Origin: Bacteroidota bacterium
GTDB lineage: Bacteria; Bacteroidota; Bacteroidia; B-17B0; Aurantibacillaceae
Assembly (NCBI GenBank): GCA_021156365.1
Contig: JAJNDK010000005.1
Location: 1 to 64,000, forward strand
Length of the DNA stretch: 64,000 nt
Reading direction: 5' to 3'
Within the stretch, counting starts at the first letter, position 1; each line of letters opens with the position of its first letter. A model generated the notes under the pieces. That model made no database searches. It was not told the DNA's origin and was given only the letters and a program-made list of their open reading frames with translations. A program made the translations under genes and the position numbers. Below, in pieces: positions 1 to 64,000 of the stretch.

Positions 1-3000
1 CCCAAGTGGTACAATCACCGTAACCAACCCGAACGGTGCTGTCAACCTCAATGCACTTACCAACTACAGCGTTACATGGACAGCAAGCGGGACAAGCGGG
101 TTCTTCGATGTACTCTATAGTGTGAACGGTGGTACAAACTACACTGCTGTTGCAACAAACATCAGCGGGACAAGCTACAACTGGAACGTGAACAACAACC
201 CGAGCACTAACGTATACGTACGTGTAAGGGATAACCAGAACACATGCCGCAAGGATGGAAGTGATGCGGCAAATACAATTAATGCGGCAACTCCTATAGT
301 TACTGCTCCTAATGGTGGAGAAGTTTGGAATGTGAGTACCTCGCAGAATATTACCTGGAATCCTGCCTCCTTATACGGCCCGGCTTTCATAGAATACACT
401 ACCGATAATGGTGTTAACTGGAATATCGTAGTGGCTTCTACACCGAATACCGGAACTTATGCATGGACAGTTCCATTTACACCTTCTCCACAATCCAAAA
501 TAAGGATCAGCAACGTTGGTAACCCATCTTTGAATGATGTTAGCAATGCCAACTACACTATCCAGATCCCGACACCAGTAATCACTGCTCCTAACGGAGG
601 AGAAACATGGTATGCAGGTGAGAACAGGAACATTACCTGGACACCTTCGACCTTCTTTAGCTCGACTGTTAACCTGGAGTATTCTTTGGATAACGGTACT
701 ACATGGGTTACGATCGCGAACAACCGTCCGAACAACGGTAGCTATGCATGGACGCTTCCAAATATCAACTCGGCAAGTGCATTGATCCGCGTCAGCAATA
801 GCACCAATACTGCTTATTATGATGTAAGCGACGCGCTGCTGACATTGCGTCCGTATGTACGCCTTATCACTCCGAACGGTGGAAATATCCTCGGCTCCTG
901 TACACAAACAACCATTTCGTTTGAGAAAGCGCCTACCTACACCAGTTTCAATATCGAATATTCGATTAACAACGGCGCTAACTGGACTGCTATCCAAACA
1001 AGTGCAACTTATACCAGCACCGTTAATAACTACAACTGGTCTATTCCAAATAATCCGTCAACGCAGGTACTCGTAAGAGTTTACCCTGTAGGCCAGCTCC
1101 CATTGGCCGACCAGAGCGATGCGGTATTTGAGATCAAAAAAGCGGTTACGCTCATTCAGCCTAACTATGGTGGCTTATTGACAATAGGTTCCAGCTACCT
1201 GGTGAAATGGCAGAGTGATGGTATTTCCAACCTTTATGACCTGGCTTATTCTACAGCCGGGCCTGGCGGGCCATTTACGAATATCCAAATCGGATACAAT
1301 ACCGCAACCAATACCTTTAACTGGACAGTCCCAAATGCTCCATCGACCAACTGTTACTTCCGTATCAGGGATAATATCAACTCCTGTAAAGAAGACATTT
1401 CCGATATGGCATTTACGATCTCATCTGCTACCAATCCTATAACAGTGACGGCTCCGAATGGCTCCGACTCACTGGGTGCATGTCAGAGCTACAATATCAC
1501 ATGGACTGAACCGGGAGCTGCTATCGGAAACTATAACATCTCTTACTCTATTGATTTTGGCACGAACTGGATCCCTATCGTATCCAACTATGCAACAACA
1601 TCCGGTTCTTATGGATGGACTGTTCCAAACATCAATGTGGCCGGTGCTTTGATCAGGGTTCAGTCAGGCTTAAATCCACTGGTGTTTGATTACAGCAACG
1701 CCTTGTTCGTGATTCAGCCAGGAAGGTTGTATACCAATACTGACGTAAGCATTTGCTCCGGTGGTTCTGTACAGTTGAATACTACAGGTGGAGTTAACTA
1801 CTCGTGGGCTCCGACTGCCGGATTAAGTAATCCTACTATCGCGAACCCTATAGCTACTCCGGCTTCTTCAACTCAATACATCGTAACTTCAACCAGCTCC
1901 GGCTGTTCTATAAGAGATACGGTTATGATCACGGTTAATCCTAACTCCGGTCTTACCGCTTCTGTTTCCATCAGCCCGAACACAAGCACGGCTATCTGCG
2001 GCGGCACTCCTGTATTGTATACAGCTACACCGAACAATGGCGGCGCTACACCTTCTTATCAATGGAAAGTGAACGGCACTAACGTTGGAACGAATACATT
2101 CACCTACTCTACTTCAACTCTGAACAACGGAGATGCAGTGACCTGTGTGATGACTTCGGCGCTGCAATGCGTTGCCAACAGCCCTGCTACTTCGAACTCG
2201 ATCGTGATGACGGTGAACCCGAACGTAACTCCTTCGGTTGCGATCTCCACACCTCAGACAAGCATCTGCTCAGGTACCAACGCAGTGTTCACAGCAGCAC
2301 CTGTAAACGGTGGCGGTTCACCTTCGTACCAATGGAAGAAAAACGGTGTGAATGTAGGATCAAACGCAAACACATACCTCAACAATGGTCTCGTTAATAT
2401 GGATGTGATAAGTGTTGAGTTAACATCAAATGCAAGTTGCGCGAGTCCATTGGTTGTATTATCGAACTCTATCCAGATGACGATTAATCAAAGCACTACA
2501 CCATCCGCTGTGATCTCTGCAAGTGCGACAACTATCTGTAGCGGAACAGCTGCAACTTTCACTGCGATAGCAACCAATTCGGGAACTACGCCTTCTTATC
2601 AGTGGAAAGTGAACGGAACGAATTCCGGTACCAACTCGAATACTTTCACTTCTTCTTCATTGCCGAACAATGCCAGCGTAACCTGTGTGGTGACTTCGAA
2701 TGCAGCTTGTAACACAGTTCCTACCGCAACTTCGAATGCGATCGTGATGACAGTTACATCGCCGCCTGCTGCTCCGGTAGCATCCAGCAACTCGCCGGTA
2801 TCGACAAACGGAACGATCAACCTGTTCGCATCCACTATTGCAGGTGCAGGCTATACCTGGACAGGGCCGAACGGGTTCAGCTCTTCGGCTCAGAATCCTG
2901 TGATTTCAAGCGCTACAATAGCGATGAGCGGTACTTACTCGGTAACAGCAACAATCAATACATGTTCGGGAACTGCCGGAACAACATCAGTGACGGTAAC

Positions 3001-4270
3001 AGCCGCTCCTTCTTCAGTAACGATGTCGGGTACAACAATGAGCGAGATCGGAGGCCTGATCAATGGAGTTAAACTGATTCGCTCCGGCACTCCTGCCGAT
3101 TCGATGATGACTTCTGCTAATGGCCAGTACTCATTTGGCGGTATCACACAAGGCTCAAGTGTTGTGATCACTCCTACCAAGAACAATGACGTGAACACGT
3201 ATAATGGTATTTCCAGCTTAGACTTAGTTTTGATGCAAAGACACGTGCTAAACACACAGTTGCTCGGCTCACCATACAAGATCATTGCTGCTGACGTAAA
3301 CGGTTCCGGATCAGTGACCAACCTGGATATCCTCCTGACACAATCGATGATCCTGCAGAACATTCAAACGTTCCCGGGTGGTAAATTATGGGCGTTCGTA
3401 AATTCAAGTTACGTTTTCTCTAACCCTCAGGTTCCATTCCCGTATGAAAACTCAAGATCGTACAGCAGTGCGAATACAGTAACAGCTCAGGATTTCATTG
3501 GCTGCAAGCTTGGTGATGTGAACAACAGCTGGGATCCGAATATTGCAAAAGTTGTAAGCCCGAACAGTATCGGATTCAACATGTCGGATTATCGCTCTCA
3601 ACCCGGTGATATTGTTACGATCCCTGTTACAGTGAACAACTTCACCGACATCAGCGGACTTCAATACACCATCACATGGGATGCTGAAGTGCTTGAATTG
3701 ATGCAGAGTGCGAATGGCGCCCTGGATATGAAATTCGGTACTGCGCAAAAAGGAAGGTTAAGCACCTTATGGGTAACTGAGAATCTTGAAGGTAAAACTT
3801 TAGCAGATGGAACAACGATCTTTGAACTGAAATTCCATGTGATCGGTAAAAACGGACAATCTTCAGCAATTGCTATCAACTCGGAAGTTACGTCTGCCGA
3901 AGCATACGATAACAACATGGCAGCTCTTACCCTTTATGTAAATAATGGTGAAGTAACCGTGGGAGACAAAGTTGCTGCTCCTGTTGAGATTGCAAACATG
4001 TATGCACTTCATCAGAATGAGCCAAACCCTTTCACTGAAAGCACCGTTATATCGTTCACTCTACCTGTCGAGGAAAAAGTTACGATCGCAATTTACGACG
4101 CGTTTGGTAAGAAGGTAGATGAGTTCATCGGTGTTTACAAAAAAGGAACGCATAGCATTAACTGGAATGGCACTGACAGCAAAGGAAACGCGCTGAGTGA
4201 CGGTACTTACTACTACAGAATGTATTCCGGTAAATATGTAAACGTTAAGAAAATGGTATTGGTCAGATAA
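1..4270 (+). CDS. Giant T9SS-exported surface protein with Ig-like repeats, dockerin-like and cohesin-like domains (5' end missing)
   Basis: The frame is open from base 2, so the true start and signal peptide lie outside the window; the GTG at 122 is internal. The product is an extracellular, probably cell-surface protein. In order it shows about six repeats of roughly 95 residues opening with 'TAPNGGE' (to about 1720), Ig-like repeats with 'ICSGT' and 'PSYQWKVNGT' (about 1720-3010), a carboxypeptidase-regulatory-like segment (about 3010-3180), two dockerin-like EF-hand segments with 'DVNTYNGISSLDLVLMQ' and 'DVNGSGSVTNLDILL' (about 3185-3360), a cohesin-like domain (about 3560-3960) and a T9SS type A sorting tail starting 'NEPNPFTESTVISF' (about 4015-4267). 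No catalytic domain is visible. Adhesion or scaffolding is an inference; the T9SS tail is clear. The next gene encodes a related architecture and is separated by a terminator. Confidence 0.9.
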   Translation, partial: PSGTITVTNPNGAVNLNALTNYSVTWTASGTSGFFDVLYSVNGGTNYTAVATNISGTSYNWNVNNNPSTNVYVRVRDNQNTCRKDGSDAANTINAATPIVTAPNGGEVWNVSTSQNITWNPASLYGPAFIEYTTDNGVNWNIVVASTPNTGTYAWTVPFTPSPQSKIRISNVGNPSLNDVSNANYTIQIPTPVITAPNGGETWYAGENRNITWTPSTFFSSTVNLEYSLDNGTTWVTIANNRPNNGSYAWTLPNINSASALIRVSNSTNTAYYDVSDALLTLRPYVRLITPNGGNILGSCTQTTISFEKAPTYTSFNIEYSINNGANWTAIQTSATYTSTVNNYNWSIPNNPSTQVLVRVYPVGQLPLADQSDAVFEIKKAVTLIQPNYGGLLTIGSSYLVKWQSDGISNLYDLAYSTAGPGGPFTNIQIGYNTATNTFNWTVPNAPSTNCYFRIRDNINSCKEDISDMAFTISSATNPITVTAPNGSDSLGACQSYNITWTEPGAAIGNYNISYSIDFGTNWIPIVSNYATTSGSYGWTVPNINVAGALIRVQSGLNPLVFDYSNALFVIQPGRLYTNTDVSICSGGSVQLNTTGGVNYSWAPTAGLSNPTIANPIATPASSTQYIVTSTSSGCSIRDTVMITVNPNSGLTASVSISPNTSTAICGGTPVLYTATPNNGGATPSYQWKVNGTNVGTNTFTYSTSTLNNGDAVTCVMTSALQCVANSPATSNSIVMTVNPNVTPSVAISTPQTSICSGTNAVFTAAPVNGGGSPSYQWKKNGVNVGSNANTYLNNGLVNMDVISVELTSNASCASPLVVLSNSIQMTINQSTTPSAVISASATTICSGTAATFTAIATNSGTTPSYQWKVNGTNSGTNSNTFTSSSLPNNASVTCVVTSNAACNTVPTATSNAIVMTVTSPPAAPVASSNSPVSTNGTINLFASTIAGAGYTWTGPNGFSSSAQNPVISSATIAMSGTYSVTATINTCSGTAGTTSVTVTAAPSSVTMSGTTMSEIGGLINGVKLIRSGTPADSMMTSANGQYSFGGITQGSSVVITPTKNNDVNTYNGISSLDLVLMQRHVLNTQLLGSPYKIIAADVNGSGSVTNLDILLTQSMILQNIQTFPGGKLWAFVNSSYVFSNPQVPFPYENSRSYSSANTVTAQDFIGCKLGDVNNSWDPNIAKVVSPNSIGFNMSDYRSQPGDIVTIPVTVNNFTDISGLQYTITWDAEVLELMQSANGALDMKFGTAQKGRLSTLWVTENLEGKTLADGTTIFELKFHVIGKNGQSSAIAINSEVTSAEAYDNNMAALTLYVNNGEVTVGDKVAAPVEIANMYALHQNEPNPFTESTVISFTLPVEEKVTIAIYDAFGKKVDEFIGVYKKGTHSINWNGTDSKGNALSDGTYYYRMYSGKYVNVKKMVLVR

Positions 4271-4301
4271 CGAATCTTTCGAAGAATATTTGATACAAAA
4301 T

Positions 4302-4352
4302 AATTACACCGATCGGTTTACCACTACTGGTAAAAAGGTCGGTGTAATTTTA
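4302..4352 (+). terminator. Rho-independent terminator after the first surface-protein gene
   Basis: A long hairpin: AATTACACCGATC pairs with GGTCGGTGTAATT (one G-T wobble) around an inner GGTTTACC/GGTAAA stem, followed by TTTTAAAA. It lies 31 bases after the stop codon. Confidence 0.75.
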
Positions 4353-4399
4353 AAAAGCCACAGCGTACATCCCTTTAATGATTAAAGAATCTTATTGCA

Positions 4400-7300
4400 A
4401 TGAAAAAACATACACTATTTAATTTCTTATTTCTTCTTCTGTTCTCGGCAAGCTCGTTTGGTTCTGTCAAACTGATCATGGGGAATTACAACGCCGCTCC
4501 CGGATCACAGGTAACGGTGCCTGTCAAGGTAAAGGATTTCCTCAACATCGTTTCAGCGCAGGGAACTATACAGTTCAATCAAACGATCACCTCATTTGTT
4601 TCTGTTCAGAATTTCGGTTTGCCGGGAATGAATGCCTCCAATTTTGGCACCTCGCAAACAAGCAGTGGAAAACTTATCTTTTCCTGGTTCGACGGAACCC
4701 TGGCCGGGGTATCGCTGCCCGATTCAGCCACTCTTTTTATGATAAAGTTCAACGTAATTGGCACAGCCGGGCAGGTCTCTGCTCTTAACTTTATCAATTC
4801 GCCTACTCCACTGGAAATGAATGATAATGCATTCAACACACTACCATTGGTTTTGCAGAATGGATCCGTCACTGTTCAAAGTGCGGCTCCGTCAAACAAC
4901 GTTATATTAAAAATAGATACCATTTCGGGCACGCAAGGATCCCAGGTATTGGTTTCCGTAAGAGGCGTTGATTTTACAAATATAAATTCCTTTCAGGGCA
5001 CCATACAATTTAATCCATCCATCGCTACCTATGCAGGAATAGCCACATACGGACTACCGGGAATGACCTCTTCCAACTTCGGTACCGCGCAAATAGCGAG
5101 TGGCAAGCTGTCATTTACCTGGTTTGACGGAACACTTACAGGGCAGAGTATGGCTAATAATGCTCCTTTGTTCACCATGAAATTTAACCTGACCGGAAGC
5201 CCGGGAAGTCAGACCATCTTAAATTTTGCCTCCGGGCCAACACCACTTGAAGTGACCGATTCGCTCTTAAATGTTCTTCCTACAACCACTGTTGACGGAA
5301 AAATAAAGATCACCGGTACTCCGTCCGCACAAACGTTACGACTGCGGATCGATTCAGTAGCAGGCCCTACTTCATCGCAGGTAGTTGTTCCCGTTAGAGT
5401 CTGGGAATTTCGAAGTATCATGTCTCTACAGGGAACCATTTCATTCAATACACCGGTAGCCACTTTTGTTGGCACCGAGCAATATGGTTTATCGGGACTG
5501 AGCGCAGGTAATTTCGGAACCTCTCAGGTCAGCAGCGGAAAATTGATGTTCTCCTGGGCAGATGGTACTTTGGCAGGCCAGACACTTAGCGATTCTTCAG
5601 TAGTCTTTGCCATACGTTTCAATGTAGTCGGTTTGCCGGGAGACATTACTCCTCTTACTTTCATTAATGCACCAACACCCGTTGAAGTGATCGACAGTAC
5701 CTTCAATACATTGAGCGCGATACTTGAGCCTGGAAGAATACGGGTTTCAGGAAGCGTAAGCATTACAACAGATAATCCGGCCTCTACTGTTTTTTGTGGC
5801 GGAGACTCGGTTTCAATTGGCTATACTGCGATCGGAGGTTTTAATGCCGGGAATAATTTCATTTTGCAATTATCAGATGCTACAGGTAGTTTTGTTTCTC
5901 CCACCATTGTAGCCACCATCAGCAGCACTGCAATGTCGGGAACATTTCATGCAATTATTCCCATATCAATGATATCCGGAACCGGATACAGGTTCAGGGT
6001 CGTTTCAACCAACTCTGCTATAACAGGAACCGATAACGGAACCAACATCACCATTAACCAACTTCCTGCCAATCCCTCTCTTCCAACCGGGAACACAACT
6101 CTTTGCACAAACCCTGCAAACAGTACTTATACGATCAGCCCTGTTCCAGGCGCCGCATCGTATGCCTGGACACTTATTCCTGCAGCTGCCGGCACCGTAA
6201 CACCATCCGGCACTTCAGCCCTCGTTGACTGGGACAATACGTTTACCGGGAATGTACAGCTGTTTGTTTCCGCTGCAAATGGCAGTTGCCAAAGTGGGAA
6301 TTCGGACAGCCTGGATATTACGATCTTTGCAACTCCGGCCACACCTGCAAAGCCTTTAGGTGATTCCTCTTTATGTGCGTCTTCTGCAAGTTCTGTTTAT
6401 ACAATTACTGCCGTAAGCGGCGCGGTAAGTTACCAATGGCAATTAACACCTGCCGCCGCCGGTACAATCACAGGTACAGGAACTTCCGCAACAGTTAACT
6501 GGAATGGTGCGTTTTCGGGAACAGCCAGTATTAGTGTGGCAGGGGTTAATCCAAGCTGTACAGGAAGTTATTCTGTGATAAGAGCAATTACTATTTTATT
6601 AAGCCCTGTAACCCCTGTGCTTTTATCAGGCAATCTGAGTCTTTGCCTGAACCCTTCCAACACTACATATACTATATCTTCTGATGTAAATGCCACCTCC
6701 CACATCTGGTCTCTTTCAACCCCTGGTGCAGGTGTTATAACTCCATCAGGCACTTCTGCATCTATCGATTGGAACAATAGCTTCACAGGTACTACATATC
6801 TTATATTCACCGCAACAAACGGAACCTGTTCTGCCACGGATAGCGTGAGTGTTGTCATTAATACACTTCCTGCAGTGCCGGGTTCAATTTCGGGCCTTAC
6901 CACTCTTTGTAGCGGAACCACCACTACATATTCCGTTACCAATGATCCGGCTGCTACCGGTTATACCTGGACATTACCGGGCGGTTGGTCAGGAACAAGT
7001 ACTACAAACAGTATTTCTGCAACCGCAGGTACAAGTAGCGGAAACGTTTCTGTAATTGCAAACAACAGTTGCGGAAGCACCATTGCACAAACCTTAGCTG
7101 TTACAGTAAATACCATACCATCAACACCGGGAACAATTTCAGGTGCAACAACCATCTGTTCGGGAAGCAGCAATGCCTATTCGATCACAGCTGTATCCGG
7201 TGCAACAGGCTATACCTGGACATTGCCGGGTGGCTGGACAGGAACAAGCACAACAAACAGTATCAATATTACTGCCGACAATACCAGCGGAACGATCAGC

Positions 7301-10300
7301 GTTACAGCTGGCAATTCCTGCGGAAACAGCACTGCTCAATCTGTAGCTGTTGTTGTAAACACAATACCTGCAAGCCCTGCAGTAATTGCGGGCCCATCTT
7401 CCATCTGCGAAGGGAACAGCGCTACCTGGTCGGTAACAGCAGTGCCAGGCGCAACAGATTACACCTGGACATTACCGGGCGGTTGGTCAGGAACCAGCAC
7501 TACAAACAGTATTACTGCAACCGGTAGCACAAACAGCGGAAACATTTCCGTTACGGCAAATAATTCCTGCGGGAACAGCGCGGCTCAAACCTTAGCTGTT
7601 GCAGTTGATCTTCTTCCCGCAAGTGCAGGGGCGATTTCGGGAACAACAACGATCTGTTCGGGAAGTACAAATACCTATTCCATTTCTCCTGTAGCAGGTG
7701 CAACAAGCTATTCCTGGACTTTACCAGGTTTCTGGTCGGGAACCAGCACAACAAACAGCATAACGACAACTGCAAGCGGCACGAGCGGGCCTGTTTCTGT
7801 AGCTGTAAACAATAGTTGCGGAAGCAGCGCTCCTCAAACGTTAGCAGTTATTGTAAATACAATACCGGTAAGCCCGGGAACAATTGCAGGAACAACGACG
7901 ATCTGCTCAGGAAGCAGCAATATCTATTCAATTGCAGATGTACCGGACGCAACAAGCTATACCTGGACACTGCCAGGCGGTTGGTCAGGAACCAGCGCAA
8001 CAGATAGCATCACTACTATTGCAAGCGACACCAGCGGAACCATCACTGTGACTGCAAATAATTCCTGTGGAAGTAGTATAGCCCAAACATTAGCGATTGT
8101 TGTAAATACAATACCTGCAATTCCGGTAATTACAGGGCCTGCAGCAATCTGCGCCGGAAACAATGTCATCTATTCGGTAACCGATGTACCCGGAGCAACA
8201 GACTACACATGGACCTTACCAGGTGGATGGCCAGGTACCAGTGTTACAGACAGCATTACGACAATAGCAAGCTCAAGCGGCGGAAGTGTTTCGGTTACTG
8301 CCAATAACGCTTGCGGAAACAGCATAGCCCAAAATTTAACTATTACAATCGATAACCTTCCGTCCATTCCGGCAGCAATTACAGGAACCACAGTGATCTG
8401 CTCGGGAGCCAGCGCTATATATTCAGTTGCAACTGTAGCAGGCGCAACAAGCTATGCCTGGACCTTACCGGGCGGTTGGTCGGGAACAAGCACAACAGAC
8501 AGCATTACTGCAACTGCAGGCGCAAGTGGCGGAAGCATTACTGTAACTGCCGGTAATTCCTGTGGAAACAGTGCCGCACAAACTATAGCCGTCCTTGTGA
8601 ATACAGTGCCGACAAGTCCCGGAACAATTACCGGAACAACAACAATCTGTTCAGGAAGCAGCAACATTTATTCAATCGCAGATGTGCCGGATGCAACAGG
8701 GTATACCTGGACATTGCCGGGCGGCTGGGCAGGAACCAGCGCAACAGACAGCATCACCACTACTGCAAGCGATACCAGCGGAGCTATTACCGTTACTGCA
8801 GACAATGCATGCGGAAACAGTACCGCACAAACCTTATCAATTGTTGTAAATACAGTACCGGCAATCCCGGTAATTACAGGGCCGGTATCTATCTGTACAG
8901 GGAACACCGCCATTTATTCAGTGATTGAAGATCCGGATGCAACAGGCTATACCTGGACATTGCCGGGCAGCTGGTCAGGCGCAAGTTCAACTGACAGTAT
9001 TACGGTAACTACAAGCACAATCGGTGGAAGCATTTTAGTCACTGCCGACAACTCCTGTGGAAGCAGTATCACACAAACCTTAGCTGTTATAATTGATACG
9101 CTTCCTCCGGTACCAGGAACAATTACAGGTGCAACAACAATCTGTTCAGGAAGCAGCGCTATTTATTCAGTAGCAGCTGTGGCCGGTGCAATAAGCTATA
9201 CCTGGACATTGCCGGGCGGATGGGCAGGAACAAGTACAACAGACAGCATAACTACAATTGCAAGTGATACCAGCGGAACTATTTCGGTTGTCGTAAGTAA
9301 CGGATGCGGAAGCAGCGCTCCTCAAACTTTAGCCGTTCTTGTAAATACAGTGCCGGCCATGCCGGGAACAATTACCGGAACAGCAACGATCTGTTCGGGA
9401 AGCAGTAACATCTATTCAATTGCAGATGTGACGGATGCAACAGGGTATACCTGGACTTTACCCGGCGGGTGGGCAGGAACAAGCGTTGTTGACAGTATTA
9501 TCACAACAGCAAGCGATACCAGCGGAACGATCAGCGTTACTGCGGACAATTCCTGCGGAAGTAGTATAGCGCAAATCTTAACTATTGTTGTAAACACAGT
9601 CCCTGTAAGTCCTGTAATTACGGGGCCGGCAACCGTATGCTCTGGAAACAGCGCTACCTATTCCGTAGCTACCGAAGCAGGTGTAACCGGCTATACCTGG
9701 ACCTTACCGGCCGGATGGGCAGGAGCAAGCACAACAGACAGCATTACCATTGCTACAATTGATACCAGCGGAATGGTTTCCGTTACTGCGGATAATGCTT
9801 GCGGAAGCAGTATAGCTCAAACACTGAACGTTACTGTTGACAGTATTCCGGGTGTTCCGGGTGCGATCACAGGTGCAACAACGATCTGTTCGGGAAGCAG
9901 TAATACGTATTCAATCGCGACTGTGCCGGGTGCAACAAACTATACCTGGACATTACCGGGTGGATGGGCAGGGACAAGCACGGTAGATAGCATTGTTACT
10001 ATTGCAAGTGATACAAGCGGAACGATCACTGTTGCTGTCGGCAACTCCTGTGGTAACAGCTCTACACAAACTTTAACGGTATCTGTGAATCCACTTCCGA
10101 TTGTGAGTTATGTACAAAGTCCTTCAACCGTATGTGTAGATAACACCTCACTTCCTTTGGCAGGAGCTTCGCCGGCAGGAGGAACATTCAATGGAACAGC
10201 TGTAACGGGCAGTACATTTGATGCATCTACTGCAGGTGTCGGTACTTATACGATCACCTATACGTATACCGATCCGAACTCATGTACAGATACAGCAAAT

Positions 10301-10579
10301 TCGACTATCACTGTAGATGCATGTATCGGTGTTCAGGAGGTATTAACTGAAACCGAAATTTCACTTTATCCGAATCCGACAACATCAACCGCTACTTTAA
10401 GCGGAGTGGAACTTTCGGCACAACTAACAGTATACAATTCTCTTGGAAAAGTTGTTTTAACACGGGTAATTACAGAAGACAAAACACTAATTGATCTGAG
10501 CCAGGAAGCGAGTGAAGTTTATCTTCTGAAAATAGTAACAAGCAAAGGAATTGTAATAAAACGAATTGTAAAACAGTAA
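4400..10579 (+). CDS. Giant T9SS cargo protein with three N-terminal cohesin-like domains and 13 PKD/Ig-like tandem repeats
   Basis: 2,059 residues. The first 22 residues are a typical Sec signal peptide (Lys-Lys, then a Leu/Phe core). Three cohesin-like domains follow (about residues 23-155, 165-300 and 310-450); they share 'GTIQFN', 'YGLPGM', 'NFGTxQxxSGKL' and 'SWFDGTL'. After one Ig-like domain and three divergent repeats come 13 repeats of 82-83 residues (residues 822-1897), each with 'ICSG', 'YTWTLPGGW' and 'NSCG'. The last roughly 75 residues form a T9SS type A tail with 'LYPNPTTSTATL', 'VYNSLGKVVL' and a basic end. Known for the families: cohesins bind dockerins, and T9SS tails direct outer-membrane export and anchoring. 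Inference: a surface scaffold or adhesin whose partner could be the dockerin-like segment of the upstream product. No enzyme domain is seen. The near-identical repeats make assembly errors and copy-number variation likely. Confidence 0.93.
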   Translation: MKKHTLFNFLFLLLFSASSFGSVKLIMGNYNAAPGSQVTVPVKVKDFLNIVSAQGTIQFNQTITSFVSVQNFGLPGMNASNFGTSQTSSGKLIFSWFDGTLAGVSLPDSATLFMIKFNVIGTAGQVSALNFINSPTPLEMNDNAFNTLPLVLQNGSVTVQSAAPSNNVILKIDTISGTQGSQVLVSVRGVDFTNINSFQGTIQFNPSIATYAGIATYGLPGMTSSNFGTAQIASGKLSFTWFDGTLTGQSMANNAPLFTMKFNLTGSPGSQTILNFASGPTPLEVTDSLLNVLPTTTVDGKIKITGTPSAQTLRLRIDSVAGPTSSQVVVPVRVWEFRSIMSLQGTISFNTPVATFVGTEQYGLSGLSAGNFGTSQVSSGKLMFSWADGTLAGQTLSDSSVVFAIRFNVVGLPGDITPLTFINAPTPVEVIDSTFNTLSAILEPGRIRVSGSVSITTDNPASTVFCGGDSVSIGYTAIGGFNAGNNFILQLSDATGSFVSPTIVATISSTAMSGTFHAIIPISMISGTGYRFRVVSTNSAITGTDNGTNITINQLPANPSLPTGNTTLCTNPANSTYTISPVPGAASYAWTLIPAAAGTVTPSGTSALVDWDNTFTGNVQLFVSAANGSCQSGNSDSLDITIFATPATPAKPLGDSSLCASSASSVYTITAVSGAVSYQWQLTPAAAGTITGTGTSATVNWNGAFSGTASISVAGVNPSCTGSYSVIRAITILLSPVTPVLLSGNLSLCLNPSNTTYTISSDVNATSHIWSLSTPGAGVITPSGTSASIDWNNSFTGTTYLIFTATNGTCSATDSVSVVINTLPAVPGSISGLTTLCSGTTTTYSVTNDPAATGYTWTLPGGWSGTSTTNSISATAGTSSGNVSVIANNSCGSTIAQTLAVTVNTIPSTPGTISGATTICSGSSNAYSITAVSGATGYTWTLPGGWTGTSTTNSINITADNTSGTISVTAGNSCGNSTAQSVAVVVNTIPASPAVIAGPSSICEGNSATWSVTAVPGATDYTWTLPGGWSGTSTTNSITATGSTNSGNISVTANNSCGNSAAQTLAVAVDLLPASAGAISGTTTICSGSTNTYSISPVAGATSYSWTLPGFWSGTSTTNSITTTASGTSGPVSVAVNNSCGSSAPQTLAVIVNTIPVSPGTIAGTTTICSGSSNIYSIADVPDATSYTWTLPGGWSGTSATDSITTIASDTSGTITVTANNSCGSSIAQTLAIVVNTIPAIPVITGPAAICAGNNVIYSVTDVPGATDYTWTLPGGWPGTSVTDSITTIASSSGGSVSVTANNACGNSIAQNLTITIDNLPSIPAAITGTTVICSGASAIYSVATVAGATSYAWTLPGGWSGTSTTDSITATAGASGGSITVTAGNSCGNSAAQTIAVLVNTVPTSPGTITGTTTICSGSSNIYSIADVPDATGYTWTLPGGWAGTSATDSITTTASDTSGAITVTADNACGNSTAQTLSIVVNTVPAIPVITGPVSICTGNTAIYSVIEDPDATGYTWTLPGSWSGASSTDSITVTTSTIGGSILVTADNSCGSSITQTLAVIIDTLPPVPGTITGATTICSGSSAIYSVAAVAGAISYTWTLPGGWAGTSTTDSITTIASDTSGTISVVVSNGCGSSAPQTLAVLVNTVPAMPGTITGTATICSGSSNIYSIADVTDATGYTWTLPGGWAGTSVVDSIITTASDTSGTISVTADNSCGSSIAQILTIVVNTVPVSPVITGPATVCSGNSATYSVATEAGVTGYTWTLPAGWAGASTTDSITIATIDTSGMVSVTADNACGSSIAQTLNVTVDSIPGVPGAITGATTICSGSSNTYSIATVPGATNYTWTLPGGWAGTSTVDSIVTIASDTSGTITVAVGNSCGNSSTQTLTVSVNPLPIVSYVQSPSTVCVDNTSLPLAGASPAGGTFNGTAVTGSTFDASTAGVGTYTITYTYTDPNSCTDTANSTITVDACIGVQEVLTETEISLYPNPTTSTATLSGVELSAQLTVYNSLGKVVLTRVITEDKTLIDLSQEASEVYLLKIVTSKGIVIKRIVKQ
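7112..10090 (+). repeat. Higher-order tandem repeat: four blocks of three 82-83-codon units (A-B-C)x4
   Basis: Within the giant surface-protein gene, units 2-13 fall into four three-unit blocks: 7112-7858 (747 bp), 7859-8602, 8603-9346 and 9347-10090 (744 bp each). A units carry 'SNxYSI' and end 'VVN'. B units carry 'PVITGP' or 'AVIAGP' and 'GN' after the ICxG Cys, and end in Asp (VD/ID). C units carry 'YSVAxVAGAxSY' or similar and end 'VN'. One unassigned unit precedes them (6863-7111). B units of the last three blocks have 82 residues against 83 in the first. Confidence 0.88.
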
Positions 10580-10603
10580 ACATTCCTGTAATTATTCTAA
10601 TCC

Positions 10604-10636
10604 TAAAAAAGCGAATCTTCCCGGTTCGCTTTTTTT
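10604..10636 (+). terminator. Rho-independent terminator after the second surface-protein gene
   Basis: AAAAAAGCGAA pairs with TTCGCTTTTTT around a short TCTTCCCGG loop, ending in a run of seven T. It is a perfect 11-bp stem 25 bases after the stop. Confidence 0.88.
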
Positions 10637-10728
10637 GTTGGCATCCGTTTATTAATTTTCAGTACTCCTGTAACTATCCATCGATCCTTTCAATAAATTT
10701 CCGATGTTTGCAGTTCATTGATTTATCT

Positions 10729-12057
10729 ATGCTCCAACGACGTTTAGGGCTTATACAGGCAACCGCTATCAACATGATCGACATGGTTGGTATCGGTCCA
10801 TTCATCACACTCCCCATGGTGATCGGGATGATGAACGGGCCTTACTTCCTGTATGCATGGATAGCAGGTGCCGTCCTTTCCTTTGTGGATGCAATGGTGT
10901 GGAGCGAGCTCGGTGCAGCCTTTCCAAAAGCCGGCGGATCCTATAATTTCCTGAAAGAAGCATACGGTCCGGAGAAGACGGGTAAACTAATGAGCTTCTT
11001 ATTTGTCTGGCAAACCATGATACAGGCGCCATTGGTGATCGCATCCGCTGCCATCGGTTTCGCATCTTATCTCTCTTACCTTGTCCCACTGAACGGCTTT
11101 ACATCCAAGGCAGTGAGCGGTGGAGTGGTCATCCTTATTGTTGTCTTGTTATACCGGAAAATAGAAGCCATCGGAAAGATCAGCGTGCTCCTGTGGGGCG
11201 GTGTGATCTTTACGATGCTCTGGATCATTGGCGGTGGTATTGCGCATGGTAATTTTACAGCACCTCTGCAGCATATGAATGACGGGCTCACGATCAATTA
11301 TGCCCTGATCACGGCCATGGGATTTGCATCCGTGAAAACAATGTACAGCTATCTCGGTTATTATAATGTTTGCCATCTCGGAGCTGAAATAAAAAATCCA
11401 ACCAGGAATATTCCACGGAGTATGTTCCTGTCCATTGCAGGTATTTCGGTTCTTTACCTCGCTATGAATATCAGCGTGACCAGCGTCGTTCCATGGCAGG
11501 AAGCTAAAGACAGCGAGTTTGTGATCAGCGTATTTATGCAGCGGCTGGCAGGAGACACCGCTGCCAACGTGGTAACCGTGCTTGTTTTGTGGGTGGCTTT
11601 TGCATCTGTGTTTTCCGCTACACTCGGTTACAGTCGTATTCCTTATGCTGCCGCAACAGACGGTGCTTTTTTCAAGGTATTTGCCAAACTGCATCCTACA
11701 CGACAGTTCCCGCACATCTCCCTTTTGTTTTTGGGAGCGCTTGCATTTATCTTCAGCCTGCTGTTCCGTCTGAGCGATGTGATTAGTGCCATCCTTGCCA
11801 TGCGGATCCTCATCCAGTTCATCGGGCAGGCTATCGGTTTGCTTCTGCTCCGGAAAGCCCGCGGGAAAGATGCTTTTCCGTATCGTATGCCTTTGTTTCC
11901 AATCCCGGTATTTCTTGGTATCATCTTATGGGCAGGCATCCTTGTTTCTACCGGCTGGAAAATGGTACTGACCGGACTAGCTGTGATCCTTGCGGGAAGC
12001 ATTGCCTATTTCATCAAAGCAAAACAAACCCGCGAGTGGCCTTTCAAAAACAGGTAA
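10729..12057 (+). CDS. APC-superfamily amino acid permease
   Basis: 442 residues from the ATG at 10729; a TTG at 10708 in the same frame is possible, but the ATG places the family N terminus (LGLIQATAINM, then GIGPFITLP) correctly. The protein is almost entirely hydrophobic with about 12 predicted membrane segments, and the 'GIGPFI' loop in the first helix is the substrate/cation-binding motif of APC transporters. It should be an inner-membrane secondary transporter of amino acids or related amines; the substrate cannot be read from sequence. The gene stands alone between a strong terminator and the next gene 140 bases downstream, so it is probably transcribed singly. Confidence 0.85.
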   Translation: MLQRRLGLIQATAINMIDMVGIGPFITLPMVIGMMNGPYFLYAWIAGAVLSFVDAMVWSELGAAFPKAGGSYNFLKEAYGPEKTGKLMSFLFVWQTMIQAPLVIASAAIGFASYLSYLVPLNGFTSKAVSGGVVILIVVLLYRKIEAIGKISVLLWGGVIFTMLWIIGGGIAHGNFTAPLQHMNDGLTINYALITAMGFASVKTMYSYLGYYNVCHLGAEIKNPTRNIPRSMFLSIAGISVLYLAMNISVTSVVPWQEAKDSEFVISVFMQRLAGDTAANVVTVLVLWVAFASVFSATLGYSRIPYAAATDGAFFKVFAKLHPTRQFPHISLLFLGALAFIFSLLFRLSDVISAILAMRILIQFIGQAIGLLLLRKARGKDAFPYRMPLFPIPVFLGIILWAGILVSTGWKMVLTGLAVILAGSIAYFIKAKQTREWPFKNR

Positions 12058-12197
12058 TTTTTTTATAAAAATTCAGCCTCCTGCACAATAAAGTTTTTTC
12101 AGGGACGCATCTAACGCGAAAAAATCGTTTTTATTTCATAAGGCATTTTCAGGCAATATACTTTTCGCCAACTACGTTAGAAGGCAAAAAAACCTGT

Positions 12198-13307
12198 ATG
12201 GAATGCAAAAGATGTGTGCTTGATGAAAGTGCTAAGGACATCCGTTTTGATGAGAATGGTGTCTGTAACTACTGCACCGATTACCTTGATAAGCGGGATA
12301 GCATACTTCAGAATTTCGAAGCGCTGTTTTCTCTTGTATCACGGATACGAACGCCTAACGCAAGCTATGATTGCATTGTAGGTGTAAGCGGCGGGCTGGA
12401 CAGTTCTTTCTTGTTATACAAAGCCAAAGAGCTTGGATTACGGCCACTTGCTGTTCATATCGATACAGGATGGAATTCGGCCATCTCCGTAAGCAATATT
12501 GAAACAATCACTGCAAAACTGCAGGTGGATCTACATACTTTCGTACTGGACTGGCCACAATTCAGGAAGATGCAGGTTGCTTACCTGAGAGCGGGTGTGC
12601 TCGATCTTGAGTTTCCGACCGATCACTATTATTTATCCGCTTTATATAAAGTGGCGGCTGACAAAGGTATCCGTTTCATTCTTACAGGTAATAATTACAC
12701 GTCCGAAGGAATAATGCCCGATTGCTGGATCCATAACAAAGGTGATACACGGAACATGTTGGATATTTACCGGAAATACGGGAACACTTCCCCTCCGGAT
12801 AAACTGCCCACGCTCACTTTATTCAAACGATTCTATTATTACAATATCCGGAAAACAGAGAATATTTTTCTGTTGAATTATTTGCCTTATAACCGGGAAG
12901 ATGCCAAACAAACACTTATCAATACTTTCGGTTGGAAAGAATACCCTGTAAAGCACGGGGAGTCTGTTTTTACCCGCTTCTACCATCGCTATATTTTACC
13001 AAAACGTTTTGGTGTTGATATTCGCCGTGCGCACCTGTCTTCCCTTATCTGCAATGCGCAATTAAGCAGGAACGAAGCGCTTGAGCTATTAAAAACGGAG
13101 AGTATTGATGCGGAGCTATTACAATCGGATAAAGAATATGTATTGAAAAAACTGGGACTGACACTTACCGAATTTGAAGAACTGATGGCCGCTCCGGTAC
13201 GAAGTCACTTCGATTTCAGGTCCGAAATTCCTATTAAAAGAGCCTATAATACGTTTATTAAAAAACTTCGCCTGCAGTCCTTTCTGAAAATATCCAACCG
13301 GCACTGA
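12198..13307 (+). CDS. N-acetyl sugar amidotransferase (PP-loop ATPase, WbpG/PseA type)
   Basis: 369 residues, ATG start. Cys3-x2-Cys6 and Cys23-x2-Cys26 form an N-terminal zinc-finger-like pair, and SGGLDSS at residues 64-70 is the PP-loop that binds ATP in N-type pyrophosphatases. 'LTGNNYTSEGI' near residue 160 is also typical. Known family role: with glutaminase (HisH-like) and cyclase (HisF-like) partners it converts an N-acetyl group on a nucleotide sugar to an acetamidino group during LPS O-antigen or flagellin sugar synthesis. Neither partner nor any other polysaccharide gene lies nearby in this window, so the gene is an orphan here. Distant membership of the wider PP-loop group (tRNA-modifying enzymes) is the main alternative. 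Confidence 0.8.
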   Translation: MECKRCVLDESAKDIRFDENGVCNYCTDYLDKRDSILQNFEALFSLVSRIRTPNASYDCIVGVSGGLDSSFLLYKAKELGLRPLAVHIDTGWNSAISVSNIETITAKLQVDLHTFVLDWPQFRKMQVAYLRAGVLDLEFPTDHYYLSALYKVAADKGIRFILTGNNYTSEGIMPDCWIHNKGDTRNMLDIYRKYGNTSPPDKLPTLTLFKRFYYYNIRKTENIFLLNYLPYNREDAKQTLINTFGWKEYPVKHGESVFTRFYHRYILPKRFGVDIRRAHLSSLICNAQLSRNEALELLKTESIDAELLQSDKEYVLKKLGLTLTEFEELMAAPVRSHFDFRSEIPIKRAYNTFIKKLRLQSFLKISNRH

Positions 13308-13444
13308 TCTCTTCCCAGATACAGGATCAATATCACCACTTACAAATCAAATCCTGCCACTTAGTAATTACCTGATGCATTCTTCTTTTGCTTATTATAC
13401 TTTCGTTGGTAACAGATAAAATAAATGCATAAAATCCGGGAATC

Positions 13445-14671
13445 ATGACTAAACATATTACCTCGTTTCTTCTGATATTATCTCTGAATCCTTTAATCAC
13501 TAAGGCTCAGCAAAATGTCGCTATAAAAGATCAATTGTACCGCGAAGAAATTTTTGCCCGGCTCCTGGCACAGGATACCAACTATTGCTCTTTTAACTGG
13601 AATACCACTTCGCAATCCTGGGAATACCCGTATAAGTATATTAATTCATTCGATGCAAACGGTACCTTATCCGGTAGAACTCAACTGGTCCGGGATCTGA
13701 CCACTTCTTCATGGCAAAATGATTTCTACACCATTTATTCCTACGATGTTCTCTTAAATAAAACCGAGGAAAAGATACAAAGCTGGAATACATCCCTTAC
13801 TATGTGGGTGGACCGGGTTAAAATAAACTATTCCTATGATATATATAATAACTGTGTAGAGAAGCTGGAACAGAATCAATACTTACCCGGTGGCGGCCCT
13901 TTTACAAACTATTCAAGAGAAACCTACGTTTACAATTCAACTAACCAACGCATAGAATCACTGTATCAATTATGGGATATTTCATTGAACAGCTGGAAGG
14001 ATGACTCTAAAACAAACTTCACGTACGATCTAAACGGAAATGAGACCGAATCCCTTACATCCAAATGGAATCAATCTATATCTGCCTGGGAGAATGATCT
14101 GAAAGTCACATCGTTCTATGCTGTGAATAATAAAAAAACACAAACAGTTGTATACGTATGGGATAGCGCCGGCAGCTGGACAAGCAGTTATAAAACCGGT
14201 TATCTATATGATGCAAGCGGAAACGAAATTGAAACTATTTGGCAAATATGGTCGGCTGCAAACACATGGATAAACAGCAGCAAATTGCAGGTTCTATACG
14301 ACATGAACGGAAAACCGGTTGAGTACCTGAATTTTATCTGGGACGATCCCGGCAACTTCTGGCAAAACTACGCCTGGTATTTCTACAGTTCTGACGGAGA
14401 TTGTTTCAGCACATTAGCAACTTCAATAAATACTATGGAAAACAAGACAAAAACAACCGGTATATTTCCCAACCCGGCCTGCTCCTCCTTTCAGCTCAAA
14501 AACATGGAAGGGACCGTGGAAATATATACTGTAGCAGGAAAGCTTGTGCTCAGTGAACCCAATGCAACGGAAGAAACCGCGATCGATGTATCCGGGCTTT
14601 CGAAAGGCATTTACTTTGTAAAAGTAAAGAGCGGCAACATGGTCTTTAGCTCGAAACTGATAGTGGAATGA
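13445..14671 (+). CDS. T9SS-exported protein with about nine Trp/Tyr-rich repeats
   Basis: 408 residues: a signal peptide (residues 1-21, ending TKAQ), a repeat region (about 45-320) and a T9SS type A sorting tail (about 338-408, with 'IFPNPACSSFQL', 'GKLVLS' and 'GIYFVKVKSGN'). The repeats are 30-38 residues and follow the pattern Trp-(Asn/Asp)-Ser-x4-Trp-x5-Lys-x3-Tyr-x-Tyr-Asp-x2-Gly-Asn, similar in spirit to YD/RHS beta repeats, so an extended beta structure is likely. Function is unknown; it should be surface-anchored or released. It is probably a single-gene unit, 137 bases after the amidotransferase gene. Confidence 0.85.
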   Translation: MTKHITSFLLILSLNPLITKAQQNVAIKDQLYREEIFARLLAQDTNYCSFNWNTTSQSWEYPYKYINSFDANGTLSGRTQLVRDLTTSSWQNDFYTIYSYDVLLNKTEEKIQSWNTSLTMWVDRVKINYSYDIYNNCVEKLEQNQYLPGGGPFTNYSRETYVYNSTNQRIESLYQLWDISLNSWKDDSKTNFTYDLNGNETESLTSKWNQSISAWENDLKVTSFYAVNNKKTQTVVYVWDSAGSWTSSYKTGYLYDASGNEIETIWQIWSAANTWINSSKLQVLYDMNGKPVEYLNFIWDDPGNFWQNYAWYFYSSDGDCFSTLATSINTMENKTKTTGIFPNPACSSFQLKNMEGTVEIYTVAGKLVLSEPNATEETAIDVSGLSKGIYFVKVKSGNMVFSSKLIVE

Positions 14672-14780
14672 GCGGAGGCAAATCGTATGCCAGCCATTTA
14701 CTGGTCAAATCAAGCCATTTAACACTATTTTGATGGATGGAGGACGCTTTTTTTTGTAATTTAGATATACTAAAAATCAA

Positions 14781-15491
14781 ATGCATATAAGACAACACAT
14801 ACTTTTTTTTACGGCCATTCTACTTAGCACTCCGGGACTTGCCCAGACTGCTAAAAAGAATAGTACGGTGCTTCAGAAGAAAGAGTCTGAAAACCGTTTT
14901 TCTATTGCATTGGGAGGTAATTTATCCAGCGTCAATCTGTCCCGTAATTACCGTGAAAATCCATACAAAATAGGCTTTGATGCCCGTGCTTATTACGATG
15001 TGAACAGTGTGCTGAGAGTCATGTCTGAATATTCTTTTACCCCAAAATTCGACCTGGGGCCTACCTGGTACGATGTTCACAACCAGATCTTCAATGTTTC
15101 AGTTAATGCGATGGCATATACCCGGAGCGAAGATCTGATGGTGTATACGATCAGCGGGCTCTGCATCCAGCGTTGGAAAGGATTTTATACAGGGCAGTTC
15201 GATTTCAGCTCCGCTAAGTTTTTCTACCAGCCCAACTCCATCGTGCTCAATAAAACGCTGGGGCTTGATCTGGGACTTGGCTTCGAAAAACCACTGCCGG
15301 GCTTTTCTCTTTATGGTGATTTCAGGTATCGTTTCGCCCGACTTGACCACTCCTTCGGGATAACCGACGCAGCCTATAACCTCGGGCTGAAATTCACGAT
15401 CTTCAAAGAAGACCTGAAAAAATCAAAAGACCGCAAATCCAAAAACAAAGCCCGCCGGCACCGGAAATCTGATAAATATCATTGGTTCTAA
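14781..15491 (+). CDS. Predicted outer-membrane beta-barrel protein
   Basis: 236 residues: a signal peptide (about 1-21, ending GLAQ), then alternating amphipathic strands with Tyr/Phe/Arg girdles and repeated 'GLDLGLGFEKPL' and 'FRYRFARLDHSF' segments. This fits an eight-stranded porin-like or OmpA-like barrel. The last roughly 25 residues are strikingly basic (KKSKDRKSKNKARRHRKSDK) and end in Trp-Phe; a terminal aromatic residue is the classical beta-barrel assembly signal. The family could not be named. No partner is obvious from context. Confidence 0.7.
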   Translation: MHIRQHILFFTAILLSTPGLAQTAKKNSTVLQKKESENRFSIALGGNLSSVNLSRNYRENPYKIGFDARAYYDVNSVLRVMSEYSFTPKFDLGPTWYDVHNQIFNVSVNAMAYTRSEDLMVYTISGLCIQRWKGFYTGQFDFSSAKFFYQPNSIVLNKTLGLDLGLGFEKPLPGFSLYGDFRYRFARLDHSFGITDAAYNLGLKFTIFKEDLKKSKDRKSKNKARRHRKSDKYHWF

Positions 15492-15498
15492 GGATTAT

Positions 15499-15690
15499 TT
15501 ATTTTGGGTTATGAGTTCTTGTTGGGTCCGCAATTATCACCCGGAATTCCAATATATATTTTGATTTATCCGCTTGCCAGGGCGCAAAGTTTTCGATAAG
15601 ATCCTCAAGTGAAGATGGCATATAGCTATATGAAATTTGTCTTGCATCTGGCGGCCCGCATCCTGATCCCGGTTTACAAACGTTATCCAC
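15499..15690 (-). CDS. Possible small orphan protein or remnant, 63 residues
   Basis: A GTG-started frame of 63 codons occupies almost all of the 260-base gap between two plus-strand genes, antisense to neither. The translation is protein-like: 'SSLEDLIENFAPWQADKSKY' followed by 'ILEFRVIIADP', a helix-then-strand pattern, with an N-terminal 'GCGPPDAR'. An in-frame stop lies 9 bases upstream. No signal peptide or known motif is seen. It may be a real small gene, the tail of a decayed gene, or chance. The rest of the gap holds nothing else that is recognisable. Confidence 0.3.
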   Translation of the reverse strand: MDNVCKPGSGCGPPDARQISYSYMPSSLEDLIENFAPWQADKSKYILEFRVIIADPTRTHNPK

Positions 15691-15751
15691 AATTCTTTAT
15701 TGAAATCCTTTTCGGAAAAAGCCCGCGATAGTTCTATTTAGCAGTACTTTT

Positions 15752-18427
15752 ATGGGTATGTTCCGCAGGATACTATTCATTGTTTTTATTGTACTAACGA
15801 TTGGCGCCACCATTTTCGCTTATTTCTACCTGCGATCCGTTAAAAAGCCCAAAGTAGATGTAAGCACCCGCATACCAGCGGATTGTTCGTATGTAATCGA
15901 ATGCGACAATTTCTTTTCTTTCAGTAAAAAGCTACGGGAAACAAGCCTTATCTGGGAAGAGCTGCAGCAGGAACCTTATTTTCAGCAATTGAATGCTATT
16001 ATCCAGAGCATTGATTCTGTTTCCGCTTCCAACGAAACTACACGCGAGGTCTTCGAAAACACACGGATCTATATGGCACGGTATGAGCAGGCCGATAAGT
16101 CGGGAACCTTCCTGTTTGCGTTCAACCTGACCAAGCTGGAACAGGAGGAAGAGCTTCCTTCGTTCCTGAAAAACAATGCCGTTTCTTTTGAAACCATACA
16201 ACTGTCCAATAGCTCCGAACAGGTCACAAAACTTATTTTTAAGAACTACAAAGAGCCCGTTTTTGTTTATCACGCTTCCGGAACAGTGCTGCTAAGCCAG
16301 GAGCTGTCCCTGATAGAAAAAGCACTGGACAAAAACAACAAAGCGCTTTCTGCCGATACGCATTTTCAACGCCTGGAAGAAGACGGAGGGAACAATATGG
16401 ACTTCCGGCTTTATTTCCGGAACAGCTTTTACCAGTCTATCCTTTCCCCTTCATTGTTCAGCAGTTTTCCACTCACCCATCATAACGAATGGACTGCACT
16501 GGACTTCACCAGTGTTCCGAACGAATTCCGGGTGAATGGTTTTATAGATTCCGACAGTACCGTGTTGATGCAGGCTCTTCGCGGGCAAAACCCGGTAGAA
16601 ACACAATTCGTGAATATAGCTCCGCGTACCACATATTGCTTCACTTTTCTGGGTATAAGCGATTACCCGGCATTCAGCTCCAAACTGCTTGAAAAAGCCG
16701 ATCCTGTATTAAAAGATGCAACAAAAAAATTCTCCGACAAAACAGAATCCGGCCTGACTAATGAATGGAGCGCTTGTTTCGCAGGCGAGTTCGTTTTGCT
16801 GAAGGCCGCTTTTGAGCGCGGAGATGCTGAATTCGGAATAGCATCGATCTCCGACAAAACCAACGCTGCAAAATTCATGGGGCAGATAGCGGACAGCACG
16901 TATGTTTTCAGTACTGCCGAAGGAAAAGATTCTGTTTTTGTTTTTAAAGACAAAAACCTGTTCGGCACGCTCAGCTGTAATATCTTTTCAGCGGGCTTTT
17001 CCTGCGCGCGGGTTTCGGACACCTATATTCTCTTTGCCAAAAACGATTCACTTATCCTGGATTATTCGCGTGAGCTGAACAGTTACGGAACGCTTGCGAA
17101 ATCAGATCGTTTTGCCGCAACGCAGGAAACCAACCTGAACAAGGAGTGTAATTTTTATTATTACAGCGACCTGTCCAAAAATTATGCGCAAAGCATCGAT
17201 CTCATTCACCCTTCTTTTCTAAGCCCGATCCACTCATCGAAAGAACGCCTGAAAAAATTCGGGTTTGCGGGCGTTCAGTTCAGCGCTCACAAGGGCAGGA
17301 TCCTTACACAGAGCTGCCTGCATTATAACCCGGTTACCAAGCAGCAATCGCTCACATTGTGGGAAGCACAACTGGACACCGTTTCTTCCTCCACTCCACA
17401 GGTGCTCATCAATCATAAAACAGGGAACAAGGAATTGTTTGCATCCGACGACCGGGGAACGATCTACCTGATCAGCAATACCGGAAAGATCCAATGGAAA
17501 AAGAACTTAGGAGAAAAAGTAATGAGCAATGTATACCAGGTCGATTTTTTTAAAAACGGGAAATTGCAAATGCTGTTCAATACGCAAAACTACCTTCACC
17601 TGATCGACCGGAACGGGAATTATGTTACCGGCTATCCGATCAAACTAAGTCACGCTGCAACGAACGGAATAGCCGTGTACGATTATGAAAGCACGAAAGA
17701 CTACAGGATACTTATTGCCTGCGACGATAAACATGTGTACAATTATACGATCAATGGCAAGCTGACGGAAGGTTTTAATTTTCCGCAAACCGAAGAGGTG
17801 GTGAACATGAAGATCGATTTCAGGCGTATCAATGCAAAAGATTATCTTATCGCCTGCGACAAAGCCGGGAATCTATACGGAACGGGCCGGAAAGGGGAAG
17901 CGCGTTTGGTTTTCAAAAACAAGCTCGGACCCAACTGCACTGTTTATTATCTCGATGAAGGGAAAGATATCAGCAGGTCCAGGCTCTATTTCTTTGATCT
18001 GAATGAAATGGCGCTTAAACAGCTTTCGCTTGATGATAAAGTAAAAACCAAAACGATCGAATCGGATATCAAAGTAAAAGATGTGGAGCTCGGGTTTGTA
18101 AATGAGGATAAGCTGATCGATCATATTATTTCCGATGAGAGTGGTTTTGAAATTCTGGATGATGAGGGTAACCGCCTGATCAGCTTCGTTAGCAAAACGG
18201 ATATACAGCCGGGCGTAAAAACGATCCTTGTAAATAACCAGCAGTACTTTCTGTTGCTCGACAAAAATGACCGCATGCTTATTGTTGACGTAGCCGGGAA
18301 ACTAACACCCGACAGGAATTATTTCTTTTCCGTGCAACCTTTGCTTTCGGTCATTAATAGTGACGGGAAACCCTTTCTTATAGGCGTGTACAAGGACAAG
18401 GTAAACTGCTATGAATTTAAAGAATAA
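15752..18427 (+). CDS. Membrane-anchored protein with C-terminal beta-propeller-like half, function unknown
   Basis: 891 residues. A single N-terminal membrane segment (about residues 5-27) is followed by a roughly 520-residue periplasmic or external region without a family I can name, opening with 'IPADCSYVIECDNF'. The C-terminal third (about residues 550-890) has PQQ/WD-like blades: 'DDRGTIYLISNTGKIQWKK', 'NYLHLIDRNGNYVTGYP', 'DDKHVYNYTINGKLTEG' and 'CDKAGNLYGTGRKGE'. The blades suggest a periplasmic propeller used for protein interaction. The next gene starts 95 bases downstream on the same strand and could be co-transcribed. The start chosen is the ATG directly before the Arg-Arg and hydrophobic segment. 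Confidence 0.7.
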   Translation: MGMFRRILFIVFIVLTIGATIFAYFYLRSVKKPKVDVSTRIPADCSYVIECDNFFSFSKKLRETSLIWEELQQEPYFQQLNAIIQSIDSVSASNETTREVFENTRIYMARYEQADKSGTFLFAFNLTKLEQEEELPSFLKNNAVSFETIQLSNSSEQVTKLIFKNYKEPVFVYHASGTVLLSQELSLIEKALDKNNKALSADTHFQRLEEDGGNNMDFRLYFRNSFYQSILSPSLFSSFPLTHHNEWTALDFTSVPNEFRVNGFIDSDSTVLMQALRGQNPVETQFVNIAPRTTYCFTFLGISDYPAFSSKLLEKADPVLKDATKKFSDKTESGLTNEWSACFAGEFVLLKAAFERGDAEFGIASISDKTNAAKFMGQIADSTYVFSTAEGKDSVFVFKDKNLFGTLSCNIFSAGFSCARVSDTYILFAKNDSLILDYSRELNSYGTLAKSDRFAATQETNLNKECNFYYYSDLSKNYAQSIDLIHPSFLSPIHSSKERLKKFGFAGVQFSAHKGRILTQSCLHYNPVTKQQSLTLWEAQLDTVSSSTPQVLINHKTGNKELFASDDRGTIYLISNTGKIQWKKNLGEKVMSNVYQVDFFKNGKLQMLFNTQNYLHLIDRNGNYVTGYPIKLSHAATNGIAVYDYESTKDYRILIACDDKHVYNYTINGKLTEGFNFPQTEEVVNMKIDFRRINAKDYLIACDKAGNLYGTGRKGEARLVFKNKLGPNCTVYYLDEGKDISRSRLYFFDLNEMALKQLSLDDKVKTKTIESDIKVKDVELGFVNEDKLIDHIISDESGFEILDDEGNRLISFVSKTDIQPGVKTILVNNQQYFLLLDKNDRMLIVDVAGKLTPDRNYFFSVQPLLSVINSDGKPFLIGVYKDKVNCYEFKE

Positions 18428-18522
18428 GCCCCGATAGCGTATTAGGAATACGGGCTAAGTCAGCATTTTAACCTATCCACCTGCATATCGTAATAAATTC
18501 CTATTTTTAGGTACTTAAAACA

Positions 18523-21500
18523 ATGAAAAGGATCCTGTTTATACTTATTCCGCTGCTGCTTTTTTGCAGCATTTCCCGTCTCCATGCCCAGACCATAAAA
18601 TTCAGGAGCATCGGCACGGACCAGGGGCTTTCTGTTGGTTTTGTTCAATGCGTGATCCAGGACAGCAAAGGTTTTATGTGGTTCGGCACACAGGATGGCC
18701 TCAATAAGTATGACGGGTACGAAATGAAGGTATTCCGCAACAACCCGAAAGATAAATCTTCGCTCAGCAATAATGATATCCTGACTATTTACGAAGACAA
18801 GAGCGGCACCCTTTGGATCGGTACCAATGGCGGAGGCCTGGAAGAATACGATCCGGCACTGAATAAATTCAAACATCACCAGAATGCTCCGGGAAATAAC
18901 AATAGCCTGCCTAACAATATTGTCCGCTGCATATACGAGGACAAACAATTCAATCTATGGATCGGGACGGAATATGGCCTTGCTCGTTACGACAGGAAAA
19001 CAGAAAAGTTCGTTAACTATCATTACGACGAAAAAAACAAAAACAGTCTATCGGGGAATAGTGTGTATGCCATAACCGAGAGCGGCAACGGCATGCTCTG
19101 GATCGGTACACAGGACGGAGGACTCAGCTCTTTTGTCCCTAATCTTAACCAGTTTCAGTTTTATGATGTTCCACCGGAGTTTTTGTACAAGGGGAAAATG
19201 GAATACATGAACCAATACCGCAAACGGATCAATTCCCTGTTTCCCCTGGCAGATGGTACTATGCTGGTAGGAACAGGCGGTGGAGGGCTTGGTGTTTTTG
19301 ATCTCAAAACCTCGAAGTACAACAGCTTCACTATGTTTGTGAGCGCCGACAGTCCGGAGATCATTGCAGAGAATAACAGGATCTGGTCGATCGCAAAAAG
19401 CAGATCAGATGAAGTGTGGATCGCAGCGTTTGGCGGTGGTCTTATTCAATATGATATTAAAACAGGCAATTATGTATTGCATCAAAAACAGAAGGATGAT
19501 ATCACCTCGCTCAACAGCAATGATGTATACAATGTATTCGTTGATTCGGAAGACAATGTATGGTGCGGGACACAGAACGGCGGGGTGAATGTATTCTTCC
19601 GGTATTCGGCCAAGTTCAGGCATTATGAAACAAGCGGACATTCGGAGATCCCGCTTGCCAACAAATTCATTTTCGCTATTCTGCAGGACCGCAACGGACT
19701 TGTATGGCTGGGCACAGACGGTGGCGGTGTCATCAGCCTTGACCTGAAAAAAAATGTGTCGGTGCCGCGCAACGAGATCATCAATAACGGAAAAGACAAA
19801 TGGGTGCTTTCGCTGTTGGAAGACGCAGACGGAGATATCTGGGCCGGAACATACGGATCGGGCTTGTATCATTACAACAGCAAGAGCGCTAAGACAGAGT
19901 CACTGCTCGACAATGATCCTGCATTTGCTACGATCCTGTGCCTGTATGAAAGCAAGAACGGGGATATCTGGATCGGGACTTTCGGTGGCGGGCTTTTCAA
20001 CTATAACAAATATGCCAAATCCCTGACGCGGTATACAAGCGAGAATGGATTGCCGAATGATGTGGTGTATTCGGTTTTTGAAGACAGTAAAAATAATTTG
20101 TGGATAGGCACAGAAGGTGGCGGGGCCTGTATGAAAAAGGTTTCCGACATGAACACCGCTTCCAAAGCTTTCACGTATTTTGCCAAAAAAGATCCTCAAC
20201 ACACACTTAGCTCCGATAAGGTGTTTTGTTTTTATGAAGACAAAGCACAGAACATCTGGATAGGGACTTCCAACGGGCTGAACAAGGTGGAAAATTCTTC
20301 GGGCAATATTCTTTCGTATCACGAATCGGAAGGTCTCCCGAACGGTAATATCTACGGGATCGTTCCGGATGCAAAAGGAAATCTCTGGATGACGACCAAT
20401 AAAGGTCTTTCGCGCTTCAACCCGAATGTGGAAAACATTGAAGGTTCTGCATTCAAGAACTTCGATCTGAAGGATGGCTTGCAGGGAATGGAGTTTAACC
20501 AAGGTGCCTACTACAAAGCAAAGAACGGGGACATTTTTATTGGCGGCGAGAACGGGCTGAATATTTTCAATCCCTCCAACATCAAAGACAATCCGCATGT
20601 ACCACCGGTATACATTACTTCCTACAAACGTTTTGGTAAAGAAGTGTTGTTTGATTCCACGATCACCGACAAACGTTTTATAGAGCTGGATTACCGCGAT
20701 AACTCCCTGTCGCTTGATTTTGTAGCATTGGATTACCTAATGCCTTCTGAAAATAAATTCCAGTATATGCTCGAAGGTGTAGACGAGAAATGGTCGGTAC
20801 CAAGCACATTCCGCCATGCCACGTATACACAGTTAGATGGTGGTGAGTATGTATTAAAAATAAAAGCGTCCAACAGTGACGGGATCTGGAATGAAACACC
20901 CTTAGAGATCCACATTCGTGTAAATCCGCCCTGGTGGAAAACGAAATGGTTCTATACACTTAGTGTCATCCTCATCACTGCAGGCGTATTTGGGTTCATC
21001 CGTTACCGTACAGCTGCTATCAAAAAAGAGAACAGGATCCTCGAGAACAAAGTTGCAGAACGCACACATGAACTCAACCAAAAGAACCAGGATATACTAA
21101 GCAGTATCCAGTATGCGAAACGGATACAGGAAGCTATCCTGCCACCACGATCTTCGATATTCAGCAAACTGCCGGATATGTTCATCCTGTACAAGCCGAA
21201 AGATATTGTAAGCGGTGATTTTTACTGGTTCGCTGAGAAAGGCGGACTGAAGATCTTTGCTACGGTAGATTGTACAGGACATGGTGTTCCCGGTGCATTT
21301 ATGAGTATGATCGGGCACAACCTGATCAACCAGATCGTAAATGAACGGGGGGTTATCGATCCGGGCTATATACTTACGCAGCTTCATCTTGGCGTGCAGG
21401 CGGCACTCAAGCAGGGAGTGAGTGAAGAGGTGCGAACAGCAGATGGTATGGATGTAGCGGTTGTAAGCATCAACACCGAAACACGCGAGGTGAAATATGC

Positions 21501-21852
21501 AGGAGCCAACCGCTCGCTGGTGATCATCAATGCAAGCGGGGAGCTGGATAAGATCGACGCGAACAAATTCCCGATAGGCGGATCACAGCTGGATATGGAC
21601 CGGGTGTTCACTACGCACAGCAAAACGCTGAACAAACGTGATACCATATACATGTCCACGGACGGTTATGCAGATCAGTTTGGCGGAGAGAAAGGTAAAA
21701 AATACATGGTAAAACGTTTTCATGAATACCTCTGCTCCATACAGGAATTCCCGATGCAAACACAGGGCGATCTGCTTGGTGAGAATATCGAGAACTGGCG
21801 TGGCGACTATGAGCAGGTAGATGATATCCTGTTAGTGGGGATACGCTTTTAA
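18523..21852 (+). CDS. Sensor with two-component-regulator propeller, Y_Y_Y domain and SpoIIE-type PP2C phosphatase output
   Basis: 1,109 residues. Signal peptide 1-23 (ending LHAQ); about 14 reg_prop repeats of the 'GLWIGTxxGGLxxYD' type forming a two-bladed periplasmic propeller (about 30-700); a Y_Y_Y Ig-like domain (about 735-800); one membrane helix (about 806-828); a coiled coil (about 832-870); and a SpoIIE/PP2C domain (about 880-1109) with 'SGDFYWF', 'DCTGHGVPGAFMSM' and 'STDGYADQFGG', whose Asp residues bind the catalytic metals. Known logic: the propeller senses a ligand, commonly a glycan in Bacteroidota, and the phosphatase acts on a phosphoprotein such as an anti-anti-sigma factor. 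No STAS or anti-sigma partner lies beside it. The histidine kinase and HTH gene downstream are on the other strand. Confidence 0.92.
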   Translation: MKRILFILIPLLLFCSISRLHAQTIKFRSIGTDQGLSVGFVQCVIQDSKGFMWFGTQDGLNKYDGYEMKVFRNNPKDKSSLSNNDILTIYEDKSGTLWIGTNGGGLEEYDPALNKFKHHQNAPGNNNSLPNNIVRCIYEDKQFNLWIGTEYGLARYDRKTEKFVNYHYDEKNKNSLSGNSVYAITESGNGMLWIGTQDGGLSSFVPNLNQFQFYDVPPEFLYKGKMEYMNQYRKRINSLFPLADGTMLVGTGGGGLGVFDLKTSKYNSFTMFVSADSPEIIAENNRIWSIAKSRSDEVWIAAFGGGLIQYDIKTGNYVLHQKQKDDITSLNSNDVYNVFVDSEDNVWCGTQNGGVNVFFRYSAKFRHYETSGHSEIPLANKFIFAILQDRNGLVWLGTDGGGVISLDLKKNVSVPRNEIINNGKDKWVLSLLEDADGDIWAGTYGSGLYHYNSKSAKTESLLDNDPAFATILCLYESKNGDIWIGTFGGGLFNYNKYAKSLTRYTSENGLPNDVVYSVFEDSKNNLWIGTEGGGACMKKVSDMNTASKAFTYFAKKDPQHTLSSDKVFCFYEDKAQNIWIGTSNGLNKVENSSGNILSYHESEGLPNGNIYGIVPDAKGNLWMTTNKGLSRFNPNVENIEGSAFKNFDLKDGLQGMEFNQGAYYKAKNGDIFIGGENGLNIFNPSNIKDNPHVPPVYITSYKRFGKEVLFDSTITDKRFIELDYRDNSLSLDFVALDYLMPSENKFQYMLEGVDEKWSVPSTFRHATYTQLDGGEYVLKIKASNSDGIWNETPLEIHIRVNPPWWKTKWFYTLSVILITAGVFGFIRYRTAAIKKENRILENKVAERTHELNQKNQDILSSIQYAKRIQEAILPPRSSIFSKLPDMFILYKPKDIVSGDFYWFAEKGGLKIFATVDCTGHGVPGAFMSMIGHNLINQIVNERGVIDPGYILTQLHLGVQAALKQGVSEEVRTADGMDVAVVSINTETREVKYAGANRSLVIINASGELDKIDANKFPIGGSQLDMDRVFTTHSKTLNKRDTIYMSTDGYADQFGGEKGKKYMVKRFHEYLCSIQEFPMQTQGDLLGENIENWRGDYEQVDDILLVGIRF

Positions 21853-21988
21853 TGCTCCGGATTGGTGCGCTTCGGTCTCCGAATACAATACTATTGTTTT
21901 AGTTTTTCATTGCACACTCCGGGTGTTTTTAACAACACCTCTTTAATTACCGGTATGTAATCCTACGAATGCAAAGTATGGGAAATCC

Positions 21989-22339
21989 CTATTTTCCTTT
22001 TTGATCTTCTATCATTTTTGCAAGCTCCCGCAACTGGCTGAGCGGAATGGTCTTCATTGTTTTTTTCCAATTGCCGGCCATAATACGGCTGCGAAGCTCC
22101 TGGAGCGGATGTGTTTCGGAAATAAGATCGTCGCTTGCCGGAACCCAACAGAGAAGGTCATTGGGTGTGCAGGCGAGGATGCGACAGAGCTTCTCGATGT
22201 GAAGAAGCTGAAAGGTATAGTTGCGGGTATTCAGCAGTTTGTGCGCATTGTAAGAAGAGAAACCCGCTTTGACAAGGAAAGAGTATGGATTCTCTATTCC
22301 ACGGAGGTCGAAAACCGGCCTGAGATTGAGATATAACAT
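21989..22339 (-). CDS. Small Xre/Cro-type helix-turn-helix regulator
   Basis: 116 residues. Residues about 15-65 form a Cro/C1-type HTH: 'PYSFLVKAGFSSYNAHKLLN' supplies the first helices and 'LLHIEKLCRILACTPNDLL' the closing helix of the fold, matching the short Bacteroidota regulators in this family. The C-terminal half is helical with basic patches and may dimerise. It is a cytoplasmic DNA-binding protein, target unknown. It is convergent with the propeller/PP2C gene upstream (137 bases between stops) and faces a 560-base gap on its 5' side. Confidence 0.78.
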   Translation of the reverse strand: MLYLNLRPVFDLRGIENPYSFLVKAGFSSYNAHKLLNTRNYTFQLLHIEKLCRILACTPNDLLCWVPASDDLISETHPLQELRSRIMAGNWKKTMKTIPLSQLRELAKMIEDQKGK

Positions 22340-22565
22340 AGCTAATAAGGTATTAAGTAAGGTTCAGGTGGGGATAGTTGTTTTAACGTATGGAATAAAA
22401 TAAAGGTTTCTTAAAAATATTTAAAATCCGCTGAACTATTTTGTCAGCCATTTACGAATTTTTGAATGATCCGTTTAAAAATATGAAACTATAGTTTGAT
22501 TTTTTTTCATTCAGTGCCGGGATCATACCGGGCGATCAAAAGGATGTTGTGAGCCGGTGGGAAAA

Positions 22566-22754
22566 CGTTCGGGGAAACAAGAAACATGTAACGAGCGGGT
22601 GAAAGAACATTGCGAGCTGATGAAAGACCGCTCCGGGAAATAAAAAAAACGTAACGAGCGGGTGAAAGCACGCTTCAAGATCATGGAAGACTTTTCCGGG
22701 AAATAAGAAACACGCAACAAGCGGATGAAAGAGCATCAAGAGCTACTCAAAGCA
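22566..22754. repeat. Three degenerate 63-bp tandem repeats, likely decayed 21-codon repeats
   Basis: Units 22566-22628, 22629-22691 and 22692-22754 are each exactly 63 bp and share TCCGGGAAA, AACGAGCGGGTGAAAG and similar blocks. A weaker partial copy precedes them (about 22530-22565) and diverged AAAGCTCAT fragments follow to about 22800. The period is 21 codons. On the plus strand one frame reads NERVKEHCELMKDRSGK-like units, but units 2 and 3 have TAA where unit 1 has CAA. The remainder of the gap from 22340 to 22903 is A+T-rich with nothing recognisable. Confidence 0.75.
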
Positions 22755-22903
22755 CCTTAAAGCTCATAAACGGGTATTGAAAGCTCATCAAGTGTAATTG
22801 CAAATTCATAAATCATCATTGAGGATCATAGGAGCAGGAAGAAAACCCCAGCACTGGTATCATTGCGCGAAAATAGCGGGAATAAAGGATACGTGAATCC
22901 CGC

Positions 22904-24844
22904 TTATTCTTTCACACTAAATACAACCTCAAAAGTAGCGCCGGGCGAATTGCTCCTGGTAAGTATGCCCCCGATCTGTTTACTCATGATGGCAACGAGA
23001 CGCAGGCCCAGACTGTCTTTCCTGAAGCCGGTTTCCGAAGGAAGACCTTTTCCTGTATCTGAAACGTGTAACAGCCATTTGTTTGCTTCCAGGAGCTTCA
23101 AAGAAACCAGGATCTTTCCGCTGGCGTTTTTGTCAAAAGCATACTTTATCGAATTGGTAACGATCTCATTCACGATCAAAGCAATTGGCACAGCCAGCTT
23201 AGTGCTGAAACTGATATCCTCTATGTCTGTTTCTATCACCGCGCTTGCAGACTGCGTACTGAGTACATCCCGGTGAAAACCGAGTACTTCCTTCAAATAC
23301 GCATCCATTTTCACTTTCAGCGAGGAGTTGTTCTGATACAATAATTCGTGGAGGACAGAGAGGGACTGGATCCGGTTCTGGCTCTGCATCAGGTATTCCG
23401 AAAGTCGCTGATCTCCCGCACTGTTGGCCTGCAAGGTCAAAAGACTGGAGATGATCTGCAGGTTGTTGTTGATCCTGTGATGGACTTCCTGCAATAATAC
23501 TTCTTTCCGTTTGCTCTCCGCACCCATAAATTCGGCTACTTTTTTCTTATTGTCATAAGCACGTTTGGCAAAATAGAGCAACACTACCATGATAAGGATA
23601 AAAATGACAAGAAAGATGCGTTGCAATTCATCCAGCTTCTTATCTGCTTCTAACTGAAGTACAACCTTATCACTTTCTGCTTTCGTGGCAGCTTCTTTTT
23701 TATCGAATTCGTACTGCATGGAACTCTGCACTATTTTCCGGTTGGCTTCTTCATTGACAAGACTATCTCTGTACAAATAATATAGTTTCTTGTGCTCAAA
23801 GGCAGCTTTGTAATTACCCATGCTGCTGTCTACGTTTGCCAACGATTCATAGTCTATCTTGATCCCCTCTTTGTAGCCCAGCTTTTTATTCATCGCCAGT
23901 GATCTCTTCAAAAAACGCAGTGCTTCCGGATTATTTTTCATATTGAAATAAAGTCTCCCGAGATTGGTGCAGGAACGTGCGATCGCTTCTTCGTACCCTG
24001 CCTCTTCCTGCAATTTCAACGCTGTTGTATAATTTTTCATGGCCTCCGGATAATTACCGAGACTATGCCAGGCATTCCCTATGTTATTGTATGAGCCGGC
24101 TACTCCCCGCTGATCACCTGTCTCCTTGCGCAGTTCCAATGCGGCAAGATGATTCTGCAAAGCGGTCTGATAATCGCCCATATCATCGTAGAGATTGCCA
24201 ATGTTGTTATAGGCTGAGGCCATCTCATATTTGTTACCGAGCTCCTCCTGTATTTTCAGAGCAATATTGAAATTTTCCAATGCTTCGGGGAATTTACCCT
24301 GGTACAAATAAATGATGCCGATATTGTTACGTGAAGTGGCAATGCCAAATTTATACTGCATCTGCTCGCGGATCTTCAATGCCGAAAAATGATTGCTGAT
24401 AGCTCTCCCATAATTTCCCATGTCCATAAAAACATTCCCCATGTTGTTATAGGAAGAGGCAATGCCACTTTGATCCTTTATCTCTTTTCGTATAGCCAGC
24501 GCTTTTTCGTGCATATCAAGTGCTTCCGGATATCTGGCCTGCTTCCAGTAAATATTGCCAAGGTGGTTATAGGAATCGGCCATCCCGCTTTTGAAATTGA
24601 GCTGTTGTGCAAGGTTAAGCCCCTGTTTGCCATAGCTGATGCCCGCTTCATATTCGCCCGTGAGAAAATGCTCCTTACATAACCTGTATAGGTGGATCGC
24701 CTTATTCGTATCTGCACGATCTGTTTTAAGCAGGAACTTCAGCGAATCGATCCGCTCGTTCTGTCCTTTTACCGGATTCTGAAAAACGGTGATCAAAAAC
24801 AAAAAGACAATATATATTATCAGTTTTTTCATATGGTCTTTCAT
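22904..24844 (-). CDS. TPR-repeat sensor histidine kinase (HisKA_2/HWE-like)
   Basis: 646 residues. Signal peptide about residues 1-28; TPR repeats of the 'YNNxGNxxxxxGxYxxAxxxxxxAL' type, about eight, from about 45 to 350; one membrane helix near 400-420; H-box 'LLQEVHHRINNNLQ' with the phospho-acceptor His near 452-453; and an HATPase domain with N-box 'ALIVNEIVTNSIKYAF' near 560 and G-box 'DTGKGLPSETG' near 600. The periplasmic TPR array probably binds a protein or peptide signal; the kinase then phosphorylates a response regulator, commonly LytTR type. No response regulator is adjacent, so it is an orphan kinase here. Met at 24832 is an alternative start. Confidence 0.92.
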   Translation of the reverse strand: MKDHMKKLIIYIVFLFLITVFQNPVKGQNERIDSLKFLLKTDRADTNKAIHLYRLCKEHFLTGEYEAGISYGKQGLNLAQQLNFKSGMADSYNHLGNIYWKQARYPEALDMHEKALAIRKEIKDQSGIASSYNNMGNVFMDMGNYGRAISNHFSALKIREQMQYKFGIATSRNNIGIIYLYQGKFPEALENFNIALKIQEELGNKYEMASAYNNIGNLYDDMGDYQTALQNHLAALELRKETGDQRGVAGSYNNIGNAWHSLGNYPEAMKNYTTALKLQEEAGYEEAIARSCTNLGRLYFNMKNNPEALRFLKRSLAMNKKLGYKEGIKIDYESLANVDSSMGNYKAAFEHKKLYYLYRDSLVNEEANRKIVQSSMQYEFDKKEAATKAESDKVVLQLEADKKLDELQRIFLVIFILIMVVLLYFAKRAYDNKKKVAEFMGAESKRKEVLLQEVHHRINNNLQIISSLLTLQANSAGDQRLSEYLMQSQNRIQSLSVLHELLYQNNSSLKVKMDAYLKEVLGFHRDVLSTQSASAVIETDIEDISFSTKLAVPIALIVNEIVTNSIKYAFDKNASGKILVSLKLLEANKWLLHVSDTGKGLPSETGFRKDSLGLRLVAIMSKQIGGILTRSNSPGATFEVVFSVKE

Positions 24845-24876
24845 TTTATAAGTTTTTGTTTGCAGTTTTGTGTTCT

Positions 24877-25497
24877 CTAAAAAATCAGGTAAAAAAAGAG
24901 GACAAGTATGCCCGCAGTAGTCGCGAAACGCACAAAAATCCTGACCGATAGGTCATAACCGCCTGTCATAAAAAGTGATATGACAGAAACAATCCCAAGG
25001 AACAAAAACATCGGTTTAAAAAAGAAATGTTCCTTTGTAGGAAAATAATATTTTCCATGTGTGTTGGCAATATAACTGGGTTTGTAAATGATCGTGTGTT
25101 GAACTACAATAGTATCCCCGGTAACAAAATTCTTCCCGTCTCCTTCTCCATCGAGGTTTACGCTGTAATTATTACCTGTCATTGTGCCAATATGTGCATA
25201 CGTTTCCTTGTGATGTGATACGCCCCTTTTGGAAGGATTTATAACCGCTTCTGTTTCCACTTTACAGGAAGTTATCACTTCTATCTTTGCATTAAAAAAA
25301 ACAGTATCTAATGTGTAGATGTATATACAAAATAAGATTATTATAACCCGGATTACAAAGGAGGCTTTAAAATGCCAACTCGCCCGATAAGCAAGATCAT
25401 ACTCTTTTTTAATGTGTTCGTTCTCCACGCGTTTTCTATTCGCCTGTGCGATACGCTCCTGTATCTCTGCGGGACTGTTATTTCTTCTTTTTGCCAT
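24877..25497 (-). CDS. Hypothetical membrane protein with three predicted helices
   Basis: 206 residues. A basic, helical, cytoplasmic N terminus ('MAKRRNNSPAEIQERIAQAN') precedes a membrane helix (about residues 48-68), a roughly 75-residue extracytoplasmic beta-rich loop with 'TGDTIVVQHTIIYKPSYI', and two closely spaced helices at the C terminus (about 152-206). No family was recognised. The stop lies 32 bases before the start of the histidine kinase on the same strand, so the two are probably co-transcribed; a role as partner of the kinase is only an inference from position. Confidence 0.6.
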   Translation of the reverse strand: MAKRRNNSPAEIQERIAQANRKRVENEHIKKEYDLAYRASWHFKASFVIRVIIILFCIYIYTLDTVFFNAKIEVITSCKVETEAVINPSKRGVSHHKETYAHIGTMTGNNYSVNLDGEGDGKNFVTGDTIVVQHTIIYKPSYIANTHGKYYFPTKEHFFFKPMFLFLGIVSVISLFMTGGYDLSVRIFVRFATTAGILVLFFYLIF

Positions 25498-25616
25498 TGA
25501 TTCTTTACCTTGTTTGCGGAATTTGAAAAGACGTATCGTATGCGCCTTATACGTCCTGAGTAGAAGTGCCCAAGGTGCCAGGCTTTTACCCTATCAAGGC
25601 GTTCCATTTTAATGCC

Positions 25617-25657
25617 ACAAAAAAACCCTGACCGTTCTGGCCAGGGTTCCTTTTTAT
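25617..25657 (-). terminator. Terminator of the act-cox operon
   Basis: On the minus strand AACCCTGGCC pairs with GGTCAGGGTT around GAAC and is followed by seven T. It starts a few bases after the coxA stop codon and closes the eight-gene respiratory operon. Confidence 0.85.
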
Positions 25658-25661
25658 AGTA

Positions 25662-27491
25662 TTAATGTCCGCCTCCATCGTGCTCATCTGCTGCCAGCGG
25701 CACTGTCTGAGGAATAAAGTCAACATCAGATCCTGGCTTGCTGTAGTCATACGCCCAACGGTGCACTTCAGGCAATGCGCCAGGCCAGTTGCCATGGATA
25801 TGCTGAGCTGCAGGAGTAGTCCACTCGAGTGTATTTGAATTCCATGGGTTCTGAGGAGCTTTTTGTCCTTTGAACATGCTGTAGAAGAAATTGATCAGGA
25901 AGATGATCTGCCCCAATGCCGCGATGATCGCAAACACAGAAACCAGCTCATTGATGTCTCCCAAATGATCGAACAGCGGGAAATTGCTGTTGGTGTAATA
26001 ACGACGAGGCACACCGCTCATTCCGAGGAAGTGCATCGGGAAGAACACTCCGTAAGCACCAATAAAGGTGATCCAGAAATGCAGGTATCCTAATTTTTTG
26101 TTCATCATACGCAGGAACATTTTCGGGAACCAGTGATAAACTCCGGCAAACATTCCGAAGATAGCCGAAAGTCCCATTACGATGTGGAAGTGAGCTACCA
26201 CAAAATACGTATCGTGAACGGTGATATCGAGTGTGGAATCGGCCAGGATAATACCGGTAACACCACCGGTAACAAAAGAGGATACCAGACCGATGGAGAA
26301 CATCATAGCAGGTGTGTGCTGGATATTTCCTTTCCACAGGGTAGTGATATAATTAAATGCTTTTACGGCCGATGGAATAGCGATCAACAGCGTCGTGAAT
26401 ACGAACACGGAGCCTAAGAAAGGATTCATCCCCGTCATATACATATGGTGACCCCACACGATGAAGGACAAGAAACCGATCGCTAACATAGAACCGATCA
26501 TGGCACGGTAACCGAAGATCGGTTTACGTGAGTTGGTTGCAATAATTTCGGATGTGATACCAAGGGCCGGTAATAATACGATGTATACTTCCGGGTGACC
26601 TAAGAACCAGAACAAATGCTCGAACAGGATCGGACTACCACCTACCTGATCCATTGCACGACCTCCGATATAGATGTCGGAGAGGTAGAAGCTGGTTCCC
26701 ATACTTCTGTCGAAGATCAACAGTAAGGCACAGGATAATAATACAGGGAAAGATAATACCCCTAAGATCGCAGTGATAAGGAATGCCCAGATCGTAAGCG
26801 GCATACGGGTCATCTTCATTCCTTTTGTACGCAGGTTGATGATGGTTACGATGTAGTTCAAACCTCCCAATAAAGAGGAAACGATAAACAAGCTCATGGA
26901 GATCAACCACAGGGTCATACCTAATTTGGATCCGGGGATCGACTCAGGCAGTGCTGATAACGGAGGATAGATCGTCCAACCTGCAGATGCCGGACCGTCT
27001 TCGATAAATAAAGAACCGATCATAATGGTACTGGACAGGAAGAAGAACCAGTAGGAAAGCATATTCAGGAACCCGGATGCCATATCCCGTGCACCGATCT
27101 GGTACGGAATAAGGAGGTTACTGAAGGTACCGCTCAATCCACCCGTTAATACGAAGAATACCATGATGGTACCGTGGATGGTAACCAATGCAAGGTACAT
27201 ATTCGGATCGAGGACACCGTCCTTACCCCATTTGTCGCCAAGCAATGCATTGATGAAAGCAAATTTTTCTCCCGGCCATGCCAATTGCATACGGAAGATA
27301 ACCGACATCACCATTGCGATCACCGCCATTATCACAGCAGTTACCAAGAACTGCCTTGAAATGGTTTTGTGATCCATACTGAAAACGTACTTGCTTACAA
27401 AACTTTCTTCATGATGATCATCGTGTGCGTGTGCATGATGAATGTCATGCCCGTGCTCCACTCCTACTTTATGATCGTGACTATTTCCCAT
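25662..27491 (-). CDS. coxA: Cytochrome c oxidase subunit I (aa3 type)
   Basis: 609 residues, inner membrane, 12 predicted helices. It holds haem a and the haem a3-CuB site and reduces oxygen to water while pumping protons. 'TIHGTIMVFF' carries the low-spin haem His; 'LFWFLGHPEVYIVLLPALG' carries a CuB His, the His-Tyr cross-link and the D-channel Glu; 'WGHHMYMTGM' gives the other CuB His pair; and 'HDTYFVVAHFHIVMG' gives the two haem ligands in helix X. This is the A-type oxidase signature. The N terminus is His/Asp-rich (13 His in the first 30 residues), a possible metal-handling tail. It is last in the operon, 33 bases after coxB. No subunit III or assembly gene follows here. Confidence 0.98.
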   Translation of the reverse strand: MGNSHDHKVGVEHGHDIHHAHAHDDHHEESFVSKYVFSMDHKTISRQFLVTAVIMAVIAMVMSVIFRMQLAWPGEKFAFINALLGDKWGKDGVLDPNMYLALVTIHGTIMVFFVLTGGLSGTFSNLLIPYQIGARDMASGFLNMLSYWFFFLSSTIMIGSLFIEDGPASAGWTIYPPLSALPESIPGSKLGMTLWLISMSLFIVSSLLGGLNYIVTIINLRTKGMKMTRMPLTIWAFLITAILGVLSFPVLLSCALLLIFDRSMGTSFYLSDIYIGGRAMDQVGGSPILFEHLFWFLGHPEVYIVLLPALGITSEIIATNSRKPIFGYRAMIGSMLAIGFLSFIVWGHHMYMTGMNPFLGSVFVFTTLLIAIPSAVKAFNYITTLWKGNIQHTPAMMFSIGLVSSFVTGGVTGIILADSTLDITVHDTYFVVAHFHIVMGLSAIFGMFAGVYHWFPKMFLRMMNKKLGYLHFWITFIGAYGVFFPMHFLGMSGVPRRYYTNSNFPLFDHLGDINELVSVFAIIAALGQIIFLINFFYSMFKGQKAPQNPWNSNTLEWTTPAAQHIHGNWPGALPEVHRWAYDYSKPGSDVDFIPQTVPLAADEHDGGGH

Positions 27492-27524
27492 CTTATTCTA
27501 TATTAAAATCGTTATTAAATTCTG

Positions 27525-28565
27525 TTAGTCCTTTAAAGCTATTTTATCTTTTTTGAATGCAGGTTGTTTCGCTAACCATGCTTTGTAATCTTTTTCAGAT
27601 TCCACTATGATCTTCATCTGCATGTTGTAGTGAGATGCTCCGCAGATCTTGTTACAAATAACTACATAATCGAAGATGAAAGGATCTTCGCCTTTTTTAG
27701 CTCTGATCGCATTGATCTCATTCATGTTCCTGATCACCTGCGGATCTTTTCGCATTTCTTCGGTGGTAACCGTTGGCTTGAATTTGAATTTTGTAACCTG
27801 GCCGGGCACGCAGTTCATTTGTGCGCGGAAGTGAGGCATGAAAGCACTGTGGATCACATCACGTGAACGGAACTGGAAGCTGATCTCTCTTCCGATCGGA
27901 ATGTGGATCTCGTTCTTCACGATGATATCATCGTAGCATTTGGAGTCTGTTGTATCGAGGCCCATGGAGTTGCTGCCATCGATCTGCATGTAATCATCCA
28001 TACCGAATGCATTATCGGCTCCTGCATAACGTGCGGTCCAGTCGAACTGTTTGGAGTATAATTCAATTTTGATCGCTTTCGGATCGTTGGAGCGGTCCAT
28101 GATCTCGTTCCAGTATTTCAGACCGAAGATGATGATGAAGGCAAGCACCAGAGCCGGTACAACTGTCCACAGCATCTCTAATTTATTGTCGTGTGCAAAG
28201 AAAACTGCTTTGGAATCTTTTCTTCCGTAATATTTCCATGCGAAATAGAACAGTACGAAGTTAGTAACGATGAAAACGAACCAGATGATGTACATATTGT
28301 ATTTCATCAGCTCATCCACTTTCACTCCATGCTCCGACGCTGATTTCGGAAGGCTTCTGTAGCCATACTGGTATATCTGGTATAAGCTCCATGCGATAAA
28401 TACAAACATGAACACGAGGAACATTCTGCCCATCATGCGGTTATCATTCTCGGTTGGCACCCATTCTTTCCCCCCTTTCAATCCGCGGGCAAGCTCGATT
28501 ACCCTGAACAAATAGCCCAGTGCTACGCATAACAAAACGAATACTAAAAGATACAACAGCGTCAT
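27525..28565 (-). CDS. coxB: Cytochrome c oxidase subunit II
   Basis: 346 residues: three predicted membrane segments (about residues 2-18, 45-65 and 90-112) plus a further helix near 132-152, then the periplasmic cupredoxin domain. The CuA ligands are clear: 'HSAFMPHF' (first His) and 'CNKICGASHYNM' (Cys-x3-Cys-x3-His-x2-Met). It receives electrons and passes them to haem a of subunit I. There is no fused cytochrome c domain, consistent with direct delivery from the ACIII cytochromes encoded upstream. The protein is longer than typical subunit II because of the extended membrane part. Confidence 0.97.
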   Translation of the reverse strand: MTLLYLLVFVLLCVALGYLFRVIELARGLKGGKEWVPTENDNRMMGRMFLVFMFVFIAWSLYQIYQYGYRSLPKSASEHGVKVDELMKYNMYIIWFVFIVTNFVLFYFAWKYYGRKDSKAVFFAHDNKLEMLWTVVPALVLAFIIIFGLKYWNEIMDRSNDPKAIKIELYSKQFDWTARYAGADNAFGMDDYMQIDGSNSMGLDTTDSKCYDDIIVKNEIHIPIGREISFQFRSRDVIHSAFMPHFRAQMNCVPGQVTKFKFKPTVTTEEMRKDPQVIRNMNEINAIRAKKGEDPFIFDYVVICNKICGASHYNMQMKIIVESEKDYKAWLAKQPAFKKDKIALKD

Positions 28566-28624
28566 TCTAACTTATTTTTAATTGTTACTAATATTTTTTC
28601 TTTTCAATTTATCGTGTTCAAACC

Positions 28625-29848
28625 TTAGGTGCTGTGGTGCATAGCTTCATCCAGGTAAGGATGATTTTTCACCAACAACGGACGACTTGCAATATTCCTC
28701 AGCAGGATATGGATAAAGAACCCAAGGAAACCTGCGAAAATACCAAACTCCATCCAGCTCAGTCCTGCCCAGTGGTGACCAACTGTTCCGGGCATTACCA
28801 CCATAATGATATCCAGCCAGTGACCAACGAAGATAACCGAACCTACAAGCGTTAAGAACCAGAAATTACGTTTTGAATCACGACTCATCAATAAGATCAT
28901 CGGGAAAGCGAAGTTAACGCCCAATACCGTCCACATAAGTGATTTGTAGTTTTCCCAACGCTGCTGGAAATAGATCACCTCTTCAGGGATATCGGAATAC
29001 CAGATCAGCATGAATTGAGAGAAGTACAGATACGTCCACAGGAAAGAGATAGCGAACATCCATTTACCCATATCATGAATGGTGCTTTCGGTAACGAAAT
29101 CCATATAACCCAGTCTTTTCAGCCAAACGATCAGCATGATGATGGTGATAATAGCGCTCACCCACATACCTGCAAACAAATACCAGCCAAATAAAGTAGA
29201 GAACCAGTGTGTATCGATACTCATTACCCAATCCCACGCAGAAGTAGAAGACGTAACAGCGAATAATACCATGAACCAGGCAGATAATTTTACGTTTTTC
29301 CAATGATGTGTATCATCATTTGTAAGCTTATCTGCTTCAAGCGAATTTTTACGAAGTTTATTGGTGAAGAATAACCAACCGCCGATATAAGCAATGGTAC
29401 GTACCCACCAGAACCAACCAAAGTAACCAATTTTAGCCGCTACAACAGCATCATAGTTCGGATTTCCAACCTCAGCAATACCTTCTCTCATCCACAGATA
29501 AAGATGATGTACATGCAATTGTCCTAAAATGAAGATCAATAACATAAAGCATAAGCCATATGGCAGGTACCACGAAACTGCTTCGATAATACGCTTGATG
29601 GTTGTAGCCCAGCCTGCTTCCGCTGCATACTGCAATCCCATAAAGAATGCTGCTGCCAGACCAATGGACATAAAGAAAAAGGAGTTCACAAAAATATTGG
29701 CCCAAACGCGGGTCTGATGATAATGCGGATCCGGCTCATGCGGCGTATCGGTTAAGAACGCAGCAATGATGGAAATGACACCGATAGCCATAAGGATATA
29801 GGTGAACATCTTTGCTTTGGATGGTATGGTAAAATTCAGATTTGACAT
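28625..29848 (-). CDS. actF: Alternative complex III subunit ActF (NrfD-like quinol:cytochrome c oxidoreductase membrane subunit)
   Basis: 407 residues with about 10 predicted membrane helices. It belongs to the second, shorter NrfD-like membrane subunit of ACIII. In known ACIII structures ActC and ActF form the membrane core, with quinol bound in ActC. His-rich loops ('LHVHHLYLWM', 'GTVGHHWAGLSWMEFGIF') and conserved 'WxxSIDxHWFS' are visible. The start is 24 bases after the actE stop, and the order actE-actF-coxB-coxA matches other Bacteroidota. Confidence 0.93.
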   Translation of the reverse strand: MSNLNFTIPSKAKMFTYILMAIGVISIIAAFLTDTPHEPDPHYHQTRVWANIFVNSFFFMSIGLAAAFFMGLQYAAEAGWATTIKRIIEAVSWYLPYGLCFMLLIFILGQLHVHHLYLWMREGIAEVGNPNYDAVVAAKIGYFGWFWWVRTIAYIGGWLFFTNKLRKNSLEADKLTNDDTHHWKNVKLSAWFMVLFAVTSSTSAWDWVMSIDTHWFSTLFGWYLFAGMWVSAIITIIMLIVWLKRLGYMDFVTESTIHDMGKWMFAISFLWTYLYFSQFMLIWYSDIPEEVIYFQQRWENYKSLMWTVLGVNFAFPMILLMSRDSKRNFWFLTLVGSVIFVGHWLDIIMVVMPGTVGHHWAGLSWMEFGIFAGFLGFFIHILLRNIASRPLLVKNHPYLDEAMHHST

Positions 29849-29872
29849 ATCTTACTGTTCTTTTATCTCAAA

Positions 29873-30523
29873 TTAATGTTTAGCTTCTTCTTTTTTCACT
29901 TCACCCGCTGGTGTAACTACGGCAACTGAATCAGCAGCAGGAGGTGCATTACGTACTCCCTGAAGTTTTTGTACATAGTGTACCAGTTTCCAACGCTCAT
30001 CCGCATTGAGCATCAGCTCGTGCGGGCCCATTGCATTTTTTCCTTTGGAGATCGAGTAGAAGATCTTTCCTTCCGACAGATTTTTCAGCGTACCGCCATC
30101 GTATGCAGGTGGTTGTCCCGGCATTTTCAATCCTACTTTTCCGTCGCCGTGTCCGCCATCACCATGACAGTGTACACAGAATTTTCCGTAGATCACTTCA
30201 CCTTCTTTTTCTACTGCCGGGCTGAAAGGGATCGGGTTTTTCAGGTTATCTGCCATTTCGTAGGTCATTCCTTTTGGAATAGAAGGCAGGTAATCGCGTG
30301 CGATGGTTCCGGCAACCGGTAAACGTGCAGCTTTCAATGTGTCTCCGGTAGCTGTTACATATTCATTGTAATATCTTAAGCCACGTGTGCGGTACATGTC
30401 GGGCATGAACTCAAACCCCGGGCTGTTTGGCACATCTTCGCAGGATGTTAAACCTGCAACAAATGCAAGGGCTACCGCCGATACTGCAAATGCTTTTAGG
30501 TTTATATACTTATTTAGTTTCAT
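29873..30523 (-). CDS. actE: Alternative complex III subunit ActE, monohaem cytochrome c lipoprotein
   Basis: 216 residues. Residues 1-27 are a lipoprotein signal and 'LTSC' places the lipidated Cys at 28. One CxxCH motif, 'CVHCHGDGGHGDG', binds a single haem c; the axial Met is probably in 'NAMGPHELMLNADERW'. The C terminus is Ala/Val/Lys-rich and disordered-looking. It is the periplasmic electron exit of ACIII, likely docking to the oxidase. The start is 74 bases after the actD stop, the longest gap in the operon. Confidence 0.95.
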   Translation of the reverse strand: MKLNKYINLKAFAVSAVALAFVAGLTSCEDVPNSPGFEFMPDMYRTRGLRYYNEYVTATGDTLKAARLPVAGTIARDYLPSIPKGMTYEMADNLKNPIPFSPAVEKEGEVIYGKFCVHCHGDGGHGDGKVGLKMPGQPPAYDGGTLKNLSEGKIFYSISKGKNAMGPHELMLNADERWKLVHYVQKLQGVRNAPPAADSVAVVTPAGEVKKEEAKH

Positions 30524-30597
30524 CTTTGTGATGTTATATTTTTCTATTTGTAAGATGGATTGGCTATAGCCAGTTCATCGTTTGCCGATTTTCTTTA

Positions 30598-31143
30598 TTA
30601 ATGATGTTTTTCAGTAATAACTCCTTTGTGATTTACCTCGCTTGCACCTGTTAATCTCAGGATCTCTCCTGCTTTCGTAGATTGCTCGTCGTTCAGCTCG
30701 AGATAGATCATAAATTTATCATCTGTTGTGCGTGGATCCGGGTTTTTTGCTTTAGCTCCCGGCACCAGCCAGCAACGAAGCAGGTAGGTCAATGCCAAAC
30801 CATGTGCTGCACAAAATACAGTAGATTCGAACGTGATCGGGATGAAAGCCGGAACCGCCATGAAGTATTCGAAGCTTGGTTTTCCACCGATATCAGTAGG
30901 CCAGTCGGTCACCATCATGTACCACATCATCCAGGTAGCAAGGCTTGCTCCGGTCAATCCATAAAGGAAAGCGCAGATAGCCAAACGTGTACGCGGAACA
31001 CCAATGATCGGATCGATCCCGTGGATAGGAAATGGCGTAAATACATCTTTAATGCGGATACCTTCTGCACGAAGCTTTTTACATCCTTCCAACAAAGGAA
31101 CTTCGTCGTCGTATATTCCGTGTATGATCTGTTTTGTACTCAT
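30598..31143 (-). CDS. actD: Alternative complex III subunit ActD (DUF3341)
   Basis: 181 residues with two membrane helices (about residues 60-82 and 98-122) and a cytoplasmic N-terminal domain ('GIYDDEVPLLEGCKKLRAEG', then 'PFPIHGID'). This is the standard DUF3341 signature of ActD. It packs beside the NrfD-like subunits and has no cofactor. It sits 24 bases after actC in the conserved ActABCDEF order. Confidence 0.95.
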   Translation of the reverse strand: MSTKQIIHGIYDDEVPLLEGCKKLRAEGIRIKDVFTPFPIHGIDPIIGVPRTRLAICAFLYGLTGASLATWMMWYMMVTDWPTDIGGKPSFEYFMAVPAFIPITFESTVFCAAHGLALTYLLRCWLVPGAKAKNPDPRTTDDKFMIYLELNDEQSTKAGEILRLTGASEVNHKGVITEKHH

Positions 31144-31167
31144 ATCGATATAAATCTAATTCGTTAA

Positions 31168-32556
31168 TTAATGATGTGCGTGTGCCTCGGCTGCTTTTTT
31201 CTGTGCTTCACCGGATGCTTTCAGGATCGATTTCAACTCTGCCTGTGCAATTACAGGGAATGTACGTGCATACAACAGGAAGAAGGTGAAGAACATCCCG
31301 ATCGTACCAACAAAAATCCCGATATCCACAAATGTAGGGTGATACATGTTCCAGGTACCCGGAACGAATGTACGGCACAGGGTAGGAACGATGATCACAA
31401 AACGCTCGAACCACATACCAATGTTCACTACGATGGAAAGGATGAATGTGAATGCAAGGCTTGTTCGCAATTTCTTAAACCAGAAGAGCTGCGGCGAGAT
31501 CACGTTACAGGTCATCATGGCTGCATAGGCCCACCAGTATGGTCCCGTGGCTCGATTGAGGAAGGCGTACTGCTCGAATTCGACACCTGAATACCATGCT
31601 ACGAAAAGCTCTGTTAAATAGGCAACACCTACAATGGACCCCGTTACGATGATAACGATGTTCATGTATTCGATGTGCTTGATCGTTAAATAGGCTTCGA
31701 GGCTGTATACTTTACGGATGATCAACATCAGCGTTAATACCATCGCGAAACCGGAGAATACCGCACCGGATACGAAATAAGGTGGGAAGATGGTGGTGTG
31801 CCAGCCCGGAACAACGGAGGTGGCAAAGTCAAAGGATACGATGGAGTGAACCGAGAATACGAGTGGTGTGGAAAGACCTGCAAGAACCAATGATACTTCT
31901 TCGAAACGGCTCCAGTGACGTGCACTTCCACCCCATCCGAAAGATAATAAAGCGTATACTTTTTTGCTGATCGGTTTGATAGCACGGTCGCGAACCATTG
32001 CAAAATCAGGGATCAGACCGATGTACCAGAATACGCAGGATACGGTGAAATAAGTAGATACCGCAAAAACGTCCCAGAGGAGCGGAGAGTTGAAGTTAGG
32101 CCACAATGAACCGAATTGGTTTGGCAAAGGGAATAACATGTAATCCAGCCATGGACGTCCGGTGTGTAACAATACGAAAATAGCGGCACACATTACGGCA
32201 AAGATCGTCATCGCCTCAGCTGAACGGTTGATCGCCATACGCCATTTCTGACGGAATAATAATAACACGGCAGAGATGAGTGTTCCGGCGTGACCGATAC
32301 CGATCCACCATACGAAGTTGGTGATATCCCAGGCCCAGTCTACCCCGTTATTGGATCCCCAAACCCCGATACCTGTTCCGATGGTGTATGCCAAACAACC
32401 GATCCCCCAAAGGAAGGTAAGAACGGATATGGTAAATAAGATGTACCAATATTTGTTTGCTTTACCTTCAATAGGCTTAATGATATCATCCGTGATCTGT
32501 CTATACGACTTATCGCCGATGATTAAAGGTTGCCTTATTTTCGATTCTGCGTGCAT
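31168..32556 (-). CDS. actC: Alternative complex III subunit ActC (NrfD/PsrC-like)
   Basis: 462 residues with about 10 membrane helices in the NrfD/PsrC fold. In ACIII this subunit binds menaquinol at its periplasmic side and passes electrons to the iron-sulfur clusters of ActB. Visible family features are the N-terminal 'ITDDIIKPIEGK', a TM region 'WWIGIGHAGTLISAVLLLFRQKWR' (residues quoted in part here for identification) and 'AEAMTIFAVMCA'. The His-rich C terminus (AHAHH) is unconserved. It starts 37 bases after the actB stop. Confidence 0.96.
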   Translation of the reverse strand: MHAESKIRQPLIIGDKSYRQITDDIIKPIEGKANKYWYILFTISVLTFLWGIGCLAYTIGTGIGVWGSNNGVDWAWDITNFVWWIGIGHAGTLISAVLLLFRQKWRMAINRSAEAMTIFAVMCAAIFVLLHTGRPWLDYMLFPLPNQFGSLWPNFNSPLLWDVFAVSTYFTVSCVFWYIGLIPDFAMVRDRAIKPISKKVYALLSFGWGGSARHWSRFEEVSLVLAGLSTPLVFSVHSIVSFDFATSVVPGWHTTIFPPYFVSGAVFSGFAMVLTLMLIIRKVYSLEAYLTIKHIEYMNIVIIVTGSIVGVAYLTELFVAWYSGVEFEQYAFLNRATGPYWWAYAAMMTCNVISPQLFWFKKLRTSLAFTFILSIVVNIGMWFERFVIIVPTLCRTFVPGTWNMYHPTFVDIGIFVGTIGMFFTFFLLYARTFPVIAQAELKSILKASGEAQKKAAEAHAHH

Positions 32557-32593
32557 ATTATTTTTATTCTAAATGTTGAACTAATTTCTTTAT

Positions 32594-35500
32594 TTACGCG
32601 TGAGATTCTTCTTTTTTATCTTCTGTCTTCCCTTCTGTTTTTGCAGCCGGTTTCTCTTCAGGTTCCCAGATGATATCTTCTTCCTGGTTACGAACTTTTG
32701 TCAGATAAGAAATGTTCGGTTTCACCCCCAGCTCATCGAGCAGGTAGTAATTTCTCTCATCTGCACGAAGCTTGGATACTGCTGAGTTCGGATCGTTTGC
32801 ATCACCAAACACGATAGCGTTGGTAGGACATGATTGCTGACAAGCCATTTTAATAGAACCATCTTTCAGCGGAGTTCCCGCTTTTTTCGCTTCCAGCTTA
32901 CCTGCCTGTGTACGCTGAGCACACATAGAGCATTTTTCCATAACACCACGACCACGAACAACTACATCCGGGTTCATCACCATACGGCCTAAATCGTTCG
33001 ATACCGGGTTGTTTGTAGTGAAGTCTGGATTTTCGTTATAGTTGAACCAGTTGAAACGACGTACTTTGAACGGACAGTTGTTTGCACAGTAACGGGTACC
33101 GATACAACGGTTGTATGTCATTTGGTTAACGCCTTCTGTACTGTGGCTGGTAGCCAATACCGGGCAAACCGTTTCACAAGGAGCGTGATTACAATGCTGG
33201 CACATGATCGGCTGGAAGGTTACCTTCGGATTGTTGGAAGGATTCTCCATCTGCAGATACATATCCATTGCGCCTACGTGCTCTTCGTGTGCTTTTACGC
33301 GGTCCATATCGGAAGTGTAGTAACGGTCGATACGCAGCCAGTGCATTTCGCGGGTTTTCATTACCTGAGATTTACCAACAACAGCAACGTTGTTCTCTAC
33401 CGTACAGGCAACTACGCAGGCACCGCAACCGAAACAGGAGTTCAGGTCGATCGCCATAGCCCACAAATGGCCCGGACGCTCGTGTGCGTTCCACAGATCC
33501 ACTTCACCTACAGGCTTAGGGCCTGAATGTGTTGCCAACATCGCTTTCGGGTTGTTGGAAGCAGGATTTTCTTTGTATTGTTTTAATGAAGTTTCACGTA
33601 ACAGGAATTCCTCACGGCCCATGATGGTGTGATGGATCTGTGTTGCAGCGAACTCGAATGAATCAGTTGTATCAGCGATCGTCGCATCGCCTGTCATTTG
33701 GAACGTGTCGTTTGTCCAGGACAGCATTTCAAATGCATTGGCTCCGATACCGTTTGCTACTTTAAGTGTAGGGGCATTGCGGCCGTAGCCTAATGCGATA
33801 CCGATCGTACCTTTTGCCTGACCGGGCTGAGGGTAAACAGGCAAACGTTTTGTAACTCCGTTCATCGTCACATCCACTACGGATGCATCGATATCCTGGC
33901 GAAGCATTTGTTTGTAACCTTTTTCTTTTACATCTTCCGGATGCATGGTTACATAATTGTCCCAGGTTACTTTGGAGATCGGGTCAGGTAATTCCTGCAA
34001 CCATGGATTGTTGCTCTGGTTACCGTTACCTAAAGAAGTTTTTTCGTAAATGGTTACTTCCCACGTTCCGCTTTTTGCAGAAGAAGCTTTTCCTGCGTGG
34101 TCGTTGTAATCAACTACAGGAAGAGTAGCAACGTTTGTTTCGACTTTCGGTTCTCCAGCAACTTTTAATTCCTGCGGAGCTTCAGCTGATTTTACAGTAT
34201 CGTTAACCATTGCTTCCAGAACAGTAGCTACACCCATCAATACGGGCTTGCCGCTTGAATCTTTTGCCATTGGGGCAACCGGTGTTTCCACTATTGCAGC
34301 AGCTTTTGCCACATTGATCTTCAGCGTACCATCATGCAATGTGTGCGCCCAGAAATCATAGAAATTTCCATATTTACCCTGCATCGGGAATACGTGGTTT
34401 TGCCAGTATGCCTGCAGGTAAGTCAAATAATCTGTTTTTACACCTGCCCATTTCAACAGTGTATCCTGCGCCTGGCGTGTTCCTTCGAAACGCGGTGCAA
34501 CAAATAACTGGGAAATAGCCGGTTGCTGTAAAGTGTAAGTGCCTCTTTTCGGATTTGCATCGCCCCAGCTTTCCAGCCAGTTGTTGTCAGGACAAACGTA
34601 ATCAGCTTTCTGAGCTGTTTCATCCATCACCTGTGCAAAGGAAATTTTAACCGGAACTTTTGCATACGCCGTAGCGAAATTCAATTTTGCAGGAGCGGTG
34701 TAAACAGGGTTACAGTTGTAGGTAATGATAGCGCCGATCTTGGTACCAGTCATCATATCATCTACCAGTCCTTTGAACTGCGCATCATCCCCTTGTTTCA
34801 GGTTCAGTGGCATGTCCACATCTACGGATTTACCATAGTTGTCCAGCATTTTATTGATACCGTTGATCAGTACCTGGATGTGTGTATCGTTGGAACCGCA
34901 AACAACGAGGGATTTCCCTTTGTTGTCGGCCAGTTCTTTTGCAATTTTAACGATGGCTTTGTTAGCTGCTTCGTTCGACGTTTTAGCCGCACCGGCTGCA
35001 GCATTTCCTGTAGCTTTTGCGATCTCGTTGTACAATGCAACCACTGCTTTTCCAATTTCGGAAGGCTTGACCATGTAACGCTCATCGGCATTTGCACCGG
35101 TAAGTGACAGGTTCGCTTCGAAATGGTAATGTTTGTTCATTTCGCGGTTCTCTTTGGAAACCTTACGGTTCTCAGCAAACTGAACGGAAAACTCAGTATC
35201 CATTCCCAGCCAGTTGCCTAAGAAATCGCAGGCAAAACCAACGATCACTTTTGCTTTACTGAAATCATAGGAAGAAACTACTTTTTTACTCCATACTTTA
35301 TCGTTCGCATTGCGCAGTGCACTATAGGAAACCGAATCGTACTGGTAAACTTTAGCAGTCGGGTATTTGGATGTAAACTCTGCGATCACCGCTTTGGTGG
35401 AAGGAGAGATAATAGTAGATGAAAGAATAGCGATCTCTTTGCCACCTGCAACAGCATCACTCAGCTGTTTGCCGATAGCTCCGTCAACAGTAGCCCAGGT

Positions 35501-35971
35501 AGCTCCTGTTCCTTTGGCCATTGGCCCTGTTAAGCGTGCTTCGTCATACAACGAAAGAACAGCAGACTGAACACGTGCGCTGGTACCTCCATTGGTTCCT
35601 TTTGCCAGCTCATTCCCTTCGATTTTGATAGGACGGCCTTCACGTGTTTTCACCAATACAGCAGCATAATCATGCCCGTCGTAGAAAGTGGAAGCGTAGA
35701 AGTTGGCTACCCCAGGGGTAATCTCTTCCGGTTTCACTACATACGGAATGGATTTGATCACAGGCGTTTCGCAGGAAGCCAAAACAGCAGCAGTGGTGGT
35801 GAAACCCATTACCTTTAAGAAATCACGGCGTGAAGTATTGGATGATTGTTCATCATTCAATAGACCTTCCATAGGAAGTTCTTCGGCGAACTCGTTATTG
35901 GTGTTTTTTTGGAACTCCGGGCTGTTATGCAGTTCCGGTAATCCTTTCCAATATCTTTTATTAGTACCCAT
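32594..35971 (-). CDS. actB: Alternative complex III subunit ActB (Tat-exported Mo-oxidoreductase-like and Fe-S fusion)
   Basis: 1,125 residues. A Tat motif 'SRRDFLKVMGF' at 47-57 is followed by a lipobox with Cys67 ('VLASC'), so the protein is Tat-exported and probably lipidated. Residues about 70-750 resemble the molybdopterin oxidoreductase fold, which in this family holds no molybdenum cofactor. The C-terminal third carries four Cys groups: 'CFGCGACVVAC', 'CQHCNHAPCETVC', 'CIGTRYCANNC' and 'CSMC...CQQSC', giving the family's three [4Fe-4S] and one [3Fe-4S] clusters. These wire quinol oxidation in ActC to the haems of ActA. It starts 34 bases after actA. Confidence 0.97.
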   Translation of the reverse strand: MGTNKRYWKGLPELHNSPEFQKNTNNEFAEELPMEGLLNDEQSSNTSRRDFLKVMGFTTTAAVLASCETPVIKSIPYVVKPEEITPGVANFYASTFYDGHDYAAVLVKTREGRPIKIEGNELAKGTNGGTSARVQSAVLSLYDEARLTGPMAKGTGATWATVDGAIGKQLSDAVAGGKEIAILSSTIISPSTKAVIAEFTSKYPTAKVYQYDSVSYSALRNANDKVWSKKVVSSYDFSKAKVIVGFACDFLGNWLGMDTEFSVQFAENRKVSKENREMNKHYHFEANLSLTGANADERYMVKPSEIGKAVVALYNEIAKATGNAAAGAAKTSNEAANKAIVKIAKELADNKGKSLVVCGSNDTHIQVLINGINKMLDNYGKSVDVDMPLNLKQGDDAQFKGLVDDMMTGTKIGAIITYNCNPVYTAPAKLNFATAYAKVPVKISFAQVMDETAQKADYVCPDNNWLESWGDANPKRGTYTLQQPAISQLFVAPRFEGTRQAQDTLLKWAGVKTDYLTYLQAYWQNHVFPMQGKYGNFYDFWAHTLHDGTLKINVAKAAAIVETPVAPMAKDSSGKPVLMGVATVLEAMVNDTVKSAEAPQELKVAGEPKVETNVATLPVVDYNDHAGKASSAKSGTWEVTIYEKTSLGNGNQSNNPWLQELPDPISKVTWDNYVTMHPEDVKEKGYKQMLRQDIDASVVDVTMNGVTKRLPVYPQPGQAKGTIGIALGYGRNAPTLKVANGIGANAFEMLSWTNDTFQMTGDATIADTTDSFEFAATQIHHTIMGREEFLLRETSLKQYKENPASNNPKAMLATHSGPKPVGEVDLWNAHERPGHLWAMAIDLNSCFGCGACVVACTVENNVAVVGKSQVMKTREMHWLRIDRYYTSDMDRVKAHEEHVGAMDMYLQMENPSNNPKVTFQPIMCQHCNHAPCETVCPVLATSHSTEGVNQMTYNRCIGTRYCANNCPFKVRRFNWFNYNENPDFTTNNPVSNDLGRMVMNPDVVVRGRGVMEKCSMCAQRTQAGKLEAKKAGTPLKDGSIKMACQQSCPTNAIVFGDANDPNSAVSKLRADERNYYLLDELGVKPNISYLTKVRNQEEDIIWEPEEKPAAKTEGKTEDKKEESHA

Positions 35972-36005
35972 CTATGTTGAAACGTTTACGTTCGTAATTA
36001 ATTTA

Positions 36006-37283
36006 TTAATAATGACATTTAGCACACTCCAGACCGCCCATCTGAGCTACGGTGAAGGTTTTTAAATGCTGATCTTTGTATTTGTTTTTCAGGTAAGCGT
36101 GCAATTTATCGTAGTATGCATTTCCTTCCATCGCCACATCTGTTTTGCGGTGACAATCAATACACCAGCCCATTGTTAACGGAGATTTTTGCTCTGCAAC
36201 AGTCATTTCCTTCACATTACCGTGACAGGTAGCGCACTCCTGCTTACCTACAACCACGTGTTGAGAGTGATTGAAGTATACGTGATCAGGAAGATTGTGA
36301 ACTTTGATCCACTGGATCGGGTTTTGTTTGCTGAGGTCGTAAGTTCCGGTTTTTGCATCGAAACCTGCCGCCGCGTAGATCTTGGAGATCTCTTTGTCGG
36401 CATACTGAGGACCTGTTTGAATGGATTTGTGACAGTTCATACACACGTTTACGGTAGGGATACCTGCGTGGCGTGATTTTTCTACCGAGTTGTGACAGTA
36501 TTGGCAAGCGATGCCATTGTCTCCGGCGTGTAGTTTGTGAGAGAATTTAATTGGCTGCTCCGGTTTATAACCTTTGTCGGAAGCATCATCGTAATAAACA
36601 CCTACCATCCAAAGGCTGTTCCAGCAGCTGCGCATGCCTAACAACACGATGATGATACAGCAAACACCGATGAAACGGCGATGACTTGCCATCCAGTCTC
36701 TTGATTCCTGCCAGAATGTTTTTGCTAATTCTTCATCCGGTGTGTGCTCTGCCACTGCAGACATCGAATTACGAACACCTCTTAAAATTCCGATCAGGAT
36801 AGCGAGGATAACGATGATGATCAGGATGATGTACAATGGATCTATACCGCCTTTTGCCTCAACTACCTGCTCACCAGTAGTTCCACCTGTGGTTGTGCTT
36901 GAAGTTGTGGTCGTTGCATCTCCTTTTTTCAGATATGCGATAACCTCATCGATATCGGCATCTGTAAGAGTTCCTTCGAACACGGTCATGGTAGCGCCGC
37001 CATTTTCTTTCAGGATCTTTGTGGCATACTGATCACCCGATTTGATCATTTTTTCCGAATTTTTGATCCAGTCATGCAGCCATTTTCCGGGAGGCACCCT
37101 GTCCATAACCCCCGCTAAGCCGGGGCCGGTAAGGTGTTGGTCGGTCATCGAGTGACAAACTGCACAATTTTGTTTGAAGATGGCTTTACCATCAGCAGCG
37201 GATGCTTTTGGAGTGAATACGAAACCCGCGAGAATCAAGCCCATCAAGAGGTTCAGAGCTGATCGGGAAATATCTTTTATCAT
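36006..37283 (-). CDS. actA: Alternative complex III subunit ActA, six-haem cytochrome c (monohaem domain fused to pentahaem domain)
   Basis: 425 residues with six CxxCH motifs. Residues 1-29 are an export signal; a class I cytochrome c domain follows with CAVCH at 40-44 and 'GPGLAGVMDR'. A membrane helix (about 148-170), a linker and another helix near 200-220 lead to the ActA pentahaem domain with CQYCH, CMNCH, CATCH, CIDCH and, four residues from the end, CAKCH. The five C-terminal haems form the usual electron wire from ActB to ActE; the extra N-terminal haem is a fusion. It is the first gene of the operon, and a good -7 element lies upstream. Confidence 0.95.
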   Translation of the reverse strand: MIKDISRSALNLLMGLILAGFVFTPKASAADGKAIFKQNCAVCHSMTDQHLTGPGLAGVMDRVPPGKWLHDWIKNSEKMIKSGDQYATKILKENGGATMTVFEGTLTDADIDEVIAYLKKGDATTTTSSTTTGGTTGEQVVEAKGGIDPLYIILIIIVILAILIGILRGVRNSMSAVAEHTPDEELAKTFWQESRDWMASHRRFIGVCCIIIVLLGMRSCWNSLWMVGVYYDDASDKGYKPEQPIKFSHKLHAGDNGIACQYCHNSVEKSRHAGIPTVNVCMNCHKSIQTGPQYADKEISKIYAAAGFDAKTGTYDLSKQNPIQWIKVHNLPDHVYFNHSQHVVVGKQECATCHGNVKEMTVAEQKSPLTMGWCIDCHRKTDVAMEGNAYYDKLHAYLKNKYKDQHLKTFTVAQMGGLECAKCHY

Positions 37284-37312
37284 ACTAAACGTTTACTTTT
37301 TTATGACATTCC

Positions 37313-37331
37313 AATGACAAATACGGTCATT
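37313..37331. promoter_or_regulatory. Possible operator palindrome in the act operon leader
   Basis: AATGAC-N7-GTCATT is a perfect 6-bp inverted repeat located 30-48 bases before the actA start, just downstream of the expected transcription start. Its 19-bp symmetry would suit a dimeric regulator such as a CRP/FNR-type protein, but no regulator gene is nearby. Confidence 0.35.
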
Positions 37332-37341
37332 GTTCGGGACG

Positions 37342-37367
37342 CAAATTTAATAGGATATTATATTCAA
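37342..37367 (-). promoter_or_regulatory. Candidate promoter of the act-cox operon
   Basis: On the minus strand TAAATTTG (37349-37342) matches the Bacteroidota -7 consensus TAnnTTTG in all fixed positions. A TTG lies 15 bases upstream (37367-37365), a little closer than the usual spacing. It leaves a leader of about 50 bases before actA. Confidence 0.45.
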
Positions 37368-37534
37368 GAGACTGAAAACGTTAATTTTTTTAACGATTTT
37401 GTTAATTTATAATCGTTCTAAATAAGATGTTTTTTTAGTCGATAGGAAAAGGATTTTAGTCTAAACGATTCTTTTTACAAACTTTTGCGCTTTTTTAATT
37501 TTTTTCCATCTTCAAACACAGCATATTTGTAATT

Positions 37535-38368
37535 GTGAACAGGGATAAAACATATTGCCCCATCGGTTTTTTCGATTCAGGCTATGGCGGACTCACCGTG
37601 CTGAAAGAAGTGATGCAAACACTGCCTCAGTATGATTATGTATACCTGGGCGACAATGCCCGTGCACCCTACGGTTCCCGCTCGTTTGAGAGTGTATACG
37701 AATATACACTTGAGTGTGTGCAAAAGCTGTTCAATATGGGTTGTGAGCTGATCATCCTGGCTTGCAATACTGCATCTGCCAAGGCACTGCGTACCATCCA
37801 GCAAAAAGATCTGCCGGGCATCTCTCCTTCCAAGCGTGTGTTGGGTGTGATCCGGCCAACAACGGAAGTGGTAAAGAACTACACCAAAACCAATCACATT
37901 GGTTTGTTGGCTACGCAGGGAACGGTTACTTCCCAGTCTTATCCTATCGAATTGCATAAATTTGCCCCGGAGATACAGGTATTCCAACAGGCCTGCCCGA
38001 TGTGGGTGCCGCTGATAGAAAGCGGTGCGGCAAATACGCCCGGTGCTGATTATTTTCTTGAAACCGACATCCGGCAATTGCTGGATCAATCATCACAGAT
38101 AGATACTGTGATATTAGGCTGCACACATTATCCACTCCTGCTTTCGAAGATAAAAAAACACCTGCCTCCACATGTGTCTATTGTGATGCAGGGTGAGATA
38201 ATTGCAAAAAGCCTGCAGGATTACCTGCAACGTCATCCGGAAATAGAAAATAAATGCAGCAAAAACGGAGAGGTTCGTTTTTATACAACCGACAGTGCAG
38301 AGCAGTTCAGTAAACAGGCTGCGCAGTTTTTTGGGAAAGAAGTGAAAGCAGAACATATTGCCGTATAG
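37535..38368 (+). CDS. murI: Glutamate racemase
   Basis: 277 residues. It converts L-glutamate to D-glutamate for peptidoglycan in the cytoplasm. 'IGFFDSGYGGLTVLKEV' at 10-26 holds the substrate-binding Asp-Ser; the two catalytic Cys are C77 in 'LACNTASAKALR' and C196 in 'ILGCTHYPLL'. Length is normal for the family. The start is GTG at 37535, which gives the expected N terminus; a near-consensus CATATTTG lies only 5 bases before it, so the message may be nearly leaderless. It is divergent from the act operon and ends 3 bases before the convergent T9SS gene. Confidence 0.96.
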   Translation: MNRDKTYCPIGFFDSGYGGLTVLKEVMQTLPQYDYVYLGDNARAPYGSRSFESVYEYTLECVQKLFNMGCELIILACNTASAKALRTIQQKDLPGISPSKRVLGVIRPTTEVVKNYTKTNHIGLLATQGTVTSQSYPIELHKFAPEIQVFQQACPMWVPLIESGAANTPGADYFLETDIRQLLDQSSQIDTVILGCTHYPLLLSKIKKHLPPHVSIVMQGEIIAKSLQDYLQRHPEIENKCSKNGEVRFYTTDSAEQFSKQAAQFFGKEVKAEHIAV

Positions 38369-38371
38369 GGC

Positions 38372-39904
38372 TTAATTATTCGCTATCTTGCTCACTGTTT
38401 TTCTGAGAACCGTTCCATCTTCGCAGATCAGCAGCAGCATATAGATTCCCTGCTCCAAAGTAGTAAGATCAAATCGCATATGTTCACCTTCCTTATTTGA
38501 TTTCAACTTTCGTTCCGCACCGGATAAATTGTAAATGTGAAAATCACAAATGTTTTTGGATGTTGATACGAACAGTGCATCCTGCGTCGGATTTGGAAAT
38601 ACCTTAAACACATCATTTTGCACCCCGGAATCCGGAATGCCCACACCGCCCTGGAATTCATAGGCACCCATGTCGATGGTATTTACAATACGAGGCTCAA
38701 ATTTCAAATCGGTTATCGTGACCGCTGATGCCATGCCCGCATCAATACAGGGAGAAGCAGCAGTAAGGGTAAATCCATCATCCGACGTGCGGAAAGTATT
38801 ATCCGCGCCATCGGGATCAATACTATTAGTGAAAAGCGGCGGAACACTTATCGTTCCTGCTGTGGAACCCGAAAGAACATGCGGAGCTGCCTGCCCGGAA
38901 AGATCGATATCCGAGAAGGCCGATTGCACGGTGCCAGTTCCGATAATATAAAACTGAGGGCCGGCCGGAGCTGTATTCCCATACAGAATCGATCCCTCCA
39001 GAAAAATATCCGAATTACCGGAAGCGCCCGAACCATTGTTATGTGTATCTGCAACAATAGCTCCGCCACCAGTACCCGCTGTATTTCCGTAAAACGTAGA
39101 ACCGCTGACATTCAAACTCACGTAACCGCCACCGCCACCCCAGCAATGGATAGCTCCTCCTGTAAGCGCTGCTTTATTATTAACGAATAAGCTGCCGACA
39201 ATACTTTGTGTCGCACTTCCTGCATAGGCGTAGTTATCGATCGCACCACCTGCAAGTGCAGAATCATTTTCAAAAACACAAAACGCAAAAAAAGAATCCA
39301 CTGATCCGGAATTGGAACCATGATTAAAAACAGCAGCGCCATACGTGGCCCGGTTGTTTCTGAAAATACAATAGCGAACATATACTATTGAAGCAGTTCC
39401 AAAGCCACCATAATTGTATATACCGGCCCCACCTTCATCAAAAGTGCCCGGGGTACCGGTCGCCATGCCATCTTCTATAGTAAAACCATCCAATACAGCA
39501 TTATTAAGTGAGTTATTAAAGATCACATGGTAACTATTGTCGGTGTGGGAAGGGGTTCCGATATTGCCCGACAAAATACTGTGCGGCGTTGTTGCGAGAT
39601 TGCGTTGCTGGAAACTTGTTTCAGTACCGTTAAAACCGCCACAAATATATACACCGCTTTTCATACTGAACGATGCAGAACGGTCGCCGGTAGTGGTAGG
39701 ATAATATGTGCCCTGTGCCACCCATACCTCATCTGCCGGAGCCGACTGATCAATTGCGGTCTGCAACGAAGTTCCCGGAAAGGCATTGGCCCAGCTGGCC
39801 CCGTTCATGCTACCGGCACCATTTACAGTTACATACCTCGTTATAGCAGAAAGGTTGTTTGCGAAAAACAAGAACAACAGGATGCAGGTTTTCAGGTGTT
39901 TCAT
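38372..39904 (-). CDS. T9SS-exported right-handed beta-helix protein
   Basis: 510 residues. Signal peptide 1-20; then 'RYVTVNGAGSMNGASWANAF' and 'LQTAIDQSAPADEVWVAQGTY', the opening of a parallel beta-helix. Coils with 'IFRNNRATYGAAVFNHG', 'GGAIDNYAY' and 'NTAGTGGGAIVAD' resemble the polymorphic outer-membrane protein (POMP) repeat GGAI. It ends in a T9SS type A tail (about 430-510: 'VFPNPTQDALFVS', 'GIYMLLLICEDG'). It is probably surface-anchored; glycan or cell adhesion is an inference. It lies 43 bases after the DUF5723 gene and is likely co-transcribed with it. Confidence 0.85.
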   Translation of the reverse strand: MKHLKTCILLFLFFANNLSAITRYVTVNGAGSMNGASWANAFPGTSLQTAIDQSAPADEVWVAQGTYYPTTTGDRSASFSMKSGVYICGGFNGTETSFQQRNLATTPHSILSGNIGTPSHTDNSYHVIFNNSLNNAVLDGFTIEDGMATGTPGTFDEGGAGIYNYGGFGTASIVYVRYCIFRNNRATYGAAVFNHGSNSGSVDSFFAFCVFENDSALAGGAIDNYAYAGSATQSIVGSLFVNNKAALTGGAIHCWGGGGGYVSLNVSGSTFYGNTAGTGGGAIVADTHNNGSGASGNSDIFLEGSILYGNTAPAGPQFYIIGTGTVQSAFSDIDLSGQAAPHVLSGSTAGTISVPPLFTNSIDPDGADNTFRTSDDGFTLTAASPCIDAGMASAVTITDLKFEPRIVNTIDMGAYEFQGGVGIPDSGVQNDVFKVFPNPTQDALFVSTSKNICDFHIYNLSGAERKLKSNKEGEHMRFDLTTLEQGIYMLLLICEDGTVLRKTVSKIANN

Positions 39905-39947
39905 CAGGCAGGGGTTTGGTTAAGAAATAAAAGTGTCTGCGTTCTTT

Positions 39948-41429
39948 TTAGAACCTGAAACGCATGAAGCCCGTACTCAGTGAAAGCGTCGGTCCTTTTT
40001 GTGTAAAGAAAGTGATAGCATCGCGGGAAGCAATACCTGCTTCGTACGAACCATCTTTGGCCGTGAAAATAATACCGAGTGGGATGGAGAATTTATAATT
40101 TCCACCGGTGATAAATCCTGCCTGGAGCTTCAGCCATTTCACCGGCATCACATCACCACCAAAACCGATGATCGGTTTTTTGACCTGCCCCGGTACATCC
40201 GGATCCAGTGGGAAAATACAATCCACACCTAATTCAGCCACTTTGCCGATCATGAAACTGGCTCCTGCCCTGAACACACCCGGCAGTGGCTGTTTGATGC
40301 TTTTTTGTCCTTCCATTTTCAACAAGCCTTCTTTCCCGAAAATATCTTTCATCTGCCCGAAGATATTGTAGTTCTTAAGTCCGTCATTGGTCGTGCTGAA
40401 CATGAGAGTATCCTTCACTTTGTAAACGTTCCCGTCCCAGGTGATGGAACCGGCGTTGATCAATGCGGCACCGATTTTCAATTTGTTCCAGATAATTACA
40501 TTCACGCCAAAGTCCAATCCGTATCCTTTACCTACCGTTTTCGGAAGCCCGCCCGATTGTTTGATCTGATTGGCCTGTGCTGCCGCTGTTCCATAATCGA
40601 TATCGAATGCAGGTGTGATCGAGCTATAGCCACTGAGGGTTTGCCCGTCGGATTTTACATTTACCAGTGCAAGTCCCTGCACGTATTTGAGCCCAATACC
40701 TGCATAAAGAGCAAAGAGGCTATCGCCGAAGATCCTTCTGCCGTATGAGAAATTATACTCACGCGTCCAGGTAAAATTCATTTCTGTTCCTTCAAGTACC
40801 TTTGACAGGAGTTTGGGAGCATTGGTATAACCCGATAAAACAAACTGAAGACTGTCAGGGTTCATATTCTCATAATTGCGGATCTGCGAAGTATCACCAG
40901 TAATAGAATTATAAACAGTGAGGGAATCAAATATCGTGGATACTTTCCCCATGAACAAAAGATCTGCTGTAGTTGTGCCCATTTTGCAATAGGCCTGGAA
41001 ATTATCATTTATCCGGAAGGCAAAACCACCCGCAACTTTATTGGTAAACGCTGCTCCTAATGAACCTGCATTGATATTTACGGTAAAGCCTGACTCGGCG
41101 AAGTTCCGTGCAGCATCTTTCTTTTGCTGAAGCGTAAAGCTTTGAGAAGCTCCCAACATATCTTTGGCCGCGCCACGCAATTCGGTTTTGCTGAGCGCAT
41201 CGGAATAAATGGAAGAGGTAATTTCCGCAAAGCCCAGTGCTACTTTTTTCTTCGGGTATTTCCAGTTCCAGCCGAGGTTGGCCGGATTGATACCGGTTGC
41301 CTGGTAATCGGTGGCAAAAGTAGTAGCGCCCCCATGGCCCGTATTACAAAAGGAACTGCCTTCATACTGGGCATACATTCCAACACTAAAGCCGGAGAAG
41401 GCAATTAAAGAGAGAACTATTTTTTTCAT
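39948..41429 (-). CDS. DUF5723-family predicted outer-membrane beta-barrel protein
   Basis: 493 residues: signal peptide 1-20 (ending GMYAQ), then 'YQATGINPANLGW', the N-terminal hallmark of DUF5723/PorV-like barrels, and alternating hydrophobic strands to a final aromatic residue ('STGFMRFRF'). The last Phe after alternating residues is a beta-barrel assembly signal. Proteins of this group are found only in Bacteroidota and have no defined reaction. Its neighbour downstream is T9SS cargo; a helper role in export is possible but not shown. Confidence 0.75.
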   Translation of the reverse strand: MKKIVLSLIAFSGFSVGMYAQYEGSSFCNTGHGGATTFATDYQATGINPANLGWNWKYPKKKVALGFAEITSSIYSDALSKTELRGAAKDMLGASQSFTLQQKKDAARNFAESGFTVNINAGSLGAAFTNKVAGGFAFRINDNFQAYCKMGTTTADLLFMGKVSTIFDSLTVYNSITGDTSQIRNYENMNPDSLQFVLSGYTNAPKLLSKVLEGTEMNFTWTREYNFSYGRRIFGDSLFALYAGIGLKYVQGLALVNVKSDGQTLSGYSSITPAFDIDYGTAAAQANQIKQSGGLPKTVGKGYGLDFGVNVIIWNKLKIGAALINAGSITWDGNVYKVKDTLMFSTTNDGLKNYNIFGQMKDIFGKEGLLKMEGQKSIKQPLPGVFRAGASFMIGKVAELGVDCIFPLDPDVPGQVKKPIIGFGGDVMPVKWLKLQAGFITGGNYKFSIPLGIIFTAKDGSYEAGIASRDAITFFTQKGPTLSLSTGFMRFRF

Positions 41430-41458
41430 GCGATAAGGGGGCTTGCTTGTTTATGGTA

Positions 41459-41486
41459 AAAATATAAAAAATATCATAAATTACAA
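41459..41486 (-). promoter_or_regulatory. Candidate promoter of the DUF5723 gene
   Basis: On the minus strand TTG (41486-41484), 17 bases, then TATATTTT (41466-41459), one mismatch to TAnnTTTG. It lies about 30 bases before the start. Confidence 0.35.
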
Positions 41487-41516
41487 TCCCCGGCTTCGCC
41501 CGATATTTAACAACCG

Positions 41517-42371
41517 CTATTTTGTAATGGCTGCCCGCAACGCAAATACCTGATCGCTGATGGATTTGAACTTCGCTTCGTCCAGGTCCTTCGGATCTTT
41601 TACAGCATCTATCTCCGCCTGGATCTTCGTAAGCGCTTCGATCAGCATCTGGTCTTCCTTTTTATCTTTGAATGCACCTAAGAGGTCGATCAGGTTCTTT
41701 AGATAAAAACGCTGATCCCACAGGTGCGAACGGATCCTGGTTTTGTAGACAGGCTCTTGTTCAATCGCATTAACCGAACAGATGATGTACAACGCCTCTA
41801 CCCAGCTACCCACAAAGATATGGGTTGCTGTTTGCACCCGCTCATTTGTACGCAGATAGGAATCCCCGTTTACATAGATCTCATCAATGATCTCCAGCAG
41901 GGAATCTTTGTTGTCGATGTTCGATTCCATACGCTGGCCCATCATCTGGTCGAAAGCGGATTTCAGACCAAGCGAATTGGCTTCCTGCATGGAGGTCTTC
42001 ACATATTTCATCACATCCGCACCCTGCTCGTTGGCAATGGCATAGGCCAGATCCAGGTTATAAACCCCGAGATTGCAGGCTTTGGAAAAATCGCTCGTAT
42101 ATGTTTTTACTTTTTTCACATCGTGCAGCATCACATTGTGGTAGGAAATCCCATAGGCCGAAAAATCGGTGATAAGCTGCACCGGTGAAGGAACATTGGC
42201 TACGGCAAAATCGAATTTGAATTTGATCTCCTCGTTTACCGTAACCGGCGTAGTGTCTATGGCTATTTTTGCGGTATCAGCACCGTTCAATTCCTCGCCG
42301 GATTTATCTCCGCCACAGGAAATCAGCAATACCGGCACGACAATCAATGCAACTTTGACAAATGCCTTCAT
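41517..42371 (-). CDS. Predicted lipoprotein, helical, function unknown
   Basis: 284 residues. 'VVPVLLISC' gives a lipobox with Cys19, so the protein is a periplasmic or outer-membrane lipoprotein. The mature part is mostly helical ('YGISYHNVMLHDVKKVKTYT', 'NLGVYNLDLAYAIANEQGAD') and ends in a charged helix with 'IQAEIDAVKDPKDLDEAKF'. No domain was recognised, but the composition is that of a well-conserved Bacteroidota protein. It is divergent from the ECF sigma gene across 107 bases that hold a good promoter for this gene. Confidence 0.75.
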   Translation of the reverse strand: MKAFVKVALIVVPVLLISCGGDKSGEELNGADTAKIAIDTTPVTVNEEIKFKFDFAVANVPSPVQLITDFSAYGISYHNVMLHDVKKVKTYTSDFSKACNLGVYNLDLAYAIANEQGADVMKYVKTSMQEANSLGLKSAFDQMMGQRMESNIDNKDSLLEIIDEIYVNGDSYLRTNERVQTATHIFVGSWVEALYIICSVNAIEQEPVYKTRIRSHLWDQRFYLKNLIDLLGAFKDKKEDQMLIEALTKIQAEIDAVKDPKDLDEAKFKSISDQVFALRAAITK

Positions 42372-42387
42372 TTTTTAGGGTTTATGG

Positions 42388-42416
42388 CAAATATACTCAT
42401 AGCTAAGCAAATACAA
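42388..42416 (-). promoter_or_regulatory. Promoter of the lipoprotein gene
   Basis: On the minus strand TTG (42416-42414), an 18-base spacer, then TATATTTG (42395-42388): a full match to the Bacteroidota -33/-7 consensus. It lies 17 bases before the start codon. Confidence 0.6.
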
Positions 42417-42478
42417 AATAAATTTAAAGCCGTTAAACCTTTGCCTTTTTGTTGCATCTTAGTGTACGTAAAGCGCTT

Positions 42479-43027
42479 ATGTCGGAAACAGAAGATAGTG
42501 AGATCCTGAAACAGTTTTCGGTTGCGGAAACACGTAACCAGGCTTTTACCCTGCTCGTAAATAAATACAAGCGCAGGCTGTACTGGCATATCCGGAAAAT
42601 TGTGGTGGACCACGATGATACCGACGATGCTCTGCAGGTAACATTTATTAAAGCCTGGAAAGGGCTGGACAATTTCAAACAGGAATCGCAATTGTTTACC
42701 TGGCTGTACCGGATAGCGACCAACGAAGCACTGAATACATTGCGCCAGAAAAACAAGCTCAACAGTACGTCGATCCATCCGATCGAGTATCAGCTGAGCA
42801 AATCGCTCGAAAGCGACCATTTTTTTAAAGGCGATGAGATCGAAATGAAATTGCAGCAGGCTATTCTGACACTGCCCGAAAAGCAGCGGATCGTATTCAA
42901 TATGCGGTATTATGATGAGACTCCATATGAGCAAATGTCGCAGATACTGGACACATCGGTAGGCGCGTTGAAAGCCTCCTATCATCATGCGGCAAAAAAA
43001 GTGGAAGATTTTTTAGTGAATAATTAA
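42479..43027 (+). CDS. ECF-type RNA polymerase sigma factor
   Basis: 182 residues from the ATG at 42479; a TTG 30 bases upstream is less likely because the ATG gives the usual short ECF N terminus. Region 2 is at about residues 25-92 ('DDTDDALQVTFIKAWKGL' and 'LFTWLYRIATNEALNTLRQ') and region 4 at about 125-175 ('LPEKQRIVFNMRYYDETPYE' and 'ALKASYHHAAKKVEDFL'). It directs RNA polymerase to a small regulon. The next gene, 30 bases downstream, encodes a one-helix membrane protein suited to be its anti-sigma factor, and the third gene encodes a periplasmic Spy-like protein, together forming an envelope-stress type operon. Confidence 0.93.
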   Translation: MSETEDSEILKQFSVAETRNQAFTLLVNKYKRRLYWHIRKIVVDHDDTDDALQVTFIKAWKGLDNFKQESQLFTWLYRIATNEALNTLRQKNKLNSTSIHPIEYQLSKSLESDHFFKGDEIEMKLQQAILTLPEKQRIVFNMRYYDETPYEQMSQILDTSVGALKASYHHAAKKVEDFLVNN

Positions 43028-43057
43028 ACTTTATTGTTTTTTTAGCATCCAAGAAAC

Positions 43058-43630
43058 GTGAACGAAAAAGATAAGATACCAGGAAATGACCGGGAAAACT
43101 ACCGGGATAATTTCGGCCTGCCGGAAGGATACTTTGATTCGTTCAACCAGCGCCTGCTGGCAAGGATCGAACAGGAAGAGGAACTGAAAGAATTTCCGGT
43201 GCTCAGCGCTATTCCTAAAACTCAAGCTTTTATCACGCCTGAAAACTATTTTGATTCCATTGAGCAGAGAATAAACGAAAGGATCGGGCAGGAGGCAAAA
43301 GTTGTTTCCCTGGGGACGAGGATCGCTAAATACAAATACGCCATCGCTGCAGTATTTGTGCTCCTGATCGGCACAGGTGTTTTCTTTCGCTTCTATAAAA
43401 ACACAGAAGTTGTAAAAACAGATACCGCTTGCATGGAGCTGGCCTGCCTCACCAAAGAAGAGATTACCAGCAGCCCCTATTTTAACCAGATCAGCCTGGG
43501 CGAATTGGAATCTGTTGCAGGACAAGATATCCAAGACTCACTGAATGCGGAGATCAATAAAGATTTGATCAACGAGCTCCTGCAAAACCCGGATGACCTC
43601 AACCTGAACGAAGATGATCTTGAACTTTAA
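43058..43630 (+). CDS. Putative membrane-anchored anti-sigma factor
   Basis: 190 residues, GTG start at 43058 (no better ATG follows). The cytoplasmic N terminus has two related segments, 'GLPEGYFDSFNQRLLARIEQ' and 'ITPENYFDSIEQRINERIGQ', then one membrane helix (about residues 106-124) and a periplasmic acidic tail rich in Asp/Glu/Asn. It lacks the ZAS zinc motif (HxxxCxxC). Its place between an ECF sigma gene and a Spy-like gene supports an anti-sigma role; this is inference from position and topology. Confidence 0.7.
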   Translation: MNEKDKIPGNDRENYRDNFGLPEGYFDSFNQRLLARIEQEEELKEFPVLSAIPKTQAFITPENYFDSIEQRINERIGQEAKVVSLGTRIAKYKYAIAAVFVLLIGTGVFFRFYKNTEVVKTDTACMELACLTKEEITSSPYFNQISLGELESVAGQDIQDSLNAEINKDLINELLQNPDDLNLNEDDLEL

Positions 43631-43637
43631 AAAAACG

Positions 43638-44120
43638 ATGAAGATGAAAACGATAAAAACACTCTTACTTGTATGGATACTTGCTTTAAGCAGCGCTGCC
43701 CTCTTAGCACAGGAACCCGGAAAACCTATACAGGAGAACCCTAAAAAAGGTGAGAGAAAAGAAAAGGTAGAGGCGTTGCGGGTTGCATATATCACCAAAG
43801 AATTGGATCTGTCGGAAGCTGAAGCACAAACATTCTGGCCGGTATATAATGAGTACCACAAAAAGGTGGAAGGAATGCGCAAGGAATTCAAACAGAAATA
43901 CAACAAGCAAACCAATTACAATTTTGCTACCGACAAAGAGGCGGAGGACTACATCAATGCAGACATCCAAATGAAGGTGCAGGAGGCGGAGCTGATAAAA
44001 ACATATTACGAGAAGATCAAAAAAGTGCTGCCGGTGAAAAAAGTAGCCAAACTAAGGCACGCAGAGGACAGTTTCCGGCAGGAATTACTGAAGCAGATCA
44101 AGAATAAAATGGGAGAGTGA
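43638..44120 (+). CDS. Periplasmic Spy/CpxP-like protein ('sensor of ECF sigma factor' type)
   Basis: 160 residues from the ATG at 43638; an earlier ATG at 43614 overlaps the upstream gene and would spoil the signal peptide. Signal peptide about residues 1-24 (ending LLAQ). The mature part is a long charged helical hairpin with 'ELDLSEAEAQTFWPVYNEYH', the LTxxQ-like motif of Spy/CpxP periplasmic chaperones, and many Lys/Glu. In Bacteroidota such genes commonly follow ECF sigma/anti-sigma pairs. It may monitor periplasmic folding or metals. A terminator follows 27 bases after the stop. Confidence 0.78.
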   Translation: MKMKTIKTLLLVWILALSSAALLAQEPGKPIQENPKKGERKEKVEALRVAYITKELDLSEAEAQTFWPVYNEYHKKVEGMRKEFKQKYNKQTNYNFATDKEAEDYINADIQMKVQEAELIKTYYEKIKKVLPVKKVAKLRHAEDSFRQELLKQIKNKMGE

Positions 44121-44146
44121 TGTTAGGGTTGCGATTCCCAAATGAG

Positions 44147-44181
44147 AACCATTCCGCCTACCAGTGGAGTGGTTTTTTTAT
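44147..44181 (+). terminator. Terminator of the ECF sigma operon
   Basis: AACCATTCCGC pairs with GTGGAGTGGTT (two wobble pairs) around CTACCA and runs into seven T. Confidence 0.75.
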
Positions 44182-44214
44182 TTATACTCCATATAGCTCC
44201 GGAGTAAATGCCAG

Positions 44215-44335
44215 ACACAGATTTCGCTGATGCCGCAGATATTAGTGAAGCGTATAATTAACACGGCCCGGATAGTTATCGGGGCTGCGAAATAACAACT
44301 AATTATTAATTAAGGTATATCTGCGCAATCTGTGA
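44215..44335. repeat. Imperfect inverted repeat in intergenic DNA
   Basis: The left arm ACACAGATTTCGCTGATGCCGCAGATATT (44215-44243; the sequence is given here only to its key words CACAGATT and GCAGATAT) is imperfectly complementary to ATATCTGCGCAATCTGTG (44316-44333), about 72 bases apart; TTCGCTGA (44223-44230) also recurs as TCAGCGAA at 44343-44350. It has no coding potential. The rest of the 44182-44455 gap holds only this and the next promoter. Confidence 0.45.
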
Positions 44336-44401
44336 ACTATTCTCAGCGAAGCTAAATCCTGCCTGTTTTCAAACTAATGTACTGCCCATCGGAGCGACAT
44401 C

Positions 44402-44432
44402 TTGCTTATCTATCTTGTTTTTTGTATATTTG
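44402..44432 (+). promoter_or_regulatory. Promoter of the small secreted-protein gene
   Basis: TTG (44402-44404), a 20-base spacer, then TATATTTG (44425-44432): a full match to the Bacteroidota promoter consensus, 23 bases before the ATG. Confidence 0.6.
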
Positions 44433-44455
44433 ATTAAACCCCTAATCCCCTGATC

Positions 44456-44788
44456 ATGAAAAAAACAGCAGTACTTCTTATTCTGTCTTTATTTACGCTG
44501 GTAATGGAGGCACAAACCTCGAAGCTTGAAGTTCAGACCATGTTAACCGGATTGAGCATGAAAGATATGCAGGATATCTTTTTGATCCGCACCCGGAAAC
44601 ACGATGGAGCAACGCAGGGCTGGTTCGAGAAATACGAGAAATTAGATCCGAAAACCTGTAAGATCACCTATAATGATAATTCCATGTTCATGGAAGGTAC
44701 CAGTTATTCCACATTGATCCCATACGATAAGATCAAGCTGATATTTGTTAAGAAGAACGAATACATTTCTATTGAATTAATCGATTAG
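44456..44788 (+). CDS. Small secreted hypothetical protein
   Basis: 110 residues with a signal peptide (about 1-19, ending MEAQ). The mature part is about 90 residues, begins 'TSKLEVQTMLTGLSMKDMQD' and ends in beta-like 'IKLIFVKKNEYISIELID'. There are no catalytic motifs; the single Cys is in 'KTCKITYND'. Family not recognised. It is a single-gene unit with its own consensus promoter and is convergent with the GNAT gene. Confidence 0.65.
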   Translation: MKKTAVLLILSLFTLVMEAQTSKLEVQTMLTGLSMKDMQDIFLIRTRKHDGATQGWFEKYEKLDPKTCKITYNDNSMFMEGTSYSTLIPYDKIKLIFVKKNEYISIELID

Positions 44789-44803
44789 AAAAAAACAGTT
44801 CTT

Positions 44804-45331
44804 TTAGTTGATCCAATCCTTTTTCTCTATCCTGTATATACAATTCAGGTTGTTCTGTTCGCCGTAATAGGCAACTAGCTCTTCACCCGTTTTTTTTGCA
44901 CCGAGCTTTTCAATGGCGGTTTGCGATCGGATATTCTGCGCACCGATGTGGAACAGAACCGCATCCACAAACTGAAAGGTATGAGCGAGCATCAATTGTT
45001 TCATGGCAGGGTTGTAGGTTCCGCCCCAGAATTTCCTTCCTAAAAAAGTGTAGCCGATAAGGATCTCATTCTTCTCTTCATGGTAATCATAAAAGCGGGA
45101 GCTGCCGATCACTTCGCCGGTTTTCGCATCCTTCGCCAGGAAAGCCCTGCCCGATTCCATCGCACCTTTGAAAAAATTTCCGAATATTTCGCGTTGATAC
45201 CGGTTCTTGTTCGGATGCTGTTCCCACACGAGGGGATCGGAAGCAACTTTGTATAAAGCTTCAAAGTCATTTTCCTTCAGTGGTTGAAGGATCACTGTTT
45301 CGTTTTGGAGAATGGGTTGAAGGATAAACAT
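44804..45331 (-). CDS. GNAT-family N-acetyltransferase
   Basis: 175 residues. The order of elements is that of GNAT (Acetyltransf_3) enzymes: 'VILQPLKENDFEALYKVASD' at the N terminus, 'GEVIGSSRFYDYHEEKNEIL' as the central strands, 'IGYTFLGRKFWGGTYNPAMK' leading into the acetyl-CoA helix, and 'IRSQTAIEKLGAKKTGEE' as the motif B region. It is a cytoplasmic enzyme that transfers acetyl from acetyl-CoA to an amine; resemblance to ribosomal-protein acetyltransferases is only general. Its start is one base after the stop of the 129-residue membrane protein gene, so the two form an operon. Confidence 0.85.
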   Translation of the reverse strand: MFILQPILQNETVILQPLKENDFEALYKVASDPLVWEQHPNKNRYQREIFGNFFKGAMESGRAFLAKDAKTGEVIGSSRFYDYHEEKNEILIGYTFLGRKFWGGTYNPAMKQLMLAHTFQFVDAVLFHIGAQNIRSQTAIEKLGAKKTGEELVAYYGEQNNLNCIYRIEKKDWIN

Positions 45332-45332
45332 C

Positions 45333-45722
45333 TTATTTCGTTTTTTGTTTTGGAAGATATTCTCTGATCAAATTATACAGGCCATACAAAATTGCACACG
45401 CGCCTATAAACGTTGTGCCAATACCCCTTAAAAAAAACAAAAAGATACTGAGTCCCAAACCTCCTGCGATCCAAAGAACCGCAACGGTGATCCTGCTCTT
45501 CCTGGTTTCTTCGTTATTTTTCCTGATTTCCTTTTCCAGCATTTCATCGATCAGATCTTCATTTGCCAGCAATTGCTCTATGTCCACTTTTCGCTCCCGC
45601 AGAATAGCCTCCGCATCTTTTAGGGCCTTATAATCATATTGGTGCTGATTGACGGTAACCATTTCGAAAAGATACCGATCTGACTTTTCTTTAAGCACTT
45701 CTCTGTATCCAAAATCTTCCAT
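45333..45722 (-). CDS. Hypothetical small membrane protein
   Basis: 129 residues. The N-terminal 70 residues are charged and helical ('ALKDAEAILRERKVDIEQLL'), similar to the helical start of RDD-adjacent or DUF-type membrane proteins; two membrane helices follow (about 79-98 and 103-118). No family was recognised. It is upstream of, and one base apart from, the GNAT gene, so they are co-transcribed. Confidence 0.6.
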   Translation of the reverse strand: MEDFGYREVLKEKSDRYLFEMVTVNQHQYDYKALKDAEAILRERKVDIEQLLANEDLIDEMLEKEIRKNNEETRKSRITVAVLWIAGGLGLSIFLFFLRGIGTTFIGACAILYGLYNLIREYLPKQKTK

Positions 45723-45744
45723 TAACTCTGCTATAAATTGCTCA

Positions 45745-45772
45745 TAAATATACTATACTCCACGTGTAACAA
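45745..45772 (-). promoter_or_regulatory. Candidate promoter of the membrane protein-GNAT operon
   Basis: On the minus strand TTG (45772-45770), 17 bases, then TATATTTA (45752-45745), one mismatch to TAnnTTTG; about 22 bases before the start codon. Confidence 0.35.
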
Positions 45773-45893
45773 TAATCCATAGGAGATTTCCTTACGAATT
45801 TACAGTTTATGCCAGCGAATATCAAATGCCAGCGTACAATATATCTATTAAGTATACAGATCACTTATCTTCGTCACCACTATTTTAAAATCC

Positions 45894-46466
45894 ATGAAAA
45901 AAATCATTTTTGCCCTCGTGCTGCTGCCTGCGCTTTTTCTGATCCCTTCTTCCTGCAAAAAAGGAGAAGATGATCCTTTTATTTCCCTGCGCTCGCGTAA
46001 ATCGAGGATCGCGAAAGAATGGATGTGCAGTTCCTTCACCGGACGGCTTACATCTGTGGAATCAGGCAATACTTACGTAGGAGGACTGAACTATTCGGGC
46101 TCTACTTTAACTGTTAGTGAGACGAACTATCCTACCTACTATGTTCCCTATTCTTTACGGATACGGTTTGACAAAGACGGTAAATTTACTGCTACCGAAC
46201 TGTACGATTCGGAATCGATCTATGTGGAAGGCACCTGGAATTTTACGGGAAAGATCGGTGAAGAAAAGAACAAGGAATCCGTTTCCATTACCATTACGAG
46301 ATCAATAGGATCAGGCACGGACGGACTCTTTATGCTCACCGGGAATACAACAGTATATCATATCAAAGAGCTGCGCAAAGACGAACTTGTATTGACTACT
46401 GATAGTTATAGCTATACAGACGGAGCAGATCATTCCCAACTGGTTGGAGAATTTGCTTTTAAATAA
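45894..46466 (+). CDS. Predicted lipoprotein with lipocalin-like composition
   Basis: 190 residues. 'FLIPSSC' gives a lipobox with Cys at about 19, followed by 'KKGEDDPFISLRSRKSRIAK', an N terminus seen in many small Bacteroidota lipoproteins. The mature part alternates beta strands: 'YSLRIRFDKDGKFTATE', 'GTWNFTGKIG', 'VSITITRS', 'YHIKELRKDELVL', which is the pattern of lipocalin-like domains. It is an envelope protein of unknown role. It is convergent, 6 bases apart, with the next gene. Confidence 0.7.
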   Translation: MKKIIFALVLLPALFLIPSSCKKGEDDPFISLRSRKSRIAKEWMCSSFTGRLTSVESGNTYVGGLNYSGSTLTVSETNYPTYYVPYSLRIRFDKDGKFTATELYDSESIYVEGTWNFTGKIGEEKNKESVSITITRSIGSGTDGLFMLTGNTTVYHIKELRKDELVLTTDSYSYTDGADHSQLVGEFAFK

Positions 46467-46472
46467 GCCGTA

Positions 46473-47357
46473 TCAATCGTCTGTTTTGTCCGGTATCGCC
46501 TGCCCGTATTTTCCGTAAGTGTATGCATAATGAAATCCCCCTGTAGGAGCCGCTGCATATATGGGTTGCATACGACCGTGCGACACACCACTTTCTTCGA
46601 TCACTCTTCCCAGCTCGTCGTAATTCCATAAATGGAATTCCAGCAAGCGGCCGCTCAGCTCACGGATCTCCTTCCGGACGCAATTAGCCTTGCTATCGTA
46701 TTCCCAGGTAATGACATGCTCGGTGCTGCTTCTTCCTACATGCGGATAGCTGAAGGTTTCTTTTACCGGCAGGGAATTTTCGTATTCCCAAACGTAGATT
46801 TCGGAAAGCTCTTCCTTCCCGTTATAGATCTCTTTTTTCAATGGGTTGTCCTTATCAAAATATTCGATCTCCTTTTTTATCAATTCGTCCTTCTCATCCC
46901 GGATCTCGGTCGTTAAGGTGCCTGCTTCCTGATCCAGTCTGCTCAGGTGCGTTTCCACCAGTTTCGAGTTCTGGTAAAATGCACTGGAAGAATCAAAGTC
47001 CTTTATTTTACAAACCAGTTTTTCTACCTCTTCCCCTTCCTGGAAAGTAGTGCGAATGTATCCATCCTCCGTATATTCTGTTGTTCTTCTTTCGTACACT
47101 TCACCACCAATGAACAGGCATTTCTCTGTCACTACTCCTTTTTCATTATAGCCGTATTGTATCCTGCTCATTTCCTCACCATCACTTGTTTCTACCTCTT
47201 CCACGAGGTTTCCCTGTTCATCATATATGCTTGTACGATCGGTAGCAGGATCGGTGCCATAATCCCTGCAAAAGACAATATGGCCCTGCTCGCCGATGTC
47301 TTCTTCGCAAAGTAATTCCTGTTCTCCGTCGGTTATTTTATAAGTGTAGCGTTTCAT
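46473..47357 (-). CDS. Cytoplasmic protein with YD-like beta repeats
   Basis: 294 residues from the ATG at 47357 ('MKRYTYKITDGEQELLCEED'); an upstream ATG (47459) would overlap the metG promoter and adds a basic stretch that looks non-coding. Most of the protein consists of repeats such as 'SIYDEQGNLVEEVET', 'YGYNEKGVVTEKC', 'EYFDKDNPLKKEIY' and 'WNYDELGRVIEESG', resembling RHS/YD repeats. Unlike RHS proteins there is no signal peptide, RHS core or toxin tail. Function unknown. It is divergent from metG. Confidence 0.65.
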   Translation of the reverse strand: MKRYTYKITDGEQELLCEEDIGEQGHIVFCRDYGTDPATDRTSIYDEQGNLVEEVETSDGEEMSRIQYGYNEKGVVTEKCLFIGGEVYERRTTEYTEDGYIRTTFQEGEEVEKLVCKIKDFDSSSAFYQNSKLVETHLSRLDQEAGTLTTEIRDEKDELIKKEIEYFDKDNPLKKEIYNGKEELSEIYVWEYENSLPVKETFSYPHVGRSSTEHVITWEYDSKANCVRKEIRELSGRLLEFHLWNYDELGRVIEESGVSHGRMQPIYAAAPTGGFHYAYTYGKYGQAIPDKTDD

Positions 47358-47443
47358 CCGATATGCTTTGTTAGTACTCCAAACATAGCGTTTTTCCCTT
47401 AATACACGTCCGATTTTACTCATTTTCCACATATATTTATTCT

Positions 47444-47451
47444 TATATTTG
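47444..47451 (+). promoter_or_regulatory. -7 element of the metG promoter
   Basis: TATATTTG matches TAnnTTTG exactly, 16 bases before the metG ATG. TTTTCC at 47423-47428 may serve as the -33 region; no TTG is at the usual place. Confidence 0.4.
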
Positions 47452-47467
47452 TCCTTCAAATTTTCTT

Positions 47468-49525
47468 ATGGCTTTTAAACGACATACATTAACAGCAGCG
47501 CTTCCCTATGCCAATGGACCGGTTCATATCGGGCATCTGGCCGGCTGTTATATTCCAGCAGATATATACGCGCGTTACCTGCGCAGCAAAGGCGAAGATG
47601 TGGTATTCATCTGCGGAAGCGATGAACATGGCAGCGGTATCACCATCAAAGCGAAAGAAGAAGGTATTACTCCTCAACAGGTAGTGGATAAATACCATAA
47701 GATCATGGGCGATTCCTTCAAAGAATTCGGGATCTCCTTTGATGTGTATTCCCGTACTTCTGCCAAGATCCATCATGAAACAGCAAGTGATTTTTTCAAA
47801 AAGGTTTACGATAAAGGGGGATTTACCGAACAAACAACCGATCAGTATTACGATGAAGAAGCAAAACAATTTCTCGCCGATCGGTATATCGTGGGCACGT
47901 GTCCGAAATGCGGAAATGAAAACGCATATGGTGATCAGTGCGAAAAATGTGGTACTTCACTGAACCCGACAGACCTCATCAATCCACACTCCAGGCTTTC
48001 CGGTTCGAAGCCTCAATTGAAGCAAACCAAGAACTGGTTCCTGCCGCTGGATAAATTATCGCCGCAGATACGTGAATTCCTGGAAAAACACCCGGAATGG
48101 AAAACCAATGTAACAGGTCAGTGCAAAAGCTGGCTGGATAGCGGCGACGGCTTACAACCTCGCGCAATGACCCGCGATCTGGAATGGGGTATCAAAGTTC
48201 CTGTGGAAGGAGCGGAAGGAAAAGTACTGTATGTATGGTTCGACGCACCGATCGGTTATATCTCGGCAACCAAGGAATTGTTTGCCAATACGGCCACTCC
48301 GGAGAAATGGGAACTGTACTGGAAAGATAAAGAATCACGCCTGATCCACTTTATCGGGAAAGACAATATCGTTTTCCATTGTATTATTTTTCCTGCCATG
48401 CTGATGGAGCACGGCGAATTCATATTGCCGGACAATGTGCCTGCCAATGAATTCTTAAATCTGGAAGGCGACAAGATCTCCACTTCCAAAAAATGGGCGG
48501 TGTGGCTGCACGAATACCTGATCGATTTCAAAGACAGGCAGGATGTGCTGCGTTATACACTCAGCGCTAACATGCCCGAAACAAAGGACAATGATTTTAC
48601 CTGGAAAGATTTTCAGACAAAGAACAACAGCGAGCTGGCCGATATCTATGGTAATTTCGTGAACCGCGTGCTGGTGCTCACCAATAAAAATTACAATGGC
48701 ATTGTTCCGGAAGCAAGCGAGTATACAAAAGGTGACCTGCTGATACTTGAAGAGGTTAGCAAAATTCCGGATGCTATATCCTCATCGCTCGATAAATTCC
48801 GTTTCCGGGAAGCATTGGGTGAGATGATGAATCTTGCGCGAATCGGCAATAAATACCTGGCCGACCAGGAGCCCTGGAAGCTGATCAAAACGGATGAAAA
48901 GCGGGTGCGTACGATCATGAACATTGCCATCCAAATTGCTGCCAATCTTGCCATTGTATGCGAGCCTTTTCTTCCGCATACAAGCGCACGACTATTTAAA
49001 ATGCTGAACATCTCTCCATTGAAATGGGCACATGCAAAAAACACCGGCAATATTTCTACGGGCCATAAAATAAATGAGAACCCGGAGATCCTGTTCTCGA
49101 AAATAGAGGATGTGGAGATCCAGGTTCAGATAGACAGATTGGAAACCATTAAAAAAGAACGCGCTGCTGCGAATGTTTCTTTTTCACCTGCCAAGCCAGA
49201 GATCAGTTATGATGATTTTGCAAAAATGGATATCCGTGTGGGAACGATCCTCGAGGCTGAGCGTGTACCGAAAACCGACAAGCTGATGAAACTGAAGATT
49301 GATACCGGTCTTGATCAGCGCACTGTTGTTTCGGGTATTGCAGAATGGTATACACCGGAACAGGCTATCGGAAAAAAAGTAAGCATACTTGTGAACCTGG
49401 CTCCCCGTAAGATCAAGAACATCGAAAGCAAAGGCATGATCCTGATGGCCGAGAATCCACAGGGCGAGCTGAGCTTTGTATGGCCTGAAAAAGATACTAC
49501 AGGAAATGGAAGTATTATTAAGTAA
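47468..49525 (+). CDS. metG: Methionyl-tRNA synthetase with C-terminal tRNA-binding domain
   Basis: 685 residues, cytoplasmic. It charges tRNA-Met using ATP. The HIGH motif is '[12 protein letters not shown]' at about 14-25; the zinc knuckle is '[18 protein letters not shown]' (four Cys, about 144-161); KMSKS appears as '[10 protein letters not shown]' near 338; and the anticodon-binding helices follow. The C-terminal domain (about 580-685) is the EMAP II/Trbp111-like OB fold, '[20 protein letters not shown]', which dimerises and binds tRNA. Length and layout fit the MetG1 class. fumC follows 51 bases downstream. Confidence 0.97.
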
Positions 49526-49576
49526 TTTGTGTAATCATCAACACGAAATAAATAACCAGAAATAAAAAAATAAATC

Positions 49577-50974
49577 ATGGAATTCAGAACAGAACACGAC
49601 ACGATGGGCGAGGTAAAAGTACCTGCTCATGTATACTGGGGTGCACAAACCGAACGCAGCCGCAACAATTTTAAGATCGGGCCGGAAGCCAGCATGCCGA
49701 AAGAGATCATTTATGCATTCGCCTACCTGAAAAAAGCTGCTGCTCAGGCTAACAACGAGTTAGGGGTTTTATCAAAAGAAAAATGCGACCTGATCGGAAA
49801 AGTATGCGATGAGATCCTTGCACATAAATTAGATGATCAGTTTCCTTTAGTGATCTGGCAAACAGGTTCGGGTACACAAAGCAATATGAATGCGAATGAA
49901 GTGATCGCTTACCGCGGGCATGTAATGAGCGGAGGAAAACTGACCGACGAGCCGAAAACATTGCACCCGAATGATGATGTAAACAAATCACAATCATCCA
50001 ACGATACGTATCCAACTGCTATGCACATTGCTGCTTACAAACAGGTAGTGGAGATCACGATCCCGGGTATGGAAAAATTACGTGACAGCCTGCACAAAAA
50101 AGCAGAAGCGTGGAAAGGAATTGTGAAAACCGGCCGTACACATTTTATGGATGCAACACCACTTACACTTGGACAAGAGTTCAGCGGATATGTACAGCAG
50201 ATCACCAACAGCATCCGTGCACTGAAAAATGCACTGGAAATGGTTCGTGAGCTGGCATTGGGCGGAACTGCCGTTGGAACAGGTCTGAACACGCCAAAAG
50301 GATACGATGTACTGGTAGCTAAAAAAATCGCCGACCTCACTGGTTTGCCTTTTGTAACGGCTCCGAATAAATTTGAAGCCCTGGCTGCACACGATGCGAT
50401 GGTCGAATTATCAGGTGCGTTGAAACGCTCGGCCGTTTCCCTGATGAAAGTAGCAAACGACATCCGTATGCTTTCTTCCGGACCGCGTTGTGGTATCGGT
50501 GAAATTGTAATTCCTGATAACGAGCCGGGCTCATCCATTATGCCGGGCAAAGTAAATCCTACACAACCGGAAGCGCTGACGATGGTGTGTGCACAGGTGA
50601 TCGGTAACGATACGGCAGTTTCCATTGGTGGCAGCATGGGACATTTTGAGCTGAACGTTTTCAAACCGCTGATCGCTACCAATGTATTGCAATCGGCACG
50701 CCTCATCGGTGATGCATGTGTTTCTTTCACCGAAAAATGTTCGGATGGAATTGAACCGAATCTTCCGGTGATCAAACAGCACCTGGAGAATTCACTGATG
50801 CTGGTAACCGCATTGAACACGCATATCGGCTATGAGAAAGCTGCAAAAATTGCGAAGACCGCTCACAAAGGAAACAAAACGCTGCGTGAAGCTGCTATCG
50901 AATTAGGATATGTAACCAACGAACAATTCGATCAGTGGGTGAAGCCGGAAGACATGACCGGAAGTATGAAGTGA
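49577..50974 (+). CDS. fumC: Class II fumarate hydratase
   Basis: 465 residues. It hydrates fumarate to L-malate in the TCA cycle, oxygen-stable and iron-free. '[10 protein letters not shown]' near the start, '[15 protein letters not shown]' near 96-110, '[18 protein letters not shown]' near 187-204 and the fumarase/aspartase signature '[16 protein letters not shown]' near 316-331 are all present; the Ser of GSS is the catalytic base. Fumarase rather than aspartase is favoured by the length and by 'RTHFMDATP'. A hairpin terminator follows. Confidence 0.96.
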
Positions 50975-50989
50975 TTATAAAATAAAGCC

Positions 50990-51024
50990 CGTATCGTTGT
51001 TTGCCGCAACGGTACGGGTATTTA
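50990..51024 (+). terminator. Terminator after fumC
   Basis: CCCGTATCGTTG pairs with CAACGGTACGGG around TTTGCCG (one internal mismatch). The downstream T run is weak (TATTTA), so efficiency is uncertain. Confidence 0.6.
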
Positions 51025-51142
51025 CCTCATCCGGCAAAAATCACATAGGGTTTGGTGTGCAATGAAATTTGTCTATGATCGGTTCGGGAAACAGAGCTAA
51101 CGATCTATTTAGATACTTTTCGATCGGTTAAATAATTATTTT

Positions 51143-51150
51143 TATTTTTG
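51143..51150 (+). promoter_or_regulatory. -7 element upstream of the bestrophin-like gene
   Basis: TATTTTTG matches TAnnTTTG exactly, 18 bases before the chosen ATG. It overlaps the TTG that would be the alternative start, which argues against that start. Confidence 0.4.
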
Positions 51151-51168
51151 ATCCACAACAATACTGCC

Positions 51169-52185
51169 ATGTACATCAAACGAAATTTCAACTTTATACT
51201 TATCTATTTTTTCACCTGGCGTATTATGCTTTCGGGTATTGCAGGCGGACTGGTTGCAGTTGTTCTCTACGAATGCATCGGCTGGAAATGGGTAGCCATT
51301 CCCTGGCTTCCGATCTCGCTGATCGGTACAGCAGTTGCTTTCTATGTAGGTTTTAAAAACAACCAGGCCTACGACCGGAGCTGGGAAGCACGTACCGTGT
51401 GGGGAGGGATCACCAATATCAGCAGGGCATTCGGGGCAGCTGTGCGGTCTTTTGTGACGGATGAGTTTGCGAAAACCCCCACAAAACAGGAAGAACTTGA
51501 TAAGGAGATCAAAACCATTATCTATCGGCATATTGCCTGGTTGTATACCTTAAAGCACGCTATGTGGCAACGCACTACCTGGGAACACCAGCGCAGGGTG
51601 AATCTCTGGTACCGTAATTATTTCGAAAGAGAATTCTCTTACAAAACTTTTGACGATGAAGTAGCTGATTTCCTAAGCAGGGAAGAACTGGTGTGGATCC
51701 GGGAAAAGAAAAATGCACCGGCACAATTACTCGACAGGCAATCGCAACATTTCGCTCAGCTCAAAAGGAAAGGCCTGCTGGATGATTACCGCCACATGGA
51801 ATTGCAGAAGATGATCACGGATCTCTATGCCGAACAAGGAAAAAGCGAACGTATCAAAAATACACCGCTGCCAAGGCAATATGCAGCTACCAGTACTATC
51901 TTCATTACCATCTTTATCTGTCTGCTCCCTTTTGGCATGCTGAGTGAATTTCAGAAACTTGGGGAAGGTTTGATATGGCTGCTGATCCCGTTCAATCTGG
52001 TGGTATGTTGGATCTTCGGACTAATGGAATATGTGGGCGATTACAGCGAAAATCCTTTTGAAGGCCTGATCAACGACGTTCCTATCCTTACCATTGTGCG
52101 TAATATTGAGATCGATCTGAAAGATATGATGGGTGAGAGAAATCTTCCGGAAAAGATAAAGCCGGTAAGGGATGTATTATTATAA
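51169..52185 (+). CDS. Bestrophin-family anion channel (UPF0187)
   Basis: 338 residues from the ATG at 51169; the TTG at 51148 overlaps a promoter element. Bestrophin features: an N-terminal membrane pair (about residues 9-60), 'KNNQAYDRSWEARTVWGGI' near 62-80 (the Asn-x3-Tyr-x-Arg-x-Trp-Glu motif of the family), a long cytoplasmic helical region with 'RQYAATSTIFITIF' and two further membrane helices, and the C-terminal 'NPFEGLINDVPI', a calcium-clasp-like region. Bacterial homologues form pentameric channels, some cation- and some anion-selective. It is a single gene after a terminator. Confidence 0.88.
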   Translation: MYIKRNFNFILIYFFTWRIMLSGIAGGLVAVVLYECIGWKWVAIPWLPISLIGTAVAFYVGFKNNQAYDRSWEARTVWGGITNISRAFGAAVRSFVTDEFAKTPTKQEELDKEIKTIIYRHIAWLYTLKHAMWQRTTWEHQRRVNLWYRNYFEREFSYKTFDDEVADFLSREELVWIREKKNAPAQLLDRQSQHFAQLKRKGLLDDYRHMELQKMITDLYAEQGKSERIKNTPLPRQYAATSTIFITIFICLLPFGMLSEFQKLGEGLIWLLIPFNLVVCWIFGLMEYVGDYSENPFEGLINDVPILTIVRNIEIDLKDMMGERNLPEKIKPVRDVLL

Positions 52186-52260
52186 GAATAAAAGAGCAGG
52201 AACAGCAGGTTTTGTGTTTTTTTGACGTCTAACTTATAAAACCACTGAACCTGCCTGCAA

Positions 52261-52989
52261 ATGAACACTTATATAAGGACATTGAAAATTTTTACACGCT
52301 TGCTTTCGGGCCTTTTTGTGCTTTCGGGTTTCACTTTCTCCGGCCCTGAAAAAGACATAAGCATTCATGTGAAACCGGTATTTGGTAAACAGGACCTGCT
52401 GCTTGATAAAAAAACCTATATCACCGCTAACCATGATACCATATCCGTGAGCAAATTGCGTTTTTATATTTCAGGGATCAAAATTCTGTTCAGAGATAAT
52501 TCAGTGTACACAGAAAATAATTCTTATCACCTCATCGATGCGGAAGAGGAACAAAGCCTGCGGATCAAACTGACGCAGGTGCCTCAAAAAGAGATCGCCG
52601 GTTTGCATTTTAATATCGGTGTCGACAGTCTTGCCAGTGTTTCGGGTGCGCTGGACGGCGACCTGGATCCGGTAAAAGGAATGTACTGGGCATGGAACAG
52701 TGGATATATTAATGCAAAACTTGAAGGAAAAGATCTTACGAAAGGTATAGAGGAAAATGAATTTGAGTTTCATATCGGTGGTTATCTCCCGCCCTATCAA
52801 TCGATACGACAAGTCCATCTCACCACTACCAAAGAGGAAATTACCCCGGCAGAAATAATAGTGATCGCAGATGTGGAGGCCTGGTTCAGTTACATCTCCC
52901 TGAAAAAGACTAACAGAATTGTGATACCCGGAGCAGAAGCGGTGAAGATGGCTGATGATTACACTAAAATGTTCCGTCTTGAAAACTAA
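52261..52989 (+). CDS. MbnP-like copper-binding secreted protein
   Basis: 242 residues with an N-terminal export signal (about 1-27). The family hallmark 'PVKGMYWAWNSGYINAKLEG' (about 139-158) is present, together with 'NTISVSKLRFYISGI'-type N-terminal strands and a late 'DVEAWFSY' Trp. In characterised MbnP a Trp is oxidised to kynurenine by the di-haem partner MbnH and takes part in Cu(I) binding. The next gene, overlapping by 35 bases, is exactly such a di-haem protein, so the pair is translationally coupled. No methanobactin precursor or MbnB/C biosynthesis genes are in this window. Periplasmic copper binding is inferred from the family. Confidence 0.82.
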   Translation: MNTYIRTLKIFTRLLSGLFVLSGFTFSGPEKDISIHVKPVFGKQDLLLDKKTYITANHDTISVSKLRFYISGIKILFRDNSVYTENNSYHLIDAEEEQSLRIKLTQVPQKEIAGLHFNIGVDSLASVSGALDGDLDPVKGMYWAWNSGYINAKLEGKDLTKGIEENEFEFHIGGYLPPYQSIRQVHLTTTKEEITPAEIIVIADVEAWFSYISLKKTNRIVIPGAEAVKMADDYTKMFRLEN

Positions 52990-54034
52990 GCTCAAAGCCC
53001 TGTGCATTGCCCTGTGTGCTCCCTTACTGATTTTTTGCACAGGCTTTTTTCTCTCGTCGTTTTCGGAAGAACCAAAGGCGGAGATCAAATTTGTAGTGCC
53101 CAAAGGCTGGCCCAAACCGGTATATGATTTTTCGAAAAACCCGGTAACACCTGAAGGATTCGCGCTTGGCAAAAAACTATTCTTCGATCCCCTTCTTTCC
53201 AAAGACAGCTCTACCTCCTGCTCTACCTGTCATTTGCAGTTCACCAATTATACGCATGTGGATCATGCTTTGAGCCATGGTATAAACGGATTGAAAGGAA
53301 CCCGCAACACCCTTTCGATCATGAATCTTGCCTGGAGCAAAACTTTCATGTGGGATGGCGGCGTGAACAATCTTGAAGTACAGCCACTGGCACCGATCAC
53401 CAGTCCGGTGGAAATGGACAATACACTGGAGAATATCGTACTGAAGCTGAAGCGCTCAACTTCCTATCAGAAAAAATTCCAAAAAGCATTCGGCGATAAT
53501 ACAGAGATTACCGGGCAGCGGGTGCTGAAAGCCCTGGCACAGTTCATGGTTTCGATACAAACTTTCAATTCGAAATACGATCATATGATGCGAAAAGAAA
53601 AAGGAGCTGAGTTTACGGAACAGGAGAAGAACGGTCTGAAACTGTTCAGGCAGCATTGTGAATCCTGTCACAAAGAGCCTTTGTTTACCAACAATGACTA
53701 TGAATACAATGGCCTGGAACCGGATCAGAAATTGAAAGACGGAGGTCGCATTAAGATCACGCATAACAAAAGTGATTCTCTTAAATTCAAAGTCCCATCC
53801 CTGCGTAATATTGAAGTTTCGTATCCTTATATGCACGACGGGCGTTTCCGGAACCTGGAAATGATGTTGTTCCATTATACCAATGGCATTGCGAAATCGG
53901 AGTTCCTGTCTTCCAAATTATCCAAACCCATCACTATGGATGAGCAGGATAAGAAAGACCTGATCGCTTTCCTGAAAACACTGACCGACGATCGTTTTCT
54001 ACATGATAAGCGGTTTTATTATTCTGCTGATTAA
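52955..54034 (+). CDS. Di-haem MbnH/MauG-type cytochrome c peroxidase-like protein
   Basis: 359 residues, ATG start at 52955, which overlaps the upstream gene; a TTG at 52979 is the alternative. A signal or lipoprotein-like segment ('LLIFCTGFF') covers about residues 15-40. Two CxxCH motifs, C89-x2-C92-H93 and C235-x2-C238-H239, bind the two haems. 'GLKGTRNTLSIMNL' and 'YMHDGRFRNLEMMLFHY' are the standard MauG/CcpA blocks. Paired with an MbnP gene, it is expected to oxidise a Trp of that protein via a bis-Fe(IV) state; an ordinary cytochrome c peroxidase is the alternative. Confidence 0.88.
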   Translation: MITLKCSVLKTKLKALCIALCAPLLIFCTGFFLSSFSEEPKAEIKFVVPKGWPKPVYDFSKNPVTPEGFALGKKLFFDPLLSKDSSTSCSTCHLQFTNYTHVDHALSHGINGLKGTRNTLSIMNLAWSKTFMWDGGVNNLEVQPLAPITSPVEMDNTLENIVLKLKRSTSYQKKFQKAFGDNTEITGQRVLKALAQFMVSIQTFNSKYDHMMRKEKGAEFTEQEKNGLKLFRQHCESCHKEPLFTNNDYEYNGLEPDQKLKDGGRIKITHNKSDSLKFKVPSLRNIEVSYPYMHDGRFRNLEMMLFHYTNGIAKSEFLSSKLSKPITMDEQDKKDLIAFLKTLTDDRFLHDKRFYYSAD

Positions 54035-54140
54035 GTGAACGGCATTTTCAATATATGCTATGCATTCTCCTTAGCTTTTCTTTATAAAGTGGCAGTTTAT
54101 ACCTACTTTCGTTCCGCATTTATAGTAAAAGATTTCTTCT

Positions 54141-54878
54141 ATGTCGCAGGCCAAAGTCGTTCCCTTGTATAAAAAACGTTCGGTGCTGGCCATCGCCGCT
54201 TCCGTAGCGATCATCCTCTTAGGATCCTGGTTCTTTTTCTTTCGTACTGACGACCAGCCGAATCGCCTTGAATTGTATTGTCAGGCAGGAAAAACGAAAG
54301 AGATAATATTGCCCGACTGTACACTTATCCGTTTGTCAGGCGCCTCTATGCTTGCTGTGAATCTCGAAGAATTTACGGAGAAACGGGAAGTAAAACTGGA
54401 AGGTGAAGGTTATTTTGCTGTAAGAAAAAAAGGGCATTTCCAGGTTAATTTTTTGGCCGGTACAGTGATAGTACTGGGCACTGAGTTCGATATTCTATCG
54501 GATAAAGAAGTGTCGTCGGTAAAATGTTATGAAGGAAAAGTAGAAGTAGGTCTCGGAGCGGGAACATATATGCTGAAAAAAGGGAATGGTGTACGGCAAA
54601 TAAAAACAGCCATACCTGAAACGTATAATTTCAAAGAGGAAATGCCGGAATCAGGCTTGCCGGAGATCCGTTTCGAAGGGGCTTCGCTGGCTGAAGTATG
54701 CAGCTCCCTGTCTTTATTTTACGATGTTTCCTTCGACACAAAAGATATCGATCTGAGCCGGAGCTTCACCGGCATGTACAAGAAAAGCAGTCTGGATACT
54801 GCACTGTTTATGGTATTTGAGCCGATGGGTATTCGCTTTGAGCACAAGAGCAATTCGGTGACCCTGAAGAACAAATGA
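54141..54878 (+). CDS. Orphan FecR-like protein, lacking the N-terminal sigma-binding region
   Basis: 245 residues: a short cytoplasmic start (about 13 residues), one membrane helix (about 15-32), the FecR beta domain (about 40-150: 'IILPDCTLIRLSGASMLAVN', 'EGYFAVRKKGHFQVN', 'VLGTEFDI', 'CYEGKVEV') and a C-terminal DUF4974 domain (about 165-245: 'FEGASLAEVCSSLSLFYDVS', 'SLDTALFMVFEPMGI'). Typical FecR proteins carry about 80 cytoplasmic residues that bind the ECF sigma factor; those are missing here, and there is no sigma gene, SusC or TonB receptor next to it. It is probably a signal-sensing remnant or an unlinked regulator. Confidence 0.85.
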   Translation: MSQAKVVPLYKKRSVLAIAASVAIILLGSWFFFFRTDDQPNRLELYCQAGKTKEIILPDCTLIRLSGASMLAVNLEEFTEKREVKLEGEGYFAVRKKGHFQVNFLAGTVIVLGTEFDILSDKEVSSVKCYEGKVEVGLGAGTYMLKKGNGVRQIKTAIPETYNFKEEMPESGLPEIRFEGASLAEVCSSLSLFYDVSFDTKDIDLSRSFTGMYKKSSLDTALFMVFEPMGIRFEHKSNSVTLKNK

Positions 54879-54989
54879 TCCGTTCTTTCTTTTCCAATAA
54901 ATTTGCAGGATCAACATCCGTTAAGTCCTGTCTTTCTTTTGCTTAAATTTGTCGCAAACATCGGATTCAGGTTTTAAAAAGATACTATT

Positions 54990-55298
54990 ATGACAGAAGC
55001 AGAAAAACTCTATACAGAGATCGGATCGAAAATAAAAGAGGCAGTGCAAAGCCAGCTGTTTGGAAAACCCTGCTTTAAAATAAACGGTAAAGCTTTTGTT
55101 TGCTTTTTTAAAGATTGTATGGTATTTAAGCTGACAGACAAAATGCACAAAGAAGCCCTGAGCCTGGATGGCTCCGAGCTCTTTGATCCGTCGGGTAAAA
55201 AAAGACCGATGAAAGAATGGGTACAGGTGCCTTTTGAGTATTCATCTTCCTGGAAAAAATATGCAAAGGCTGCTTTTGAGTATGTAAATAACGGCTGA
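54990..55298 (+). CDS. TfoX/Sxy N-terminal-domain-like small protein
   Basis: 102 residues, ATG start. 'LFGKPCFKINGKAFVCFFKD' followed by 'MVFKL' and the closing '...WKKYAKAAFEYV' helix resemble the TfoX_N/YjbR-like fold of stand-alone small proteins in Bacteroidota; the central 'ELFDPSGKKRPMKEWVQVP' is also characteristic. TfoX itself regulates competence, but the small proteins of this type have no shown role. It lies alone with its own 5' gap of about 110 bases. Confidence 0.72.
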   Translation: MTEAEKLYTEIGSKIKEAVQSQLFGKPCFKINGKAFVCFFKDCMVFKLTDKMHKEALSLDGSELFDPSGKKRPMKEWVQVPFEYSSSWKKYAKAAFEYVNNG

Positions 55299-55335
55299 AG
55301 AAAATGAGAGCATACTAAAAAGCAGCGCATTGATC

Positions 55336-58098
55336 ATGAAAAAATCTCCGCCTCCGGAACATACCGATACCCTCTTCCTATACTGTTTTAATACAGCAAA
55401 GATCAAACAATTAACGAATATTCTTTCCGGAATAAATGTACAGAATACCCGGGTATTTGCTGCAAAAGAACTGGAAGAAAAGCTGCACAAAAAAGACAGT
55501 ATCACATTCGTTTCCAGGCCGGAATTTTGCAGGCTGCTGCAGGAGAAAGAAACACAGGTAATCCTGCTGGATATTACCAATATAGAACATTTCAATACCG
55601 AAAGCTGGATAAAAAAATGCAAAGGAAATGTAGCGAAAGAGGAAGTATTGTTTGCTTCAAAAAAACCGGGTGGTTTCAAACAAAAATTCACCTCTGAATT
55701 GCGCTATGCATTTACGGGTCGCGATCTGAGTGAAACGCTGACTCCCTCCATTTGCATTTCATCCGTTCACCTGTTGCCCGTATTGGAAAAAAGCACGAGT
55801 CTTTCTACACTTATCCGCGAGCTCCGGAAAATTCCGGAACTCCATTTCACCTACCTGGAACAGGAATATAAAGCAGACAAGCCTCCCGCACTCTTAAAAG
55901 AAACCGGGACCGCTTTGCTTTCTGCTTTTAACCGCAATTTTACAGCTCCCCTCCGGAAAAGTGAATGTATACAACCAGCTGGCCGTTCCAATAACATAAG
56001 CAGGTTTATTTTTAATTGTCTGCTGCTTTTGCTTTTCTTTTTGATGCCTGTGTTGAGTCAGGATTTTGGCATCACAGGCGACGAAGTTCTTCACCACGGG
56101 CAAGCGGGGCTGGTACAGGATTATTTTGACACCGGCAACAAAGCGGCTCTGGATCAGCCCAAAACACTGCTTCACTTGTATGGTCAGAGCTTCGATCTTT
56201 TTTGCCTGAAAGTGATCAACCTGTTGGATACCGAAAAGATCTATGAAACAAGGCATGTGCTTATTTCACTCGCCGGCTATCTGTGTATCCTGTTCATATC
56301 CCTTACTACACTGAGATTAGCGGGTTACAAAGCCGCCATCGGATCCGTTCTGCTGACAGTTTTCACCCCCGCATTTTTCGGTCACTGCATGAACAACTCC
56401 ATTGATATACCATTTGCTCTTGCCTTTGCCGGAACCATATATTACCTGACCCTGCAGGTACAGACCTATCCGAAAATAAGGCTGAGCCATTGTTTTATGC
56501 TCATTTGCCTGATTGCCTTCGGCATCAGTGTACGTGCCGGAGGACTCTTACTTATATTTTATCTTTTGATGACCTATGGCCTCATCTATCTGAAAACAAC
56601 AGGCCTGAGAAATTTCTACCGGCCTGGGGAATTTAAACGCCATTATAAACTTTTCCTTATAGGAACAGGTATTTGTATTACCGCTTATTTCCTTGGCTTA
56701 CTGTATTGGCCTTATGCTTTACAGGCTCCTTTGGTTAATCCTGTGAAAGCGCTGACACATCTTACATCCATTCGTTCCTCCCTTAAACAGTTGTTTGAAG
56801 GGCAACGCATCTTTTCAGTTTCACTGCCTGCACATTATCTTTCCAAATTCATGCTGATAACGATCCCGCTGGTTGTGCTGGCAGGCCTGCTGTTTTTCCT
56901 GCTGTTCGTATATAGGAAATTGAAAGAGAATTTCGCTGTCTACATACTATTGCTTTTCAGCATTGTTTTTCCGATTGTATATGCTGCCATCAGTCATGCT
57001 AACATCTACAGTTCCTGGAGACATTTCCTCTTCGTTTATCCCGGTATTGTGATACTGTCTGCTTTAGGATGGAACTGTCTCCGGCAATTTTCCGGCACGC
57101 TGCTATCGAAAATAGCAGTATTGCTGCTGTTCTTTGCCGCGCTCGCGTTGCCATTCAGGTTTATGATTGCCAATCATCCCTACGAATATGTTTACTTCAA
57201 TGAATTTGTAGGCGGCATCAACAAGGCCTGGAAAAAGTACGAAACCGATTATTATTCCGGCTCTCTGAAACAGGCGGCTTCCTGGCTAAAGAATGAGCCG
57301 GAGTTCAAAAACAGGAAAGACACCGTGACCATAGCTACTACGCTGCCTGCAGTTGTGAGCTATTACCTGAAAGATGAACCAAACATCAAAATAGTGTATA
57401 CGCGGTATTATGACCGGAGCGACATCCGTTGGGATTATGCATTGTTTTACCTGGAACACATCCACCCCTTTCAGCTGCAAAACGGATTGTGGCCTCCCGC
57501 CGAGACGATTTATTCTGTAAAAGCTGATAATGCCACTCTTGGTACAGTATTAAAAAACAAAAGTGATGAAGATTACCTCGGAATAAAGGCATATAAGACA
57601 GGTAAAAACGATGAAGCTATTCTTCACTTTTTAAACTATCTAAAGCTGGTACCCGGATCCGAATTTGCTTTGAATGGCATAGCCAATGCATGTCTTAATA
57701 AAAAAGAGTATACAAACGCGATCCGGTATGCAGAAGAGGCATTGTTGTATAACCCGGATTATGTATATGCCCTGCAAACAAGGGCCATATCCAATATACA
57801 GCTTCACAACAACACTTCTGCTATAACTGACATGGTTTTTGTTACTACGAATGATCCAAATTATGGAGCCGGTCATTATTATCTCAGCATAGCATACCTG
57901 TTCGACAAGCAGTTTGAAAAAGCAGTTGAACATGCAAGACATTCGTTAAAGCTGGATCCGTCACTTACAGATGCCTACAGGATACTGAGCCTGGCGTATT
58001 CATCACTGGGTGAAACAGAAAACGCAAAAGAATGTGCCGATCTTTTTTATAAAAAAAGCGGGAAGACAAGACCAGCTCAATCTTCTCCGTCCTACTGA
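55336..58098 (+). CDS. PMT_2/GT39-like membrane glycosyltransferase with unusual N-terminal domain and C-terminal TPRs
   Basis: 920 residues from the ATG at 55336 (a TTG 6 bases upstream is equivalent). The first roughly 210 residues form a soluble domain that I could not assign. About 10-11 membrane helices follow (about residues 215-620); the first loop has 'GITGDEVLHHGQ', the acidic 'D-E' motif that holds the catalytic Asp in the polyprenyl-phosphate mannosyltransferase (PMT/ArnT) family. The C-terminal 160 residues have three or so TPRs ('LNGIANACLNKKEYTNAIRY', 'GAGHYYLSIAYLFDKQFEKA'). It probably transfers a sugar from a lipid carrier to an envelope substrate. Confidence 0.8.
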   Translation: MKKSPPPEHTDTLFLYCFNTAKIKQLTNILSGINVQNTRVFAAKELEEKLHKKDSITFVSRPEFCRLLQEKETQVILLDITNIEHFNTESWIKKCKGNVAKEEVLFASKKPGGFKQKFTSELRYAFTGRDLSETLTPSICISSVHLLPVLEKSTSLSTLIRELRKIPELHFTYLEQEYKADKPPALLKETGTALLSAFNRNFTAPLRKSECIQPAGRSNNISRFIFNCLLLLLFFLMPVLSQDFGITGDEVLHHGQAGLVQDYFDTGNKAALDQPKTLLHLYGQSFDLFCLKVINLLDTEKIYETRHVLISLAGYLCILFISLTTLRLAGYKAAIGSVLLTVFTPAFFGHCMNNSIDIPFALAFAGTIYYLTLQVQTYPKIRLSHCFMLICLIAFGISVRAGGLLLIFYLLMTYGLIYLKTTGLRNFYRPGEFKRHYKLFLIGTGICITAYFLGLLYWPYALQAPLVNPVKALTHLTSIRSSLKQLFEGQRIFSVSLPAHYLSKFMLITIPLVVLAGLLFFLLFVYRKLKENFAVYILLLFSIVFPIVYAAISHANIYSSWRHFLFVYPGIVILSALGWNCLRQFSGTLLSKIAVLLLFFAALALPFRFMIANHPYEYVYFNEFVGGINKAWKKYETDYYSGSLKQAASWLKNEPEFKNRKDTVTIATTLPAVVSYYLKDEPNIKIVYTRYYDRSDIRWDYALFYLEHIHPFQLQNGLWPPAETIYSVKADNATLGTVLKNKSDEDYLGIKAYKTGKNDEAILHFLNYLKLVPGSEFALNGIANACLNKKEYTNAIRYAEEALLYNPDYVYALQTRAISNIQLHNNTSAITDMVFVTTNDPNYGAGHYYLSIAYLFDKQFEKAVEHARHSLKLDPSLTDAYRILSLAYSSLGETENAKECADLFYKKSGKTRPAQSSPSY

Positions 58099-58122
58099 CC
58101 GGATTGCATGATAAAATTTTTC

Positions 58123-58130
58123 TATATTTG
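58123..58130 (+). promoter_or_regulatory. TATATTTG element directly before the 342-residue gene
   Basis: An exact match to TAnnTTTG ends 5 bases before the ATG at 58136, so if used the transcript would have almost no leader. No -33 TTG is at the expected distance. Confidence 0.3.
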
Positions 58131-58135
58131 TTAGT

Positions 58136-59164
58136 ATGAGCGCTGCTACTGAAAAACCGAAGGAGCCGGGATGGGTTATTAAAAATATCCATACCGCTGC
58201 AAAAGGTATGATGAAAGCAAGCATCATTATTATGCTGATCGGGCTTACAGGTTTGTTCTTCTCCCGCCACAAGATCTACAATTATTTGTGCGGGCCTTTT
58301 CCAATGCAGCTGAAAGATTACAAACAAGCTTCCTCTACCGGTTTTCTTCATCACTATTATGTGGAGCTCACCGGTGATTCAATCACTGAAAGCCGCATCG
58401 GGGAATACGCAGTAAACAGGCACAGCAAAGATCATTCGGACATCGCTCCCAAATACCAGGGATCCAGGAGCTCCTACTATATGTTCTCAACAGGCGATGT
58501 ACGTATTATGGCCAAGCTCAGCTCAGACGACACACAAAACGGATGGATCATCGGGAAGCCAGGGCCCTTTACTTTTACAGGTGTGTTGGAAGAGCTTGAT
58601 ACGGATGACGACCTGGCCCGACTGATGCGCAAATACAATCCCGATATGTTCAAGACCATAGATTTGTATATCTTGAATTCGGATCCGGTGACAGGAAGAA
58701 CTTTTTTCACCTGGGTCCTGTTGATTGTGTTCGGGTTGATCGCCTTAAGCGGTATCCTTGATCTCATAAAAAATATCCGGCGTGTACTAAATCCTTTGGG
58801 AACAAATTACGGGCGCGGACTCAGCTATTATGGAGATGTTCACAGCATGGCGGCAGAAGTGGAAAAAGAATATGCAAAAGGAACGGAGAAATGGGAATGC
58901 GTTGTATATACCGAAAACTGGGTATTGAATGCAGAAATTCCTTCGGAAGAATACCCGCTTGGAAAACGAACTGATCTCAAAAGGATCATTGTCGGCAGTG
59001 AAAAAGCAAGTAAGAACAGTGAGACAAAAGTAACGTATACACTTGAATTTACGACGGGCCTGGAAGCAAATTACAAAGACACAAAAAACACGGTGACTGA
59101 TATCAACCTGATGCTGGTGGGATTTAAAAAGATCAATCCATTAGCGAAAATAGAAATACTTTAA
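58136..59164 (+). CDS. Hypothetical two-helix membrane protein
   Basis: 342 residues. Membrane helices lie at about residues 25-43 and 186-208; the roughly 140 residues between them face one side ('YYVELTGDSITESRIGEYAV', 'GWIIGKPGPFTFTGVLEEL') and the C-terminal roughly 130 residues face the other side and are beta-rich. The general layout resembles the DUF6709 group, but I am not certain. There are no catalytic motifs. It is convergent, 6 bases apart, with the next gene. Confidence 0.6.
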   Translation: MSAATEKPKEPGWVIKNIHTAAKGMMKASIIIMLIGLTGLFFSRHKIYNYLCGPFPMQLKDYKQASSTGFLHHYYVELTGDSITESRIGEYAVNRHSKDHSDIAPKYQGSRSSYYMFSTGDVRIMAKLSSDDTQNGWIIGKPGPFTFTGVLEELDTDDDLARLMRKYNPDMFKTIDLYILNSDPVTGRTFFTWVLLIVFGLIALSGILDLIKNIRRVLNPLGTNYGRGLSYYGDVHSMAAEVEKEYAKGTEKWECVVYTENWVLNAEIPSEEYPLGKRTDLKRIIVGSEKASKNSETKVTYTLEFTTGLEANYKDTKNTVTDINLMLVGFKKINPLAKIEIL

Positions 59165-59170
59165 ATACGT

Positions 59171-59653
59171 TTATTTAACAAACAAACCCCATTCGTCTTC
59201 GTAATCCTCTTCCATGTTACGCACCTCTTTTATCCAGTCACGAAAAAGCATGCGGAACTTTTCCATTTCCTGCCGGAACATATTGACGTGTTGTTCATCA
59301 AACCCTTTTGACATTTTAAGCGAATGATTGGACAAGCGGAGGTATTGAGCATGCTCCCGGATAAGCGCGGCATTCTGCATACATAGCAGGTAGGAGTCCG
59401 AATCAAGTGCGGAAGTAAGTTTAACCCGGATCATCATCGTCGACTCCCGAAGCGTTCCGCCATACACCTCGGCAAAGGTTTCATCATTGCAGGTTTCCAG
59501 CAACACATTCACCATTTCCACGATCTCCTTTGCCTGGATCATCAGGGGATGGTTTTTTGTCCTGTTCTTTTTCTCCTTCCGTTCTTTTTCAAACTCTTCC
59601 TTCTCCTCATCGGAAAGATCATCAAAGTCAAAATCGTCGTCGTTGAATGGCAT
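59171..59653 (-). CDS. Hypothetical acidic helical protein
   Basis: 160 residues, no signal peptide. The first 30 residues are extremely acidic ('NDDDFDFDDLSDEEKEEFEK') and then switch to basic; the rest is helical ('MIQAKEIVEMVNVLLETCND' and 'MFRQEMEKFRMLFRDWIKEV'). Family not recognised. It lies 50 bases downstream of the PIN-domain gene on the same strand, so co-transcription with it is possible. Confidence 0.6.
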   Translation of the reverse strand: MPFNDDDFDFDDLSDEEKEEFEKERKEKKNRTKNHPLMIQAKEIVEMVNVLLETCNDETFAEVYGGTLRESTMMIRVKLTSALDSDSYLLCMQNAALIREHAQYLRLSNHSLKMSKGFDEQHVNMFRQEMEKFRMLFRDWIKEVRNMEEDYEDEWGLFVK

Positions 59654-59703
59654 GGGTGTTTAATTTACTACTAATATATAAAATACGGAGACCTGTTCGC
59701 AGA

Positions 59704-61335
59704 TCAATAGTACAATTTCTCGATATAACGGCCTGTACCCGGAAATTCGATGACACTTAAAACAATGGTCATATCTGTATCCGGACAGAGCTGAATAGAC
59801 ACAAAATGTTGGCTTAACTGTTCTTCATCCCGGCGCATTACAAAACGGGTTATTCCGCTTTCGAGGATCAGGGTTTTGGTCGCTTTTTTCTTATGATCGT
59901 CGTTCGCTTCTATTTGCAAGCGTGCATGCTGCTGTTCATTAAGGGGCTTCCGGTATTCTACCTGGAAAATAGTATCACTTGCATCGATCGTTTTTTTAAA
60001 TACGATCTTTCTCCATTTCCCCTTTTTCAACCGGACTTGTTTTTTGTTGATCACATACGTTTCTTCTTCCGGTGTGTAATTCTTATCGTACACATCTGTC
60101 AGTGAATCATCACCGATCGTGCTTTCTTTTATGAGCGTTGCCCCTTTAAGCCTGGTTTGTTGCTGATGAATGATCCCAAGGGGATGCTCCCATACTTCAA
60201 ACACCGCGTGGATATCGTTTCCGCAATGCCTGCAGCTGAACTGTGCGTGGGCCCGGTATTTATTCTCGATTCCCTTTTCAGTATTTGTTTTTTCTGCTTC
60301 AAACTTCAGCCCGAGTATGGATGTATCGGTTGCATCTTCTTCTCCACATGCTTCGCAGGTATACACGAGGTATTTATCCACTATGCCGGTTGTTGCCGAC
60401 CTCGAGAGCTGATCAATAAATCCGTGTGAGATATTGGATCTGATCAGGGTATTGGCAATATCAAGGAATTTTGCCTGGTTGTACATCCAGAACGCACTGC
60501 CCGAATGGTCTTTTATTTCTTTGATCAGCTCTTTCCGCGGACCGTTCGTTCTTTTTTTGTTTGAATTTTTGTCATTGACCAGTTCCCACCAGTCTTCCTT
60601 TGCATCATTGCTGATAAAAACAATATGCTTCCCGCTTTCCTTCGAATATTCAAGGATCTGCTTCCAGATGATAAGGTCACCGAAGATCTGGGTGCCTATT
60701 TTGTCCTTCAAATCTTCATAGCCCGGCGGGATCTTAAATTCATAGCGGTGTTTTCCTTCCGCGGTGATTTTTAAGATCTCATCGTAGGTGTACTCACGCC
60801 CTACTTTGAAGTACTGCTGTATATGCTGAAATACGGTATCATTTTTTTCGAGCAGCAGGATCTCATTTATCTTTTGATCCATCTGCCCGGAAAATGTTTT
60901 CTCAAATTCCTCCGTGGTTTTCAGAAATTCTTTTAATTGTGCCTCGTATACTTCTATTGCCTCCGACACCATGTGCGGATGACTGTCGGCGTGTTTAATG
61001 TTGTTCTTCAAAGCATCCACCCTGTTCAGCGATTTACTGAACGAATCCACGAGCGGCCTGATAAAGTCTTCTTTCAGGGGCATATAGCTTTTATAAATAG
61101 GCTCCCTGATTTTTACAAACCTGTTCTTGAGATACTCAAAATACACATGATGCGGGATCCATAAGCGATCCTTTATTTTCTCAAAGATCTCTTCATAGAT
61201 CTGTTTGCGGGTTGCTTCAGGATATAGATATAAAGCAAGCAAAGCGGAAGTATCGAAAACAAAGATGCAATCGGCCCAAAGCTCTCCTTGTCGCTCTTCA
61301 CTCATTTGATACCTATCGTAGTCCCTGGGATCCAT
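59704..61335 (-). CDS. PIN-like nuclease-domain protein (PIN_8/DUF4935 type) with zinc ribbon
   Basis: 543 residues, cytoplasmic. The N-terminal PIN-like domain (about 22-300) opens with the acidic strand 'IFVFDTSALLALYLYPEAT' (Asp28), continues with 'IYEEIF' and 'VYFEYLKNRF', and closes with 'HIVFISNDAKEDWWELV'; these Asp/Glu positions are the metal-binding set of PIN nucleases. A two-CxxC ribbon follows ('YTCEACGEEDA' and 'FSCRHCGNDIHA', about 325-375), then a beta-rich C-terminal domain. The likely activity is RNA or DNA cleavage; the target is unknown. It is not a usual VapBC-type toxin: it is too long and has no small antitoxin beside it. The 160-residue acidic gene downstream may be a partner. 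Confidence 0.78.
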   Translation of the reverse strand: MDPRDYDRYQMSEERQGELWADCIFVFDTSALLALYLYPEATRKQIYEEIFEKIKDRLWIPHHVYFEYLKNRFVKIREPIYKSYMPLKEDFIRPLVDSFSKSLNRVDALKNNIKHADSHPHMVSEAIEVYEAQLKEFLKTTEEFEKTFSGQMDQKINEILLLEKNDTVFQHIQQYFKVGREYTYDEILKITAEGKHRYEFKIPPGYEDLKDKIGTQIFGDLIIWKQILEYSKESGKHIVFISNDAKEDWWELVNDKNSNKKRTNGPRKELIKEIKDHSGSAFWMYNQAKFLDIANTLIRSNISHGFIDQLSRSATTGIVDKYLVYTCEACGEEDATDTSILGLKFEAEKTNTEKGIENKYRAHAQFSCRHCGNDIHAVFEVWEHPLGIIHQQQTRLKGATLIKESTIGDDSLTDVYDKNYTPEEETYVINKKQVRLKKGKWRKIVFKKTIDASDTIFQVEYRKPLNEQQHARLQIEANDDHKKKATKTLILESGITRFVMRRDEEQLSQHFVSIQLCPDTDMTIVLSVIEFPGTGRYIEKLYY

Positions 61336-61375
61336 GGAAATTTATGCAAGGTTTTTGCGGCACTAAAATACTAAT

Positions 61376-62083
61376 TTAAAGGACAGTACTCATCTCATAA
61401 TACCCCTCTTTCAGCTCTCCCTTCCTGAACCTGTTCACCAGCTCATGTGCCAGGCGCGTTGGCTCCGGGATCCGGTATTTGCCTACACATTTGCGGATCA
61501 CTTCGAGGCAATTTTCCCTTCCTAATCCATATCCCGGCGAAACGAAAACGGGTTTCACTTTGAATTTGCTGCGATAGGCATAGCCGATCTGTTCCTGCTT
61601 ATCGATGATAGGACTGAAAGTATCCTGCATCAGGGGAGGCTCTTCAAATTTGCCGGTGAGGATCTTCTTGGCGCAACCCATGCTTGGTTGTCCGGTAAGC
61701 GTTCCGAAATGGGCTGCAATTCCCATCCTGCGCGGGTGTGCAATCCCATGGCCGTCGACTACCAGGAGGTCGGGTTTGACCGTCATTTGTCCCCAGGCTT
61801 TTACAAGCGCAGGCACTTCACGGAAAGCGAGATAACCCGGCACATATGGGAAACGTGTTTCTCCCTGTACCAATGAATAAGCGATCGGCTTCAGTTCGGG
61901 GAAAGACAAATGGATGATACCTGCATATATAGTAGTGCTGTATAAATTCAGAGAAATATCGGCACCAGCGATCGTCTTCAGCTTCAGGTTTCGTTCTGCT
62001 GTATCCAATATGCCGCGCAGTTGGTTTTGAATAACTGTGGCTTCCGGAATTTTGAGACCTTCGTAGAGTGGTAATGAAGTCAT
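61376..62083 (-). CDS. nfi: Endonuclease V (deoxyinosine 3'-endonuclease)
   Basis: 235 residues. It cuts the second phosphodiester bond 3' to deoxyinosine, repairing deaminated adenine. All family blocks are present: 'GADIS' with Asp42, 'YVPGYLAFREVPALVKAW' with Glu89, and 'LLVVDGHGIAHPRRMGIAAH' with Asp110; these three acidic residues bind the catalytic metal. The wedge-motif region 'RFPYVPG' recognises inosine. Length is typical. It is divergent from the Nudix gene across 70 bases that probably serve both promoters. Confidence 0.95.
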   Translation of the reverse strand: MTSLPLYEGLKIPEATVIQNQLRGILDTAERNLKLKTIAGADISLNLYSTTIYAGIIHLSFPELKPIAYSLVQGETRFPYVPGYLAFREVPALVKAWGQMTVKPDLLVVDGHGIAHPRRMGIAAHFGTLTGQPSMGCAKKILTGKFEEPPLMQDTFSPIIDKQEQIGYAYRSKFKVKPVFVSPGYGLGRENCLEVIRKCVGKYRIPEPTRLAHELVNRFRKGELKEGYYEMSTVL

Positions 62084-62153
62084 AAGCGGATTCTATTTCG
62101 TAAAAATATACAAAGCAGGTGCCAGTGCCTTTTGTTTCATTAAATTTACGAAA

Positions 62154-62618
62154 ATGAAACAAAGCGCCGGTATTTTACTTTATAGGATCGAAGAAAGGAA
62201 TTTGAAAGTTCTGCTGGCGCATCCGGGCGGGCCTTTCTGGGCAAAAAAAGATGCAGGTTCCTGGAGTATTCCAAAAGGCGAATTCACTGAAACCGAAGAT
62301 GCATTGTCGGCAGCTAAGCGGGAATTCTTTGAAGAAACCGGCTTTGAGATCAGCGGTGATTGTAAAACGCTTACCCCTATAAAACAGAAAAGCGGCAAGC
62401 TGGTTCATGCCTGGGCGGTGGAACAGGATCTCGATGCTTCAATGATCAAAAGCAATACCTTCGAAATGGAGTGGCCACCGAAATCGGGAAAGATGCAAGA
62501 GTTCCCGGAAATAGACAGAGCGGAGTGGTTTAGTGTGGGAGAAGCAATGGAGAAGATATTGCCGGCGCAGAGAAGTTTTATTGAGGAGTTAATGAAGTTG
62601 TCGGAAAACCCCATCTAA
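62154..62618 (+). CDS. Nudix hydrolase
   Basis: 154 residues, cytoplasmic. The Nudix box is perfect: Gly42, Glu48, Arg56-Glu57, Glu60-Glu61, Gly63 in the order GX5EX7REUXEEXGU. The N terminus 'SAGILLYR' and 'HPGGPFWAKKDAGSWSIPKG' are those of the COG4119-type NTP pyrophosphohydrolases found in many bacteria. It hydrolyses a nucleoside diphosphate linked to another moiety; the substrate is unproven. It is convergent, 7 bases apart, with mutY and divergent from endonuclease V. Confidence 0.93.
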   Translation: MKQSAGILLYRIEERNLKVLLAHPGGPFWAKKDAGSWSIPKGEFTETEDALSAAKREFFEETGFEISGDCKTLTPIKQKSGKLVHAWAVEQDLDASMIKSNTFEMEWPPKSGKMQEFPEIDRAEWFSVGEAMEKILPAQRSFIEELMKLSENPI

Positions 62619-62625
62619 AATATAA

Positions 62626-63672
62626 TCACCCAAACAAATACCTGTCGATCAACCTTGGCAAGGCAAATTGTTTGATGTCCTTCATTTTCGTTAGTATAAA
62701 ATCATCTGTTGCTTCCAAAGTACCGTCCGTTTTGATATGCACGAAATGTGCGTACAAGGTTTGATGCGAGAGCTGGTGTTTTTGCACCGTCGAAATTTTT
62801 GTGAGGGAATATTTCTGTTTACCTGCAATTTTTTTCAGCAGAGGATCATTCATTGCTTTTTCAGGCTTTAGCTCCTTGTCGCTTTCTATCATCGGGAATT
62901 CGAACAGCTCCGTCCAGATGTCTTTGGCTGTACGTTTTCTAAGCAAGGTGTTTTTCTTCGCATCTTCTATCAGCAGGTAATAAAAATACCGCGTACGGAC
63001 CTTTGTTTTCTTTTCTTTCACAGGAAGAACTCCGATCCGATCCTCTGCAAAGGCCACACAGTCTGTATTGAGTGGGCAGATCTCACAATCGGGATTCTGC
63101 GGCTTACATTGCAGGGCACCGAATTCCATGATAGCCTGGTTGTGAAGTCCCGGTTTTTTTTTGTTCAGCACTTCTGTTGCTAACTGTTGAAATTGCTTTT
63201 TTCCGGCTGTGCTGTCGATCGGCGTATCAATACCAAAAACCCGGGAAAGCACCCGGTACACATTTCCGTCGACCACTGCCTGTGCTTCGTTATAACAAAA
63301 GGAAGCAATGGCTGCTGCCGTATAGGGGCCAATGCCTTTCAGCTTTAAAATTTCGTCGTAGGTTGTGGGAAATACGCTTTTGTGCTCGTTCACCACGGTA
63401 TTTGCCGTTGCATAAATATTCCGTGCGCGGGAGTAGTAACCCAATCCCTGCCAGGTTTTCATCACTTCACCAATGGGAGCCTTTGCCAGGTGTTTGATCG
63501 TAGGATAATTTTCGGTAAAGGCAAAATAATAGCTCATGCCCTGCTCCACCCGCGTCTGTTGCAGAATGATCTCGGACAGCCAGATTTTATAAGGATCCTG
63601 CGTATTTCTCCAGGGCAGATCGCGTTTGTTCTTTTTGTACCAGGTAGTTATTTTTTGGGAGAAGTCGGTCAT
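62626..63672 (-). CDS. mutY: A/G-specific adenine DNA glycosylase
   Basis: 348 residues from the ATG at 63672 ('MTDFSQKITTWYKKNKRDLP'); an ATG at 63714 would add 14 residues with no family support. It removes adenine paired with 8-oxoguanine. The HhH-GPD core has 'LSEIILQQTRVEQ' with catalytic Glu34, the helix-hairpin-helix 'LKGIGPYTAAAIAS' and catalytic Asp135 in 'VVDGNVYRVLSR'. The [4Fe-4S] site is Cys-x6-Cys-x2-Cys-x5-Cys ('CKPQNPDCEICPLNTDC'). A C-terminal Nudix-like 8-oxoG recognition domain (about 228-345) completes the protein. Confidence 0.97.
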   Translation of the reverse strand: MTDFSQKITTWYKKNKRDLPWRNTQDPYKIWLSEIILQQTRVEQGMSYYFAFTENYPTIKHLAKAPIGEVMKTWQGLGYYSRARNIYATANTVVNEHKSVFPTTYDEILKLKGIGPYTAAAIASFCYNEAQAVVDGNVYRVLSRVFGIDTPIDSTAGKKQFQQLATEVLNKKKPGLHNQAIMEFGALQCKPQNPDCEICPLNTDCVAFAEDRIGVLPVKEKKTKVRTRYFYYLLIEDAKKNTLLRKRTAKDIWTELFEFPMIESDKELKPEKAMNDPLLKKIAGKQKYSLTKISTVQKHQLSHQTLYAHFVHIKTDGTLEATDDFILTKMKDIKQFALPRLIDRYLFG

Positions 63673-63714
63673 GGAAATGGCTGCAGGGCAAAGATAACAA
63701 GAACTTCGGATCAA

Positions 63715-64000
63715 ATTGGATCAAATACACGTTTTCCACTTAAGAATTCTCCTAATATAAACAACATGAGAATTATCTTTTTTCCCACTTTTTATACAAA
63801 AACACCTAAGTGCTGAAAAACAAGCATTTGAATTTTTAGTGTCAAAACTGTCAATTTCGTCGTGTTAAAAAGTAGGTTCAAATGTTGATTTCATTTTTTG
63901 GTCAGCGGGCTTTTTTTCAGAACATTTGTAGAACATAACAGCCCTGTTCTTTGTTTTATTGGTAAATAGCCAAAATGCCAGTAAAATCAATATATACAAG
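63715..64000. other. Intergenic end region; possible start of a further gene at 63975
   Basis: The 286 bases are A+T-rich with no repeat, tRNA or terminator recognisable. An ATG at 63975 opens a plus-strand frame (Met-Pro-Val-Lys-Ser-Ile-Tyr-Thr) that runs to the window end; eight codons are too few to name it or be sure it is coding. Confidence 0.3.

Follow-up and report, generated by a model that had tools for sequence, protein, structure and literature searches.

A putative kynurenine-dependent copper(I) protein and its maturase as probable distant members of a small ECF-sigma regulon in a Bacteroidota bacterium

The adjoining mbnP and mbnH genes of a Bacteroidota genome, found in a stretch of 64,000 nucleotides that was analysed as a whole (the window), probably encode a kynurenine-dependent copper(I) protein and its maturase and act as trans members of a small regulon governed by an ECF sigma factor encoded on another contig, C19 (probability about 0.6). 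A first-pass annotation had given the pair a stand-alone copper-handling or otherwise undefined role. That assignment is probably wrong: the partners of the pair appear to be the genes of the C19 cassette, which shares its promoter, and membership of a three-promoter ECF regulon likely replaces the stand-alone reading.

Table 1. Positions in the window of the mbnP-mbnH pair, its predicted promoter and the residues discussed in the text.
Feature	Position	Strand	Description
Predicted ECF-sigma promoter of mbnP-mbnH	52205..52232	+	GCAGGTTTT-N12-CGTCTAA
mbnP	52261..52989	+	242 aa, exported MbnP-fold protein; N-terminal hydrophobic stretch, reads as signal peptide
Met141-Tyr-Trp143-Ala-Trp145	52681..52695	+	WxW motif with candidate Cu ligand Met; kynurenine predicted at Trp143
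His171	52771..52773	+	candidate Cu ligand, assigned by conservation
mbnH	52955..54034	+	359 aa, di-haem enzyme of MauG/MbnH type; hydrophobic stretch at the N-terminus
First haem motif CSTCH (89-93)	53219..53233	+	from sequence; aligned with homologues
Second haem motif CESCH (235-239)	53657..53671	+	from sequence; aligned with homologues
Tyr308	53876..53878	+	aligns with Tyr of 6e1c (MbnH) and Met of the classical peroxidase 1iqc

The identities of both genes, the fold of MbnP and its conserved residues were directly established, as was the cassette that accompanies such pairs in relatives. MbnP had been named from a hallmark motif, and the name held: the motif GMYWAWNSGYIN was found, and the protein matched Pfam PF20243 at 165 bits (cut-off 27, E 2e-48). 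An AlphaFold model built from an input that included 57 homologues had a mean pLDDT of 88. Its best match in the PDB, and the sole strong fold match there, was 7l6g, the MbnP of Methylosinus trichosporium (Foldseek E 3e-7; Z 16.0 over 208 residues, 14% identity); the next entry reached Z 5.1. As a sequence query against the PDB, window MbnP did not find the OB3b MbnP, which was reached with a Deinococcus homologue as intermediate. Against TIGR04052, a narrower equivalog model of proteobacterial type, it scored 40.7 bits, below the cut-off of 140. Window MbnP belongs to the MbnP family in the wider sense and is not a TIGR04052 equivalog. The mature protein contains no Cys. At residue 161 (window 52741-52743) it has Lys, where 53 of 58 alignment rows have Cys; in the mature MbnP of relatives there is frequently no other Cys than this, or just one more.

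The di-haem MbnH/MauG type proposed for the second gene was likewise supported. Its product scored 178 bits against CCP_MauG (PF03150, E 3e-52) and 213 bits against the MbnH family model TIGR04039, below the equivalog cut-off of 363, and phmmer matched it to 6e1c, a 'Di-heme enzyme' (E 2e-38) that we take to be MbnH of M. trichosporium OB3b. It is MbnH-like and lies outside the TIGR04039 equivalog. Grouping with ordinary cytochrome c peroxidases, which the first-pass annotation had named as an outcome that would speak against its proposal, was not what we saw: the protein scored with the MbnH family, and Tyr replaces Met at position 308. This Tyr is weakly diagnostic because two other CCP-like proteins of the host genome share it. 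The reported 35-base overlap of the two genes was confirmed for an mbnH start at the ATG at 52955; an alternative TTG start at 52979 would shrink it to 11 bases. The gap between mbnP and mbnH was 10 bases or less in 65 of 73 pairs of relatives, the genes usually touching or overlapping.

The neighbours of the pair are a bestrophin (PF25539) and a FecR protein, and the host belongs to the Bacteroidota, both as first annotated. Neither neighbour was retained as a functional partner: in sister genomes no close orthologue of either was found, and in relatives neither lies near the pair. Two bestrophin homologues elsewhere in the host genome are reported to have a TAA in frame within the part that was matched (G000:C3:236901-237902 and C9:263274-264281). 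The absence of a methanobactin locus, noted from the window, was supported by a search of the genome for mbnB: no gene of methanobactin type was found, and the sole MNIO enzyme is ChrH-like and encoded on contig C13. With no mbnB adjoining the pair, a methanobactin operon was rejected. The ChrH-like enzyme (L087, G000:C13, 597-1709, minus strand) scored 481 bits against a cut-off of 600. Its gene is preceded by one for a 70-aa peptide ending in YCPPCGMG (1746-1958, minus strand), a weak match to the chryseobasin precursor ChrA, and the two likely form a RiPP locus.

The host genome contains three MbnP genes in all, two of them on contig C16 together with one more MbnH. The C16 locus (L068, G000:C16, 8056-12160, minus strand) carries a second MbnP type and encodes MbnP, MbnH, a 124-aa protein, an outer-membrane barrel candidate and a second MbnP. 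TonB/ExbD lie upstream, and a comparable gene order was seen in genome G003 (L226). No ECF-type promoter site was found upstream of the C16 locus.

MbnP was present in 52 of 60 related genomes. Orthologues of the window pair in Bacteroidota are frequently found within a conserved cassette, in the order ECF sigma factor, small anti-sigma candidate, LTXXQ protein, MbnP, MbnH and secreted YHYH protein. The anti-sigma candidate has about 90 residues and one hydrophobic segment, the LTXXQ protein has a single hydrophobic segment at its N-terminus together with conserved His and Cys, and the YHYH protein carries a T9SS tail. Among 73 pairs on named Bacteroidota contigs, the exact order from ECF to MbnH was found in 34, LTXXQ directly before MbnP in 7 further pairs, and no adjacent cassette in 27. 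YHYH was the next gene in 38 pairs and lay within three genes in 13 more (51/73 in total), counted by domain alone since the T9SS tail would also catch multicopper oxidases. Some clusters also contained a T9SS-tailed multicopper oxidase (11 of 86 loci), a redoxin, a CotH protein or an arylsulfotransferase. At loci L183, L184 and L191, the ECF, anti-sigma and LTXXQ genes were followed directly by YHYH with no MbnPH between, so MbnPH seems to be an interchangeable module of the cassette. At another locus, in a relative (L073, G029:C33, 9461-10518, plus strand), MbnH lay between two YHYH genes as two ORFs of 246 and 94 aa, through a frameshift or sequencing error.

The two small cassette proteins would act as anti-sigma factor and sensor. 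A profile of the LTXXQ protein matched Spy best in the PDB (E 3e-4) and ZraP at E 0.08, with no match to CnrX; because of these matches, we call it a sensor by position and family only. A PDB fold search with a YHYH model returned T9SS tails and beta-sandwich matches, with nothing specific outside the sorting tail. Gene neighbourhoods were reportedly analysed in the 2021 MbnP structure paper. A literature search for YHYH together with MbnP or with copper found nothing, and an earlier report of the YHYH/ECF link may exist; as far as could be searched, the ECF/LTXXQ/YHYH gene set is widespread in Bacteroidota and apparently undescribed. A Zn site of His/Asp type has been predicted for YHYH (PMC7824862).

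A common promoter, CGMARGAA-N14-CGTCTAA, was recognised across the phylum in the regions upstream of the cassette anti-sigma and YHYH genes. At the loci examined, 19/44 anti-sigma, 17/72 YHYH and 3/12 multicopper oxidase genes had the pattern CGNARGA-N15-YGTCTAA in the 150 bp ahead of them. It preceded 1 of 88 MbnP genes, many of which are operon-internal, and 4 of 744 other genes, all four CotH-like and within such clusters; the opposite strand gave 0. Across the 60 relatives, this pattern had 26 matches versus 6 for its reversed form, the majority ahead of anti-sigma or YHYH genes; three (L178, L179, L193) lay upstream of exported arylsulfotransferase-like genes.

In the host, contig C19 carries ECF, anti-sigma, LTXXQ and YHYH genes in order next to gltX, with YHYH directly after LTXXQ. 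When the 5.3 Mb host genome was scanned with GCARG-N16-CRTCTAA, exactly three matches were obtained (reversed control 0): one each ahead of the anti-sigma gene and the YHYH gene of C19, and one ahead of window mbnP. The pattern was refined after the window site had been seen, and base composition predicts about two chance matches per genome (P ~3e-5 for a given 150 bp); weight is therefore put on the place of the three matches and not on their number. An earlier pattern, GMARG-N16-CGTCTAA, gave two matches in the host genome (window and C19 YHYH) and one in the control. These genome-wide scans used patterns, and a matrix was scored over 145 kb. Trained on other genomes, the matrix gave 22.1 for the C19 YHYH site, 16.7 for the window site and 16.6 for the C19 anti-sigma site, and nothing else in the 145 kb exceeded 8.9, the next best score in the window. 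With the -35 and -10 columns only, the window site scored 11.3 versus 9.7 for another site nearby. Both the promoter and its genome-wide specificity were directly established.

Further points against assigning the pair to the regulon are that the window -35 element, AGCAGGTT, deviates from the phylum consensus and that the host genome (98.7% complete) encodes other ECF factors as well. The window site matches the host-type -35, GCAGGTTTT, which it shares exactly with the C19 anti-sigma gene, and a -35 of this host type, GCAAGTT, stands before the ECF, anti-sigma and YHYH genes of the sister genome G002. The combined promoter data suggest that the C19 sigma factor controls the window promoter.

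If the ECF-like site were coincidental, the genes could form a stand-alone copper pair that functions as it does in other bacteria, under a housekeeping or copper-responsive promoter. Most of the 27 cassette-free pairs of relatives have no such site upstream, nor do the pairs nearest to that of the window, L091 and L093. We nevertheless consider this unlikely: the window site is one of three genome-wide, the other two lie in a cassette of exactly this gene family, and the cassette-free MbnP genes at L078, L097 and L114 also carry an ECF-type site upstream.

The chemistry proposed for the pair was examined at the level of single residues. M141, W143, W145 and H171 were invariant in 58/58 aligned Bacteroidota MbnP homologues, and GMYWAW of the window protein aligned with GMAWNW of 7l6g. 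Loss of the modifiable Trp, the other outcome named in advance as contrary to the first annotation, was thus seen in none of the homologues. The copper ligands were assigned from conservation and a remote alignment, His171 by conservation and not by residue-by-residue mapping onto the 7l6g copper site. In OB3b MbnP, the first Trp of WxW is reportedly converted to kynurenine, and the Cu(I) site is said to involve His and Met. The four invariant residues and the 7l6g alignment indicate that window MbnP retains the requirements of this known chemistry, and kynurenine formation is predicted at Trp143. Homology and copper gene contexts suggest copper as both ligand and signal. One such context was direct: on a Deinococcus radiodurans plasmid (L199, NZ_OV024759.1, 3914-7427, plus strand), genes for MbnP, a cytochrome-c peroxidase, an unknown product, CopC and CopD follow one another.

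Alternatively, Trp143 may be modified to a non-copper product, with kynurenine or another Trp-derived group serving redox or surface chemistry and the regulon acting as an envelope stress response. The best match of the LTXXQ profile was Spy, and LTXXQ proteins include Spy and CpxP; moreover, most of the partners, namely the YHYH, CotH and arylsulfotransferase proteins, belong to the cell surface and have no known role with copper. Against this, Met and His are invariant alongside WxW, a multicopper oxidase is present in some clusters, copC and copD stand beside the Deinococcus pair, and OB3b MbnP reportedly binds Cu(I). Cu(I) was also found in CorA, a studied protein of similar type (PMC3912023). 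We regard a non-copper product as rather improbable and retain the copper(I) reading.

The origin of the window pair was approached through the same-genus genome G002. At the orthologous place, its gene order is gltX, YHYH, MbnH, MbnP, LTXXQ, anti-sigma and ECF, with identities to the C19 region of 88% for gltX, 74% for YHYH, 59% for LTXXQ and 81% for ECF. Comparison of the two orders places the absence of MbnPH in the window genome (G000) exactly at the C19 cassette. In a joint MbnP and MbnH tree, the window pair grouped with L091 and L093 (support 100/99), and its grouping with the G002 cassette pair was rejected (p-AU 1e-96). The absence of MbnPH from C19 and the separate lineage of the window pair were both directly established. 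No MbnP/MbnH pair was found in the fumarase neighbourhood of G002. Its separate lineage suggests that the window pair is a substitute, acting in trans and connected to the same sigma factor. In the simplest reading, C19 lost its native pair, whose place was taken in trans by one of different lineage, with the host promoter gained or kept. That the window pair is instead the native C19 pair, moved and fast evolving, would fit both the lack of exactly MbnPH at C19 and the promoter type retained in the window, and is very improbable, being strongly rejected by the tree unless the sister genome itself swapped its pair.

Under the regulon reading, the C19 ECF sigma factor would be held by its one-helix anti-sigma factor, whose periplasmic partner would be the LTXXQ protein with its conserved His and Cys. 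A change in the state of this putative sensor would release the sigma factor, which would then drive three promoters: those of its own anti-sigma/sensor genes, of the T9SS-exported YHYH protein and of window mbnP-mbnH. MbnH, acting as a periplasmic di-haem enzyme, would oxidise Trp143 of MbnP to kynurenine. The modified MbnP would bind Cu(I) through Met141 and His171, with the kynurenine nearby, and so keep Cu(I) in the envelope. Cnr-type sensors respond to excess metal. CorA is copper-repressed (PMC3912023).

An MbnP/MbnH pair outside a methanobactin locus is of a known kind and not new. A 2013 description presents such pairs as conserved far beyond methanobactin producers (PMC3621798). It defines the 'Metallo-mystery pair' (TIGR04039/TIGR04052, GenProp0940), of which the window pair is an example whose proteins fall under both equivalog cut-offs; the text consulted contains no mention of an ECF/LTXXQ/YHYH cassette (PMC3621798). 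The window pair resembles OB3b MbnP/MbnH (7l6g; 6e1c) in its MbnP fold (Z 16), its GMxWxW motif and its adjoining di-haem partner. It differs in the low identity of its MbnP (14%), which lacks the four-Cys motif, in the absence of methanobactin genes and, apparently, in its regulation.

CorA/CorB and MopE/SACCP of methanotrophs also combine a di-haem partner with conversion of Trp to kynurenine in a mononuclear Cu site, a feature predicted only for the window protein; the CorA and MopE site consists of two His, water and kynurenine and has no Met (PMC3912023). In the 2013 paper, the CorA and MopE sequences are described as not markedly similar to MbnP (PMC3621798). The regulatory genes on C19 and in relatives have a different counterpart. 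CnrYXH of Cupriavidus metallidurans comprises an ECF sigma factor, a small one-helix anti-sigma factor and a periplasmic sensor of LTXXQ type, and the cassette would combine the same three functions in one operon. Unlike CnrYXH, the targets are MbnPH and YHYH and not an efflux pump, the window pair lies apart from the ECF operon, and among PDB entries the profile of the putative sensor finds Spy and ZraP and not CnrX. We know of no evidence that CorA/CorB or MopE/SACCP is ECF-driven.

These results suggest, tentatively and at a little under even odds, that a dedicated Bacteroidota metal switch of ECF sigma factor, anti-sigma factor and LTXXQ protein runs a surface copper system composed of MbnPH, a YHYH protein exported by the T9SS and, in some cases, a multicopper oxidase and CotH, and that the host, having lost its native MbnPH, brought a remotely sited pair of different lineage under the control of that sigma factor. 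The copper part of this proposal is drawn from homology, the multicopper oxidases in 11/86 clusters and the Deinococcus copC/copD row. The promoter, the candidate sensor and the co-regulated surface proteins would make the role of MbnP/MbnH outside methanotrophs directly testable in ordinary Flavobacterium strains, and the regulon would offer an initial way into the function of YHYH proteins.
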